Part shown: one piece after another, positions 1 to 64,000 of the stretch | Layout of the letters: every line of letters begins with the position of its first letter | Numbering within the stretch: the stretch's first letter is position 1 | Assembly (NCBI GenBank): GCA_948144175.1 | Contig: CANXME010002091.1 | Coordinates: forward strand, 372,001 to 436,000 | DNA from: Closterium sp. NIES-65 | Lineage: Eukaryota; Streptophyta; Zygnematophyceae; Desmidiales; Closteriaceae | DNA length: 64,000 nt | Reading direction: 5' to 3' | Notes under the pieces: generated by a model | What the model was told of the DNA's origin: nothing | The model's input: the letters and a program-made list of their open reading frames with translations, nothing else | Databases searched by the model: none | Program-made: the position numbers and the translations under genes

Positions 1-1139
1 CCCCTCTCCACGCCCCTCCACTCCATTCCCCTCCTCATCCTCGTCCTCCTCCTCATCCTCCCCTTCCCCGTCTCCCCGCGCCCACTCCGGGTCTTCATAC
101 TCCTGCGCGCGCCGCGCCTTCTCTCTCCGCTCCTCCTCCCTCCGCCGCTTCGCCTCCGCCTCGCGCTCCGCCGCCACGCGCCGCGCCTCCGCCTGCTGCT
201 CCTTCACGCGCGGGTCGCGCTTCTTCACGAACGCCGCCAGCTGGCGAACCGCCTCGTTGAACTCGCGCTTCGCCTTCCGCCGAAGCTTCGCGTTTTCTTC
301 CTCCATAAGCCGCCGCACCTGCACGTGTGCGGCATACGTGGCACATGTGGCACACGCGGCATACATAAAAAGAACGGGGCGCGAGGGAAGGGCGGCACAG
401 GCAGGGTATACGAGGATTCAATCGCGTGAGCCCGATTCCCTCATCCCCATCCTGCACCCTGAACCTAAAGTCCTTTCTCGCACATCATTCCAACCGCCCT
501 CATAATGCTCCACTCTTGCACCCGGAACCCTGAACCCTGATCCCCGAAAAATCCATAAACGTCAGCATATCTCACCCGTCGATTGGGAGCTTCGGCCCGA
601 TTGTACTGATCCTTCCACGAAAAGTCGCGCAAGCTCACGAACGACTGCCAGTACTTGAAGAACGCCGACACATCAGCAGCTGAGCTGTCCCTCTTGCCGA
701 ACGGCGGCGCCGACATGTCCACCTCCTCCCCTTTCTGCGCCGCGCGCCGAGCCGCTGCGAGCTCCTTCTCGAAGATCTCGTCGAAAATCTTCGCATACAC
801 TGCGTAAAACCCTTCGCCTGTATCGCCGTAACCAGAGTAGGCGGAGGCGGAAAAGTAACCCCACAGATCTTCGTCTTCGTCTTCGTCGTGGTTTTCGCCA
901 TCGTGGTGCGTGTCGCCGCGAAGGATCGAGTCGCGATGGCTGTCGTACCACGCTCGCTCGTGCTTATCGCTTAGCACTTCGTACGCGCTTTGGATCTGCT
1001 TGAACATCGCTGTAGCGTGCTCGACATTGTTCTGATTCTTATCGGGGTGCCACTGTAACGCGAGCTTGCGATACGCGGATTTGATATCGTCCGCCGATGC
1101 GGAGCGATCCACGCTCAGCACCTCGTAGTGGCACCGCAT
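1..1139 (-). CDS. DNAJC21: DNAJC21/Jjj1-type J-domain co-chaperone, 5' part (two exons, continues past the left edge)
   Basis: This is a host gene, read on the minus strand as exon 1 at 1139-576 (188 codons) and exon 2 from 318 to beyond position 1 (106 codons in the window, all open). Family knowledge: yeast Jjj1 and animal DNAJC21 stimulate Hsp70 during late cytoplasmic maturation and recycling of 60S ribosomal factors. Seen: a J domain at residues about 3-68 with HPD at 31-33, then the family block [18 protein letters not shown], a PPFG motif, FSWKDQY and APNRR at the end of exon 1. Exon 2 continues with [20 protein letters not shown] and [10 protein letters not shown], then a charged coiled-coil-like stretch and an acidic run. 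The C2H2 zinc fingers usual in the family would lie outside the window. The start at 1139 places the J domain at the N terminus; an in-frame ATG at 1325 would add 62 residues with no family resemblance. The nearest transposon begins about 1 kb upstream. Confidence 0.9.
319..575 (-). other. Spliceosomal intron of the DNAJC21-like gene
   Basis: On the minus strand the intron starts GTGAGATATG at 575 and ends GTGCAG at 319. It is 257 bp, phase 0, and splits the conserved [14 protein letters not shown] motif exactly at a codon boundary, so both splice sites are supported by protein similarity as well as by the GT-AG rule. Confidence 0.85.
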
Positions 1140-2189
1140 CGTGACGGCCACGTGGCAAAGCTCGAATCGGAATGCTTTAGATGCTTTACTTGAGACTAGC
1201 CACTGCGCGTCGTGACAAGCGCGACAGGCAGCTACACCCGCCTCTACAGCTTCTCGCAGTCCAGGATTCCTAAGGCAAAAAAGTCGATCTGAAAGAAACG
1301 CCTCCCGACCCGAGCAGCGTGGCAAAACAGAATGCTCTAAGGTGCGGTATAGATAGCTCCAAACATCTAAAATAGGGCAAAATAGCGCGACGCAGCCGAT
1401 CGCGCGCCTAACTCAATCCTGTCGACCAAGTTCTCACCGCACGTAGGGCGACCGAACCCATGGAAAATGAATTGACCTGTATGCGCTTTCGCGATTGTAA
1501 TTGCCAATTGTGATGCGCTGGAATCGATGTTTTGTCTCGACATCATTGTGTCGCGTGCAGGCCCCTAGATTCGTTCTGGACCAGGCTGATCCATCAGCCT
1601 TAGTACGGAAAAAAACGTTGAGAGTCAGCGTTACCTAAGAAAAAAACGCTGACACTTCAGCGTTTATAAAAAAAACGCTGATCTTAAAAAGCTTTGATTT
1701 TAAGCAGAATTAAAAATTACATATAAAAGGAATTATACTATTTCCCACCCCCCTACCAAGTTCTAACCTTTTGGATATTTGTAATTCGAAAAATATAGGC
1801 ATTCCCAATCGTGCATGGTACCTGCACTACAGACGCGCATACCGACCAAACTGACCAGCGCATTACTTATGTTTGTAGAGATGCACTTGGTACCATTTCC
1901 TTGCCAGTCCACTAGATTAGGCCATCTACTTTAACAACACTAGGTTCTAACATTTTAGATCCATATATTTTGAGAGATTTCAAAGCTCCAGCTCCGCCTT
2001 GTAGCGGCGCACAAGCGTGCATAGTGACCAGGGCTCAGGCTATCAGGGTAAATGCTCGTTCTTGACCGAAAATCCAAGGTATTTGTTAGCCAAACTCGGA
2101 TTTTTACAGGCGATTTTTTCTTCGAGCCGTGACTGAATCCGAGCACTTCCAGGACTGACTCTGATGAATCCGAGTAGTCAACAGGGGCC
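1140..2189. other. Intergenic stretch upstream of the J-domain gene
   Basis: I see no convincing gene. The first part probably holds the promoter and 5' UTR of the minus-strand J-domain gene, but I cannot name a promoter motif. From about 1600 the DNA becomes A/T-rich with runs of A, unlike the GC-rich neighbours. It contains small inverted repeats (ATGGTACC at about 1817 against GGTACCAT at about 1889) and two similar TTCTAAC-containing stretches near 1762 and 1943, which may be decayed small transposons. Confidence 0.5.
1624..1681. repeat. Cluster of inverted AACGCTGA motifs
   Basis: AACGCTGA and its complement TCAGCGTT alternate four times within 58 bp, separated by A-runs. The middle pair forms a 9-bp stem, AAACGCTGA/TCAGCGTTT, with a 4-base loop. 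Function is unknown; it may be a decayed foldback repeat. Confidence 0.5.
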
Positions 2190-4068
2190 TGCCTTGAAGA
2201 CAGGCGGAGAACCCGGCGGCCGCTTCACCCTAAAAATCCACATGCCACTGACGATGTTCGCCCCAGGCGGGGGAACCTCGTCAACGTAGGTGCCTGTGGA
2301 CTTCCAGGAAGCCATCTCTGTGTCCATAGCTGCCTGCCACTGAGAGGAGTAGGGACCCTCTATTGCCTCCGCGTAAGAGCGCGGAGTCGGGATGTCAAGT
2401 GCATCCGGGTCTCCCTCAGGGGTAAGCAGTACGGACACGAGATGAGGTGAAGCAGCAGCCAAACACTGGAACTCCTCCTGCCTGTCCTCAAGGACGTCCG
2501 TGCCAAGGGCCCACTCACTCCCGACGGACGGAGGACAGACAGACTCAGACTCAGCGACAAGACTAGCAGCGTAGTCTAGACGACAGCGAGCAGCAAAGTC
2601 GACGAGCTCAGCAACTAGGGCAGACGCAGCAGTGGACTCAAAGGAAATGTCAGTGATGAGAGTAGCAAGGAGACGCGTGACAGTAGGACTGGCAGCACGA
2701 AGAGAGTCCGACTTCGGGTCGGCAAGAGCAGAAAGAGAGGACTCAGGAGGAGAAGGCAAAGGGGCACGCAGAGGAGCAGTGGACGGACGTAGAGACATCC
2801 GGTGCGTGCCAGGGACCGGAGGAGGACGCTGACGCGAACCACGACCACTAGTGCGAGCAGGACGGACAGGCGACACAGGGCGAGACGCAGGCTCACGACG
2901 CTCAGCGAGACCTCCAGTAGGACCAGTGTAGGGAGAAGGAGCAGGCAGTGGGGAGGCCGGCTATAACTGGAACTGTGACGGGACAGGCTGTGGACACTCT
3001 AAGGGAGGAGGAGGACCAGTAGAAGGCGGAAGACCAAGAACCTGCTGAAGGAGCGGAACGAAGTACGGCCGAGGCCGTGCGGCGACTCCAGACACAGTAG
3101 GGACAGCACCAGTACCCCCAGTGGTAGCACCAGTGCCAGCAGTACCTCCAGCTCCAGCACCCCCAGTAGCTCTAGTAGCTCTAGGACCTCCAGCAGCACC
3201 AGTAGAACCCCCAGCAGGACCGCCTCCAGGACCGACAGCAGTAGCCTCAGCGCCAACACCCTCAGCAGCTCCAGCTCCAGTCAGACCCGCAGGCCCAGCA
3301 GCTCTAGTACTCCCAGGACGAGCATCTCCGAGACCCGCGACACCAGCACCCTCAGTAGCCGAAGAACCTCCAGCTCCTGCAGCACGCCTCCAGCGCCGGG
3401 CAAACCACTCGCGCAGCTCCTGTGGAGAGAGTGGCTCCCGCCAAGACGAAGCACCCGGAGAACCGCCAGGCACAGTACCGCCAGACGCGACACGAGCAGG
3501 CCCAGCTCCCTCAAGCTCCGCACCCTTAGGCTCAGCACCTCCAGGCGTAGCACCCCCACGCTCAGCACCCCCAGTCGTAGCACCCCCAGGCTCAGCACCC
3601 CCAGGCGTCGTACCCCAGGCTCAGCACCCCCAGGCTCAGCACCCCCAGTAGTAGTACCCTCAGGCTCAGCACCCCCAGGCGTAGCACCCACACGCTCAGC
3701 ACCCCCAGAGTCAGCACCCTCAAGCTCAGCACCCTCAGCAGCACCAGAGTCACCAGTAATTTTGACAGGCTCGACTGCGTCTACCTGGGACACACCTGAA
3801 GGGGCAAGACCCTGAGGGGGGAGGGGGTCTACCGGGGGGGGACCTGGCACAAGGAAGAGCGGTGGCGGGGGGAGGGACGGAGTGCGGTAGGGGAAGAGGC
3901 GGTAGTAGGGGACCGACTCGTCAAACGTGACGTCCTGGGAGGACAGAACACGACGAGAGGTGGGGTGGTAGAACTGCCACCCAGGCACGTCAAGGGGGAA
4001 GCCAAGGAAGACGCAAGGAGTAGCACGAGGGGACAGCTTGTCTGCAGACAAGTAGCGAACAAACGCCC

Positions 4069-4199
4069 TGTTGGAATCACTGAACAGGAATGAATGAATT
4101 AGCAGTGAATGAGTACAAGTACCTAACCCTAGAATTGTGTACCCCCTATAGGATAACCCACTGTAGCCTAAACTAACACAACATATACAATGTTTGACA
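4069..4199 (-). repeat. 3' LTR of B
   Basis: 131 bp, TG...CA ends, next to the reverse-complemented polypurine tract and the conserved 3' block (4200-4432). Confidence 0.9.
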
Positions 4200-4432
4200 C
4201 ACCCCCATAGGCAAAGTGGGGGAGAACTAGGGGTCACAAGACCAGTCAAGGCAAAGCAAGGCAAAACAAGCTCAGGGTGGATCTCAAGGATACCACACGA
4301 ATTCCGAGCACAAGCAAGTGGTCACAAGACCAGTTCACATGCAGGTTTATAATAGAGCAAAAGGTACAATGATCACAACCTAACAAGAGTAAACATGCAG
4401 GTATAGATTTAGAGATCACAGTACAAACAGAC

Positions 4433-6288
4433 TCAAGAAGTAAGCAAGTGAGGTCCAGTAGGCACAAGGCCTAGAAGAGTGCAAAAGCGCTGATGGTCAC
4501 AAGGCTGAAGCGCCTTGGTGAACACATCAGCAGTGTTGGCCTCAGAGGCCACGTAACGCAAGCGAAGCTGACAACGCTGCTGCAGCTCTCGAGCAAGGAA
4601 GTAACGCAGAGCAATGTGCTTCGTTCTGTGCTCCAGTCTGTGCTCCTCACACAAGGCAATGGCTGCCTTGTTGTCGACGTACAGCACTGGAGGAGAACGA
4701 GGCTGCTCTCCAAGGTCGGTCAGCAAGTAGGTGAGCCAGCGTAGCTCTTGGGCCGCCATGGCTGTGGCGTAGATCTCAGCCTCACAACTGGAGCTGAGAA
4801 CAGAAGAAGAGCGAGTAGAACGCCAAGAAACAGAACCAGAGCCAAGACTGAAGGAGTAACCCTGAGACGACCGCTGAGTAGCCTGGTCGTCTGCCCAAGA
4901 AGCGTCTGAGTGCCTAGTGAGAACAACTGGGACTCGCCCTCCAAGCACTAGCCCCATGCCCGACGTACTGCACAAGTAGCGCAACACCCTCTTAGCTGCA
5001 TCCATGTGCTCCTTCCGGTGACGTCCGGGAGCAACATAGCGTGCAAGAATGCTGAGAGGGTATGCAAGGTCTAGTCGAGTGCAGGTCATCAGGTACATGA
5101 GGCAACCCACAAGCTCTGGATACGGGCCACTCGACTCTACGGACTCATCCGAAGGCAGAGCTGAGAGCGAGCGACCGGTAGGCAGAGGAGTGGGCTGAGG
5201 CGAGGAGTACGTGAAGCCGAAGCGCTGAAGGACCTGCTGCACCATGTGTGACTGAGTCAAGGTGATGGTGCGGCGTGCTCTGTCCCGGGTGATCCGCAAG
5301 CCAAGATAGCTTGTCAGTTCACCCAGGTCTGTGCACGTGTGTCTCTTCTGCAGCTCCGACTTCACGTGGGCGAGTGCCACAGTGTCAGCAGTAGCAAAGA
5401 CCAAGTCGTCGACGTACACAAGGACGTAGAACGGCGGCAGTGAGGTGTCAGTGCGTAGAAACAGCGACGGGTCAGCAGTAGAAGGCGCGAACCCAAGAGC
5501 TGCAAGCGTAGTCCTCACCGTGTCGTGCCACTCACGAGGCGCCTAGCGGAGACTGTAGACTGGTCGTCGGAGGCTCCACTGGGTATCAGGAGGGAACGAC
5601 CCAGTGAAGCCAGGTGGACGGCGCAGCCAGATCTCCTCGTGCAGGCAGCCCTGCAGGAAAGCAGTGCTGAAGTCAAGCGAGTGGAGCTCGTAGTCACGCT
5701 GAGCGGCGACGTGCAGCAGAACCCAAAGAGTGGTCATCTTCGGGGTCGGGGAGAAGGTCTGGAAGAAGTCAACTCCCTCTCGCTGACTGAAGCCTCGTGC
5801 AACGTAACGCGCCTTGAAGACAGGCGGAGAGCCTGGCGGCCGCTTCACCCTGAAAATCCACATGCCACTGACGATGTTCGCCCCAGGTGGGGGATGAGGT
5901 CAGCGACTGTGTGAAAGGAGGCCAGGTCGGGAAACAGGTAGGGGAGGGAGAGACGGCCTAGTGCGGCAGAGGCAGGTGAGGAGTAGCGAGCAACTACAGC
6001 TGTGTACAGTGCCTGTGCAGTCTTGTGCTGACCAAAGTGCTCGCGTTCGTCTATCGGCAGGGAGTTGCGAATGGCGAAGCGAGCGTGGGCATCACGAGTC
6101 TGCCACTGTGAGCGAGCAGTGCTGTCAGCAGTAGCAGCACGGGCAGTGACATGGCGTAGGGCGTGATCGTACAGTGAGATGTCATCCTTGGCTGTGAGCT
6201 GTAGGTAGAGGTGCAGGTCGTCGAGCCAGGTGTCAAACTTCACAGGGCGGCCCTCAGCATCGAACACGAGAACCTGTGGGCTAGCCAT
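4433..6288 (-). pseudogene. gag and RT-RNase H remains of element B
   Basis: Gag starts at 6288 with MASPQVLVFDAEGRP, and RT/RNase H ends at 4433. RT shows the MWIFRVKRPPGSPP and YVDD motifs, and RNase H shows HSDASWADD and YVDNKAAIAL. The variants QREGVDFF and RHRKEHMDAAKR match element G rather than E, F or H, so B belongs to subfamily 2. Broken. Confidence 0.8.
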
Positions 6289-6299
6289 AGGAACAGTAG

Positions 6300-7366
6300 A
6301 AATAGCAGCAGTAGCAGTAGGAGAAGCAGGTAGGACGAACCAGGTAGGGCAGGGCGGCGCGGCTCGGTTCAGGTCGGGTCGCGGCTCGGCTGGGTGGCGC
6401 GGCTCGGTTCAGTGCGCGCGGCTCGGCTCGGGGCGCGTGGCCTGGCTCGGGGCGCGCGGCTCGGGTCACGGCGGAGACGAGCCGCCCGCTCTCCCTCGTG
6501 TGCTGCGGCGGGAACGGGCCGCCTGGGGCCTCTAGGTGGTGGGCACGGGTCGGCGAGGTCGGCACGGGGCCGGTTGGGGCCCTAGAGGGGCGAGCGCGGG
6601 GCCGATCGGGGCCTGAGCGGGGCTAGCGCGGGGCCAAACGGGGCCTTGACGGGGCTAGTAAGGGGCCGACTGGGCCTGAACGGGGCTAGCGCGGGGCCGA
6701 CGGGTCCTGAAACGGGGCCGACGGGGCCTGAAACGGGGCTAGCGCGGGCCCGATCGGGGCCTGAATGGGGCTAGCGCGGGGCCGACGAGGCCTGAGAGGG
6801 GCTAGCGCGGGGCCGACCGGGCCTGAAACGGGGCTAGCGCGGGCCTACGGGGCCTGAGAGGGGCTAGCGCGGGGCCGACGGGGCCTGAAACGGGGCCAAC
6901 GGGGCCTGAAACGGGGCTAGCGCGGGCCGACAAGGCCTGAGAGGGGCTAGCGCGGGGCCGACGGGGCCTGAAACGGGGCCGACGGGGCCTGAAACGGGGC
7001 TAGCGCGGGCCGACGGGGCCTGAGAGGGGCTAGCGCGGGGCCGACGGGGCCTGAAACGGGGCCGATAGGGCCTGAACGGGGCTAGCGGGGGGCCTGAACG
7101 GGGCCTTAAAGGGGCCGACGGGGCCTGAACGGGGCCGCTAGGGAGAGCGGGCGTGGGGCCGACGGGGCCTGAACGGGGCTAGCGCGGGGCCTGAACGGGG
7201 CCTTAAAGGGGCTGACGGGGCCTGAACGGGGCCGCTAAGGAGAGCGGGCGTGGGGCCGACGGGGCCTGAACGGGGCTAGCGCGGGGCCGTCAAGAGGGGC
7301 CTCTAGGGGCGTGACACGCCGAGGCGCCCTAGGGCACAGGTAGGTAGGTAGGTAGGTAGTTACGTA
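6300..7366 (-). repeat. GC-rich tandem array in the leader of B
   Basis: Degenerate tandem units built on GGGGCCTGAAACGGGGCTAG and GCGCGGGGCCGAC (roughly 30-65 bp, mainly about 6590-7290) fill the untranslated leader between the primer site and gag. A short (TAGG)n run lies at about 7340-7360. Long open frames here are by-products of the repeats. Confidence 0.75.
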
Positions 7367-7417
7367 GTGGTGGGCCCTTAGAAAATTTCGGTCCTAGGAA
7401 GGACCTGCTCTATACCA
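7367..7417 (-). promoter_or_regulatory. Primer-binding site and tRNA-iMet-like leader start of B
   Basis: In element sense it starts TGGTATAGAGCAG, close to the plant copia primer site TGGTATCAGAGC, and ends with the complement of GTGGTGGGCCC. Between them lies a 6-bp hairpin GGTCCT/AGGACC with a 4-base loop. Confidence 0.75.
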
Positions 7418-7549
7418 TGTTGGAATCACTGAACAGGAATGAATGAACTAGCAGTGAAATGAGTACAAGTACCTAACCCTAGAATTGTGTACCCCCTATA
7501 GGCTAACCCACTGTAGCCTAAACTAACACAACATATATAATGTTTGACA
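7418..7549 (-). repeat. 5' LTR of B
   Basis: 132 bp, about 97% identical to the copy at 4069-4199. It is followed (in element sense) by the primer-binding site at 7417 and below. Confidence 0.9.
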
Positions 7550-10309
7550 CGCCCTAGATCCCTAGACACAGAACGCAGACGCATCGCCAACCTTCCCGGT
7601 CCACAGCAAAGCTGGGGAGGTCTCCGGCATGGAGACCCTTGGCTGAAGGTTGATCTGATGCGCCGCGTACCGAACTGCAAACGGCCACAGAAAATGGGGG
7701 GCAGCCGCATGCATCATGGGCGTACGGGCGACGTCCATGACCATGCCAATGCGGCGCTCAGCAATCCCATTTTGCTGTGGAGAGTCCGAAAGCGTGAAGG
7801 TCTGGCGGATGCCTCGTGCACGACAGTAGGCTCGCAGAAGGACAGAGGAGAACTCTCCGCCTCTGTCAGAGTGCAGACGCAGAACAGGAAAGTCCGAGCC
7901 GAAGCTCTGCCTGAGCTGGAGACGAGCTGCGCGGATCCAGTCGATCAACACCTTAGTGACATCACCCTTGCTGCGCAAGGGGAAGACTGTGGTGTAACAC
8001 GAGTAGTCGTCAACCACCAGCACGAACTAGCGCTCGTGACCCTGTCCACAGACGCGGGTTGGGCCCCACACGTCCATGTGAAGCGTCTGCAGTGGGGCCT
8101 CTGTCGGAGGAAACTGGGAGGAGTGAGGGGCAGCACGCTGCCGCCCCTCGACGCAGGGGACGCAGGCAGGGGCAGGCCAAGGGGGAAGGGGAGGGAGGGA
8201 CCGGGGAAGACCAGAGACAAGGACACGGGAGGCCATGCCTTGGAGACAAAGCAGGGAGGGGTGACCAAGGCGGTGGTGCCAGAGGAGAGTCTCGTGAGAC
8301 AGGAGGCGACACGAGCAGGGGGCACACTCAAGACCAGACCTGGACGCTGCAGCAAACACCTGACCCGACGCAGCTACCTGACCAGACGCAGTGACAGGAG
8401 GAGACTCAGTGGTCAGTGTGTACAGGCTCGACCCCGGCCGACGTGTAAACGTGGCCAGGTGTCGGCCTGTCCGAGCGTCCGTGCAATGGGTCACCCGCTG
8501 ACTCGCAGGAGTGAACTGGTGAACCCCCGCATCCTGTAGGTCAGCACCACTCACCAAGTTCGTAGAAAACGAGGGGAGGTAAAGGCCAGACAGGGTGCCA
8601 GAGGGGGCCGCCGGACACGGGAGGACAGTGGAGAAGTGAGCAAGGACAGGACCCCAAGAGGGGTCTGCCAGAGAGACTGCAACTGGCCGACCAAGCGGCG
8701 TGAGTGTGGTGCGGTCTCGAAAGAACGAGCGAGAAGCCCCCGAGTCAAGGGTGAAGGTGTGGGAGGCCGAAGCCGACGCGGTACCTGAGAAAGCAGACTC
8801 ACCAGCATCTGACGAAGCAGACGCACTGGCACCTAGAGCAACAGCCTCGCTAGCACCTAGAGCAGCAACCTCACCAGTACCTAGAGCAGCAGTCTCAATG
8901 CCCGGGTCGGGCGGGAAAGACCTGTAACAGTCAACCTCATCACTAATAGTCACAGCATACATGGCAGCAAGAATAGCATCAAAGTCAAGGTCAAAGATAG
9001 CTACTCCCGCCCTAGACAGCTCGCCCCAGCGGGGGATCTCAGTGGCCTCAGGGAACTGGTGACGCCAAGCGTCCGTCAGGCGGCCAAAGCAGCGCTGGGT
9101 GGAGTGCGCACCCCCGCACTACTCACCCGCGCGGTCGCCGGTGCGTAGAACGTAGGTGCACGGACCAGTACCCCCACCCCGCTGGCGTGCAGCGTACCAC
9201 TCACGGAGCTGCTAAGGGGGGGGGGATGTCACGAGTGCGCTGCTGCTGGTGCTGCTGCTGGCGCTGACCACCAACGGAGCCGACCCTGTCCGCAGCGCCA
9301 CCCCGACCAGCTCCGCCTCCTCCGCCGCCGCCTCCTCCTCCGCCGCCACCTCCGCCACCTCCGCCCTCACCGCCACCGCCGCCTCCGCCTCCACTGCCGC
9401 CACCGACACCTCCACCCCCTCCACCACTCCCACCACCACCCCCACCCCCTCCACTGCCGCCACCGCCACCTCCGCCACCCCCGCCAGCCCCTCCAGCGCC
9501 CTTGCCCCCCTTGCCCTTGCCGGTGCGGCGTCTCCCGCTCGGGGCAGACGCAGCGCCGACCGACTCGAGACCAACGAGATCGGCCGCAGCAGCAGAGGCA
9601 ACAAAGGGCAAAAGGGGGGAGGGGGAACACCCCTCAAAGACGGGGGTGCGAGGGTCACCACGAGAGGCTCCTACAACGACTATGCTCTTCTCTGCCGCTA
9701 GGAGGGCCTTCTCGAGGAGGTCAACGGTGAGAGTGGTGGGGCAAACAGAGAGGAAGTGGTCCCTGACTACGCGGAGAGAGTCCGGGAGCCGGGTGACTAT
9801 GTAGTAGAGGGTGATGTACATGGGGGGGGGGGTTCTTGGCGCAGATTTCAGCAGGAAGCGCAGCGCGGTAGCGAGTGTCACTAGTGCGGAGGTGCGTAAT
9901 GAGGTCAGTGACTGTGGGAAAGGCAGCAAGGTCAAGGAAGAGGTACGGTAGCATGAGGCGGCTCAGTGCAGCAGTGGCAGGGGAGGATTAGCGTGCAACT
10001 ACAGCGTTGTACAAGGTCTGAGCACTCTTGTACTGGCTAAAGTGCGCACGCTCAGAGGTAGGCAGGTGGCGACGCACAGCAAGACGTGCAGCAGCATCGC
10101 GTGTGGCCCACTGTGAGCGAACAGTGGCGTCAGCATCAGCAGCAGGGGCAGGAGAGGCACCAGAAGTGAGGTCAAAGAGGGAGAGACCGTCTGCCCTATC
10201 GCACTGTAGGAAAAGCTGGAGGTCATCTACCCAGACGTCAAAGTCAATGGCCTGACCCTCAGCGTCAAAAGCGAGGACACAAGGGGTAGCCATGACAGCA
10301 GTAGACTAG

Positions 10310-11387
10310 CAGCGCGAACAGTAGGGTAAGGGCAGTGCAGTGATAGAGGCGCTGCTCTTACCGGACAGGGCGGCTCGGGCGGCTCGGCGGCTCGGCGGCT
10401 CGGCAGGAAATGCAGCTCGGTGACTCGGCGGCTCTTGCGGCTCGGGCGACTCAGCGGTACGGCGGCTCGGCAGCAACTGCGGCTCGGCGACTCGGCGGCT
10501 CTGGCGGCTCAGACGGCTCGGCGGTACGGCGGCTCGGCAGCTCGGCGACCCACCGGCTCGGGTGGCTCAGGTGGCGCGGCGGCTCGGGCGGCTCGGGTGG
10601 CTCGGGCGGCTCGGCAGTAGCTCGGCGGCGCCGGCGGCTCGGTGGTGACGGCGGGGCCGCGTGGAGACGGCGGTGGGGCCGGTAGAGGCGGCGCCGGGGC
10701 TGGGAAGGGTAGCGTCGAGGCCGCAGGGTAGGCGACGGGGCCAGCAGAGGCGGCTCTGGGGCCGGGAAGGGCGGCGCCGGGGTCGGGAAGGGCGGCGCCG
10801 GGGCCGGGAAGGGTAGCGCACGGGCCGGGAAGGGTAGCGCCGGGGCTGCAGGGTAGGCGACGGGGCCAGCAAAGGCGGCGCCAGGGCCGGAAAGGGCGGC
10901 GCTGAGGCCGGGAAGGGCGGCGCCGTGGCCGGGAAGGGTAGCGCCGGGGCCGGGAAGGGCGGCGCCGGGGCCGGGAAGGGCGGCGCCGGGGCCGGGAAGG
11001 GTAGCGCCGGGGCCGTAGGGTAGGCGACGGGGCCAGCAGATGCGGCGCCGGGGCCGGGAAGGGCGGCGCCGGGGCCGCAGGGGTAGGCGACGGGGCCGCT
11101 AGGGCGGCTAGGAGGGGGGGTCGCGAGGGCGGCTTGAAGAGGCCGCGAGGGCGGCACGAAAGGGCCGCGAGGGCGGCGCGACGCGACGGAGCCGCGAGGG
11201 CGGCGGATCGGGGCCGCGAGGGCGGCGCGACGCGGCCGCTAGGGCGGCGCGACGTGACGGGGCCGCGAGGGCGACGCGACGGGGCCGCAAGCGCGACGGG
11301 ACCGGGCTGCTAAGGCGGCGCGACAGGGTCGAAAGAGGGGAGCGCGACTCGGGCAGAGTAGAGCGCGCTCCGGGAAGGAAAAAAAAG
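10310..11387 (-). repeat. GC-rich leader array of C
   Basis: Two repeat styles are present. Short GGCTCGGC units lie next to gag (about 10370-10640), and longer units rich in GGGGCCGGGAAGGGCGGC lie at about 10680-11300. No gene is visible. Confidence 0.7.
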
Positions 11388-11435
11388 GTGGTGGGCCCTA
11401 GGAACAGTTCCCACAGGGGAACCTGCTCGATACCA
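11388..11435 (-). promoter_or_regulatory. Primer-binding site and tRNA-iMet-like leader start of C
   Basis: In plus-strand reading it runs GTGGTGGGCCC, then CCCACAGG, then GCTCGATACCA, in the same order as in the 3' half of initiator tRNA-Met. It contains the hairpin GTTCCC/GGGAAC with loop ACAG. Confidence 0.75.
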
Positions 11436-11560
11436 TGTGAAAATGAACGAGAATGAATTGACTAAGGGAAAGTTGAGTACAAGTACAAACCCTAGAAAGT
11501 CGTACCCCATATGTGCTACCCCACTATAGCCTACAACAGCTATGTCATATAAATCTGACA
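11436..11560 (-). repeat. 5' LTR of C
   Basis: 125 bp, TG...CA ends, beside the primer site on its left and the satellite U1 block on its right. The same LTR type occurs as a solo LTR at 52962-53090 and as the 5' LTR of M. Confidence 0.85.
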
Positions 11561-11822
11561 AGATTGTTCTAAAGGCTGTAAATATATTAATATTTCTTCA
11601 GAAAATAGAAAATAAATCGCAACAGCGCAACGACGCTACTGCGCAACGCAGCAACGACGCACGGCGCAAACCGTAATTTACAAACTAGATTGTTTCATGC
11701 GCGAGTGTGCGAGTGCGCGACTGCGTAACTGCGCGAGTGCGAGACTGCGCGATTGCGCGAGAGCGTGACTGCGCGAGTGCGCGACTGCATGACAGCCCGA
11801 GTGCGCGACAGCGCGAGTTCGC
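11561..11822 (+). repeat. Satellite segment S1: U1 block and start of array 1
   Basis: An AT-rich U1 block (11561-11698) precedes a GC-rich minisatellite (11699-11822) of 8+8-bp units such as GCGCGAGT GCGCGACA. The segment is continuous with S2 once element D is set aside. Confidence 0.8.
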
Positions 11823-11833
11823 TGTCAGAATCA

Positions 11834-14800
11834 GTGGAGCAGTGGAAGGACGAAGCGCCATCTGGTGAGTGCCTGGGACAGCAGGAGGATGCTGACGCGG
11901 GACACGATGACCAATGCGAGCAGCACGAACAGGTGACGCAGACCGAGACTCAGGCGGCACAGGGCGAGACTCAGGCTCACGACGCTCCGTAAGACCGCCT
12001 GTCGGACCAGTGTAGGGAGAAGGACCAGGGAGTGGCGAGGCAGGCGTTAGCTGTGACAGCGAGTGGACAGGCGGAGGACACTCTAAGGAGGGAGTAGGAC
12101 AAGGAGGAGGCGGCTGACCAAGAACCTGCTGAAGGAGGGGAACGAAGTACGGCTGTGGCAATGAAGTGCCCCCAGAACCAGCAGAGACAGCACCAAAACC
12201 TCCAGCAGCAGCTCCAATCGCTCAGCACCACCAGCAGCTCCAGTACCTCCAGCAGCACCAGCAGCACCTCCAGCAGGACCAGCACTAGCAGCACCTCCAG
12301 CAGCACCAGTACCTCCAGCAGCACCAGCCCCAGTACCAGCAGCACCACCAGCAGCTCCAGCAGCTCCAGTTCCTCCAGCAGCACCAGCAGCATCTCCAGC
12401 AGGACCAGCTCCAGCAGCTTCAGTAGCACCCCCAGTTCCAGCAGCTCCAGTACCGCCAGTACGAGCACCTCCAGAACCAGTGGCTCCAGCACCTCCAGCG
12501 CCAACTCGAGGGTCAGCAGCAACACCAACTCCAGTAGGCTCAGCGCCCTCAGCTCCAGCTCAAGTAGCACCTCCAGCTCCCACAGCACCACGGCGGCGGC
12601 GACAGTACCGAGAATACCACTCACGCAACTGCTGGGAAGAGAGAACGCCCCCAGGCGCAGCACCCCCAGGCTCAGGACCTCCAGACGCAGCATCCCCAGG
12701 GACAACACCCCCAGTCTCAGCACACCCAAGCTCAGCACCCGCAGTCTCCGCACCCCCACGCTCAGCACCCCCAGTCTTCGCACCCCCAGGCTCAGCACCC
12801 CCAGTCGCAGTACCCCCAGACCCAGAACCACCAGGCTCAGCACGCTCAGGCTCAGCACGCTCAAGCTCAGCACGCTTAGTACCTCGCGCAGGACCAGAGT
12901 CGACAGCTACCTCGACAGGCTCGACTGGGTCTACCTGGGAAACACCTGGAAGAGCAGGACCCTGGGGAGGCAGGGGGTCTACCGAAGCAGCACCTGGCAT
13001 GAGGAAGAGCGGCGGAGGGGGGAGCGGGGCAGTGTGGTAGGGGAAGAGACGGTAAAAGGGGACCGGCTCGTCAAACGTGACGTCTTAAGAGGGGAAGATA
13101 CGGCGCGAGGTGGGGTGGTAAAATTGCCAGCCAGGCGCGTCAGGGACAAAGCCCAAGAAGACACAAGGAACGGCATGGGAGGAGAGCTTGTCCGCGGACG
13201 TATCGCGGACAAATGCACGAGATCCCCAGACACGGAACACAGACGCATCGCCAACCGCTCCCGTCCAACGCAGTGTCGGCGAGGTCTCCGGAACGGAGAC
13301 ATGGGGCCAGAGGTTGAGCTGATGCGCGGCGTACCGGACCGCAAACGGCCACAGAAAATGGGGGGCAGCCGCATGGATCAAGGAGGTACGAGCGACCTCC
13401 ATGACCAAGCCAATGCGGCGCTAAGCAACCCCATTCTGCTGAGGAGAGGCCGGAAGCGTGAACGTCTGCTCAATGCCCTCCCCCTGACAGAAGGCCTCCA
13501 AGAGGCCAGAGGAAAACTCACCACCTTTGTCAGAGTGCAGTCGCAAGACGAGAAGGTCCGTGCAAAAGCGCCTCTCCAGCTGGAGACGAGTAGCGCGGAT
13601 ACAAGGGATCAAGACAGCAGGGACCTCTCCCTTGGTGCGCAAGGGGAAGACCGTGGTGTAACGCGTGTAGTCGTCAACTACCAGTAGGAAGTAGCGCTCT
13701 CCGCCCTGTCCACGGATGCAGGCTGGGCCCCACACGTCCATGTGAAGGGTCTGCAGAGGAGCCTCCGTCGGGGGGAACTCAGAGGAGTGAGGAGTGGCAC
13801 GATGCCGCCCCTCAACACAGGGAAGGCAAGGAGGGGCAAGGGATGGTGGCAGGGGAGGCAGTGACCTGGGGAGACCAGAGACAAGGAAACGAGAGTGCAT
13901 GCCACGAAGGCGCTGCATCGAAGGGTGCCCAAGGCGGTGGTGCCAGAGGACCGTACGGTGCGATAGGGTGCGACACGAGCAAGGGGCAGACAAGTGACCT
14001 GACGCAGACGCAGACGCCGCTACTTGAGGGGACTCAGTAGTCAGTGTGTACAAGTCCGACCCTGGCTGCCGAGTGAAGGTAGATAGGTGACGACCCGTCT
14101 GGGCACACGTGCAGTGTGTCACACGCTCGTAGGCAGGGGTGAACTGTGTTAGAATATAAATGTAACTGCCTGTAGCTGTAGTTTAGTGTAGTTATTATAT
14201 AGTGTTGGTGGTGCACCTTCTTTGCATGCTCTGTTTGCTATATGTACCCTAGTGCTATAGTGAACATCATTCCCATTCTCGATTTTCTCCTTGGCACAAC
14301 TTTCTCGACTTCCCCTTGGCCTAGGCTACTAAGCTTAGGCCCTACCTAAACTTAACTACCACTTGTGCTCCTATCTCAACAAACTGGTGAACATCCGCGT
14401 CCTGGAGCGCGGAACCCGCCACCAAGTTCGTAGAGAACGAGGGGAGGTAAAGGCTAGACAGAGTGCCGGACGGGACAGCAGGACAAGGGAGGGCAGTGGT
14501 GGAGGTCGCAAGGACCGGACCCTCGGAGGGGTTAGCCAGGGAGATAGCAACCGGCCTAGGGAGCTGCTCGAGGGCAGTGCGGTCGCGAAAGAAACAGCGG
14601 GAAGCACCTGAGTCCAGCGTGAAGGTGTGCAGTGCCTTAGAAGACGCAGTACTTGAAGGCGCAGACTCACAAGCACCTGAAGCAGCAGACACACCTGCAC
14701 CTAGGGCTGCAGCCTCACCACGACCAGGGGCAGCAGACGCACTAGCACCTAGAGCGGCAGCCTCACCGGCACCTGGAGCAGCAGACTGGATACCGGGGTC

Positions 14801-15290
14801 AGGCGGCACACACAGGTGACGGGCTCCCTCAGCACTAGTAGACAATGCATACATTGCAGTGAGAATAGCATCCTAGTCAAGAGTAAAGATATCTACCCTC
14901 TGCCTAAGCAGCTCCACCCAGTCGGGGATTTCAGCGGCGTCGCCAAACTCTATACGCCAAGCGTCGCTCAGACGGGCGAAGCAGCGGGACTCTGTGTGAC
15001 CACGCGTCCCGCAAGGCTGACCAGTCCTGACACCCGTGCTAATAACGTACGGGCAGCGAGCAGAACTCAGCGACCCTGTACTCTGAGCGTACCACTCACG
15101 AAGCTGCTGGGGCGAAAGAGTCTCGCGCGGACGACGCTGCTGCTGCACAGGGTCACTACAAGAAGCTCCCGAACTACCCACTCCAGGACGACGCCCACTA
15201 CTGCCACCTCGACAACCCCAACTGGCGTACCACTCACGAAGCTGCTGGGGCGTGAGGGACACACGCAGACGGCCCTGGAGCTGCATCTGG
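11834..15290 (-). pseudogene. gag-pol remains of element D
   Basis: Two LREWYA motifs lie in tandem upstream of the zinc finger (CPYVISTG ... CG ... H ... CF), unlike the single copy in other elements. They are followed by LDSGASRCFF, LWHHRLGHPS, CLPCVEGR, HMDVWGP and LHSDKGGEF, then a spacer coded by a GCTGGAGGTGCTG-like minisatellite, then PYFVPLLQQVLG. Broken. Confidence 0.75.
14147..14382 (+). mobile_element. Solo LTR of an unrelated LTR element, inside D
   Basis: A 236-bp AT-richer insert starts TGTTAGAATATAAATG and ends CTCAACA. It is flanked by the perfect target duplication AACTG (14142-14146 and 14383-14387). It has no internal region, and its sequence is unlike the LTRs of B to M. 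A TATATAGTG stretch inside could be its promoter. Confidence 0.85.
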
Positions 15291-16452
15291 CCACGCCAGG
15301 AGCAGTAGTAGAAGCAAGAGCAGCAGGAGCAGCAGTAGCAGTAGCAGCAGCAGTAACATGGGCAGGGCAGTGCTCACCAGTGGTGGGAAGGGTAGGCGCA
15401 CGACGGAGGCGATTGCGGGGCCGTTACAGCGGCAGGGCGGGGTCGCGACCGCGGCAGGAAGCTCCGCAGCAGTTGCTGCAGGGCGGGACCGGGCCGCAAC
15501 GGCGGCTGGTGCAGGGCAGGGACAGGGCTGCGACGGTCGCTGCTACAGGGGCGGGTGCTCCAGGGGCGGCTGCTCAAGGGGCCGGGGGCGGCTCCTGCAG
15601 TGGCGGCTGCTCCAATGGCCAGGGGCGGCTGCTGCAGGGGCGGCCGCTCCAGGGGCCAGGGACAGCTGCTGCAGTGTTGGCCGATCCAGGGGCCGCTGCT
15701 CCAGGGGCCCGGCGCGGGTTAGGGCAAGGCGATGCGGCGGGCAGGGGCGACGCTGCGGGCAGGGCGATGCGGCGGGAAGGGGCGACGCGGCGGTCAGGGC
15801 GACGCAGCGGGCAGTGGCAATGCCGCGGGCAGGGGCGACGTGGCGGGCAGGGCGACGCGGCGGGCAGGGGCGACGCCGCGTCAGTAGGAGGACGCGGCCG
15901 CGTCAGCTGCAGGGCTGGCGGGGCCGCGTCACGGCAGGGCGGGGCCGCGACTGCGGCCTGACGGGGCCGCGACTGCGGCCTGACGGGGCCGCGACTACGA
16001 CCTGACGGGGTCGCGCCCTGGCCTGACGGGCCTGCAGAGGCTGCGTGCGGGTGGCGCGGGCCTGCAGGGGAGGCGCGCGGTCGGGCAGAAGCTTCGTGCG
16101 GGCGGCGTGGTCCTGCAGGGGCAGCACGCCAACCTGACGGGCCTGCAGGGGCGGCTCTCGGGCCTGACGGGCCTGCAGAGGCGGCTAGGGGACCTGACGG
16201 GCCTGCAGAGGTGGCTCGGGGGCCTAACGGACCTGCAGGGGCGGCTCGAGGGCCGTACTAGCTTGCAGGGGCGGCGCACTGACCTAGGGCAGCAAGAGGC
16301 AGCGCGAGGGCTGCAGGACGGCGTGTAGGCAGAACGAAGGGCGGGGCGCGTGAGGGCGCACTAGCAGAAAAAGGGCGCACGAGGGCATAAGCAGAGACAG
16401 ACGCACGAGGGCACACGTAAGGTAGGGCACACGAGGGCGCTCCTAGCGGAAT
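15291..16452 (-). repeat. GC-rich leader array of D
   Basis: Degenerate units such as GGGGCGACGCGGCGGGCAGG and GGCCTGACGGGCCTGCAGG fill the leader. No gene is visible. Confidence 0.7.
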
Positions 16453-16506
16453 AGTGGGCCCATAGTAGTAAGCGGTCCTAGGTGGCAACCTAGGCTCGTG
16501 ATACCA
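16453..16506 (-). promoter_or_regulatory. Primer-binding site and best-kept tRNA-iMet-like leader (D)
   Basis: Plus-strand order: GTGGGCCCATA (anticodon arm side with CAT), GGTCCTAGG, a short loop, AACCTAGGCTC (T-arm side), GTGATACCA (acceptor end). Every block has a counterpart in plant initiator tRNA-Met, as recalled from memory. Confidence 0.8.
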
Positions 16507-16636
16507 TGTCAGAATCAACAAGAGTGATTGCACTAGGAAAGAGTTGGGTACAAGTAGGAAACCCTAAACTTACTGTACCCCATAGTAACTACCCCACTAC
16601 AGCCTAAACAAACTGTAGCAGACAGAACATTTGACA
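16507..16636 (-). repeat. 5' LTR of D
   Basis: 130 bp, TGTCAGAATCA...TTTGACA. The first 11 bases recur as the stub at 11823-11833. Confidence 0.85.
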
Positions 16637-17943
16637 TTCGCGACTGCGCGAGTGCGGGACTGCGCGACTGCGCGGAGCGCGCGTGCTCGAGTGCGCGACA
16701 GCGCGAGTGCGCGACATCGCGAGTGCGCGACAGCGCGAGTGTGCGACAGCGCGAGTGCGCGACAGCGCGAGTGCGCGACAGCGCGAGTGCGCGACAGCGC
16801 GAGCGCGCAACAGCACGCACGGCGCAACGCTATAACCGCAAGGTATCGTTTCCTAGACACGATATTTGAGCCTTGTCACAATGAGCTTGAATATGCTTAT
16901 AGAATGTTATTGAACAATCTAGTGCTTAAATTACAGGTTTAAATAATTCCGATGGATTTTTCAGATTGTGTAAATTTATAGAAAGTTGTTTGATTACTAC
17001 ATGCACTTTCTACGTTTAAGTTTATTGATTTTATTCATTTTCTTATCTTGCTCACGATGCTCACGATGTCACAATGTCACAATGCTCACGATGTCACGAT
17101 GCTCACGATGTCACGATGCTCAGGATGTCACGATGCTCATGATGCTCACGATGTCACGATGCTCATGATCTCACGATGTCACGATGCTTACGTTGTCACG
17201 ATGCTCACGATGTCATGATGCTCACCTTGTCACGATGCTCACGATGTCACGATGCTCTCGATAGTCACGATGCTCACGATGCTCACGATGTCACGATGCT
17301 CAAGATGTCACGATGCTCACGATGTCACGATGTCACGATGCTCACGAGGTCACGATGCTCACGATGTCACGATGCTCACAATGCTCACGATATCACGATG
17401 CTCACAATGTCACGATGCCCACGATGTCACGATGCTTATGTTGTCACGATGCTCACGATGTCACGATGCTCACCTTGTCACGATGCTCACGATGTCACGA
17501 TGCTCACGATGTCACGATGCTCAAGATATTAGTAGATTGATTAGGAAAAAGTAGAAGCTAGATTGTTCAATGAACAATAATAGTATAACTAGATTGTTCT
17601 AAATGTTGTAAATATATTTTAAATTCCTCCGAAAATAAATCCCAACAGCGCAACGACGCTAATGCGCAACGCAGCAACAACGCACGGCGCAAATCGTAAT
17701 TTACAAACTGGATTGTTTCATGCGCGAGTGTGCGAGTTCGCGACTGCGTGACTGCGCGAGTGCGAGACTGCGCGAGTGCACGACTGCGCGGAGCGCGAGA
17801 GCGCGAGTGCGCGAGAGCACGAGTGCGCGAGCGCGCGACACCGTCAGTGCGTCACAGCGCGAGTGCGCGACTACAAGACTGCGCGAGTGCGCGAATGCGC
17901 GACTTCGCGAGTGCGCGAGTGCGCGACAACGCGAGTTCGCTAG
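16637..17943 (+). repeat. Satellite segment S2: array 1, U2, array 2, U1, array 1
   Basis: Array 1 lies at 16637-16815, U2 at 16816-17049, array 2 at 17050-17527, U1 at 17535-17720 and the next array 1 at 17721-17943. U2 starts CGCACGGCGCAACGC and is otherwise AT-rich. U1 has the near-perfect palindrome ATTGTTCAATGAACAAT at 17562-17578. This is the most complete view of the higher-order unit. Open frames across the arrays (Arg/Ala/Ser-rich or Cys/His-rich) exist on both strands only because unit lengths avoid stops. Confidence 0.85.
17050..17527 (+). repeat. Array 2 minisatellite, 17-bp unit
   Basis: About 28 copies of a 9+8-bp unit, TCACGATGC TCACGATG, with scattered variants. The same array recurs at 35705-36163 and as a fragment at 59185-59283. 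Confidence 0.9.
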
Positions 17944-18023
17944 CACATATGGGGTACGACTTTCTAGGGTTTGTACTTGTACCCAAATTTCCCTTAGTCA
18001 ATTCATTCTCGTTCAATTTAACA
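17944..18023 (+). repeat. 5' LTR of F (incomplete)
   Basis: 80 bp matching the inner part of the 34988-35115 LTR and ending TTTAACA directly before the primer site. Confidence 0.85.
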
Positions 18024-18071
18024 TGGTATAGAGCAGGTTCCCCTGTGGGAACTGTTCCTAGGGCCCACCGA
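18024..18071 (+). promoter_or_regulatory. Primer-binding site, hairpin and tRNA-iMet-like leader start of F
   Basis: TGGTATAGAGCAG is followed by the hairpin GTTCCC-CTGT-GGGAAC (18037-18052) and GGGCCCACC. Confidence 0.78.
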
Positions 18072-19138
18072 TTTTTTTTTTCTCCTGCCCGGAGCGCGCT
18101 CAGCCTCTGCCCGAGTCGCGCTCCCCTCTCACGACCCCGTCGCGCCGCCCTTACGACTCCGTCGCGCCGCCTTAGCGGCTCCGTCGAGTCGCGCTTCCCT
18201 AGCGGCCCCGTCGGATCGCCCTTGCGACCCCGTCGCGCCGCCCTCGCGGCCCCATCACGTCGCGCCGCCCTCGCGGCCTCGTCACGCCGCCCACGCGGCC
18301 CCGTTCCGCCGCCCTCGCGGCCCCGTCGCGTCGCGCCGCCCTTGCGGCCCTTTCGCGCCGCCCTCGCGGCCTCTTCGAGCCGCCCTAGCGACCCCTCCAT
18401 GCCGCCCTCGCGGCCCCGTCGCCTACCCTCGCGGCCCCGGCGCCTACCCTCGCGGCCCCGTCGCCTACCCTGGGGCCCCGTCACCTACCCTACTGGCCCC
18501 GACGCCTACTCTGCAGCCCCGGCGCCTACCCTGCGGCCCCGGCGCCTACACTGCGGCCCCGGCACCTACCCCGCAGCCCCGTTGCCGACCGTGCTGGCCC
18601 CGTCGCCTACCCTGCAGTCCCGGCGCCTACCCTGCGGCCCTGTCGCATACCCCTGCGGCCCCGCCGCCGCCCTTCCCGGCCCCGGCGCCGCCTCTGCTGG
18701 CCCCGTCGCCTACCCCTGCGGCCCCGGCACCGCCCTTCCCGGCCCCGGCGCCGCCTCTGCTGGCCCCGTCGCCTACCCTGCGGCCCCGGCGCTGCCTCTA
18801 CCGGCCCCGCCGCCGTCCCCACGCGGCCCTGCCGTCACCACCGAGCCGCTGGCGCCGCCGACCTTCTGCCGAGCCGCCCGAGCCACCTGACCCGCCCGAG
18901 CCACCGCGCCACCTGAGCCGCCCGAGCCGCCGGGTCGCTGAGCTGCCGAGCCGCCGTACTGCCGAGCCGCCTAGCCGCCAGCGCCGCCGAGTCGCCGAGC
19001 CGCAGTTGCTGCCGAGCCGCCGAGCCGCTGAGCCGCCGAACCGCCGAGCCGCCCGAGCCGCCCTGTCCGGTAAGAGCAGCGCCTTTGTCACTGCACTGCC
19101 CTTACCCTACTGTTCGCGCTGCTAGTCTACTGCTGTCA
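18072..19138 (+). repeat. GC-rich leader array of F
   Basis: Units such as CCCTCGCGGCCCCGTCGC and CTACCCTGCGGCCCCGGCGC (18100-18820) are followed by GAGCCGCC repeats up to gag. No gene is visible. Confidence 0.7.
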
Positions 19139-21187
19139 GGGCTACCCCTAGTGTCCTCGCTTTTGACGCTGAGGGTCAGGCCATTGACTTTGACGTCTGG
19201 GTAGATGACCTCCAGCTTTTCCTACAGTGCGATAGGGCAGACGGTCTCTCCCTCTTTGACCTCACTTCTGGTGCCTCTCCTGCCCCTGCTGCTGATGCTG
19301 ACGCCACTGTTCGCTCACAGTGGGCCACACGCGATGCTGCTGCACGTCTTGCTGTGCGTCGCCACCTGCCTACCTCTGAGCGTGCCCACTTTAGCCAGTT
19401 CAAGAGTGCTCAGACCTTGTACGATGCTGTAGTTGCACGCTACTCCTCCCCTGCCACTGCTGCACTGAGCTGCCTCATGCTACCGTACCTCTTCCCTGAC
19501 CTTGCTGCCTTTCCCACAGTCACTGACCTCATTACGCACCTCCGCACTAGTGACACTCGCTACCGCGCTGCGCTTCCTGCAGAGTTTTGCGCCAAGACCC
19601 CCCCCCCCCCCCCCCATGTACATCACCCTCTACTACATAGTCACCTGGCTCCCTGACTCTCTCCGCGTAGTCAGGGACCACTTCCTCTCAGTTTGCCCCA
19701 CCACTCTCACCGTTGACCTCCTCGAGAAGGCCCTCCTAGCGGCAGAGAAGAGCATAGACGTTGTAGGAGCCTCTCGTGGTGACCCTCGCACCCCCGTCTT
19801 TTAGGGGTGTTCCCCCTCCCCCCTTTTGCCCTCTGTTGCCTCTGCTGCTGCGGCGGACCTCGTTGGTCTCGAGTCGGTCGTCGCTGCGTCTGCCCCGAGC
19901 GGGAGATGCCGCACCGGCAAGGGCAAGGGGGGCAAGGGAGCTGGAGGGGGTGGCGGGGGTGGCGGGGGTGGCGGAGGTGGCGGTGGCGGCAGTGGAGGGG
20001 GTGGGGGTGGTGGTGGGAGTGGTGGAGGGGGTGGAGGTGTCGGTGGCGGCAGTGGAGGCGGAGGCGGAGGCGGCGGTGGCGGTGGGGGCGGAGGCAGCGG
20101 GGGTGGCAGCGGAGGAGGAGGGGGCGGCGGAGGAGGCGGAGCTGGTCGGGGTGGCGCTGCGCAGAGGGTCGGCTCCGGTGGTGGTCAGCGCCAGCAGCAG
20201 CAGCGTACTCGTGACATCCCCCCCCCTCAGCAGCTCCGTGAGTGGTACGCTGCACGCCAGAGGGGTGGGGGTATTGGTCCGTGCACCTACGTCCTACTGC
20301 TTTGGCCGCCTCACGGACGCTTGGCGTCACCAGTTCCCTGATACCACTGAGATCCCTCGCTGGGGCGAGCTGTCTAGGGCGGGAGTAGCTATCTTTGACC
20401 TTGACTTTGATGCTATTCTTGCTGCCATGTATGCTGTGACTATTAGTGATGAGGGTGACTGTTACCGGTGTTTTCCGCCCGACCCGGGCATTGAGACTGC
20501 TGCTCTAGGTACTGGTGAGGCTGTTGCTCTAGGTGCCAGTGCGTCTGCTTACTCAGGTGCTGGTGAGTCTGCTCTCTTAGGTACCGCGTCGGCTTCGGCC
20601 TTCCACACCTTCACCCTTGACGCGGGGGCTTCTCGCTCCTTTCGAGATCGCACCACACTCACGCCGCTTGGTCGGCTAGTTGCAGTCTCTTTGGCAGACC
20701 CCTCTGGGGGTACTGTCCTTGCTCACTTCTCCGCTATCCTTCCGTGTCCGGCGGCCCCCTCTGGCACCCTGTCTGGCCTTTACCTCCCCTCGTTCTCTAC
20801 AAACTTGGTGAGTGGTGTTGACCTACAGGATGCGGGGGTTCACCAGTTCACTCCTACGAGTCAGCGGGTGACTCATTGCACGGACGCTCGGACAGGCTGA
20901 CACCTGGCCACGTTTACACGTCGGCCGGGGTCGAGCCTGTACACACTGACCACTGAGTCTCCTCCTGTCACTACGTCTGGTCAGGTAGCTGCGTCGGGTC
21001 AGGTGTTTGCTGCAGCGTCCAGGTCTGGTCCTGAGTCTGCCCCCTGCTCGTGTCGCCTCCTGTCTCACGAGACTCTCCTCTGGCACCATCGCCTTGGTCA
21101 CCCCTCCCTGCTTCGTCTCCGAGGCATGGCCTCCCGTGTCCTTGTCTCTGGTCTTCCCCCGTCCCTCCCTCCCTTTCTTCCGGGGCC

Positions 21188-21323
21188 TGTCAGAATGAGA
21201 AACGAGAATGAATGACTAGAATGAGGGTTGGGTACAAATAGGTCAAACCTAACCCTAGAAATGTGTACCCACTATAGGCTAACCCACTGTAGCCTAAACA
21301 AGCACAACATACAATGTTTGACA
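21188..21323 (-). repeat. 3' LTR of G
   Basis: 136 bp, next to the polypurine tract and the conserved 3' block at 21324-21549. Confidence 0.93.
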
Positions 21324-21549
21324 CACCCCCATAGGCAAAGTGGGGGAGAACAAGGGGTCACAAGACCAGTCAAAGCAAAGCAAAGCTCAGGGTGGATCTC
21401 AAGGATACCACACAAGTTCTGAGCACAAGCAAGCGGTCACAAGACCAGTTCACATGCAGATTTATAAAAGAACAAGAGATACAGTGATCACAACCTAGCA
21501 AGAGTAAGCATGCAGGTATATATATATAGAGATCACTGTACAAGCAAAG

Positions 21550-24500
21550 TCAAGAAGTGAGCAAATGTGGGACAGTGGGCACGAGGCCTAGAACAGTACA
21601 GAAGCGCTGATGGTCACAAGGCTGAAGCGCCTTGGTGAACACGTCAGCAGTGTTGGCCCGAGTGGCCACGTAACGCAGACAAAGCTGACCTCGCTGCTGC
21701 AGCTCTCGAGCAAGAAAGTAGCGCAGAGCAATGTGCTTCGTCCTGTGCTCCAGTCTGTGCTCCCCACACAAGGCAATGGTGGCCTTGTTGGCGACGTACA
21801 GCACTGGAGGAGAACGAGGCTGCTCTCCAAGGTCAGTCAGCAGGTAGGTGAGCCAGCGAAGCTCCTGGGCAGCCATGGTCGTGGCGTAGATCTCAGCCTC
21901 ACAGCTGGAGCTGAGAACAGAAGAAGAGCGAGTAGAACGCCAAGAGACAGAGCCAGAGCCAAGGCTGAAGGTGTAACCGTGGGACGACCGCTGAGTAGCC
22001 TGGTCGTCTGCCCAAGAAGCGTCTGAGTGCCCAGTGAGAACAGGCCGGTCTCGCCCTCCAAGCACTAGCCCCATGCCCGACGTACTGCACAAGTAGCGCA
22101 ACACCCTCTTAGCTGCATCCATGTGCTCCTTCCGGTGACGGCCGGGAGCGACATAGCGTGCTAAGATGCTGAGAGGGTATGCAAGGTCAGGTCGAGTGCA
22201 GGTCATCAGGTACATGAGGCAGCCCACAAGCTCTGGATACGGACCACTCGGCTCTACAGACTCATCCGAAGGCAGAGCTGAGAGCGAGTGTCCCGTAGGC
22301 AGAGGAGTGGACTGAGGCGAGGAGTACGTGAAGCCGAAGCGCTGAAGGACCTGCTGCACCATGTGTGACTGAGTCAAGGTGATGGTGCGGCGTGCTCTGT
22401 CCCGGGTGATCCGCAAGCCAAGATAGCTTGTCAGTTCACCCAGGTCTGTGCACGTGTGTCTCTTCTGCAGCTCGGACTTCACGTGAGCAAGACCAACTGT
22501 GTCAGAAGTGGCAAAGACCAAGTCATCGACGTACACGAGGATGTAGAACGGCGGCAGTGAGGGGTCGGTGCGTAGAAACAGCGACGGGTCAGCAGTAGAA
22601 GGAGCGAACCCAAGAGCCGCAAGTGTAGTCCTCAGTGTGTCGTGCCACTCACGTGGCGCCTGGCGGAGACCGTAGACTGGCCGCCGGAGGCTCCACTGGG
22701 TACCAGGAGGGAACGACCCAGTGAAGCCAGGTGGGCGGCGCAGCCAGATCTCCTCGTGCAGGCTGCCCTGCAAGAAAGCTGTGCTGAAGTCAAGAGAGTG
22801 GAGCTCGTAGTCACGCTGAGCGGCGACGTGTAGCAGAACCCGAAGAGTGGTCATCTTTGGGGTCGGGGAGAAGGTCTGGAAGAAGTCAACTCCCTCTCGC
22901 TGACTGAAGCCTCGTGCAACGTAACGCGCCTTGAAGACAGGCGGAGAGCCCGGCGGCCGCTTCACCCTGAAAATCCACATGCCACTGACGATGTTCGCCC
23001 CAGGTGGGGGAACCTCGTCGACGTAGGTGCCAGTGGACTTCCAGGAAGCCATCTCTGTGTCCATGGCTGACTGCCACTGAGAGGAGTAGGGACCGGCCAT
23101 CGCCTCTGCGTAAGAGCGTGGGGTCGGGATGTCTGGTGCATCCGGGTCTCCCTTAGGGGCAACAAGCATGGACACGAGATGGGGCAAAGCAGCGGCAAGG
23201 CAACCAAACTCCTCGTGCCTGTCCTCAAGAACGTCCGTGTCAAGAGCACACTCACCCCCGACGGACGGAGGATAGACAGACTCAGACTCAGCAACAAGAC
23301 TCGCAGCGTAGTCTAGACGACACGCAGCTGCAAAGTCGACAAGCTCAGTGACTAAGGCAGACGCAGCAGCGGACTCAAAGGAAGGGTCAGTGACAACCGT
23401 AGCCAGGAGACGTGTGACAGTAGGACTGGCAGCGCGAAGGGTGTCTGACTCCGGGTCAGCAAGAGCAGGAAGAGAGGACGCAGGAGGCGACGGGAGAGCG
23501 ACACGCTGCGGAGCAGTGGACTGACGAAGCGCCATCTGGTGAGTGCCTGGGACAGCAGGAGGACGCTGACTCTGGACACGACTACCAGTGGTAGCAGCAT
23601 GAACAGGCGACGCTCGACAAGACGCAGGTGACACAGGACGTGACGCAGGCTCACGTCTCTCAGCAAGACCTCCAGTCGGACCAGTGTAAGGAGTAGGCAC
23701 AGGGAGTGGGGAGGCAGGCGGTAACTGTGGCTGTGACTGGACAGACGGCGAACACTCTAAGGCGAGAGGAGGACAAGGAGGAGGACGCTGACCAAGAACC
23801 TGCTGAAGGAGCGGAACGAAGTACGGCCGTGGCCGTGCAGCAACTCTCGAACCAGCAGAGACACCAGCGGCAGCAGCAGCACCTCCAAAAGCACCAGCAG
23901 CACCTCCAGCAGTAGCAGCACCTCCAGCACCAGGGTCCGCAGCACCCGCACCAGCTCCAACGCCCGGGTCCTCAGTACGAGCAGCACCTCCAGCAGCACC
24001 GCCAGCAGCAGCAGCACCTCCAGCACCAGGGTCCGCAGCACCCGCAGCAGCGTCAACTCCGGGGACCTGAGCACCAGCAGCTCCACTCCGGAGACAGATG
24101 TGCCGAGCGTACCACTCTCGAAGCTGTGGGGAAGAGGGCGGCTCCCGCCGTGGTGGGGAAACACAAGTACCAAATCCAGTAGCACCACGAGCTCGAGACG
24201 CACCCCGCCGGAGGCTGCAGTACCGTGAGTACCACTCACGTAGCTGCTGTGAAGAGGGAGGTCCTCCAGGCGCCTCACAGTCAACTGCAACACCACCAGG
24301 CTCAGCACCCCCAGACTCAGCAACGCCAGGCTCAGTACCCTTAGACCCAGCACCCCCAGGCTCAGCACCCCCAGTCTCAGTACCCCCAGACTCAGCACCC
24401 CCAGGCTCAGTACCCCCAGTCTCAGCACCCCCAGACTCAGCACCCCCAGGCTCCGCCCGCTCAGGCTCCGCACGCTCAGGCTCCGCACGCTCAGGCTCAG

Positions 24501-27500
24501 CACCTCTAGCAGGACGCGAGTCGACAGCTACCTCGGCAGGCTCAACCGGGTCTACCTGAGAGACACCTAAGGGAGCGGCACCCTGAGGGGGGAGGTGGTC
24601 TACCACTGCAACACCTGGCGCAAGGAAGAGAGGCGGGGGAGGGAGCTGGGCAGTGGGGTAGGGGAAGAGGCGGTAGAAGGGCACGGACTCGTCAAAAGTG
24701 ACGTCCTGAGAGGGGAAGACGCGGTGCAAGGCGGGGTGGTAAAACTGCCAGCCAGACGCATCCGGTACAAAGCCAAGAAAGACACAGGGAGCAGTGCGGG
24801 AGGAGAGCTTGTCCGCAGACGTGTCACGAACAAAAGCTCGAGATCCCCAGACACGGAAGCGTGACGCATCGCCAACCTCCCCCGTCCACAGCAGTGTGGG
24901 CGAGGTCTCCGGAGCGGAGACACGGGGCCAGAGGTTGAGCTGATGCGCAGCGTACCGGACTGCAAACGGCCACAAAAAGTGGGGGGCAGCCGCGTGGACT
25001 AAGGAGGTACGACCGACCTCCATGACCAAGCCAATGCGGCGCTCAGCAACCCCATTCTGCTGTGGAGAGGCCGGAAGCGTGAACGACTGGCGAATGCCGT
25101 GCTCAGCACAGTAGGCTGCCAAGAGGTCGGAGGAGAACTCGCCACCTCTGTCAGAGTGCAAGCGTAGGACAGGAAACTCCGAGCGAAAACGCTCTCGCAG
25201 CTGAAGACGTGCTCTGCTGATTCAAGGGATCAGGACATCAGGGACTTCACCCTTGGTGCGCAAGGGGAAGACCGTGGTGTAGCGCGAGTAGTCGTCAACG
25301 ACGATCAAGAAGTACCTCTTCTGGCCCTGACCATGGACGCGGGCTGGGCCCCACACGTCCATGTGGAGCGTCTGCAAAGGAGGAGTCGTCGGGGGGAACG
25401 AGGAGGAGTGAGGGGCAGCGCGCTGCCGCCCCTCGACACAGGGAAGACAAGGAGGAGCAAGGGAGGGTGGGAGGGGAGGGAGTACCCGAGGAAGACCAGA
25501 GACAAGGTACCGGGCGTGCATGCCCCGAAGGCGTTGCACTGACGGGTGACCAAGTCGGTGGTGCCAGAGGACAGTCTTGTGCGCTAGAGAGCGACACGAG
25601 CAGGGGGCAGACAGCTGACCTGACGCAGACGCAGACGCAGACGCCGCTACCTGAGGGGACTCAGTGGTCAGTGTGTACAGGTCCGACCCTGGCTGCCGAG
25701 TGAAGGTAGCTAGGTGACGGCCCGTCCGAGCACACGTGCAGTGTGTCACGCGCTCGTAGGCAGGGGTGAACTGGTGAACACCCCCATCCTGAAGCGCACA
25801 ACCCGCCACCAAGTTCGTAGAGAACGAGGGGAGGTGGAGACCTGACAGTGTGCCCGACGGGACAGCAGGACAAGGAAGGAGGGTGGAGGAGGTCGCAATG
25901 ACCGGACCCCCAGAGGGGTCAGCGAGCGAGACAGCGACTGGTCGAGCAAGGGGCTCAAGAGCAGTGCGGTCACGAAAGAAACAGCGCGAAGCGCCTGAGT
26001 CTAGAGTGAAGGTGTGCAGTGCCTCAGTGGACTCAGTAGTACCTGGGGCGGAGGACACACAAGCACCTAGAGCAGTAGCCTCACCAGCACCTGGGGCAGC
26101 AGACACGCAAGCACCTAGGGCGGCAGCCTCACTCGTGCGGATGCCTGGGTCAGGCGGAACACTCAGGCACTGGTCCTCCTCTCCACTAATAGTCAATGCA
26201 TACATTGCTTTGAGAATAACATCAAAATCAAGAGCATAGATATCGATATCCTTCTTGAGGAGATCAGCCCACTGAGGGAGCTCAGGAGCGTCAGGAAACT
26301 GAGCACGCCAAGCGTCATCTAGGCGAGAGAAGCAGCGCTGCGCAATGTGCGCCCTCCCGCACGTCTGTCCCTTGCGGCGACCAGTGCGGATGACGTACGT
26401 GCAGCTAAGGCTACCCCCCCCACCTCCGTGCTGTAAGTACCACTCACGAAGCTCCTGGGAGGACTGAGGGTGCTGCGCACTCTGGCCAGTGCCAGAGCCT
26501 CCACGACCACCACCGCCGCCTCCACCACGACCACCACCGCCCCTGCCGCCGCCATGTCCACTGCCGCCACCACCACCGCCCCCACCCCGGCCACCGCCGC
26601 CGCCGCTGCCTCCACCACCCCCACCGCTGCCACTAGCCCCTCCAGCCCCGCCACCGCCCCCACCGCTGCCACCACCCCCACCACCGCCGCCCCCGCCGTC
26701 ACCCCCACCGCCCTTGCCTCCCCTGCCCTTGCCGCTGCGGCGCCCTCTGGGAGCGGACGCAGAGCCGATCTGCTCAGCACCATGAAGGTCGACAGCAGCA
26801 GCAGAGGCGACAGAGGGGAGGAGGGGGGAGGGGGAACACCCCTCGAAGAAAGGGGTGCGGGGGTCGCCACGAGAGGCACCTACAGCTACAATACTCTTCT
26901 CAGCTGCAAGTAGTTCCTTCTCTAGGGCGGCAATGGTGAGCTCAGTGGGGCAGCGAGCTAAGAAGTGGTCCCTGACTGTACGCAGAGTGTCAGGGAGGCG
27001 GGTGACTAGGTGGTAGAGAGTGAGCCAGAGCGGGGGAGGGTTGGAGGCAAGAAACTCAGCGGGCATGGCTGCACGGAAGCGGGCATCACTAGTACGGAGG
27101 TGAGTGATGAGGTCAGCGACTGTCTGGAAAGCGGACAGGTCGGGGAACAGGTAGGGAAGGGAGAGACGGCCTAGTGCAGCTGAGGCCGGGGAGGAGTAGC
27201 GCGCAACTACAGCAGTGTACAGGGCCTGCGCAGTCTGATGCTGGCCAAAGTGCTCGCGCTCATCGACTGGCAGGGAGTTGCGAATGGCAAAGCGGGCGTG
27301 GGCATCGCGAGTCTGCCACTGCGAGCGAGCAGTAGCGGTAGCAGTAGTAGCAGGAGCAGGGACTGTGCCTAGTGCGTGATCGTACAGCAAGATATCCTCT
27401 CTGGCAGTGAGCTGGAGGAACAGGTGCAGATCATCGAGCCAGGTCTCAAACTTAATCGGGCGGCCCTCAGCATCAAACGAGAGAACTGTAGGGCTAGCCA

Positions 27501-27501
27501 T
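21550..27501 (-). pseudogene. gag-pol coding region of G
   Basis: In order: type-2 gag from 27501 (MASPTVLSFDAEGRP), poly-Gly near 26780-26480, LREWY and the zinc finger near 26400-26330, protease LDSGASRCFF near 26010, LWHHRLGHPS near 25560, HMDVWGP near 25360, LHSDRGGEF near 25150, a spacer with GGAEPGG repeats and two LREWY motifs (24640-23760), MWIFRVKRP near 22970, YVDDLVFA near 22530, HSDASWADD near 22020, and the RNase H end at 21550. The product would be a roughly 2000-residue polyprotein. About one break. Confidence 0.88.
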
Positions 27502-27519
27502 AGCTGAAGCAGTAGCAGT

Positions 27520-28217
27520 GGCAGCAGTAGTAGTAGCAGGAGTAGCAGTAGCAGCAGTGGTAGTAGCAGTAGGGCGGCGCGGCTCGGCTAGGGCGGCGCG
27601 GCACGGCTAGAGCGGCACGGCTCGGCTAGGGCGGCGCGGCTCGGTCGGGTCGCGCGGCTCAGTCGGGTCGCGCGGTTCGGCTCGGTCCTAGAGGGGCGAG
27701 CGCGGGGCCGGGTGGGGCTGCTAAGGGAGAGCGCAGGGCCGTCCAGGGCGAGGGGGAGGCCGGTTGGGGGCCGTTCGGGGCTAGTGCGGGGCTGTTCGAG
27801 GCTAGCGCGGGGCCGACGGGGGCCTTAGGGGGGGGGCTAGCGCGGGGTCGAGGGAGGCCGTGAGAGGCTAGCGCGGGGGCCGCACGGGGCCATTCGGGGC
27901 TAGCGCGGGGCCGTTCGGGGGCCGTGAGAGGCTAGCGCGGGGCCGACGGGGGCCTTAGGGGGCTAGCGCGGGGCTAGCGCGGGGCCGACGGGGGCCTTAG
28001 GGGGCTAGCGCGGGGCCGATCGGGGGCCGTGAGAGGCTAGCGCGGGGCCACACGGGGCCTTGAGAGGTTAGCGCGGGGCCGTAAGGGGCCTTAAGAGGGC
28101 GACGCGAGGGGCTGTGAGGGGCCTTAAGGGGCGACGCGAGAGGGCCTTAGGGGGCCTTAAGAACGAGGTGCTCGAGGCGCAGGAAAAGGCGGCGCACGAG
28201 GGCGCGGCGAGCGGAAA
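27520..28217 (-). repeat. GC-rich leader array of G
   Basis: Units of GAGGCTAGCGCGGGGCCGAC and GGGGGCCTTAGGGGGCTAG. Next to gag lies a stretch of AGCAGTAGTAG-type trinucleotides (about 27500-27570). Confidence 0.7.
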
Positions 28218-28268
28218 CGGTGGGCCCTATCGTTTCGGTCCTAGGCGGAACCTAGGCTCGTAATACCA
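28218..28268 (-). promoter_or_regulatory. Primer-binding site and tRNA-iMet-like leader start of G
   Basis: Plus-strand order: GGTGGGCCCTAT, GGTCCTAGG, CGGAACCTAGGCTCG, AATACCA. It keeps the T-arm-like hairpin CCTAGG/CCTAGG and resembles the leader of D. Confidence 0.78.
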
Positions 28269-28404
28269 TGTCAGAATGAGAAACGAGAATGAATGACTAG
28301 AATGAGGGTTGGGTACAAAAAGGTCAAACCTAACCCTAGAAATGTGTACCCACTATAGGCTAACCCACTGTAGCCTAAACAAGCACAACATACAATGTTT
28401 GACA
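28269..28404 (-). repeat. 5' LTR of G
   Basis: 136 bp, one base different from the 3' copy. Confidence 0.93.
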
Positions 28405-30163
28405 GGGCCTGCCCCTGCCTGCGTCCCCTGCGTCGAGAGGCGGCAGCGTGTTGCCCCTCACTCCTCCCAGTTTCCTCCGACAGAGGCCCCGCTGCAGACG
28501 CTTCACATGGACGTGTGGGGCCCAGCCCGCGTCCGTGGACAGGGTCACGAGGGCTATTTCCTGCTGGTGGTTGACGACTACTCGCGTTACACCACAGTCT
28601 TCCCCTTGCGCAGCAAGGGTGATGTCACTGAGGTGTTGATCGACTGGATCCGCGCAGCTCGTCTCCAGCTCAGGCAGAGCTTCGGCTCGGACTTTCCTGT
28701 TCTGCGTCTGCACTCTGACCGAGGCGAAGAGTTCTCCTTTGGCCTTCTGCGAGCCTACTGTCGTGCACGAGGCATCCGCCAGCCCTTCACGCTTCCGGAC
28801 TCTCCACAGCAAAATGGGATTGCTGAGCGCCGCATTGGCATGGTCATGGACGTCGCCCGTACGTCCATGATGCATGCGGCTGCCCCCCATTTTCTATGGC
28901 CGTTTGCGGTTCGGTACACGGCGCATCAGATCAACCTTCAGCCCAGGGTCTCCATGCCAGAGACCTCCCCAACTTTGCTATGGATCGGGAAGGTTGGCGA
29001 TGCGTCTGCGTTCCGTGTCTGGGGATCTCGGGCGTTTGTCCGCGACTTGTCTGCGGACAAGCTGTCCCCTCGTGCTGCTCCTTGCGTCTTCCTTGGCTTC
29101 CCCCCTGACGCGTCAGGGTGGCAGTTCTACCACCCCACCTCTTGCCGTGTTCTGTCCTCCCAGGACGTCACGTTTGACGAGCCAGTCCCCTACTACCGCC
29201 TCTTCCCCTACCGCACTCCGTCCCTCCCCCCGCCACCGCTCTTCCTTGTGCCAGGTCCCCCCCCGGTAGACCCCCTCCCCCCTCAGGGTCCTGCCCCTTC
29301 ACGTGTGTCCCAGGTAGACGCAGTCGAGCCTGTCAAGGTTGCTAGTGACTCTGGTGCTGCTAAGGGTGCTGAGCCTGGGGGTGCTGACTCTGGGGGTGCT
29401 GAGCGTGTGGGAGCTACGCCTGGGGGTGCTGAGCCTGAGGGTGCTACTACTGGGGGTACTGAGCCTGGGGGTGCTGAGCCTGGGGGTGCTACGCCTGGGG
29501 GTGCTGAGCTTGGGGGTGCTACGACTGGGGGTGCTGAGCCTGGGGGTGCTACGCCTGGAGGTGCTGAGCCTGGGGGTGCGGAGCCTGAGGGAGCTGGGCC
29601 TGCTCGTGTCGCGTCTGGCGGTACTGTGCCTGGAGGTTCTCCGGGTGCTTCTTCTCGGCGGGAGCCACTCTCTCCACAGGAGCTGCGGGAGTGGTTTGCC
29701 GGCGCTGGAGGCGTGTTGCTGGAGCTGGAGGTTCTTCGGCTACTGAGGATGCTGGTATCGCGTGTGCCGGAGGTGCTCGTACTGGGAGTACTAGAGCTGC
29801 TGGGCCTGCGGGTACGACTGGAGCTGAAGCTGCTGAGGGTGTTGGCGCTGAGGCTACTGCTGTCGGTCCTGGAGGCGGTCCTACTGGGGGTGCTACTGGT
29901 GATGCTGGAGGTCCTGGAGCTACTGGAGCTGCTGGAGGTGCTGCAAGCGCTGGTGCTACCACTGGGGGTACAGGTGCTGTCCCTACTGTGTCTGGAGTCG
30001 CCGCGCGGCCTTGTCTGTACTTCGTTCCGCTCCTTCAGCAGGTTCTTGGTCTTCCGCCTTCTACTGGTCCTCCTCCTCCCTTAGAGTGTCCACAGCTTGT
30101 CCCGTCACAGTTATAGTTACAGCCGGCCTCTGCACTGCCTGCTCCTTCTCCCTACACTGGTCC

Positions 30164-30294
30164 TGAGAAGAAGTGAACGAGGATGGAATGACTATGAACG
30201 AAGTGAGTACAAATAGGAAACCCTGATTGGGTTGTACCCCTTATGGGATACCCCACTATAGCCTACAGAAACAAGTAAGCTATATGTTCTGACA
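30164..30294 (-). repeat. 3' LTR of H
   Basis: 131 bp, followed by the reverse-complemented polypurine tract and the conserved 3' block (30295-30506). Confidence 0.85.
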
Positions 30295-30506
30295 CACCCC
30301 CATAGGCAAAGTGGGGGAGAACAAGGGGTCACAAGACCAGTCAAGCAAAGCAAAGCAAAGCTCAGGGTGGATCACAAAGTCACCACGCATTCCGAGCACA
30401 AGTTCAAAGGCCAGAAGGCCAGTTCACATGCAAGATCATATATAGAGATATACAAGAGGCAAACAAGCAAGAACAAGAGTATATATAGGCGAAGGTAGAA
30501 GCAAGG

Positions 30507-33090
30507 TCAAGAGGAGAGCAAGTGAGGCAAGACAGGCACAAGACCCAACTGCGTGCAACAACGCTGATGATCACAAGGCACAAGGGCCTTGGTGAAGACA
30601 TCAGCAGTGTTGGCCTCAGAGGCCACGTACGCAAGTCGCAACTGTCCACGCTGCTGTAGCTCACGAGCAAGAAAGTAGCGGAGAGCAATGTGCTTTGTTC
30701 TGTGCTCCAGTCGCTGCTCTCGACACAAGGCCAGCATGGCCTTGTTGTTTACGTACAGGACTGGAGGAGAACGAGGCTGCTCTCCAAGGTCGGTCAGCAG
30801 GTAGGTGAGCCAACGTAGCTCCTGCGCAGCCATAGCCCCAGCGTAGATCTCAGCCTCACAACTAGAGCCGAGAACAGAAGACGAGCGGGTAGCCCGCCAC
30901 GAAACATAGCCGGAACCAAGGCTGAAGGTGTAACCCTGTGACGACCGCTGCGTAGCCTGGTCGTCAGCCCAAGAAGCGTCTGCGTGCCCAGTGAGGACCA
31001 CTGGACTGCGCCCTCCAAGCACTAGCCCCATGCCCGACGTGCTGAACAAGTAGCGCAACACCCTCTTCGCTGCAGCCATGTGCTCTGGTCGGTGTCTCCC
31101 AGGAGCAACATAGCGTGCGAGAATGCTAAGAGGGTATGCAAGGTCAGGACGTGTGCAGGTCATCAGGTACATGAGGCAGCCAACAAGCTCTGCAAACGGG
31201 CCACTCGACTCTACGGACTCATCCGAAGGCAGAGCTGAGAGTGAGTGGCGAGTAGGCAGAGGAGTGGCCTGAGGCGAGGAGTACGTGAAGCCGAAGCGCT
31301 GAAGGACCTGCTGCACCATGTGTGACTGAGTCAGGGTAATGGTGCGGCGCACTCTGTCCCGGGTGATCTGCAAGCCAAGGTAGCTACGCAGTTCACCCAG
31401 GTCAGTGCACGTGTGTCTCTTCTGCAGCTCGGACTTCACGTAGGCGAGTCCAGCAGTGTCAGCTGTGGCAAAGACCAAGTCGTCAACGTACACGAGGATG
31501 TAGAACAGCGGCAGAGAGGTGTCGGTGCGCAGAAACAGCGACGGGTTGGCAGTAGACGGAGCAAACCCAAGTGCCGCGAGCGTAGTCCTCAGTGTGTCGT
31601 GCCACTCACGTGGCGCCTGGCGGAGACCGTAGACTGGACGCCGGAGACTCCACTGGGTACCAGGAGGGAAAGACCCAGTGAAGCCAGGTGGGCGACGCAG
31701 CCAGATCTCCTCGTGCAGACTGCCCTGCAAGAAAGCTGTGCTGAAGTCGAGAGAGTGCAGCTCGTAGTCACGGTGAGCAGCAACGTGCAGCAGAACCCGA
31801 AGAGTAGTCATCTTCGGGGTGGGGGAGAAGGTCTGAAAGTAGTCAACCCCCTGCCGCTGACTGAAGCCACGAGCCACGTAACGCGCCTTGAAGACAGGCG
31901 GTGAACCCGGCGGCCGCTTCACCCTGAAAATCCACATGCCACTGACGATGTTCGCCCCAGGAGGGGGAACAGCGTCGACGTAGGTGCCTGTGGACTTCCA
32001 GGAAGCCATCTCTGCATCCATAGCTGCCTGCCACTGAGAGGAGTAGGGACCCTCTATCGCCTCCGCGTAAGAGCGCGGAGTCGGGATGTCTGGTGCATCC
32101 GGGTCTCCCTCAGGGGCTAGAAGTACAGACGCGAGATGAGGTGAAGCGGCAGCCAGACACTGGAACTCCTTCTGCCTGTCCTCAAGAACGTCCGTGCCAA
32201 GGGCACACTCACCCCCGACGGACGGAGGACAGGCAGACTCAGACTCAGCGACAAGACTGGCAGCGTAGTCTAGACGACAGCGTGCAGCAAAGTCGACAAG
32301 CTCAGTGACAAGGGCAGACGCAGCAGACGACTCGAAGGAAGGGTCAGTGACAGCAGTAGCAAGGAGACGCGTGACAGTAGGACTGGCAGCACGAAGAGAG
32401 TCCGACTCCGGGTCAGCAAGAGCAGGAAGCGAGGAAGCAGGAGGAGAAGGCAAAGGGGCACCAAGAGGAGCAGTGGACGGACGCAGTGACATCCGGTGCG
32501 TGCCAGGGACAGGAGGAGGACGCTGACGCGACCCGGGACCACTAGCGCGCTCAGTACGAACAGGCGACGCAGGACGAGACGCAGGCTCACGACGCTCAGT
32601 AAGACCTCCAGTTGGACCATCGTAGGGAGAAGGAGCAGGCAAAGGGGAGGCAGGCTGTAGCTGTGACTGTGACTGGACAGGCTGCGGACCCTCTAAGGGA
32701 GGAGGAGGTGTAAGACCAAGAACCTGCTGCAGGAGCGGAACGAAGTACGGTCGGGGCCGCGCGGCGACGCCAGAAACAGCAGGAACAGCACCAGTACCCC
32801 CAGCAGGAGCACCCACTACAGTAGCACCTCCAGCAGCACCAGAACCTCCAGCAGCAGCACCAGGAGCACTGTCACTCGGACCGCCAGCGGCAGGCACAGC
32901 GCCAACACCCTCAGCAGCACCAGCTCCAGGAGAACCCTCAGACCCAGCAGCTCCAGCACCCACAGTACGAGCACCGCCGGGACGCGCGGCAGCAGTACCC
33001 TCTGCAGCCGAAGAACCACCAGCACCAGCAGCACGCCTCCAGCGCCTGGCAAACCACTCACGCAGCTCCTGTGGGGTGAGTGTACCCTTG
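30507..33090 (-). pseudogene. Spacer, RT and RNase H remains of H
   Basis: SPQELREWF-type module (here TPQELREWF), PYFVPLLQQVLGL, MWIFRVKRPPGSPP, QRQGVDYFQTF, YVDDLVFA, HADASWADD and YVNNKAML. These are subfamily-1 signatures. A fossil remnant. Confidence 0.82.
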
Positions 33091-34987
33091 GCACGGACGT
33101 CCTGAGGACAGGCAGGAGGAGTTCTAGTGTTTGGCTGCTGCTTCACCTCATCTCGTGTCCGTACTGCTTACCCCTGAGGGAGACCCGGATGCACTTGACA
33201 TCCCGACAACGCGCTCTTACGCGGAGGCGATAGAGGATCCCTACTCCTCTCAGTGGCAGGCAGCTATGGACATAGAGATGGCTTCCTGGAAGTCCACAGG
33301 CACCTACGTTGACGAGGTTCCCCCGCCTGGGGCGAACATCGTCAGTGGCATGTGGATTTTCAGGGTGAAGCGGCCGCCGGTTCTCCGCCTGTCTTCAAGG
33401 CGCGTTACGTGGCTCGTGGCTTCAGTCAGCAGCAGGGAGTTGACTACTTTCAGACCTTCTCTCCCACCCCGAAGATGACCACTCTTTGGGTACTGCTGCA
33501 CATAGTTGCTCACCGTGACTACGAGCTACACTCTCTTGACTTCAGCACTGCTTTCTTGCAGGGCAGCTTGCACGAGGAGATCTGGCTGCGTCGCCCACCT
33601 GGCTTCACTGGGTCTTTTCCTCCTGGCACCCAGTGGAGCCTTTGGCGGCCAGTCTAAGGTCTCCGCCAGGCACCGCGTGAGTGGCACGACACACTGAGGA
33701 CTACACTTGCGGCTCTTGGGTTTGCTCTCTCTACTGCCGACCCGTCGCTGTTTCTGCGCACCGACACTTCTTTGCCGCCGTTCTACATCCTCGTGTACGT
33801 CGACGACTTGGTCTTTGCCACAGCTGACACTGCTGGACTCGCCCACGTGAAGTCCAAACTGCAGAAGAGACACACGTGCACAAACCTGGGTGAACTGCGC
33901 AGCTACCTTGGCTCGCAGATCACCCGGGACAGAGCACGCCGCACCATTACCCTGACTTAGTCACACATGGTGCAGCAGGTCCTTCAGCGCTTCCGCTTCA
34001 CGTACTCCTCGCCTCAAGCCACTCCTCCGCCTACCCGCCACTCGCTCTCAGCTCTGCCTTCGGATGAGTCCGTAGAGTCGAGTGGCCCGTTTGCAGAGCT
34101 TGTTGGCTGCCTCATGTACCTGATGACCTGCACACGACCTGACCTTGCATACCCTCTTAGCATCTTGGCACGCTATGTTGCTCCTGGGAGACACAGACCA
34201 GAGCACATGGCTGCAGCGAAGAGGGTGTTGCGTTACTTGTGCAGTACGTCGGGCATGGGGCTTGTGCTTGGAGGGTAGAGTCCAGTGGTCCTCACTAGGC
34301 ACGCAGACGCTTCTTGGGCTGACGACCAGGCTACGCAGCGGTCGTCACAGGGTTACACCTTCAGCCTTGGTTCCGGCTCTGATTCGTGGCGGGCTACTCG
34401 TTTTCTTCTGTTCTCGGCTCCAGCTGTGAGGCTGAGATCTACGCAGGAGCCATGGCTGCACAGGAGCTTCGCTGGCTCACCTACCTGCTGACTGACCTCA
34501 GAGAGCCGCCTCGTTCTCCTCCAGTGCTGTACGTAGACAACAAGGCCATGCTGGCCTTGTGTCGGGAGCAGAGACTGGAGCACAAAACGAAGCACATTGC
34601 TCTTTGCTACTTCCTTGGTCGTGAGCTACAGCAGCGTGGTTAGCTGCGTCTTGCGTACGTGGCCTCTTAGGCCAACACTGCTGATATCTTCACTAAGGCG
34701 CTTGCGCCCTGTGATCATCAGCGCTTCTGTACTCAGCTGGGTCTTGTGCCTGCCTTGCCTCACTTGCTCACCACTTGACCTTGTTTGTATTGTTACATAT
34801 ATATATACACCTGCTCTTGCTTGTCCAGCCTTATATATATATGTGTAAACCTGCATGTGAACTGGCCTTGTGGCCTTGAACTTGTGCTTGGAATGTGTGG
34901 TGACTTTGTGATCCACCCTGAGCTTGCTTTGCTTTGCTTGATTGGTCTTGTGACCCCTTGTTCTCCCCCACTTTGCCTATGGGGGTG

Positions 34988-35115
34988 TGTCAGAACATAT
35001 AGCTTGTGCTTATTGTGTAGGCTATAGTGGGGTAGCACATATGGGGTACGACTTTCTAGGGTTTGTACTTGTACCCAACTTTCCCTTAGTCAATTCATTC
35101 TCGTTCAATTTAACA
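34988..35115 (+). repeat. 3' LTR of F
   Basis: 128 bp, preceded by CTATGGGGGTG (polypurine tract) and followed by GCTAG and satellite array 1. Confidence 0.9.
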
Positions 35116-36365
35116 GCTAGTGCGCGACAGCGCAAGTTCGCGACTACGCGAGTGCGGGACTGCGCAAGTGCTCGAGTGCGCGAGTGCGCGGGTGCGCGAC
35201 AGCGCGAGTGCACGACACCGTGAGTGCGCGACTGCGTGAGTGCGTGACAGCGCGAGTGCGCGAGTGCGCGACAGCGCGAGTGCGCGACATCACAAGTGCG
35301 CGACAGCGCGAGTGCACGACAGCGCGAGTGCTTGACAGCGCGAGTGCGCGCCAGCGCGAGTGCACGAGTGCTCGACAGCGCGAGTGCGCGACAGCGCGAG
35401 TTTGCGAGTGCGCGACAACGCGAGTGCGCGATAGAGCGAGTGCGCGACAGCGCGAGTGCGCGATAGCGCGCACGGCGCAACGCTATAACCGCAAGGTATC
35501 GTTTCCTAGACACGATCTTTGTGCCTTGTCACGATGTGTTTGAATATGCTTATAGAATATTATTGAACAATCTAGTTTCTAGATTACAGGTTTAAAAAAT
35601 TCTGATGGATCTTTTCAGATTGTGTAAATTTATAGAAAGTTGTTTGATTACTACATACACTTTATACGTTTAAGTTGATTGATTTTATTCATTTTCTTAT
35701 CTTGCTCACGATGCTCACGATGTCACGATGCCCACGATGCTCACGAGGTCACGATGCTCACGAATTCACGATGCTCACGATGCTCACGATGTCACGATGC
35801 ACACGAAGTCACGAAGCCCTTGATGTCACGATGCTTACGTTGTCACGATGCTCACGATAACACGATGCTCACCTTGTCACGATGCTCACGACGTCACGAT
35901 GCTCTCGATAGTCACGATGCTCACAATGCTCACGATGTTACGATGCTCACTATGTCACGATGCTCACGATGTCACGATGCTCACGAGGTCACGATTCTCA
36001 TGATGTCACGATGCTCACGATGCTCTCGATGTCACGACGCCCACGATGTCACGATGCTTACGTTGTCACGTTGCTCACGATGTCACGATGCTCACCTTGT
36101 CACGTCACGATGCTCTCGATGGTCACGATGCTCGCGATGCTCACAATGTCACGATGCTCACATTGTTCAATGAACAATAATACTATAATTAGGTTGTAAA
36201 TATATTTTAATTTCTTCAGAAAATAAAAAATAAATCGCAACAGCGCACCCCGACGCTACTACGCAACGCAGCAATGACGCACGGCGCAAACCGTAATTTA
36301 CAAACTAGATTGTTTCATGCGCTAGTGTGCGAGTGCGCGACTGCGTGACTGCACGAGTGCGAGAC
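35116..36365 (+). repeat. Satellite segment S3: array 1, U2, array 2, U1, array 1
   Basis: Array 1 lies at 35116-35473, U2 at 35475-35704, array 2 at 35705-36163, U1 at 36162-36322 with the palindrome at 36162-36178, and array 1 resumes at 36323. Order and orientation are as in S2. Confidence 0.85.
35705..36163 (+). repeat. Array 2 minisatellite, second copy
   Basis: About 27 variants of the 17-bp TCACGATGC TCACGATG unit. It shares variant units with 17050-17527, such as the CTCTCGATAGTCACGATG and CTTACGTTGTCACGATG types. Confidence 0.88.
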
Positions 36366-36494
36366 TGTCAGAATGTTATCTTATGCTCTAGCCTGTAGTG
36401 GGGTGCTCTATAGCGATTACAACCCTTCTAGGGTTTGCTATTTGTATCCCCATTCTTGCTAGTGCAATCCTCTTCTCTCTTCTAAATTTTCACA
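36366..36494 (+). repeat. 5' LTR of the short element
   Basis: 129 bp, TGTCAGAATG...TTTTCACA. Confidence 0.9.
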
Positions 36495-36547
36495 TGCTAT
36501 CAGAGCAAGTCGATCCCATTGGATCGATCCTGTGGGTGGGTTACCAC
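36495..36547 (+). promoter_or_regulatory. Primer-binding site and hairpin of the short element
   Basis: TGCTATCAGAGCAAG is followed by the perfect hairpin TCGATCC-CATT-GGATCGA (36510-36527) and by CCTGTGGGTGGGTTACCACC, which parallels the antisense anticodon arm of tRNA-iMet. Confidence 0.75.
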
Positions 36548-37683
36548 CTCATCGCTTCCGCTGCAACTACCTTTCACTACTCTCTGAGCCGCACGCCCCC
36601 TGGCGTGCGGCACTTTTTCTTCCCGCCGTGCGCCCCGAGGCGCGCAGCGGTTTTCTGCCCCGTCGTTCGCCGCGTCGCCCTCTAGAGGCACCGCGACGGG
36701 CGACGGGGACCCGTCGCGGCGCACCGAGGGCACGCCCCTCGGCCCCGTCGCCCTACCTGCGCCCCGGCCCCGGGCCCGCCTGCGGCCCCGGCCCCGACGC
36801 CCTACCTGCGCCCCGGCCCCATCGCCCTACCTGCGCCCCGGCCCCGGCCCCGCCTGCGGCCCCTTTTCCCGTCGCCTGTCGAGGCGACCCTCGAGGACTT
36901 AACTGGGGGAGGGGGGCGAGCGCTGCCCCTTCTGCTGCCTGTCTTGGCGCCCAGGGAGGCCGCGCGTCGATTCCCCCCCCCCCCCCCCCCCCCTCCCCCG
37001 TAACCTCCCTACCCGCCATCCTGCCCTGCCTGTGTTAGGGTTTGGGGAGTGGCGAGTAGGGGGTGGCGAGTATGGGGGTGGCACTTCTGCATTCCTCCCT
37101 TTGCTCCTCCTCCTCCTTTGTCTCCCACTGCTGCAGCTGTCGCTGAGGGGGGTGGATGTGTGGGAGACTGGGGTTTAGGGTTTAAGGGGGGTGCGTGGGA
37201 GTGGAGCTAGCGGTGTAGCAGCGGGTGTGTGCCAGGGGGAGTGGGATAGTTTGGGGAAGCTGTATGGAGGTTGCCGTCGTGTCGCCAGCAGCACCTGTAT
37301 TCCGGGGACTTCGTCCGGTAGCCCAGTCGTAGCCAGCTGTGTCAGCCGCCCGTGGGTCCGTTGCTCGTCTGCCGCTACTTTAGCCGCGGGGCCTGTTACT
37401 CGTGTATTCCGGGGACTTCGTCCGGTAGCCGCTATGCCAGTCTGCCTCCTGTTGCCCGTGTGTCTGCAGCTTCTTCCGTCGCCTCCTATCTCCTCTCCTC
37501 TCACTCTCTCTCCTCCTCCTCACTTGCCCGTTGTGACTACCTCTAGCTTTGCTCATAATTGTGAACTTTAAACTATTGCTTCTTGAACTTGTGCTCAGAA
37601 TGTGTGGTGACATTGTGATCCACCCTGAGCTTGTTCTGTTTTGCTTACTCTGCTGATTACACCCCACTTTGGCTATGGGGGTG

Positions 37684-37812
37684 CGTCAGAATGTTATCTT
37701 ATGCTCTAGCCTGTAGTGGGATGCTCTATAGCGAGTACAACCCTTCTAGGGTTTGCTATTTGTATCCCCATTCTTGCTAGTGCAATCCTCTTCTCTCTTC
37801 TAAATTTTCACA
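37684..37812 (+). repeat. 3' LTR of the short element
   Basis: 129 bp, about 98% identical to the 5' copy. Confidence 0.9.
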
Positions 37813-38347
37813 GAGACTGCGCGATTGCGCGACTGCGCGGAGCGCGAGTGCGCGAGAGCATGAGTGCGCGAGCGCGCGACAGTGTGAGTGAGCTACAGCG
37901 CGAGTGCCCAACTATAAAACTGTGCAAGTGCGCGAAAGCGCGCGTGCGCGAGTGCGCGACAGCGCAAGTGCGCGAGTGTGCAAGCGCGCGACAGCGCATG
38001 TGCACGAGCACGCAAGTGCGCGACTGCGCGAGTGCGGGACTACGCGAGTGCGCGACTGCGCGGAGCGCGAGTACTCGAGAGCGCGAGTGCGCGAGAGCAC
38101 GAGTGCGCGAGCGCGCGACAGTGTGAGTGCGCGACAGCGCGAGTGCGCGACTACAAGACTGCGCGAGTGCGCGAGAGCGCGAGTGCGCGACAGCGCGAGT
38201 TCGCTAGTGCGCGACAGCGCGAGTTCGCGACTGCGCGAGTGCGAGACTACGCGACTGCGCGGAGTGCGAGTGCTCGAGTGTGCGAGTGCATGACATCGCG
38301 AGTGCGCGACAGCGCGAGTGCGCGACAGCGCGAGTGCGCGACAGCAC
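37813..38347 (+). repeat. Satellite segment S4: array 1
   Basis: 535 bp of the 16-bp GCGCGAGT/GCGCGACA minisatellite, interrupted by variants such as GCGACTGCGCGGAGCGC. It contains uninterrupted versions of the sites hit by F (GCTAG at 38203-38207) and D (about 38217-38280). Confidence 0.87.
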
Positions 38348-38473
38348 TGTGAGGAAATGAGGAATGAATGAACAAGCAAGCAGGTGGGTACAAGTAGGAA
38401 AACCTAGAAGTGTTGTACCCCATATTGTCTACCCCACTACAGCCTACACAGACTATGGCATATGAGTTTAACA
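38348..38473 (-). repeat. 3' LTR of E
   Basis: 126 bp, next to the reverse-complemented polypurine tract and 3' block (38474-38670). Confidence 0.9.
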
Positions 38474-38670
38474 CACCCCCATAGGCAAAGTGGGGGAAAA
38501 CAAGAGGTCACAAGACTAGTCAAGCAAAGTTAAGCAAGCTCAGGGTGGATCACAACGTCACCACACAATCCGAGCACAAGAGCAAGGCCAAAAGGCCAGT
38601 TCACATGCAAGATCATATATAAAGGTAAACAAGCAAGTGCAGGTATAGAAAGATCACAGTACAAGCAAGG

Positions 38671-41600
38671 TCAAGAAGTGAGCAAGTGAGGCCAAGTAGG
38701 CACAAGACCTAGCATCGTACAGAAACGCTGATGATCACCAGGCAAAAGTGCATTGGTAAAGATATCAGCAGTGTTGGCCTCAGAGGCCACGTAAGCAAGG
38801 CGCAGCTGACCACGCTGCTGCAGCTCACGAGCAAGGAAGTAGCGAAGAGCAATGTGCTTCGTTCTCTGCTCCAGTCTGTGCTCCCGACACAAGGCTAGCA
38901 TGGCCTTGTTGTCTACGTAAAGCACTGGAGGAGAACGAGGCGCCTCTCCTAGGTCAGTCAGCAGGTAGGTGAGCCAGCGTAACTCCTGTGCAGCCATGGC
39001 CCCCGCGTAGATCTCGGCCTCACAGTTGGAGCCGAGAACAGAAGACGAGCGGGTGGACCGCCACGAAACAGAGCCGGAACCAAGGCTGAAGGTGTAACCC
39101 TGTGATGACCGCTGCGTAGCCTGGTCGTCAGCCCAAGAAGCGTCTGCGTGACCTGTGAGGACCACTCGACGTCGCCCTCCAAGCACTAGCCCCATGCCCG
39201 ACGTACTGCACAAGTAGCGCAACACCCTCTTCGCTGCAGCCATGTGCTCTGGTCGGTGTCTCCCAGGAGCAACATAGCGTGCCAAGATGCTAAGAGGGTA
39301 TGCAAGGTCAGGTCGTGTGCAGGTCATCAGGTACATGAGGCAGCCAACAAGCTCTGGGTACGGGCCACTCGGCTCTACAGACTCATCCGAAGGCAGAGCT
39401 AAGAGCGAGTGGCGAGTAGACAAAGGAGTGGCCTGAGGCGAGGAGTACGTGAAGTCGAAGCACTGAAGGACCTGCTGCACCATGTGTGACTGAGTCAGGG
39501 TAATGGTGCGGCGTGCTCTGTCCCGGGTGATCTGCAAGCCAAGGTAGCTGCGCAGTTCACCCAGGTCTGTGCACGTGTGTCTCTTCTGCAGCTCGGACTT
39601 CACGTGGGCGAGTCCAGCAGTGTCAGCAGTAGCAAAGACCAAGTCGTCGACGTACACGAGGATGTAGAACGGCGGCAAAGAGGTGTCGGTGCGTAGAAAC
39701 AGGGACGGGTCAGCAGTAGAAGGAGCAAACCCAAGAGCCGCAAGTGTAGTCCTCTGTGTGTCGTGCCACTCACGCAGCGCCTGGCGGAGACCGTAGACTG
39801 GCCGCCGGAGGCTCCACTGGGTACCAGGAGGAAACGACCCAGTGAAGCCAGGAGGGTGGCGCAACCAGATCTCCTCGTGCAGGCTGCCCTGTAGGAAAGC
39901 AGTGCTGAAGTCAAGAGAGTGAAGCTCGTAGTCGCGCTGAGCGGCTATGTGCAGCAGCACCCGAAGAGTGGTTATCTTCAGGGTGGGAGAGAAGGTCTGA
40001 AAGTAGTCAACTCCCTGCCGCTGACTGAAGACTCGAGCCACGTAACGCGCCTTGAAAACAGGTGGAGAACCCGGCGGCCGCTTCACCCTGAAAATCCACA
40101 TGCCACTGACGATGTTTGCCCCAGGTGGGGGAACCTCGTCGACGTAGGTGCCTGTGGACTTCCAGGAAGCCATCTCTGCGTCCATAGCTGCCTGCCACTG
40201 AGAGGAGTAGGGACCCTCTATCGCCTCCGCACAAGAGCGCGGAGTCGGGATGTCAAGTGCATCCGGGTCTCCCTCAGGGGTAAGCAGTACGGACACGAGA
40301 TGAGGTGAAGCAGCAGCCAGACACTGGAACTCCTCCTGCCTGTCCTCAAGGACGTCCGTGCCAAGGGCACACTCACCCCCGACGGATGGAGGACAGACAA
40401 ACTCAGACTCAGCGACAAGACTAGCAGTGTAGTCTAGACGACAGCGAGCAGCAAAGTCGACGAGCTCAGCAACTAGGGCAGACGCAACAGTGGACTCAAA
40501 GGAAGGGTCAGTGACGACAGTAGCAAGGAGACGCGTGACCGTAGGACTGGCAGCACGAAGAGAGTCCGACTCCGGGTCGGTAAGAGCAGGAAGAGAGGAC
40601 TCAGGAGGAGAAGGCAAAGGGGCACGTAGAGGAGCAGTGGACGGATGCAGAGACATCAGGTGGGTGCCAGGGACAGGAGGAGGACGCTGAAGCGAACCAC
40701 GACCACTAGTGCGAGCAGCACGGATAGGCGACGCAGGGCAAGACGCAGGCTCACGACGCTCAGCAAGACCTCCAGTAGGACCAGTGTAGGGAGAAGGAGC
40801 AGGCAGTGGGGAGGACGGCTGTAACTGTAACTTTGACGGGACAGGCTGTGGACACTCTAAGGGAGGAGGAGGACCAATAGAAGGCGGGAGACCAAGAACC
40901 TGATGAAGGAGCGGAACGAAGTACGGCCGAGGCCGCGCGGCGACTCCAAACACAGCAGGGACAGCACCAGCACCCCCAGCAGCAGCACCAGCGCTAGGAG
41001 CACCTCCATCTCCAGTACCTCCAGCAGCACCAGTAGTACCCCCAGCAGGACCGCCTCCAGGACCGACAGCAGTAGCCTCAGCGCCAGCACCCTCAGCAGC
41101 TCCAGCTCCAGTCGTACCCGCAGGCCCAGCAGCTCCACTATTCCCAGTACGAGCACCTCCAGGACCCGCGGCACCAGCACCCTCACCAGCCGAAGAACCT
41201 CCAGCTCCAGCAGCACGCCTCTAGCACCGGGCAAACCACTCAAGCAGCTCCTGTGGAGAGAGGGGCTCCCGTCGAGACGAAGCACCCGGAGAACCTCCAA
41301 GCTCAGCACCGCCAAACGCCACGCGAGTGAGCCCAACTCCCTCAGGCTCCGCACCCCCAGGCTCAGCACCTCCAGGCGTAGCACCCCCAGGCTCAGCACC
41401 CCCACTCGTAGCACCCCCAGGCTCAGGACCCCCAGGCGTAGCACCCCCAGGCCCAGCACCCCCAGGCTCAGCATCCCCAGTAGTAGCACCCTCAGGCTCA
41501 GCACCCCCAGTAGTAGCACCCGCAGGCTCAGCACCCCCAGGCGTAGCACCCACACGCTCAGCACCCCCAGAGTCAGCACCCCCAGGCTCAGCACCTTCAG

Positions 41601-44600
41601 CAGCACCAGAGTCACCACTAACCTCGATAGGCTCGACTGCGTCTACCTGGGACACACCTGAAGGGGCAGGACCCTGAGGGGGGAGGGGGTCTACCGGGGG
41701 GGGACCTGGTACAAGGAAGAGCAGTGGCGGGGGGAGGGACGGAGTGCGGTAGGGGAAGAGGCGGTAGTAGGGGACCGACTAGTCAAGCGTGACGTCCTGG
41801 GAGGACAGAACACGGCGAGAGGTGGGGTGGTAGAACTGCCACCCTGACGCGTCAAGGGGGAAGCCAAGGAAGACGCAAGGAGCAGCACGAGGGGATAGCT
41901 TGTTTGCAGACAAGTCGCGAAAAACCGCCCGAGATCCCCAGACACGGAACGCAGACGCGTCGCCAGCCTTTTCCGTCCACAGCATAGCTGGGGAGGTCTC
42001 CGGCATGGAGACCGTGGGGTGAAGGTTGATCTGATGCGCCGCGTACTGAACCGCAAACGGCCACAGAAAATGGGGGGCAGCCGCATGCATCATGGACGTA
42101 CGAGCGACATCCATGACCATGCCAATGCGGCGCTCAGCAATCCCATTTTGCTGTGGAGAGTCCGGAAGCGTGAAGGTCTGGCGGATGCCTCATGCACGAC
42201 AGTAGGCTCGCAGAAGGCCAGAGGAGAACTCTCCGCCTCTGTCAGAGTACAGACGCAGAACAGGAAAGTCCGAGCCGAAGCTCTGCCTGAGCTGGAGACG
42301 AGCTGCGCGGATCCAGTCAATCAACACCTCAGTGACATCACCCTTGCTGCGCAAGGGGAAGATTGTGGTGTAACGCTAGTAGTCGTCAACCACCAGCAGG
42401 AAGTAGCGCTCGTGACCCTGTCCACGGACGCGGGCCGGGCCCCACACGTCCATGTGAAGCGTCTGCAGCGGGGCCTCTGTCGAAGGAAACAGGGAGGAGT
42501 GAGGGGCAGCTCGCTGGCGCCCCTTGACACAGGGGACGCAGGTAGGGCCAGGCCCCGGAAGAAAGAGGAGGGAGGGACCGGGGAAGACCAGAGACAAGGA
42601 CACGGGAGGCCATGCCTCGGAGACGAAGCAGGGAGGGGTGACCAAGGTGGTGGTGCCAGAGGAGAGTCTCGTGAGACAGGAGGCGACATGAGCAGGGGGC
42701 AGACTCCGGACCAGACCTGGACGCTGCAGCAAACACCTGACCCGATGCAACTACCTGACCAGACGCAGTGACTGGAGGAGACGCAATGGTTAGTGTGTAC
42801 ATGCTCGACCCCGGCCGACGTGTAAACGTGGCCAGGTGCCGGCCTGTCCGAGCGTCCGTCCAGTGGGTCACCTGCTGACTCGCAGGAGTGAACTGGTGAA
42901 CCCCCGCATCCTGTAGGTCAGCACCACTCACCAAGTTCGTAGAGAACGAGGGGAGGTAAAGACCAGACAGGGTGCCAGAGGGGGCCGCCGGACACGGTAG
43001 GACAGTGGAGTAGTGAGCAACGACAGGACCCCCACAGGGGTCTGCCAGAGAGACTGCAACTGGCCGGCCAAGCGGCGTGAGTGTGGTGCGGTCTCGAAAG
43101 AAGGAGCGAGAAGCCCCCGCGTCAAGGGTGAAGGTGTGGGAGGCCGAAGCCGACGCAGTACCTGAGAGAGCAGACTCACCAGCACCTGAGGGAGCAGACC
43201 CACGAGCACCTAGAGCAGCAGCCTCGCTAGCACCTAGAGCAGCAGCCTCACCAGTACCTAGAGCAGCAGTCTCAATGCCCGGGTTGGGCGGAAAACACCG
43301 GTAACAGTCACCCTCATCACTAATAGTCACAGCATACATGGCAGCAAGAATAACATCAAAGTCAAGGTCAAAGACAGCTACTCCCGCCCTAGAAAGCTCG
43401 CCCCAGCGGGGGATCTCAGTGGCCTCCGGGAACTGGTGACGCCAAGCGTCCGTCAGGCGGCCAAAGCAGCGCTGGGTGGAGTGCGCACCCCCACACTGCT
43501 CACCTGCGCGGTCGCCGGTGCGTAGAACGTAGGTGCACGGACCAGTACCCCCACCCCGCTGGCATGCACCGTACCACTCACGGAGCTGCTGAGGGGGGGG
43601 GATGTCACGAGTGCGCTGCTGCTGGTGCTGCTGCTGGCGCTGACCACCACCGGAGCCGACCCTCTGCGCAGCGCCACCCCGACCAGCTCCACCTCCACCG
43701 CCACCGCCTCCTCCACCGCTGCCACCTCCGCCACCTCCGCTCCCACCGCCACCGCCGCTGCCGCCTCCCCCTCCATTGCCGCCACCGACACCTCCACCCC
43801 CGCCACCACCCCCACCGCCACCCCCACCCCCTCCACCGCCTCCACCGCCTCCTCCACCGCCCCCGCTAGCTCCTCCTGCGCCCCTACCCCCCTTGCCCTT
43901 GCCAGGGCGGCGTCTCCCGCTAGGGGTAGACGCCGCACCGACCGACTCAAGCCCAACAAGGTCGGCCGCAGCAGCAGAGGCAAAAGAGGGCAAAAGGGGG
44001 GAGGGGGAACACCCCTCAAAGATGGGGGTGCGAGGGTCACCACGAGAGGCTCCTACAGCTACTATGCTCTTCTCCGCCGCTAGGAGGGCCTTCTCGAGGA
44101 GGTCAACGGTGAGAGTGGTGGGGCAAACTGAGAGGAAGTGGTCGCTGACTACGTGAAGGGAGTCAGGGAGCCTGGTGACTATGTAGTAGAGGGTGATGTA
44201 CATGGGGGGGGGGGGTTCTTGGCGCAGAAGTCAGCAGGAAGCGCAGCGCGGTAGCGAGTGTCACTAGTGCGGAGGTGCGTAATGAGGTCAGCGACTGTGG
44301 GAAAGGCAGCAAGGTCAGGGAAGAGGTACGGTAGCATGAGGCGGCTCAGTGCAGCAGTGGCAGGGGAGGAGTAGTGTGCAACTACAGTGTCGTACAAGGT
44401 CTGAGCACTCTTGTACTGACTAAAGTGCGCACGCTCAGAGGTAGGCAGGTGGCGACGCACAGCAAGACGTGCAGCAGCATCGCGTGTGGCCCACTGTGAG
44501 CGAACAGTGGTGTCGGCATCAGCAGCAGGGGCAGGAGAGGCACCAGAGGTGAGGTCAAAGAGGGAGAGACCGTCTGCCCTATCGCACTGCAGGAAAAGCT

Positions 44601-44676
44601 GGAGGTCATCTACCCAGACGTCAAAGTCAATGGCTCGACCCTCACCGTCCAAATCGATGACACTAGGGGTAGCCAT
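38671..44676 (-). pseudogene. gag-pol coding region of E
   Basis: In order from 44676: MATPSV with FDVWVDDLQLFLQ, poly-Gly (43880-43640), LREWY and the finger C..C..H..C (43540-43460), protease LDAGASRSFF near 43125, LWHHHLGHPS near 42640, HMDVWGP near 42450, the spacer with GGAEPGGA repeats (41640-41330) and SPQELLEWF, MWIFRVKRP near 40100, YVDDLVFA near 39645, HADASWADD near 39150, end at 38671. Broken, a few breaks. Confidence 0.82.
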
Positions 44677-44997
44677 GACAGCAGTAGACTAGTAGCGCAA
44701 ACAGTAGGGTAAGGGCAGTGCAGTGACAGAGGCGCTGCTCTTACCGGACAGGGCGACTCGGGCGGCTCGGCGGCCCGGCGGCTCGCCAACTGGGCGGCTC
44801 GGCTGCTCGGCGATTCGGTGGCTGGGCTCGGGCGGCTCGGCTGCTTGGCGGCTCGGCTGCTGGGCGGCTCGGCGACTCGGCGGCTGGGCTCGGGCGGCTC
44901 GGCTGCTCGGCGGCTCGGCTGCTGGGCGGCTCGGCGGCTCGGCTGCGGGGCGGCTCGGTGGCTCGGCGGCTCGGCTGCTGGGCGGCTCGGCTGCTTG
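44677..44997 (-). repeat. Leader of E, gag-proximal part
   Basis: CGGCTCGGCTGCTGGGCGG-type repeats upstream of gag, cut by the insertion of I at 44998. Confidence 0.7.
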
Positions 44998-45122
44998 TGT
45001 CAAAAAGTATATATGTTGTTGTAGTTGTTTAGGCCACAGTGGGTTAGCCTATAGGGGTACACATTCCTAGGTTTTCATACTTGTACTCATTTCACTGTTA
45101 GTTCATTCATTCTTGTTCAACA
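44998..45122 (+). repeat. 5' LTR of I
   Basis: 125 bp, ends TTCAACA directly before the primer site. Confidence 0.9.
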
Positions 45123-45174
45123 TGGTATAGAGCAGGTCCTTCCTAGGACCAATTTTTTCAGGGCCCACCACTAC
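45123..45174 (+). promoter_or_regulatory. Primer-binding site, hairpin and tRNA-iMet-like leader start of I
   Basis: TGGTATAGAGCAG, hairpin GGTCCT-TCCT-AGGACC, then GGGCCCACCAC. Confidence 0.78.
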
Positions 45175-45928
45175 CTACCTACCTACCTACCTGCGCCCTA
45201 GGGCGCCTCGGCTTTCACGCCCCTAGTGGCCCCGTCGGCCCCGCGCTCTCGCACCTAGAGACCTCGGTCGGCCCCGCGCTCGCTTTTAGAGGCCCCGAAT
45301 CGGACCCGCGCTTACCCCTAGAGGCCCGCGTCGGCCCCGCGCTCGTCCTTAACGGCCCCGAATCGGCCCCGCGCTTACCCCTAGAGGCCCGCGTTGGCCC
45401 CGCGCTCGTCCCTTCCGGCCCCGATCGGCCCCGCGCTCGTCCCTCACGGCCCCGATAGGCCCCGCGCTCGCCCTTAGAGGCCCACGTCGGCTCCGCGCTC
45501 GTCCCTTACGGCCCCGATCGGCCCCGCGCTCGTCCCTCACGGCCCCGATAGGCCCCGCGCTCGCCCTTAGCACCCACGTCGGCCCCGCGCTCGTCCCTCA
45601 CGGCCCCACCCGCTCCCCGCGCTCGCCCTTAGCGGCCCCGAATGGCCCCACCCAGACCGAGCAGCCCGAACCGAGCCGACCCGAGCCGCCCAGCCCTAAC
45701 GGAAACGAGCCGCCCGACCCGAGCTGCCAGCCCTAACCGACCCGAGCCGCCCGAACCGAACCGCCTGAACCGAGCCGCGCCGCCCGACCCGAGCCGCCCG
45801 AACCGAGCCGCGCCGCCCGACCCGAGCCGCGCTGCCCTACATATACCGAGCCGCGCCGCCCTACCTGTACCGAGCCGCGCCGCCCTACCTACCCTACTGC
45901 TCCTACTGCTTTTCCTACTGCTACTACC
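45175..45928 (+). repeat. Leader array of I
   Basis: A (CTAC)n run (45175-45193), then tandem GGCCCCGATCGGCCCCGCGC and GCTCGTCCCTCACGG units, then CCGAGCCGCC repeats up to gag. No gene is visible. Confidence 0.7.
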
Positions 45929-48900
45929 ATGGCTAGCCCTCCTGTGCTAGCCTTCGATGCTAAGGGCCGCCCAGTGAAGTTCGACACCTGGCTTGATGAC
46001 CTACACCTATTTCTACAGCTCACTGCCAAGGAAGACATCTCGCTGTACGATCATGCCTTAGGCCACGCTACTCCTCCTGCTGCTACTGCTGACAGCACTG
46101 CCCGCTCACAGTGGCAGACTCGTGACGCCCATACTCGCTTCGCTATTCGCAACTCTCTGCCGATAGATGAGCGCGAGCACTTTGGGCAGCACAAGACTGC
46201 ACAGGCACTGTACACTGCTGTCGTTGCCCGCTACTCCTCACCGGCCTCTGCCGCTCTAGGCCGTCTCTCTCTTCCCTACTTGTTCCCCGACTTAGCTTCC
46301 TTCCACACTGTCGCTGATCTCATTACCCACCTCCGCACTAGTGAGGCTCGCTTCCGCGCCGCTATGCCTGATGAGTTCCTTGCCAAGAACCCACCCCCGC
46401 TCTGGCTCACTCTCTACCACCTAGTCACGCGCCTCCCTGATACTCTGCGCTCAGTCAGGGACCACTTCCTAGCTCGTTGCCCCACCGAGCTCACCATTGC
46501 CCTCCTCGAGAAGGAACTCCTTGCAGCTGAGGCTAGCATAGTCGCTGTAGGTGCCTCTCGCGGTGACCCCCGTACCCCGTTCTTTGAGGGGTGTTCTCCC
46601 TCCCCCCTTCTTCCCTCTATCGCCTCTGCTGCTGCTGTCGACCTCCTTGGTGCTGAGAAGGTCGGGACTGCGTCTGCTTCGAGTGGACGCCGCAGCGGCA
46701 AGGGCAAGGGGGGCAAGGGCGGTGGTGGTGACAGCGGGGGTGGCGGTGGTGGGGGAGGTGGTGGTGGCGGGGGGGGTGGCGCGGGTGGGGGAGGTGGCAG
46801 CAGTGGGGGGGGTGGCGGCAGCGGCGGGGGAGGTGGCCGGGGCGGAGGAGGTGGTGGGGGTGGCGGTGGACGAGGCGGCGGCCGGGGTTGGGGTGGTCGA
46901 GGAGGTGGTAGCGGCGGTGGTGGTCGTGGAGGCACTGGCGGTGGCCAGGGCCAGCAGCACACTCCGTCGCCCCAGGAGGTCCGTGAGTGGTACTCTCAGC
47001 ACGGGGGGGGGGGGGGGGGGGTGGCCTTAGCTGCACGTACGTCATTCGCACTGGTGACCGCACTGGCCAGACGTGTGGGGGACCGCACGCCACACAGCGT
47101 TGCTTCGCTCGTCTGAACGACGCTTGGCGTGTTCAGTTCCCTCAGGCCACTGAGCTGCCCCGCTGGGTTGATCTCCTGAAGAAGGGGATTGATATTTATG
47201 CTTTAGACTTTGATGCTATTCTCACTGCCATGTATGTGATGTCTACTAGTGGAGAGGGTGCTGAGTACCTGAGTGTCCCGCCCGACCCGGGCATTAGGAC
47301 TAGTGCGTCTGCCGCTCCAGGTACTCGCGTGTCCGCTACCCCAGGTGCTGGTGAGGCTGCTGCTCTAGGTGCGTGTACGTCTGCCCCCCCTAGTACTGTG
47401 TCGACTGCAGCACTGCACACCTTCACACTGGATTCAGGTGCCTCTCGTTGTTTCTTTCGTGACCGCACTGCCCTTGAGCCCCTTGCTCGGCCAGTTGCTG
47501 TCTCCCTCGCTGACCCCTCTGGGGATCCGGTCCTTGCGACCTCCTCCTCTGTCCTTCCCTGTCCTGCGGTCCCGTCGGGCACACTGTCAGGTCTCCACCT
47601 CCCCTCGTTCTCTACGAACTTGGTGGCAGGTTGTGCACTACAGGACGCGGGTGTTCACCAGTTCACCCCTGCCTACGAGCGTGTCACACACTGCACGTGT
47701 GCCCGTACAGGCCGCCACTTGGCTACCTTCACCCGGCAGCCGGGGTCGGACCTGTACACACTGACTACTGCCCCCCCTCAGGTCGCTGCGTCTACGTCTG
47801 CGTTAGCGTCAGGTGAGCTGTCCGCCCCCTGCTCGTGTCGCTCTCTAGCGCACGAGACTGTCCTCTGGCACCACCGACTGGGCCACCCGTCTATGCAGCG
47901 CCTTCGTGCCATGCACTCCCGGTACCTTGTCTCTGGTCTTCCCCGGGTCCTCCCTCCCCTCCCACCCTCGCCTGCTCCTACCTGTCTTCCCTGTGTCGAG
48001 GGGCGGCAGCGCGCCGCTCCTCACTCCTCCTCGTTTCCCTCGACGACTGCTCCTTTGCAGACGCTCCACATGGACGTGTGGGGCCCAGCCCGCGTCCGTG
48101 GTCAGGGTCAGGAGAGGTACTTCGTGATCGTTGTTGACGACTACTCGCGCTACACCACGGTCTTCCCCTTGCGCGCCAAGGGTGAGGTCCCTGATGTTTT
48201 GATCCCTTGGATCCGCAGAGCTCGTCTCCAGCTCAGCGAGCGTTTCCGCTCGGACTTTCCTGTCCTGCGCTTGCACTCTGACAGAGGTGGTGAGTTCTCC
48301 TCCGACCTCTTGGCAGCCTACTGTGCTGAGCACGGCATTGAGCAGTCGTTCACGCTTCCGGCCTCTCCACAGCAGAATGGGGTTGCGGAGCGCCGCATTG
48401 GCCTGGTCATGGAGGTCGCTCGTACCTCCTTGATCCATGCGGCTGCCCCCCATTTTCTGTGGCCGTTTGCGGTCCGGTACGCTGCGCATCAGCTCAACCT
48501 CTGGCCCCGTGTCTCCTTGCCGGAGACCTCGCCCACGCTGCTGTGGACGGGGGAGGTTGGCGATGCGTCGCGTTTCCGGGTCTGGGGATCTCGAGCTTTT
48601 GTCCGCGATTCGTCTGCGGACAAGCTCTCCTCTCGTGCTGTTCCCTGCGTCTTCCTCGGCTTTGTTCCGGACGCGCCTGGTTGGCAGTTTTACCACGCCA
48701 CCTCGCGCCGGGTCTTGCCCTCTCAGGACGTCACTTTTGACGAGTCTGTTCCCTACTACCGCCTCTTCCCCTACCGCACTTCCCCGCTCCCTCCCCCGCC
48801 TCTCTTCCTCGCGCCAGGTGCTGCTGTCGTAGACCCCCTCCCCCCTCAGGGTGCCGCTCCCTCAGGTGTGTCTCAGGTAGACCCGGTCGAGCCTGTTGAG

Positions 48901-51900
48901 GTAGCTGTCGACTCTCGTCCTGCTGGGGGTGCTGAGCCTGGGGGTGCGGAGACTGGGGGTGCTGAGCTTGGGGGTGCTGACTCTGGGGGTGCTGAGCCTG
49001 GGGGTGCGGAGACTGGGGGTGCTGAGCCTGGGGGTGCGGACACTGGGGGTACTGAGCCTGGGGGTGCTGAGCCTTGGGTTGCGGTGACTGGGAGTGCTGA
49101 GCCTGGCGGTGCTGGGCCTGATGGTGCTACACCTGGACGAGACCTCTCCTCGGAGCAGTTGCGTGAGTGGTACTTACAGTACTGCAGCCTCCGGAGTGTT
49201 ACCTCTGGGACCAGGCGCACTACAGGGACTGGGGCTGGTACTTCTCCTCCTAGTCGGGAGCTCCCCTCTCGTGAGCGGATCCGTGAGTGGTACGAGCGCC
49301 GTTGCACACTTCGGAGTGGTGCGCCTCGTCTCACGGACCCGGCTGCCCCTGGTGCTACGGACCCGGGCGTTGGAGCTGCTGCTGGTGCTGCGGACCCTGG
49401 CGTTGGAGCTGCTGCTGGTGCTGCGGACCCTGGCGTAGGAGCTGCTGCTGGTGCTGCGGACCCGAGGGTTGGAGGTGCTGCTGGTGCTGAGGAACCGGGC
49501 GTTGGGGCTGCGGCTGGTGCTGCGGACCCTGGCGTTGGAGCTGCGGCTGGTGCTGTGGACCCTGGTGTCGGAGTCCCTGCTGGTGCTGAGGACCCGGGCG
49601 TTGGAGCTGCTGCAGGTGCTGTGGACCCTGGTGTTGGAGCCACTGCTGGTGGTGAGGACTCGGGCGTTGGTGCTGAGGCTCGTACTGAGGACCTGGGCGT
49701 TGGAGCTGCTGCTGGTTCTGTACTGCCGCTAGGGGTACAGGTGCTGTCCCTGCTGTGTTTGGAGTCGCTGCGCGCCCTCAACCTTACTTCGTTCCGCTCC
49801 TTCAGCAGGTTCTTGGTCTCTCGCCTCCTCCTGGTCCTCCTCCCTTAGCGTGTTCACAGCCTGTCCCGTCACAGTTACAGTTGCAGCCGGCCTCCCCACT
49901 ACCTGCTCCTTCTCCTTACACTGGTCCTACTGGCGGTCTTACTGAGCGTCGTGAGTCTGCGTCTCGTCCTGCGTCGCCTGTCCGTCCTGCTAGCGCTAGT
50001 GCTCGTAGTTCGCGCCAGCGTCCTTCTCCCGCCCCTGGCACGCACCGGATGTCTCTACGTCCGTCTACTGCTCCTCTGCGTGCCCCTTTGCCTTCTCCTC
50101 CTGCGTCCTCTCTTCCTGCTCTCGCCGACCCTGCGTCGGACTCTCTTCGTGCTGCCAGTCCTACTGTCACGCGTCTCCTTGCTACTGCCGTCACTGACCC
50201 TTCCTTTGAGTCTTCTGCTGCGTCTGCCCTAGTTGCTGAGCTCGTCGACTTTGCTGCTCGCTGTCGCCTAGACTACGCTGCGAGTCTTGTCGCTGAGTCT
50301 GAGTCTGTCTGTCCTCCGTCCGTCGGGGGTGCGTGTGCCCTTGGCACGGACGTCCTTGAGGACAGGCAGGAGGAGTTCCAGTGCTTGGCCGCTGCTTCAC
50401 CTCATCTCGTGTCCGTACTGCTTGCCCCTGAGGGAGACCCGGATGCACTTGACATCCCGACTCCGCGCTCTTACGCGGAGGCGATAGAGGGTCCCTACTC
50501 CTCTCAGTGGCAGGCAGCTATGGATGCAGAGATGGCTTCCTGGGAGTCCACAGGCACCTACGTTGACGCTGTCCCCCCTCCTGGGGCGAACATCGTCAGT
50601 GGCATGTGGATCTTCAGGGTGAAGCCGCCGCCGAGTTCTCCGCCTGTCTTCAAGGCGCGTTACGTGGCTCGTGGCTTCAGTCAGTGACAGGGAGTTGACT
50701 ACTTTCAGACCTTCTTCCCCACCCCGAAGATGACCACTCTTCGGGTACTGCTGCACGTTGCTGCTCACCGTGACTACGAGCTGCAGTCTCTCGACTTCAG
50801 CACAACTTTCTTGCAGGGCAGCCTGCACGAGGAGATCTGGCTGCGCCGCCCACCTGGCTTCATTGGGTCTTTCCCTCCTGGTACCCACTGGAGTCTCCGG
50901 CGTCCAGTCTACGGTCTCCGCCAGGCGCCACGTGAGTGGCACGACACACTGAGGACTACGCTTGCGGCTCTTGGGTTCGCTCCTTCTACTGCCGACCCGT
51001 CGTTGTTTCTGCGCACCGACACCTCTCTGCCGCCGTTCTTCATCCTCGTGTACGTCGACGACTTGGTCTTTGCCACAGCTGACACTACTGGACTCGCCTA
51101 CGTGAAGTCCGAGCTGCAGAAGAGACACACGTGCACAGACCTGGGTGAGCTGCGCAGCTACCTTGGCTTGCAGATCACCCGGGACAAAGCACGTCGCACC
51201 ATTACCCTGACTTAGTCACACATGGTGCAGCAGGTCCTTCAACGCTTCGGCTTCACGTACTCCTCGCCTCAGGCCACTCCTCTGTCTACTCGCCACTCAC
51301 TCTCAGCTCTGCCTTCGGATGAGTCCGTAGAGTCGAGTGGCCCGTACCTAGAGCTTGTTGGCTGTCTCATGTACCTGATGACCTGCACACGACCTGACCT
51401 TGCATACCCTCTTAGCATTCTTGCACGCTATGTTGCTCCTGGGAGACACCGACCAGAGCACATGGCTGCAGCGAAGAGGGTGTTGCGCTACTTGTGCAGT
51501 ACGTCGGGCATGGGACTAGTGCTTGGAGGGCAGAGTCCCGTGGTCCTCACTGGACACACAGACGCTTTTTGGGCTGACGACCAGGCTACGCAGCGGTCGT
51601 CACAGGGTTACACCTTCAGCCTTGGTTCCGGCTCTGTTTCGTGGCGGGCTACTCGCTCGTCTTCTGTTCTCGGCTCCAGTTGTGAGGCTGAGATCTACGC
51701 AGGGGCCATGGCTGCTCAGGAGCTTCGCTGGCTCACCTACCTGCTGACCGACCTTGGAGAGCCGCCTCGTTCTCCTCCAGTCCTGTACGTCGACAACAAG
51801 GCCATGCTGGCCTTGTGTCGGGAGCAGAGACTGGAGCACAGAACAAAGCACATTGCTCTCCGCTACTTCCTTGCTCGTGAGCTACAGCAGCGTGGTCAGT

Positions 51901-52034
51901 TGCGACTTGCGTACGTGGCCTCTGAGGCCAACACTGCTGATGTCTTCACCAAGGCACTTCCGCCTTGTGATCATCAGCGCTGCTGTACCCAGCTAGGTCT
52001 TGTGTCTGTCTTGCCTCACTTGCTCTCCTCTTGA
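45929..52034 (+). pseudogene. gag-pol coding region of I
   Basis: In order: MASPPVLAFDAKGRP with FDTWLDDLHLFLQ, poly-Gly (46700-46940), REWYSQ, zinc finger (47030-47105), LDSGASRCFF near 47430, LWHHRLGHPS near 47870, HMDVWGP near 48070, LHSDRGGEF near 48265, GGAEPGG repeats (48920-49130), two REWY motifs, ADPGVGAAAGA repeats (49330-49700), PYFVPLLQQVLGL, MWIFRVK near 50605, YVDDLVFA near 51050, HTDAFWADD near 51555, end at 52034. About four breaks. Confidence 0.85.
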
Positions 52035-52083
52035 CCCTCTTTGTACTGTTACATATATATATCACTGCTCTTGCTTGTTTAGT

Positions 52084-52085
<2 letters not shown>

Positions 52086-52122
<37 letters not shown>
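52086..52122. repeat. (TA)n microsatellite in the 3' untranslated region of I
   Basis: About 18 TA dinucleotides. F has a shorter TA tract at the same place. Confidence 0.9.
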
Positions 52123-52126
<4 letters not shown>

Positions 52127-52275
52127 TCCTGCATGTGAACTGGCCTTGTGGCCTTGCACTTGTGCTCGGATTGTGTGGTGACGTTGTGATCCACCCTCAG
52201 CTTGCTTTGCTTTGCTTTGCTTTACTTGACTGGTCTTGTGACCCCTAGTTCTCCCCCACTTCGCCTATGGGGGTG

Positions 52276-52401
52276 TGTCAAACATTATATATGTTGTTGT
52301 AGTTGTTTAGGCCACATTGGGTTAGCCTATAGGGGGTACACATTCCTAGGTTTTCATACTTGTACTCATTTCACTGTTAGTTCATTCATTCTTGTTCAAC
52401 A
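52276..52401 (+). repeat. 3' LTR of I
   Basis: 126 bp, preceded by CTATGGGGGTG and the conserved 3' block (52035-52275). Confidence 0.9.
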
Positions 52402-52961
52402 GCTCGGCGGCTCGGCTGCTGGGCGGCTGTGCCGCTAAGGAAGGCGGGGCCTCTAGGGCGGCGGGGCCGCTGAAGAGATAGGCGACGGGGCCGCAGAGAA
52501 GGCGGCGGGAGGGCCGCTGAAGGGGCGGCGTCGAGGCCGCCGCAGGGGTGGCGACGGGGCCGCTGAAGAAGGCGGCGGGGCTGCTGAAAGGGCGGCGACG
52601 TGCCGTAAGGGGAGGGCGGCGACGGGGCTGCTGTATGGGCGGCGACGGTGCCGCTGTAAGGGCGGCGACAGGGCCGCTGTAAGGGCGGCGACGGGCCGTA
52701 AGGGGAGGGCGGCGACGGGCCGTAAAGGGAGGGCGGCGACGGGGCCGCTGCAAGGGCAGCAACGGGGCCGCTGTAAGGGCGGCGACGGGGCCGCAGGTGA
52801 AAGGGCGGCGACAGGCCACAGGGGGAGGGCCGCGACGGGCCGCTGAGGGCGGTACGACGGGGCCGCAAAAGGGGCGGCGCGATGGGGCCACGAAGGGGCG
52901 GTACGACGGGGCCGCGAAGGGAAGGCGCGACGCGACGCGGCCGCTAAGGCGGCGCGATGGG
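52402..52961 (-). repeat. GC-rich leader DNA of E or J
   Basis: Units such as GGCGGCGACGGGGCCGCTGT and AAGGGGAGGGCGGCGACGGG. They belong to the leader of E or of J; the boundary cannot be set by eye. No gene is visible. Confidence 0.6.
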
Positions 52962-53090
52962 TGTCAGATTTATATGACATAGTTGTTGTAGGCTATAGTG
53001 GGGTAGCACATATGGGGTACAGGGTTTCTAGGGTTGTATTTGTACCCATCTTTCCTTAGTCATTTTCATCCCTGTTCGTTTATTCTCACA
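52962..53090 (+). mobile_element. Solo LTR of the C/M type
   Basis: 129 bp, TG...CA ends, similar to the LTRs of C and M, with the perfect target duplication ATGGG (52957-52961 and 53091-53095). It has no internal sequence. Confidence 0.88.
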
Positions 53091-53157
53091 ATGGGGTCGT
53101 AAGGGGGGAGCGCGACTCGGGCAGAGGCAGAGCGCGCTCCGGGCAGGAAAAAAAATC

Positions 53158-53203
53158 GGTGGGCCCTAGGAACAGTTCCCACAGGGGAACCTGCTCTATA
53201 CCA
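53158..53203 (-). promoter_or_regulatory. Primer-binding site and tRNA-iMet-like leader start of J
   Basis: Plus-strand GGTGGGCCC, CCCACAGG, GCTCTATACCA, with the GTTCCC-ACAG-GGGAAC hairpin. Confidence 0.75.
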
Positions 53204-53332
53204 TGTGAAATTGAACGAGAATAATTGAACTATGAAAGAGTTGGGTACAAGTACTAACCCTAATTAGGTTGTACCCCTTATGGGCTACCCCACTACAGCC
53301 TACACTAATGTATAAGCTATAATGTTCTGACA
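53204..53332 (-). repeat. 5' LTR of J
   Basis: 129 bp; related to the LTRs of K and to the left LTR of L. Confidence 0.8.
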
Positions 53333-53476
53333 GCTAGGGGCGGCGACGGGGCCGCTGAGGGTGGCGCGAGGGGCCGTGACAGGGGCCTCTAAGAGAGGTA
53401 GACAGAAGGGCAGCCCACAAGGCGCGCCTCGGGCAGGAGCGACTGTCGCTCCGGTCAGAAAAAAAAAAGGTTTTCA

Positions 53477-53524
53477 GTGGTGGGCCCAAGGAAGCGTTCC
53501 CACTAGGGAACCTGCTCTATACCA
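53477..53524 (-). promoter_or_regulatory. Primer-binding site and tRNA-iMet-like leader start of E
   Basis: Plus-strand GTGGTGGGCCC, the hairpin GTTCCC-ACTA-GGGAAC, then CTGCTCTATACCA against the LTR. Confidence 0.75.
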
Positions 53525-53650
53525 TGTGAAGAAATGAGGAATGAATGAACTAGAAAGCAGGTGGGTACAAGTAGGAAAACCTAGAAGTGTTGTACCCCAT
53601 ATTGTCTACCCCACTACAGCCTACACAGACTATAGCATATGAGTTTAACA
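53525..53650 (-). repeat. 5' LTR of E
   Basis: 126 bp, about 97% identical to 38348-38473. Confidence 0.9.
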
Positions 53651-53891
53651 AGCGCGAGTGCGTGACAACGCGAGTGCGCGACAGCGCGAGTGTGCGACAG
53701 CGCGAGTGCCCGACAGCGCGAGTGCGCGACAGCGCGAGTGCGCGACAGTGCGAGTGTACGAGTGCTCGACAGCGCGAGTGCGCGACAGCGCGAGTTTGCG
53801 AGTGCGCGACAACGCGAGTGCGCGACAGAGCGAGTGCGCGTCAGCGCGAGTGCGCGAAAGCGCGAGTGCGCGACAGCGCGCACGGCGCAAC
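53651..53891 (+). repeat. Satellite segment S5a: array 1
   Basis: Continuation of the 16-bp minisatellite of S4 after E, ending at the array 1/U2 boundary CGCACGGCGCAAC. Confidence 0.85.
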
Positions 53892-54293
53892 TGTCACAGG
53901 ATCGAATTCTCAATCGAAACTTGTCACTAAAACTGAATACAAGGCATTTTTATACTCAGAAGATACAAGGATAAACGAGATAAAACGAACCTTCGGGAAC
54001 ACACCCTTCCCGATACTACAATCACAAGTGCGCATAAGCACGCAAGTCTATTGGCACTTGGGATTACGCCCAGATTACACCGTATACACCACTGTCGGCG
54101 CTGTCGGTGCCATATAATAGGTATGTCGGTGGGAAAAGTAGGAAATAAGAGGAATAAATAGAAGGCTCTAGAAAATAGAATAGTAGGCCGATTGAGATGA
54201 GATAAAGACCAAAATAAAGAGGAGAAAAGGGAGAATAGGATAACGGAAAAATATAATAGTGAGAAAATATTATAACGGGGACGTCCTCTCACA
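53892..54293 (+). mobile_element. Solo LTR of an unrelated LTR element in U2
   Basis: A 402-bp AT-rich insert that starts TGTCACAGGATCG and ends CCTCTCACA. It is flanked by the perfect target duplication GCAAC (53887-53891 and 54294-54298) and splits the U2 start. It is unlike all other LTRs here. Class (copia or gypsy) cannot be decided from an LTR alone. Confidence 0.82.
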
Positions 54294-54442
54294 GCAACGC
54301 TATAACCGCAAGGTATCGTTTCCTAGACACGATCTTTGTGCCTTGTCACGATGTCTTTGAATATGCTAATAGAATATAATTGAACAATCTAGTTTCTAAA
54401 TTAAAGGTTTGAATAACTTTGATGGATCTTTTCAGATTGTGT
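54294..54442 (+). repeat. Satellite segment S5b: U2 (partial)
   Basis: Matches U2 of S2 and S3 up to TTCAGATTGTGT, where K begins. Confidence 0.85.
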
Positions 54443-54569
54443 TGTCAGAACATTATAGCTTATACATTTGTGTAGGCTGTAGTGGCCCATAAGGGGTACA
54501 ACCCAATTAGGGTTAGTACTTGTACCCAACTGTTTCATAGTTCATTCATTCTATTCTCACTTCTCGTCA
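54443..54569 (+). repeat. 5' LTR of K
   Basis: 127 bp, ends CTTCTCGTCA, then the primer site. Confidence 0.88.
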
Positions 54570-54617
54570 TGGTATCGAGCAGGTTCCCGAGTGGGAATAC
54601 TGCCTAGGGCCCACCAC
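54570..54617 (+). promoter_or_regulatory. Primer-binding site and tRNA-iMet-like leader start of K
   Basis: TGGTATCGAGCAG, hairpin TTCCC-GAGT-GGGAA, then GGGCCCACCAC. Confidence 0.75.
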
Positions 54618-55620
54618 GAACTTTTTTTTCCTTCCCTGCCCGGAGCGCGCTTAGCTCCTAACCCAAGTAGCGCCTCGAGCCGCCTTAGTGGCCCCTATTG
54701 GCCGCCCTAACTGCCCCTCGAGCCGCCTTCTACGGCCTCGCTTAGGCCGCTACGGCCCCGCTTAGGCCCCGTCGGCCCCGCTTAGGCCCCGCTACGGCCC
54801 CGCTACGGCCCCGCTACGGCCCCGTCGGCCCCGCTTAGGCCCCGCTACGGCCCCGCTTAGGCCCCGTCGGCCCTGCTACGGCCCCGCTTAGGCCCCGCTA
54901 CGGCCCCGCTACGGCCCCGCTACGGCCCCGTCGGCCCCGCTTAGGCCCCGCTACGGCCCCGCTACGGCCCCGCTACGGCCCCGTCGGCCCCGTCGGCCCC
55001 GCTTAGGCCCCGCTACGGCCCCGCTACGGCCCCGTCGGCCCCGTCGGCCCCGCTACGGCCCCGCTACGGCCCCGCTACGGCCCCGCTACGGCCCCGCTAC
55101 GGCCCCGCTTCAGCCCCGCTTAGGCCCCGCTGCGGCCCCGCTACGGCCCCACTTCGGCCCCGTCGGCCCCTCTACGGCCCCACTTAGGCCCCACTTCGGC
55201 CCCGTCGCCACCGCGGCCCCGCCCACCCTTGCGGCCCGCCGCCACGTGCGACCTCGCCACCACCTGCGACCCCGCCTCCCAGCGCCCGCAACGCCAAGCA
55301 GCCAAACCGCCGGCCTCCTGAGCCGCCCGACCTCCCGAGCCGCCCAGCAGCCGAGCCGCCCGACAGCCGAGCCGCCCAGCACCGTGCAGTCGAGCCGCCC
55401 AGCAGCCGAGCCGCCCAGCAGCCGAGCCGCCCGACAGCCGAGCCGCCCCGCACCAGCAGCCGAGCTGCCCAGCAGCCGAGCCGCCCAACAGCCGAGCCGC
55501 CCAGCAGCCGAGCCGCCCTGCAGCCGAGTCGCCCGACAGCCGAGCCGCCGAGCAGCCCGATCGCTCCACCTACATGGTAAGAGCACAGTCTCTGCCACGG
55601 CACTGCCCTGCCTCCGTCTG
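54618..55620 (+). repeat. GC-rich leader array of K
   Basis: A very regular tandem array of GCTACGGCCCC, GCTTAGGCCCC and GTCGGCCCC units (about 54720-55200, 9-11 bp each), then CAGCCGAGCCGCC repeats (55320-55560). No gene is visible. Confidence 0.8.
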
Positions 55621-58600
55621 TTATGGCTTCCCCTAGCGTTCTCACCTTTGACGCTGAGGGTCGGGCAGTGGACTTTGAGGTCTGGGTAGATGATCTGCAG
55701 CTTTTCCTGTAGTGCGATAGGGCAGACAGCCTCTCCCTGTTTGACCTCACTTCTGGTGCCTCCCCTGCCCCTGCTGCTGATGCTGATGCCACTGTTCGCT
55801 CACAATGGGCCACACGTGACCCTACTGCTCGCCTTGCTGTGCGCCGCCACTTACCGACCACTGAGCGTGCACACTTTAGCCAGTACAAGAGTGCTCAGAC
55901 CTTGTACGACGCTGTAGTTGCACGCTACTCTTCCCCTGCCACTGCTGCACTGAGCCGCCTCATGCTATCGTACCTCTTCCGTGACCTTGCTGCCTTTCCC
56001 ACTGTTGCTGACCTCATTACGCACCTCCGCACTAGTGACACTCACTACCGCGCTGCGCTTCCTGCTGAGTTCTGCGCCAAGAACCCCCCCCCCCCATGTA
56101 CATCACCCTCTACTACATAGTCACCCGTCTCCCTGACTCTCTCCGTGTAGTCAGGGACCACTTCCTCTCTGTTTGCCCCACCACTCTCACTGTTGACCTC
56201 CTCGAGAAGGCCCTCCTAGCGATAGAGAAGAGCATAGTCGCTGTAGGAGCCTCTCGTGGTGACCCTCGCACCCCCGTCTTTGAGGGGTGTTCTCCCTCCC
56301 CCCTCTTGCCCTCTGTTGCCTCTGCTACTGCGGCCGACCTCGTTGGTTTCGAGTCGGTCGGCGCTGCGTCTGCCCCGAGCGGGAGACGCCGCTCTGGCAA
56401 GGGCAAGGGGGGCAAGGGCACAGGAGGAGGTGGAGGGGGCGGTGGAGGTGGTGGTGGAGGCGGTGGAGGGAGTGGGGGTGGTGGTGGAAGTGGTGCTCGG
56501 GGTGGCGGCGGCGGCGGCAGCAGAGGAGGCGGCGGAGGCGGCGAAGGCGGCGGCGGCGGCGGAGGCGGCGGTGGTGGAGCGAGTCGCGACTCTGCGTCGA
56601 GGAGTGGCGCCGGTGGTGGTCAGCGCCAGCAGCAGCAGCGGAGTGGTGTGACCCTGTCCCCTTAGCAGCTTCGTGAGTGGTACACTGCACGCCAGCGCGG
56701 TGGGGGTTTTGGTCCCTGCTCTTACGTTCTCCGTACCGGCAACCGCACTGGTGAGCAGTGCGGGGGTCCGCACTCCACCCAGCGCTGCTTTGGTCGCCTG
56801 ACGGACGCGTGGCGTCGCCAGTTCCCTGAGGCGTAAGAGATCCCTCGCTGGGGAGATCTGGCTAAGGCCGGGGTTGCTATCTTTGATCTTGACTTTGATG
56901 CTATTCTTGCTGCCACGTATGCTGTTGCTGATAGTGTTGAGGGTGCCTGTTACCTGTGTGTACCGCCTGACCCGGGCATTGAGGCTGCTGCGCTAGGTGC
57001 TGGTGAGACTGCTGCTCTAGGTGCTAGTGCGTCTGCTGCCCCAGGTGCCAGTGCGTCTGCCGCCCCAGGTGCTGGTGAGTCTGCTCTCTTAGGTACTACG
57101 TCGGCTCAGGCCTTCCACACCTTCACCCTGGACTCAAGTGCGTCCCGCTCCTTCTTTCGAGACCGCACCACTCTTACGCCGCTTAGTCGGCCGGTTGCAG
57201 TCTCCCTTGCAGACCTCTCTGGGGGTCCTGTCCTTGCTAGCTTCTCCACTGTCCTTCCGTGCCCTGCAGCCCCCTCTGGCACCCTATCTGGTCTCTACCT
57301 CCCCTCGTTCTCTACGAACTTGGTGAGTGGAGCGGACCTACAGGATCGAGGGGTTGACCAGTTCACTCTTGCGAGTCAGCGAGTGACCCACTGCAGGTGT
57401 GCTCGGACAGGCCGATACTTGGCCACGTTCACCCGTCGGCCAGGGTCGAGCCTGTACACCCTTACTGCTGAGTCTCCTCCTACTGCTGAGTCTGCCCAGG
57501 TAGCTGCGTCGAGTCAGGTGTTTGCTGCGGCGTCCAGGTCTGGTCCTGAGTGTGCCCCCTGCTCGTGTCGTCTGCTGTCCTACCAGACTCTCCTTTGGCA
57601 CCACCGCCTTGGTCACCCCTCCTTGCCTCGTCTCCGAGGCATGGCCTCCTGTGTCCTTGTCTCTGGTCTTCCTCGGTCTCTCCCTCCCCTTCCTCCGGGG
57701 CCTGGCCCTACCTGCGTCCCCTGCGTCGAGGGGCGACAGCGCGCCGCCCCTCACTCCTGTGAGTTTCCTTTGACAGAGGCTCCGCTGCAGACTCTACACA
57801 TGGACGTGTGGGGCCCAGCCCGCGTGAGTGGGCAGGGGAGAGAGCGGTACTTTCTGCTGGTCGTTGACGACTACTCGCGTTACACCACAGTCTTCCCCTT
57901 GCGCAGCAAGGGTGATGTCAGTGAGGTGTTGATCGGCTGGATCCGCGCAGCTCGTCTCCAGCTCAGGCAGAGCTTCGGCTTGGACTTTTCTGTTCTGCGT
58001 CTGCACTTTGACAGAGGCGGAGAGTTCTCCTCTGGCCTTCTGCGAGCCTACTGTCGTGCACGAGGCATCCGCCAGACCTTCACGCTTCCGGACTCTCTAC
58101 AGCAAAATGGGATTGCTAAGCGCCGCATTGGCATGGTCATGGACGTCGCCCGTACGTCCATGATGCATGCGGCTGCCCCCCATTTTCTGTGGCCGTTTGC
58201 GGTTCGGTACGCGGCGCATCAGATCAACCTTCAGCCCAGGGTCTCCATGCCGGAGACCTCCCCAGCTTTGCTGTGGACCGGGAAGGTTGGCGATGCGTCT
58301 GCGTTCCGTGTCTGGGGATCTCGGGCGTTGTCCGCGACTTGTCTGCGGACAAGCTGTCCCCTCGTGCTACTCCTTGCGTCTTCCTTGGCTTCCCCCCTGA
58401 CGCGCCAAGGTGGCAGTTCTACCACCCCACCTCTCGACGTGTTCTGTCCTCCCAGGACATCACGTTTGACGAGTCGGTCCCCTACTACCGCCTCTTCCCT
58501 TACCGCACTCCGTCCCTCCTCCCGCCACCGCTCTTCCTTGTGCGAGGTCCCCCCCCGGTAGACCCCCTCCCCCCTCAGGGTCTTGCCCCTTCAGGTGTGT

Positions 58601-59177
58601 CCCAGGTAGACGCAGTCGAGCCTGTCGAGGTTGCTGGTGACTCTGGTGCTGCTGAGGGTGCTGAGCCTGGCGGTGCTGACTCTGGAGGTGCTGAGCGTGT
58701 GGGTGCTACGCCTGGGGATGCTGAGCCTGAGGGTGCTACTACTGGGGGTGCTGAGCCTAGGGGTGCTACGCCTGGGGGTGCTGAGCCTGGGGTTGCTACG
58801 ACTGGGGGTGCTGAGCCTGGGGGTGCTACGCCTGGAGGTGCTGAGCCTGGGGGTGCTACGACTGGGGGTGCTGAGCTTAGGGGTGCTACCCCTGGAGGTG
58901 CTGAGCCTGGGGGTGCGGAGCCTGAGGGAGCTGGGCGTGCTCGTGTCGCGTCTGGCGGTACTGTGCCTGGAGGTTCTCTGGGTGCTTCGTCTCGGCGGGA
59001 GCCACTCTCTCCACAGGAGCTGCGTGAGTGGTTTGACCGGCGCTGGAGGCATGCTGCTGGAGCTGGAGGTTCTTCGGCTACTCAGGGTGCTGGTGTCGCG
59101 GGTCCCGGAGGTGCTCGTACGGGGAGTACTAGAGCTGCTAAGTCTGCGGGTACGACTGGAGCTGGAGCTGCTGAGGG
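55621..59177 (+). pseudogene. gag to integrase-spacer remains of K
   Basis: Gag from 55621 (MASPSVLTFDAEGRA), poly-Gly (56420-56590), LREWY, zinc finger (56720-56790), protease near 57130, LWHHRLGHPS near 57595, HMDVWGP near 57800, integrase core near 58005, GGAEP-type spacer (58660-58930) with SPQELREWF. Broken, several breaks. Confidence 0.78.
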
Positions 59178-59283
59178 TACGATAATTACGTTGTCACGAT
59201 GCTCACGATGTCACGATGCTTACCTTGTCAAGATTCTCAAGATGTCACGATGCTCTCGATAGTCACGATGCTCACGATGCTCA
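59178..59283 (+). repeat. Satellite segment S6: array 2 fragment
   Basis: About six units of the 17-bp array 2 repeat in the same orientation as in S2 and S3, including the CTCTCGATAGTC variant. It is wedged between K and L. Confidence 0.82.
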
Positions 59284-59415
59284 TGACGAGAAGTGAGAAT
59301 GGAATGAATGAACTATGAAACAGTTGGGTACAAGTACTAACCCTAATTGGGCTGTACCCCTTATGGGCTACCCCACTACAGCCTACACAAATGTATAAGT
59401 TACAATGTTCTGACA
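59284..59415 (-). repeat. Left (3') LTR of L
   Basis: 132 bp, K/J type; followed by the polypurine tract and 3' block (59416-59625). Confidence 0.85.
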
Positions 59416-59625
59416 CACCCCCATAGGCAAAGTGGGGGAGAACAAGTGGTCACAAGACCAGTCAAGCAAAGCAAAGCAAAGCAAAGTATGCTCAGGCTAG
59501 ATCACAAAGTCACCACACAGTCCAAGCACAAGAGTAAGGCCACAAGGCCAGTTCACATGCAAGGTCATATATATAAAGGTAAAACAAGAAAGGGGAGGTA
59601 TAGAAAGAAGACAGTACAAACAAGA

Positions 59626-62604
59626 TCAAGAAGTGAGCAAGTGAGGCCAGGTAGGCACAAGACCTAGCACAGTACAGAAGCGCTGATGATCACAAGGCGG
59701 AAGGGCCTTGGTGAAGATATCAGCAGTGTTGGCCTCAGAGGCCACGTAGGTGAGGCGGAGCTGACCACGCTGCTGCAGCTCACGAGACAAGAAGTAGCGG
59801 AGAGCAATGTGCTTCGTTCTGTGCTCCAGTCTGTGCTCCCAACACAAGGCCAGCATGGCTTTGTTGTTTACGTACAGAACCGGAGGAGAACGAGGCGGCT
59901 CTCCTAGGTCAGTCAGCAGGTAGGTGAGCCAGCGTAGCTCTTGTGCAGCCATGGCCCCTGCGTAGATCTCAGCCTCACAGCTGGAGCGGAGAACAGAGGA
60001 CGAGCATGTAGACCGCCACGAAACAGAACCGGAGCCAAGGATGAAGGTGTAACCCTGTGACGACCGCTGCGTAGCCTGGTCGTCAGCCCAAGAAGCGTCA
60101 GCGTGACCTGTGAGGACTACTCGACGTCGCCCTCCAAGCACTAGCCCCCTGCCCAACGTACTGCACACGTAGCGCAACACCCTCTTCGCAGCAGCCATGT
60201 GCTCTGGTCGGTGTCTCCCACGAGCAACATAGCAACATCCTCTCGATCAACACCTCAGTGACATCACTCTTGCTGCGCAAGGGGAAGACTGTGGTGTAAC
60301 GCGAGTTGTCGTCAACCACCAACAGGAAGTAGCGCTCGTGACCTTGACCACGGACGCGGGCCAGGCCCCACACGTTTATGTGAAGCGTCTGCAGCGGGGC
60401 CTCTGTCGGAGGAAACTGGGAGGTGTGAGGGGCAGCCCGCTGCCGCCCCTCGATACAAGGGACGCAGGTAGGGCCAGGCCCCAGAGGAAGGGGAGGGAGG
60501 GACCGGGGAAGACCAGAGACAAGGACACGGGAGGCCATGCCTCGGAGACGAAGCAGGGAGGGGTGACCAAGGCGGTGGTGCCAAAGGAGAGTCTCGTGAG
60601 ACAGGAGGCGACACGAGTAGGGGGCAGACTCAGGACCAGACATGGACGCTGCAGCAAACACCTGACCGGACGCAGCTACCTGACCAGACGCAGGGACAGG
60701 AGGAGACGCAGTGGTAAGTGTGTAGAGGCTCGACCCCGGCCGACATGTAAACGTGGCCAAGTGTCGGCCCGTCCGAGCGTCCGTGCAGTGGGTCACCCGC
60801 TGACTCGCAGGAGTGAACTGGTGAACTCCCCCATCCTGAAGGTCAGCGCCACTCACCAAATTCGTAGAGAACGAGGGGAGGTAAAGACCAGATAGGGTGC
60901 CAGAGGGGGCCGCCGAACACGGGAGGACAGTGGAGAAGTGAGCAAGGAGAGGACCCCCAGAGGGGTCTGCCAGAGAGACCGCAACTAGCCGACCAAGCGG
61001 CGTGAGTGCGGTGCGGTCTCAAAAGAAGGAGCGAGACGCCCGTGAGTCGAGGGTGAAGGTGAGGGAGGCTGAAGCCGACTCGGTACCTGAGAGCGCGGAC
61101 TCACGAGCACCTGAGGAAATCGATGCACTAGCACCTAGCGCAGCAGCCTCGCTAGCACCTAGAGAAGCAGCCTCACCAGTACCTTGAGCAGTAGTCTCAA
61201 TGCCCGGGTCGGGCGGGAAACAGCGGTAACAGTCACCCTCATCACTAATAGTCACAGCATACATGGCAGCAAGAATAGCATCAAAGTCAAGATCAAAGAT
61301 AGCTACTCTCGCCCTAGACAGCTCACCCCAGCGGGGGATCTGCGTGGCCTCTGGAAACTGGTGACGCCAAGCGTCCGTCAGGCGGCCAAAGCAGCGCTGG
61401 GTGGGGTGCGCACCCCCACACTGCTCACCCGCGCGGTCGGCGGTGCGTAGGACGTAGGTGCACGGACCAGTACCCCCACCCCGCTGGCGTGCAGCGTACC
61501 ACTCACGGAGCTGCTGAGGGGGGGGGGATGTCACGAGTGCGCTGCTGCTGCTGCTGCTGGCGCTGACCACCACCGGAGCCGACCCTGTGTACAGCGCCAC
61601 CCCGACCAGCTCCACCTCCTCCGCCACCGCCTCCTCCACCGCCGCCGCCCCCGCCACCTCCGCTCCCACCGCCACCGCCGCCGCGTCCGCCTCCACTGCC
61701 GCCACCGACACCTCCACCCCCGCCACCACCCCCACCACCACCCCCACTCCCTCCGCCGCCTCCACCGCCTCCACCGCCGCCTCCACCGCCCCCGCTAGCT
61801 CCTTCAGCGCCTGTGCTCCCCTTGCCCTTGCCAGAGCGGTGTCTCCCACTAGGGGTAGACGCCGCACCGACCGGCTCAAGCCCAACAAGGTCGGCCGCAG
61901 CAGCAGAGGCAACAGAGGGCAAAAGGGGGGAGGGGGAACACCCCTCAAAGATGGGGGTGCGCGGGTCACCACGAGAGGCTCCTACAGCGACTATGCTCTT
62001 CTCCGCTGCTAGGAGGGCCTTCTCGAGGAGGTCAACAGTGAGAGTGGTGGGACAGACTAAGAGAAAGTGGTCCCTGACTACGCGAAGGGAGTCAGGGAGG
62101 TGGGTGACTATGTAGTAGAGAGTGATGTACATGGGGGGGTGGGTTCTTGGCGCAGAACTCAGCAGGAAGCGCAGCGCGGTAGCGAGTGTCACTAGTGTGG
62201 AGGTGCGTAATGCGGTCAGCGACCGTGGGAAAGGCAGCAAGGTCAGGGAAGAGGTACGGTAGCATGAGGCGGCTCAGTGCAGCAGTGGCAGGGGAGGAGT
62301 AGCGTGCAACTACAGTGTCGTACAAGGTCTGAGCACTCTTGAACTGGCTAAAGTGCGCACGCTCAGAGGTAGGCAGGTGGCGACGCACAACAAGACGTGT
62401 AGCAGCATCGCGCGTGGCCCACTGTGAGCGGACAGTGGCGTCAGCATCAGCAGCAGGGGTAGGAGAGGCACCAGAGGTGAGGTCAAAGAGAGAGAGACCG
62501 TCCGCCCTATCGCACTGTAAAAAAAGCTGTAGGTCATCTATCCAGACGTCAAATTCAATGGCCCGACCCTCAACGTCAAAAGCGAGGACACTAGGGGTAG
62601 CCAT
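59626..62604 (-). pseudogene. gag-pol remains of L
   Basis: Type-1 gag from 62604 (FDVWIDDLQLFLQ), poly-Gly (61800-61610), zinc finger (61465-61390), protease near 61050, LWHHRLGHPS near 60585, integrase start near 60380, and an RNase H part ending at 59626 with HADASWADD and YVNNKAML. No RT. Broken. Confidence 0.75.
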
Positions 62605-62619
62605 GACAGCAGTAGACTA

Positions 62620-63537
62620 GCAGCGCGAACAGTAGGGTGAGGGCAGTGCAGTGACAGAGGCGCTGCTCTTACCAGACAGGGCGGCTCAGGCGGCTCGGCT
62701 GCAGGGCGACTCGGCAGCTCGGCAGCTGGGCGGTAGGCGGCTCGGCAGCTGGGCGGTAGGAGGCTCGGCAGCTGGGCGGCTTGGCGGCTTGGCTGCTGAG
62801 CGGCTCGGCGGCTTGGCTGCTGGGCGGCTCGGCGGCTCGGCTGCTGGGCGGCTCGGCGGCTCGGCTGCTCGGCGGCTCGGCTGCTCGGCGGCTCTGCTGC
62901 TGGGCAGCTTGGCGGGGCCGCAAAGGAGGCGGCGGAAGGGCCGCTGAGAGGGCGGCGTCCGGGGCCGCTGAGAGGAGGCGGCTGGGCCGCCAAGAGGAGG
63001 CGGCGGGGCCGCCAAGAGGAGGCGGCGGGGTCGCTTAATGGAGGCGGCGGGGCCGCTGAAAGGGCGGCGACGAGGCCGCTGTAGGGGTAGTGGCGGGGCC
63101 GTTGAAAGGAGACGGCGGGGCCGCTGAAAAGGGCGGCGACGGGCCGCTGAAGAGGGCGGCGACAGAGCCGCAGGGAGGGTGACGTCAGGGCCGTGCAAGG
63201 GCGGCGACGGGGCCGCTGGTGAAAGGGCGGCGAGGGGCCGCAAGGGGAGAGCGGCGACGGGCCGCGAAGGGCGGCAGATCGGGGCCGCAAGGGCAGCAGA
63301 TCAGGGCCGCAAGAGGCGCTAGGGAGCCGTGAGGGTGGCTAGGGCGGCGCGACGCGGCCGTTAGGGCGGCGCGACGCGACCGCTAGGGCAGCGCGACGAG
63401 GCCGCGAGGGGCCGCTAAGGGCGACGCGACGGGGCCATGAGGGGCCTAGCAAGGGCGCGACGGTAAAGAAAGCACACGAGGCGCGACTCGGGCCTAAGCG
63501 GAGCGCGCTCCGGGCAGGAAAAAAAAAGAATTTCGTA
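62620..63537 (-). repeat. GC-rich leader array of L
   Basis: GGCTCGGCTGCTGGGCGGC units near gag, then GGCGGCGGGGCCGCTGAAAG units. No gene is visible. Confidence 0.7.
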
Positions 63538-63585
63538 GTGGTGGGCCCTAGGAATCGTTCCCGTTAGGGAACCTGCTCGATACCA
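63538..63585 (-). promoter_or_regulatory. Primer-binding site and tRNA-iMet-like leader start of L
   Basis: Plus-strand GTGGTGGGCCC, hairpin GTTCCC-GTTA-GGGAAC, then CTGCTCGATACCA. Confidence 0.75.
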
Positions 63586-63687
63586 TGAGAAGAAACGAGA
63601 ATGAATGACTAAGGAATGAAAGTGATAAAAGTATGCAACCCTAGAATTGTGTACCCCATATAGGCTACAAAACATTATAATTTGACA
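63586..63687 (-). repeat. Right (5') LTR of L
   Basis: 102 bp, shorter than and clearly different from the left LTR. Confidence 0.8.
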
Positions 63688-63691
63688 TTAG

Positions 63692-63816
63692 TGTCAGATT
63701 TATATGACATAGCTGTTGAAGGCTATAGTGGGGTAGCACATATGGGGTACCACTTTCTAGGGTTTGTACTTGTACCCAACTTTCCCTAAGTCAATTCATT
63801 CTCGTTCATTTTCTCA
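63692..63816 (+). repeat. 5' LTR of M
   Basis: 125 bp, similar to the C LTR and to the solo LTR at 52962-53090. Confidence 0.85.
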
Positions 63817-64000
63817 TGGTATCGAGCAGGTTCCCCTGTGGGAACTGTTCCTAGGGCCCACCACCTTTTTTTTCCTGCCCGGAGCGCGCTCTACTCTGCC
63901 CGAGTCGCGCTCCCCTCTTTCAACCCTGTCGCGCCGCCTTAGCGGCTCCGTCGCGTCGCGCTTGCGGCCCCGTCGCATCGCCCTGTCTGGTATTTACCTC
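63692..64000 (+). mobile_element. Element M: start of a copia element at the window edge
   Basis: The 5' LTR (63692-63816, C type), the primer site TGGTATCGAGCAG with the GTTCCC-CTGT-GGGAAC hairpin (to about 63864) and GC-rich leader units. The last 18 bases (CTGTCTGGTATTTACCTC) resemble the protease-region sequence coding LSG.YL, so the leader may be short or rearranged; this is tentative. It runs off the window. Confidence 0.7.

Follow-up and report, generated by a model that had tools for sequence, protein, structure and literature searches.

Leaders of copia elements in Closterium are antisense to initiator tRNA-Met well past the usual primer-binding site

Results

Ty1-copia elements and their leaders in a 64-kb window

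The window, by which we mean the whole 64-kb stretch analysed here (G000:C1793:372001-436000, from a searched genome of 874 Mb), is crowded with Ty1-copia elements, many of them nested or broken. Seven of its eight long frames, and three of six further frames, encode RVT_2, integrase core, SH3 or gag-pre-integrase domains (Pfam; a few matches lie below the Pfam cut-off). Searches of the window for tRNA genes and for Rfam families at the curated score gave no match. In the element with the leader at 28268, RVT_2 is found with integrase and gag-pre-integrase upstream, in the domain order of Ty1-copia, the integrase core being divided between two frames with each part below the Pfam cut-off; the element with the leader at 45123 shows this order in part. 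The element of about 1.4 kb (Table 1) is probably non-autonomous. GC-rich tandem arrays lie just downstream of the leaders at 7417, 28268 and 45123 (6587-7289, 27767-28162 and 45218-45649, respectively), and many more tandem arrays, such as TGCGCGAG repeats, occur elsewhere in the window.

A preliminary description of this DNA had placed 12 leaders, and all 12 were found there, on both strands and directly after an LTR end. The junction reads CA followed by TGGTAT in 11 of them and by TGCTAT in the leader at 36495. These leaders are not independent, since 11 fall into 3 of the 19 clusters defined below, the one at 36495 standing alone.

Table 1. Leaders, coding stretches and short element of the window, with the number of shuffled leaders reaching the tRNA match and the 3' LTR partner (position of its end, identity of the LTRs)
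Feature	Position	Strand	Sequence content	Shuffles	3' LTR partner
Leader	7367..7417	-	GGGCCCACCAC, GGTCCT/AGGACC hairpin	0/500	4069, 95.7%
Leader	11388..11435	-	GGGCCCACCAC, TTCCC/GGGAA hairpin	1/500	
Leader D	16445..16506	-	TGGTATCACGAGC PBS, CCTAGGT/ACCTAGG hairpin, TATGGGCCCAC, TTCCGCT; hairpin and co-fold predicted	0/500	
Leader	18024..18069	+	GGGCCCACC, hairpin	12/500	35115 (likely), 98.8% over 83 bp
Ty1-copia coding stretch, two stop-free frames, downstream of leader 28268	21550..27606	-	gag_pre-integrs, SH3, RVT_2		
Leader	28210..28268	-	imperfect PBS TGGTATTACGAGC, hairpin, GGGCCCACC, TTTCCGCT	0/500	21188, 99.3%
Short element, ~1.4 kb	about 36367-37812	+	D-arm-type leader		LTRs 98.4% alike over 128 bp
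Leader of the ~1.4-kb element	36495..36564	+	TGCTATCAGAGC, T-arm region, GTGGGTGGG, D-arm complement CGCTTCCGCTGC	0/500	37812, 98.4%
Leader	45123..45171	+	GGGCCCACCAC, GGTCCT/AGGACC hairpin	0/500	52401, 96.9%
Copia coding stretch, downstream of leader 45123 and in its element	46987..49848	+	gag_pre-integrs, rve, SH3		
Leader	53158..53203	-	GGGCCCACC, hairpin sequence resembling that of 18024	24/500	
Leader	53477..53524	-	GGGCCCACCAC, GTTCCC/GGGAAC hairpin	11/500	38348 (likely), 96.8%
Leader	54570..54617	+	GGGCCCACCAC, hairpin	14/500	
Leader	63538..63585	-	GGGCCCACCAC, hairpin	26/500	
Leader	63817..63864	+	GGGCCCACCAC; segment identical to that of 11435	1/500	

Likeness of the leaders to antisense tRNA-iMet of this genome

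The tRNA-iMet genes were located with a plant tRNA-iMet sequence as query, which gave 34 matches, namely 32 loci at at least 94% identity and two leaders. ARAGORN called tRNA-Met at 23 of the 24 distinct loci tested and tRNA-Lys at the remaining, mutated copy. The T stem occurs in two main variants, CCAGG/CCTGG and CGAGG/CCTCG (eight loci compared), and the GGG/CCC anticodon stem is special to initiator tRNAs. Two other tRNA loci may be mentioned here. An initiator-like tRNA gene at G000:C842:3172764-3172836 (L035), in which CTT replaces the CAT anticodon, is called tRNA-Lys by ARAGORN, and locus L001 carries an intronless tRNA-Lys(TTT) and an intronless tRNA-Gly(TCC) at most 1 kb apart and has an organellar look; in land-plant plastids both genes usually carry introns, so that L001 may point to an algal host or to a mitochondrial locus.

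Leader bases 13 to 80 were aligned with antisense tRNA-iMet past base 12 and compared with 500 dinucleotide shuffles of each leader. All 12 leaders scored better than at least 474 of their shuffles, so that the possibility raised by the preliminary description itself, that the genome's tRNA-iMet might align past the primer-binding site (PBS) no better than with shuffled sequence, does not apply. Five leaders (7417, 16506, 28268, 36495 and 45123) beat all 500 shuffles, two were reached by a single shuffle, and the others by 11, 12, 14, 24 and 26. In each of the 12, the antisense score exceeded the scores of the sense strand and of the reversed tRNA. The antisense likeness of the leaders to this genome's initiator tRNA-Met extends far beyond the customary 9 to 18 bases.

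The block order first described for the leader at 16453-16506 was seen again, as were the same blocks at 28218-28268. A match of about 50 bases had been claimed; the likeness to antisense tRNA-iMet does extend far beyond the PBS, but as a chain of blocks and not continuously, the T-arm region matching poorly. The block at the far end was present as the exact word GTGGTGGGCCC in 7 of the 12 leaders, but only as GGTGGGCCC in those at 18024 and 53158. The leader at 36495 is without GGGCCC, yet the D-arm complement CGCTTCCGCTGC is present.

Extent of the copy and blocks retained

Two leaders elsewhere in the genome resemble the tRNA more closely. L029 (C822:286117-286166) is 90% identical to bases 1 to 50 of antisense tRNA-iMet, and L030 (C1779:361191-361252) is 81% identical to bases 1 to 62, thus reaching the D loop; both include the untemplated CCA. 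Since the match includes a CCA that is absent from tRNA genes and starts exactly at the LTR edge, the primer tRNA is the likely source. A third leader, L088, resembles these two, and its match to the tRNA 5' end was reached by 0 of 1,000 shuffles, so that the copy in L088 may run, as far as its alignment indicates, to the 5' end. Among the 33 distinct downstream segments examined for such an extension, L088 was alone in being clear, three others gave p values of 0.036 to 0.044, and the rest did not fall below 0.05. With only 1 of 33 segments clearly above shuffles, a full-length ancestral copy is only a possibility, and the copy can be taken as firm no further than the D loop. The alignments show that in the best-kept families the leader is homologous to antisense tRNA-iMet from the CCA end to at least the D loop.

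The blocks that are kept differ by family: acceptor end, T-stem/variable-loop side, and anticodon-stem 5' strand or D arm, the loops being mostly lost. We profiled leaders carrying the D-arm complement, using 22 non-redundant leaders out of 50 taken among 81 listed. Antisense bases 23 to 28 and 31 to 34, which span the T-stem 5' strand, the variable loop and the beginning of the anticodon-stem 3' strand, persist in 17 to 21 of the 22, and bases 39 to 41 of the anticodon loop in one or two. Bases 43 to 51, the 5' side of the anticodon stem, aligned in seven or eight, a figure lowered in part by a deletion at which the local alignment breaks off. The middle portions of 15 of these 22 leaders were reached by at most 3 of 300 shuffles. 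In 33 of the 50 D-arm leaders GTGGG is joined straight to CCC, as if the seven loop bases between the GGG runs had been deleted, and GGGCCCAC is present in 9 of the 50. The abundant families retain TGGTAT, GAGC and GGGCCCAC(CAC), with a self-hairpin in the T-arm region, and those in the window are without the D-arm block. The complement of the anticodon loop, TTATGGGCCCAC, was found at four places after TGGTATCA and at one more with another PBS. A scar of misincorporation opposite m1A58 was looked for by eye and in the profile, where nothing special was seen, position 18 being kept in 11 of 22. In a test for wobble asymmetry, transitions that keep a pair numbered seven, as against four that break one.

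LTR edges and the priming site

Six of the 12 leaders have a credible 3' partner in the window, with the PBS at the edge of the 5' LTR. In these six elements both LTRs end in ACA, which is followed by TGGTAT (TGCTAT at 36495) after the 5' LTR and by other DNA after the 3' LTR. Partners were chosen by best similarity and strand and not by target duplications, the flanks being repetitive; weaker matches on the same strand were rejected (for example 11435/28267, 72.7%; 63817/35115, 95.8%; 63817/53088, 85.4%), and the pairs 18024/35115 and 53524/38348, which span other insertions, are likelier guesses than proofs. An LTR edge at ACA followed by TGGTAT indicates that the CCA end of the tRNA sets the edge and that the CCA end primes. 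The suggestion of a cleaved half-tRNA primer is therefore not upheld by these LTR ends.

The PBS itself is mostly imperfect. Among 100 leaders listed for the GGGCCCAC pattern, which are the first by contig order and not a random sample, PBS bases 7 to 12 differ from the tRNA in 88, the PBS is canonical over 12 bases in 12, and TGGTATAGAGC (47) and TGGTATCGAGC (29) dominate. These imperfect sites, including TGGTATTACGAGC in the element at 28268, whose LTRs are 99.3% alike, show that the tRNA is not the regular template for the PBS, as it would be if progeny inherited an exact tRNA complement in retroviral fashion. The proposal that reverse transcriptase copied past the T loop may hold for one old event; as a continuing process it is not supported, and ongoing read-through was rejected on this ground.

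The exact 18-base word GGTTATGGGCCCACCACG occurs at 29 sites genome-wide, all of them inside tRNA-iMet genes (places compared by eye). Consequently, the genome has neither a fresh copy with the exact sequence nor a half-tRNA-Met PBS that is exact in this sense. No PBS complementary to the anticodon region was found at an LTR edge. Together with the LTR ends, the confinement of GGTTATGGGCCCACCACG to tRNA-iMet genes led us to discard a half-tRNA as the productive primer.

Genome-wide occurrence

All genome-wide counts are of exact-word matches. TGGTATN{0,3}GAGC followed by GGGCCCAC within 20 to 50 bases occurs at 25,895 sites and the reversed pattern at none; with the same PBS and the permuted word CACCCGGG there were no sites, and two for the reversed form of that control. 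TGGTATCAGAGC followed by the D-arm complement CTTCCGCTGC, the GGGCCC block not being required, occurs at 1,039 sites (control, 0), so that the match does not end near the anticodon stem in all families, as had been thought. TGGTAT, GGGCCCAC and CGCTTCCGCT are combined at 72 sites (control, 0).

The canonical PBS was counted 7,145 times. In a sample chosen by the PBS alone (ACATGGTATCAGAGC; the first 40 of 100 listed places), 22 of the 40 were a tRNA-like repeat without the leader feature (20 recognised by motif, L122 and L136 by eye). Because these canonical-PBS places have an unrelated tRNA-like tail, 7,145 is no count of LTR elements, and 1,477 of the 7,145 was not taken as a fraction of elements. 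The repeat provided a built-in negative, since none of its 10 places tested fell below 101/500 shuffles. Of the other 18 places, 14 were reached by at most 6 of 500 shuffles and L127 by 42, while L101, L111 and L138 have a canonical PBS whose further match to tRNA-iMet was not significant in the shuffle test, indicating that the extension is not essential for every element.

The tRNA-like repeat, seen among L100 to L140, holds ACATGGTATCAGAGC, that is, an LTR end and a full copia PBS, where an anticodon arm would be expected, between motifs that we take to be an A box (TAGTGGTTGGG) and a B box (GGTTCGAATCC). In L140 (G000:C10:848700-849900) it forms head-to-tail units of about 237 bp. L108, L109, L117, L118 and L133 are apparent chimeras joined exactly at ACA and TGGTATCAGAGC, either a copia-like LTR end with the tail of the repeat or the head of the repeat with a copia leader; in the larger view offered by L140, the LTR-like end of L118 is itself the tail of a tRNA-like unit. 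Template switching at the PBS would explain such chimeras, for which Helenus elements (PMC10886601, available text) offer a comparison.

Ninety-three leaders, of which 61 were picked via GGGCCCAC patterns, 2 by tRNA likeness, 12 from the window and 18 by the PBS alone, formed 19 clusters; as 61 of 93 were picked via GGGCCCAC, its conservation and the cluster scores are partly ascertained. In 17 of the 19 clusters the match to tRNA-iMet was better than to any of six other tRNAs, which came from fetched loci and four of which look organellar; the exceptions were L111 and L138. Frames downstream of the leaders join many families into few groups, so that the number of independent tests is well below that of the clusters.

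Predicted folding and pairing with the tRNA

A hairpin in the leader was reached by at most 5 of 100 shuffles in 46 of 63 distinct segments, and 17 did not pass. The stems differ in sequence (GGTCCT/AGGACC, GTTCCC/GGGAAC, CCTAGGT/ACCTAGG, GGCGGCA/TGCCGCC). The predicted energy of the duplex with tRNA-iMet beyond the PBS beat all 200 shuffles in 15 of 20 representatives, the remaining five being reached by 1 (L104), 8 (L127), 45 (L138), 182 (L101) and 199 (L111) of 200. Together with the genome-wide counts and the alignments, these energies show that outside the PBS the leaders are more complementary to arms of the tRNA than chance would give, as in multipartite binding of the Ty1 type. In co-folding of 11 chosen leaders the hybrid followed the order of the tRNA, and the net gain lay between -14 and -54 kcal/mol (calculated without a shuffle control). 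The leader hairpin opened into the longer hybrid in 10 of the 11, while in L069 it stayed closed and the tRNA T arm remained folded.

Discussion

The leaders are, in our judgement from sequence comparison, probably an old copy of the primer tRNA that is kept as an extended, multi-block PBS. An ancestral copia element would have gained the copy in one old event in which reverse transcriptase continued deep into the tRNA that primed it, and its descendants would have kept those blocks through which the genomic RNA pairs with the tRNA at several places. A short contact with the acceptor 3' strand (TGGTAT..GAGC) would position the CCA end; a second would engage the variable-loop/T-stem 5' side (CCTGG, GGACC); a third, strong in G+C and seen mainly in the abundant families, would pair GGGCCCACCAC with the 5' strand of the anticodon stem; and a fourth would involve the D arm (CTTCCGCTGC) in other families. 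Such pairing may hold, and perhaps select, the initiator tRNA, minus-strand DNA being primed from the CCA end. The T-arm region would have drifted to a self-hairpin in the abundant families, which may fold alone beside the bound blocks or open into the longer hybrid. Against an extended PBS, families keep different blocks (as seen in the low counts of bases 43 to 51 and of GGGCCCAC among the D-arm leaders), 17 of the 63 hairpin segments do not pass, co-folding opens the hairpin in 10 of 11 leaders, L101, L111 and L138 do without the extension, and pairing requires the anticodon stem of the tRNA to open.

The same history could have left a neutral fossil, one ancient read-through inherited and decaying with no present role beyond the PBS. 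The best-kept copies are indeed rare, TTATGGGCCCAC surviving in so few places, the lack of an exact 18-base copy outside tRNA genes fits one old event, different families hold different blocks, and the abundant families of the window are without the D-arm block. We nevertheless consider a fossil unlikely, since decay is uneven, stem-side blocks staying while loops go, since paired stems persist with differing sequences, and since GGGCCCAC is still at 25,895 sites. Because the families share ancestry, descent and selection are only partly told apart as causes of retention; selection is argued from the uneven decay and the compensated stems and is not proven. If reverse transcriptase instead regularly copied past m1A58, the leader would be rewritten from the tRNA again and again, a process with which the one leader 90% identical over 50 nt and the scatter of canonical PBSs (12/100) among families with mostly imperfect ones would agree. 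We find this scarcely credible in view of the imperfect bases 7 to 12, which extend even to the element with 99.3% LTRs, and of the absence of exact 18-base copies outside tRNA genes; moreover, progeny PBSs of Ty1 and Ty3 are reportedly not copied from the tRNA (PMC5371799), in agreement with a PBS that is not regularly rewritten here.

Priming at GGGCCCACCAC by a tRNA-iMet fragment, the 5' half left by a cut in the anticodon loop, has precedents in Drosophila copia, Ty5, Osser and Bryco, which prime with the anticodon region of tRNA-iMet according to PMC5371799, PMC6317226 and PMC10886601. It is highly improbable in Closterium, where the complement of the anticodon loop is nearly always lost and where the LTRs of six elements, their 3' LTRs paired by similarity, end at ACA before TGGTAT. 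The block lies 35 to 45 nt downstream of those ends, and priming at it would shift the LTR edge to that place. The GGGCCC palindrome, self-complementary and abundant at that place, might also be an RNA dimerisation signal whose tRNA likeness is incidental. This, too, we regard as very unlikely: the match continues into ACCAC in many leaders, other families extend it with CTTCCGCTGC and TCCTGG..CCTGTGGG, all of these sequences are non-palindromic, and the leader at 36495 has lost GGGCCC but retains the D-arm block. A double role of the GGGCCC block, in dimerisation and in tRNA pairing, is possible.

A more speculative extension, which we hold to be distinctly doubtful, is that the antisense leader bridges the two priming modes of Ty1-copia elements. 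Copying most of the primer tRNA would give a CCA-end PBS and an anticodon-region half-tRNA site in one step, and loss of either site would lead to whole-tRNA lineages or to half-tRNA lineages such as Osser, Bryco, copia and Ty5. In this genome the families would have been caught with both sites, the second serving as a clamp.

Extended pairing between tRNA and genome has been worked out mainly in yeast Ty1 and Ty3 and in retroviruses. With 25,895 sites in many families, a single genome here offers a natural mutagenesis of a primer-binding leader, in which the sequence alone reveals which tRNA stretches stay matched and which may become a hairpin. It also holds a trace of how multi-part sites may arise, by copying of the primer, and bears on the shifts of copia elements between whole-tRNA and half-tRNA primers. 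For annotation, PBS length may be underestimated when the search ends at 9 to 18 bases.

In a literature search that covered few subscription papers, and those sources in part, we came across no account of a leader that is antisense to the larger part of its primer tRNA. The comparisons that follow are with the accessible portions of the papers cited. In plants, the copia PBS corresponds to the 3' end of tRNA-Met in most groups and to a half-tRNA-Met in Osser, Bryco and part of Gymco-II (PMC6317226). The 9-bp PBS of Sireviruses, TATCAGAGC, is likewise a CCA-end tRNA-Met site near the LTR edge, but its conservation falls sharply after nine bases (PMC2829016). The half-tRNA-Met PBSs of Drosophila copia, Ty5, Osser, Bryco and part of Gymco-II share with the Closterium leaders the complementarity to the anticodon region; in those elements, however, that site adjoins the LTR and primes, whereas here it lies 35 to 45 nt downstream of a CCA-end PBS. 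The bipartite PBS of Ty3 resembles the Closterium leaders in bringing the genomic RNA into contact with three arms of tRNA-iMet (acceptor, T and D), but its segments lie at opposite ends of that RNA (PMC4974528, PMC5371799). Ty1, with its PBS, Box 0 and Box 1 (PMC5454406), belongs to the same Ty1-copia superfamily, uses the same primer and likewise combines a short PBS with nearby downstream blocks. Its boxes are 6 to 7 nt long, complementary to the T and D hairpins, in a 5' part of the RNA that reaches into gag (PMC5454406), whereas the blocks of the Closterium leaders come after the PBS in the order that they have in the tRNA, seem to be copies of it, and include 8 to 11 nt complementary to the 5' strand of the anticodon stem. 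The main difference from Ty1 and Ty3 is thus the predicted contact with the anticodon arm.
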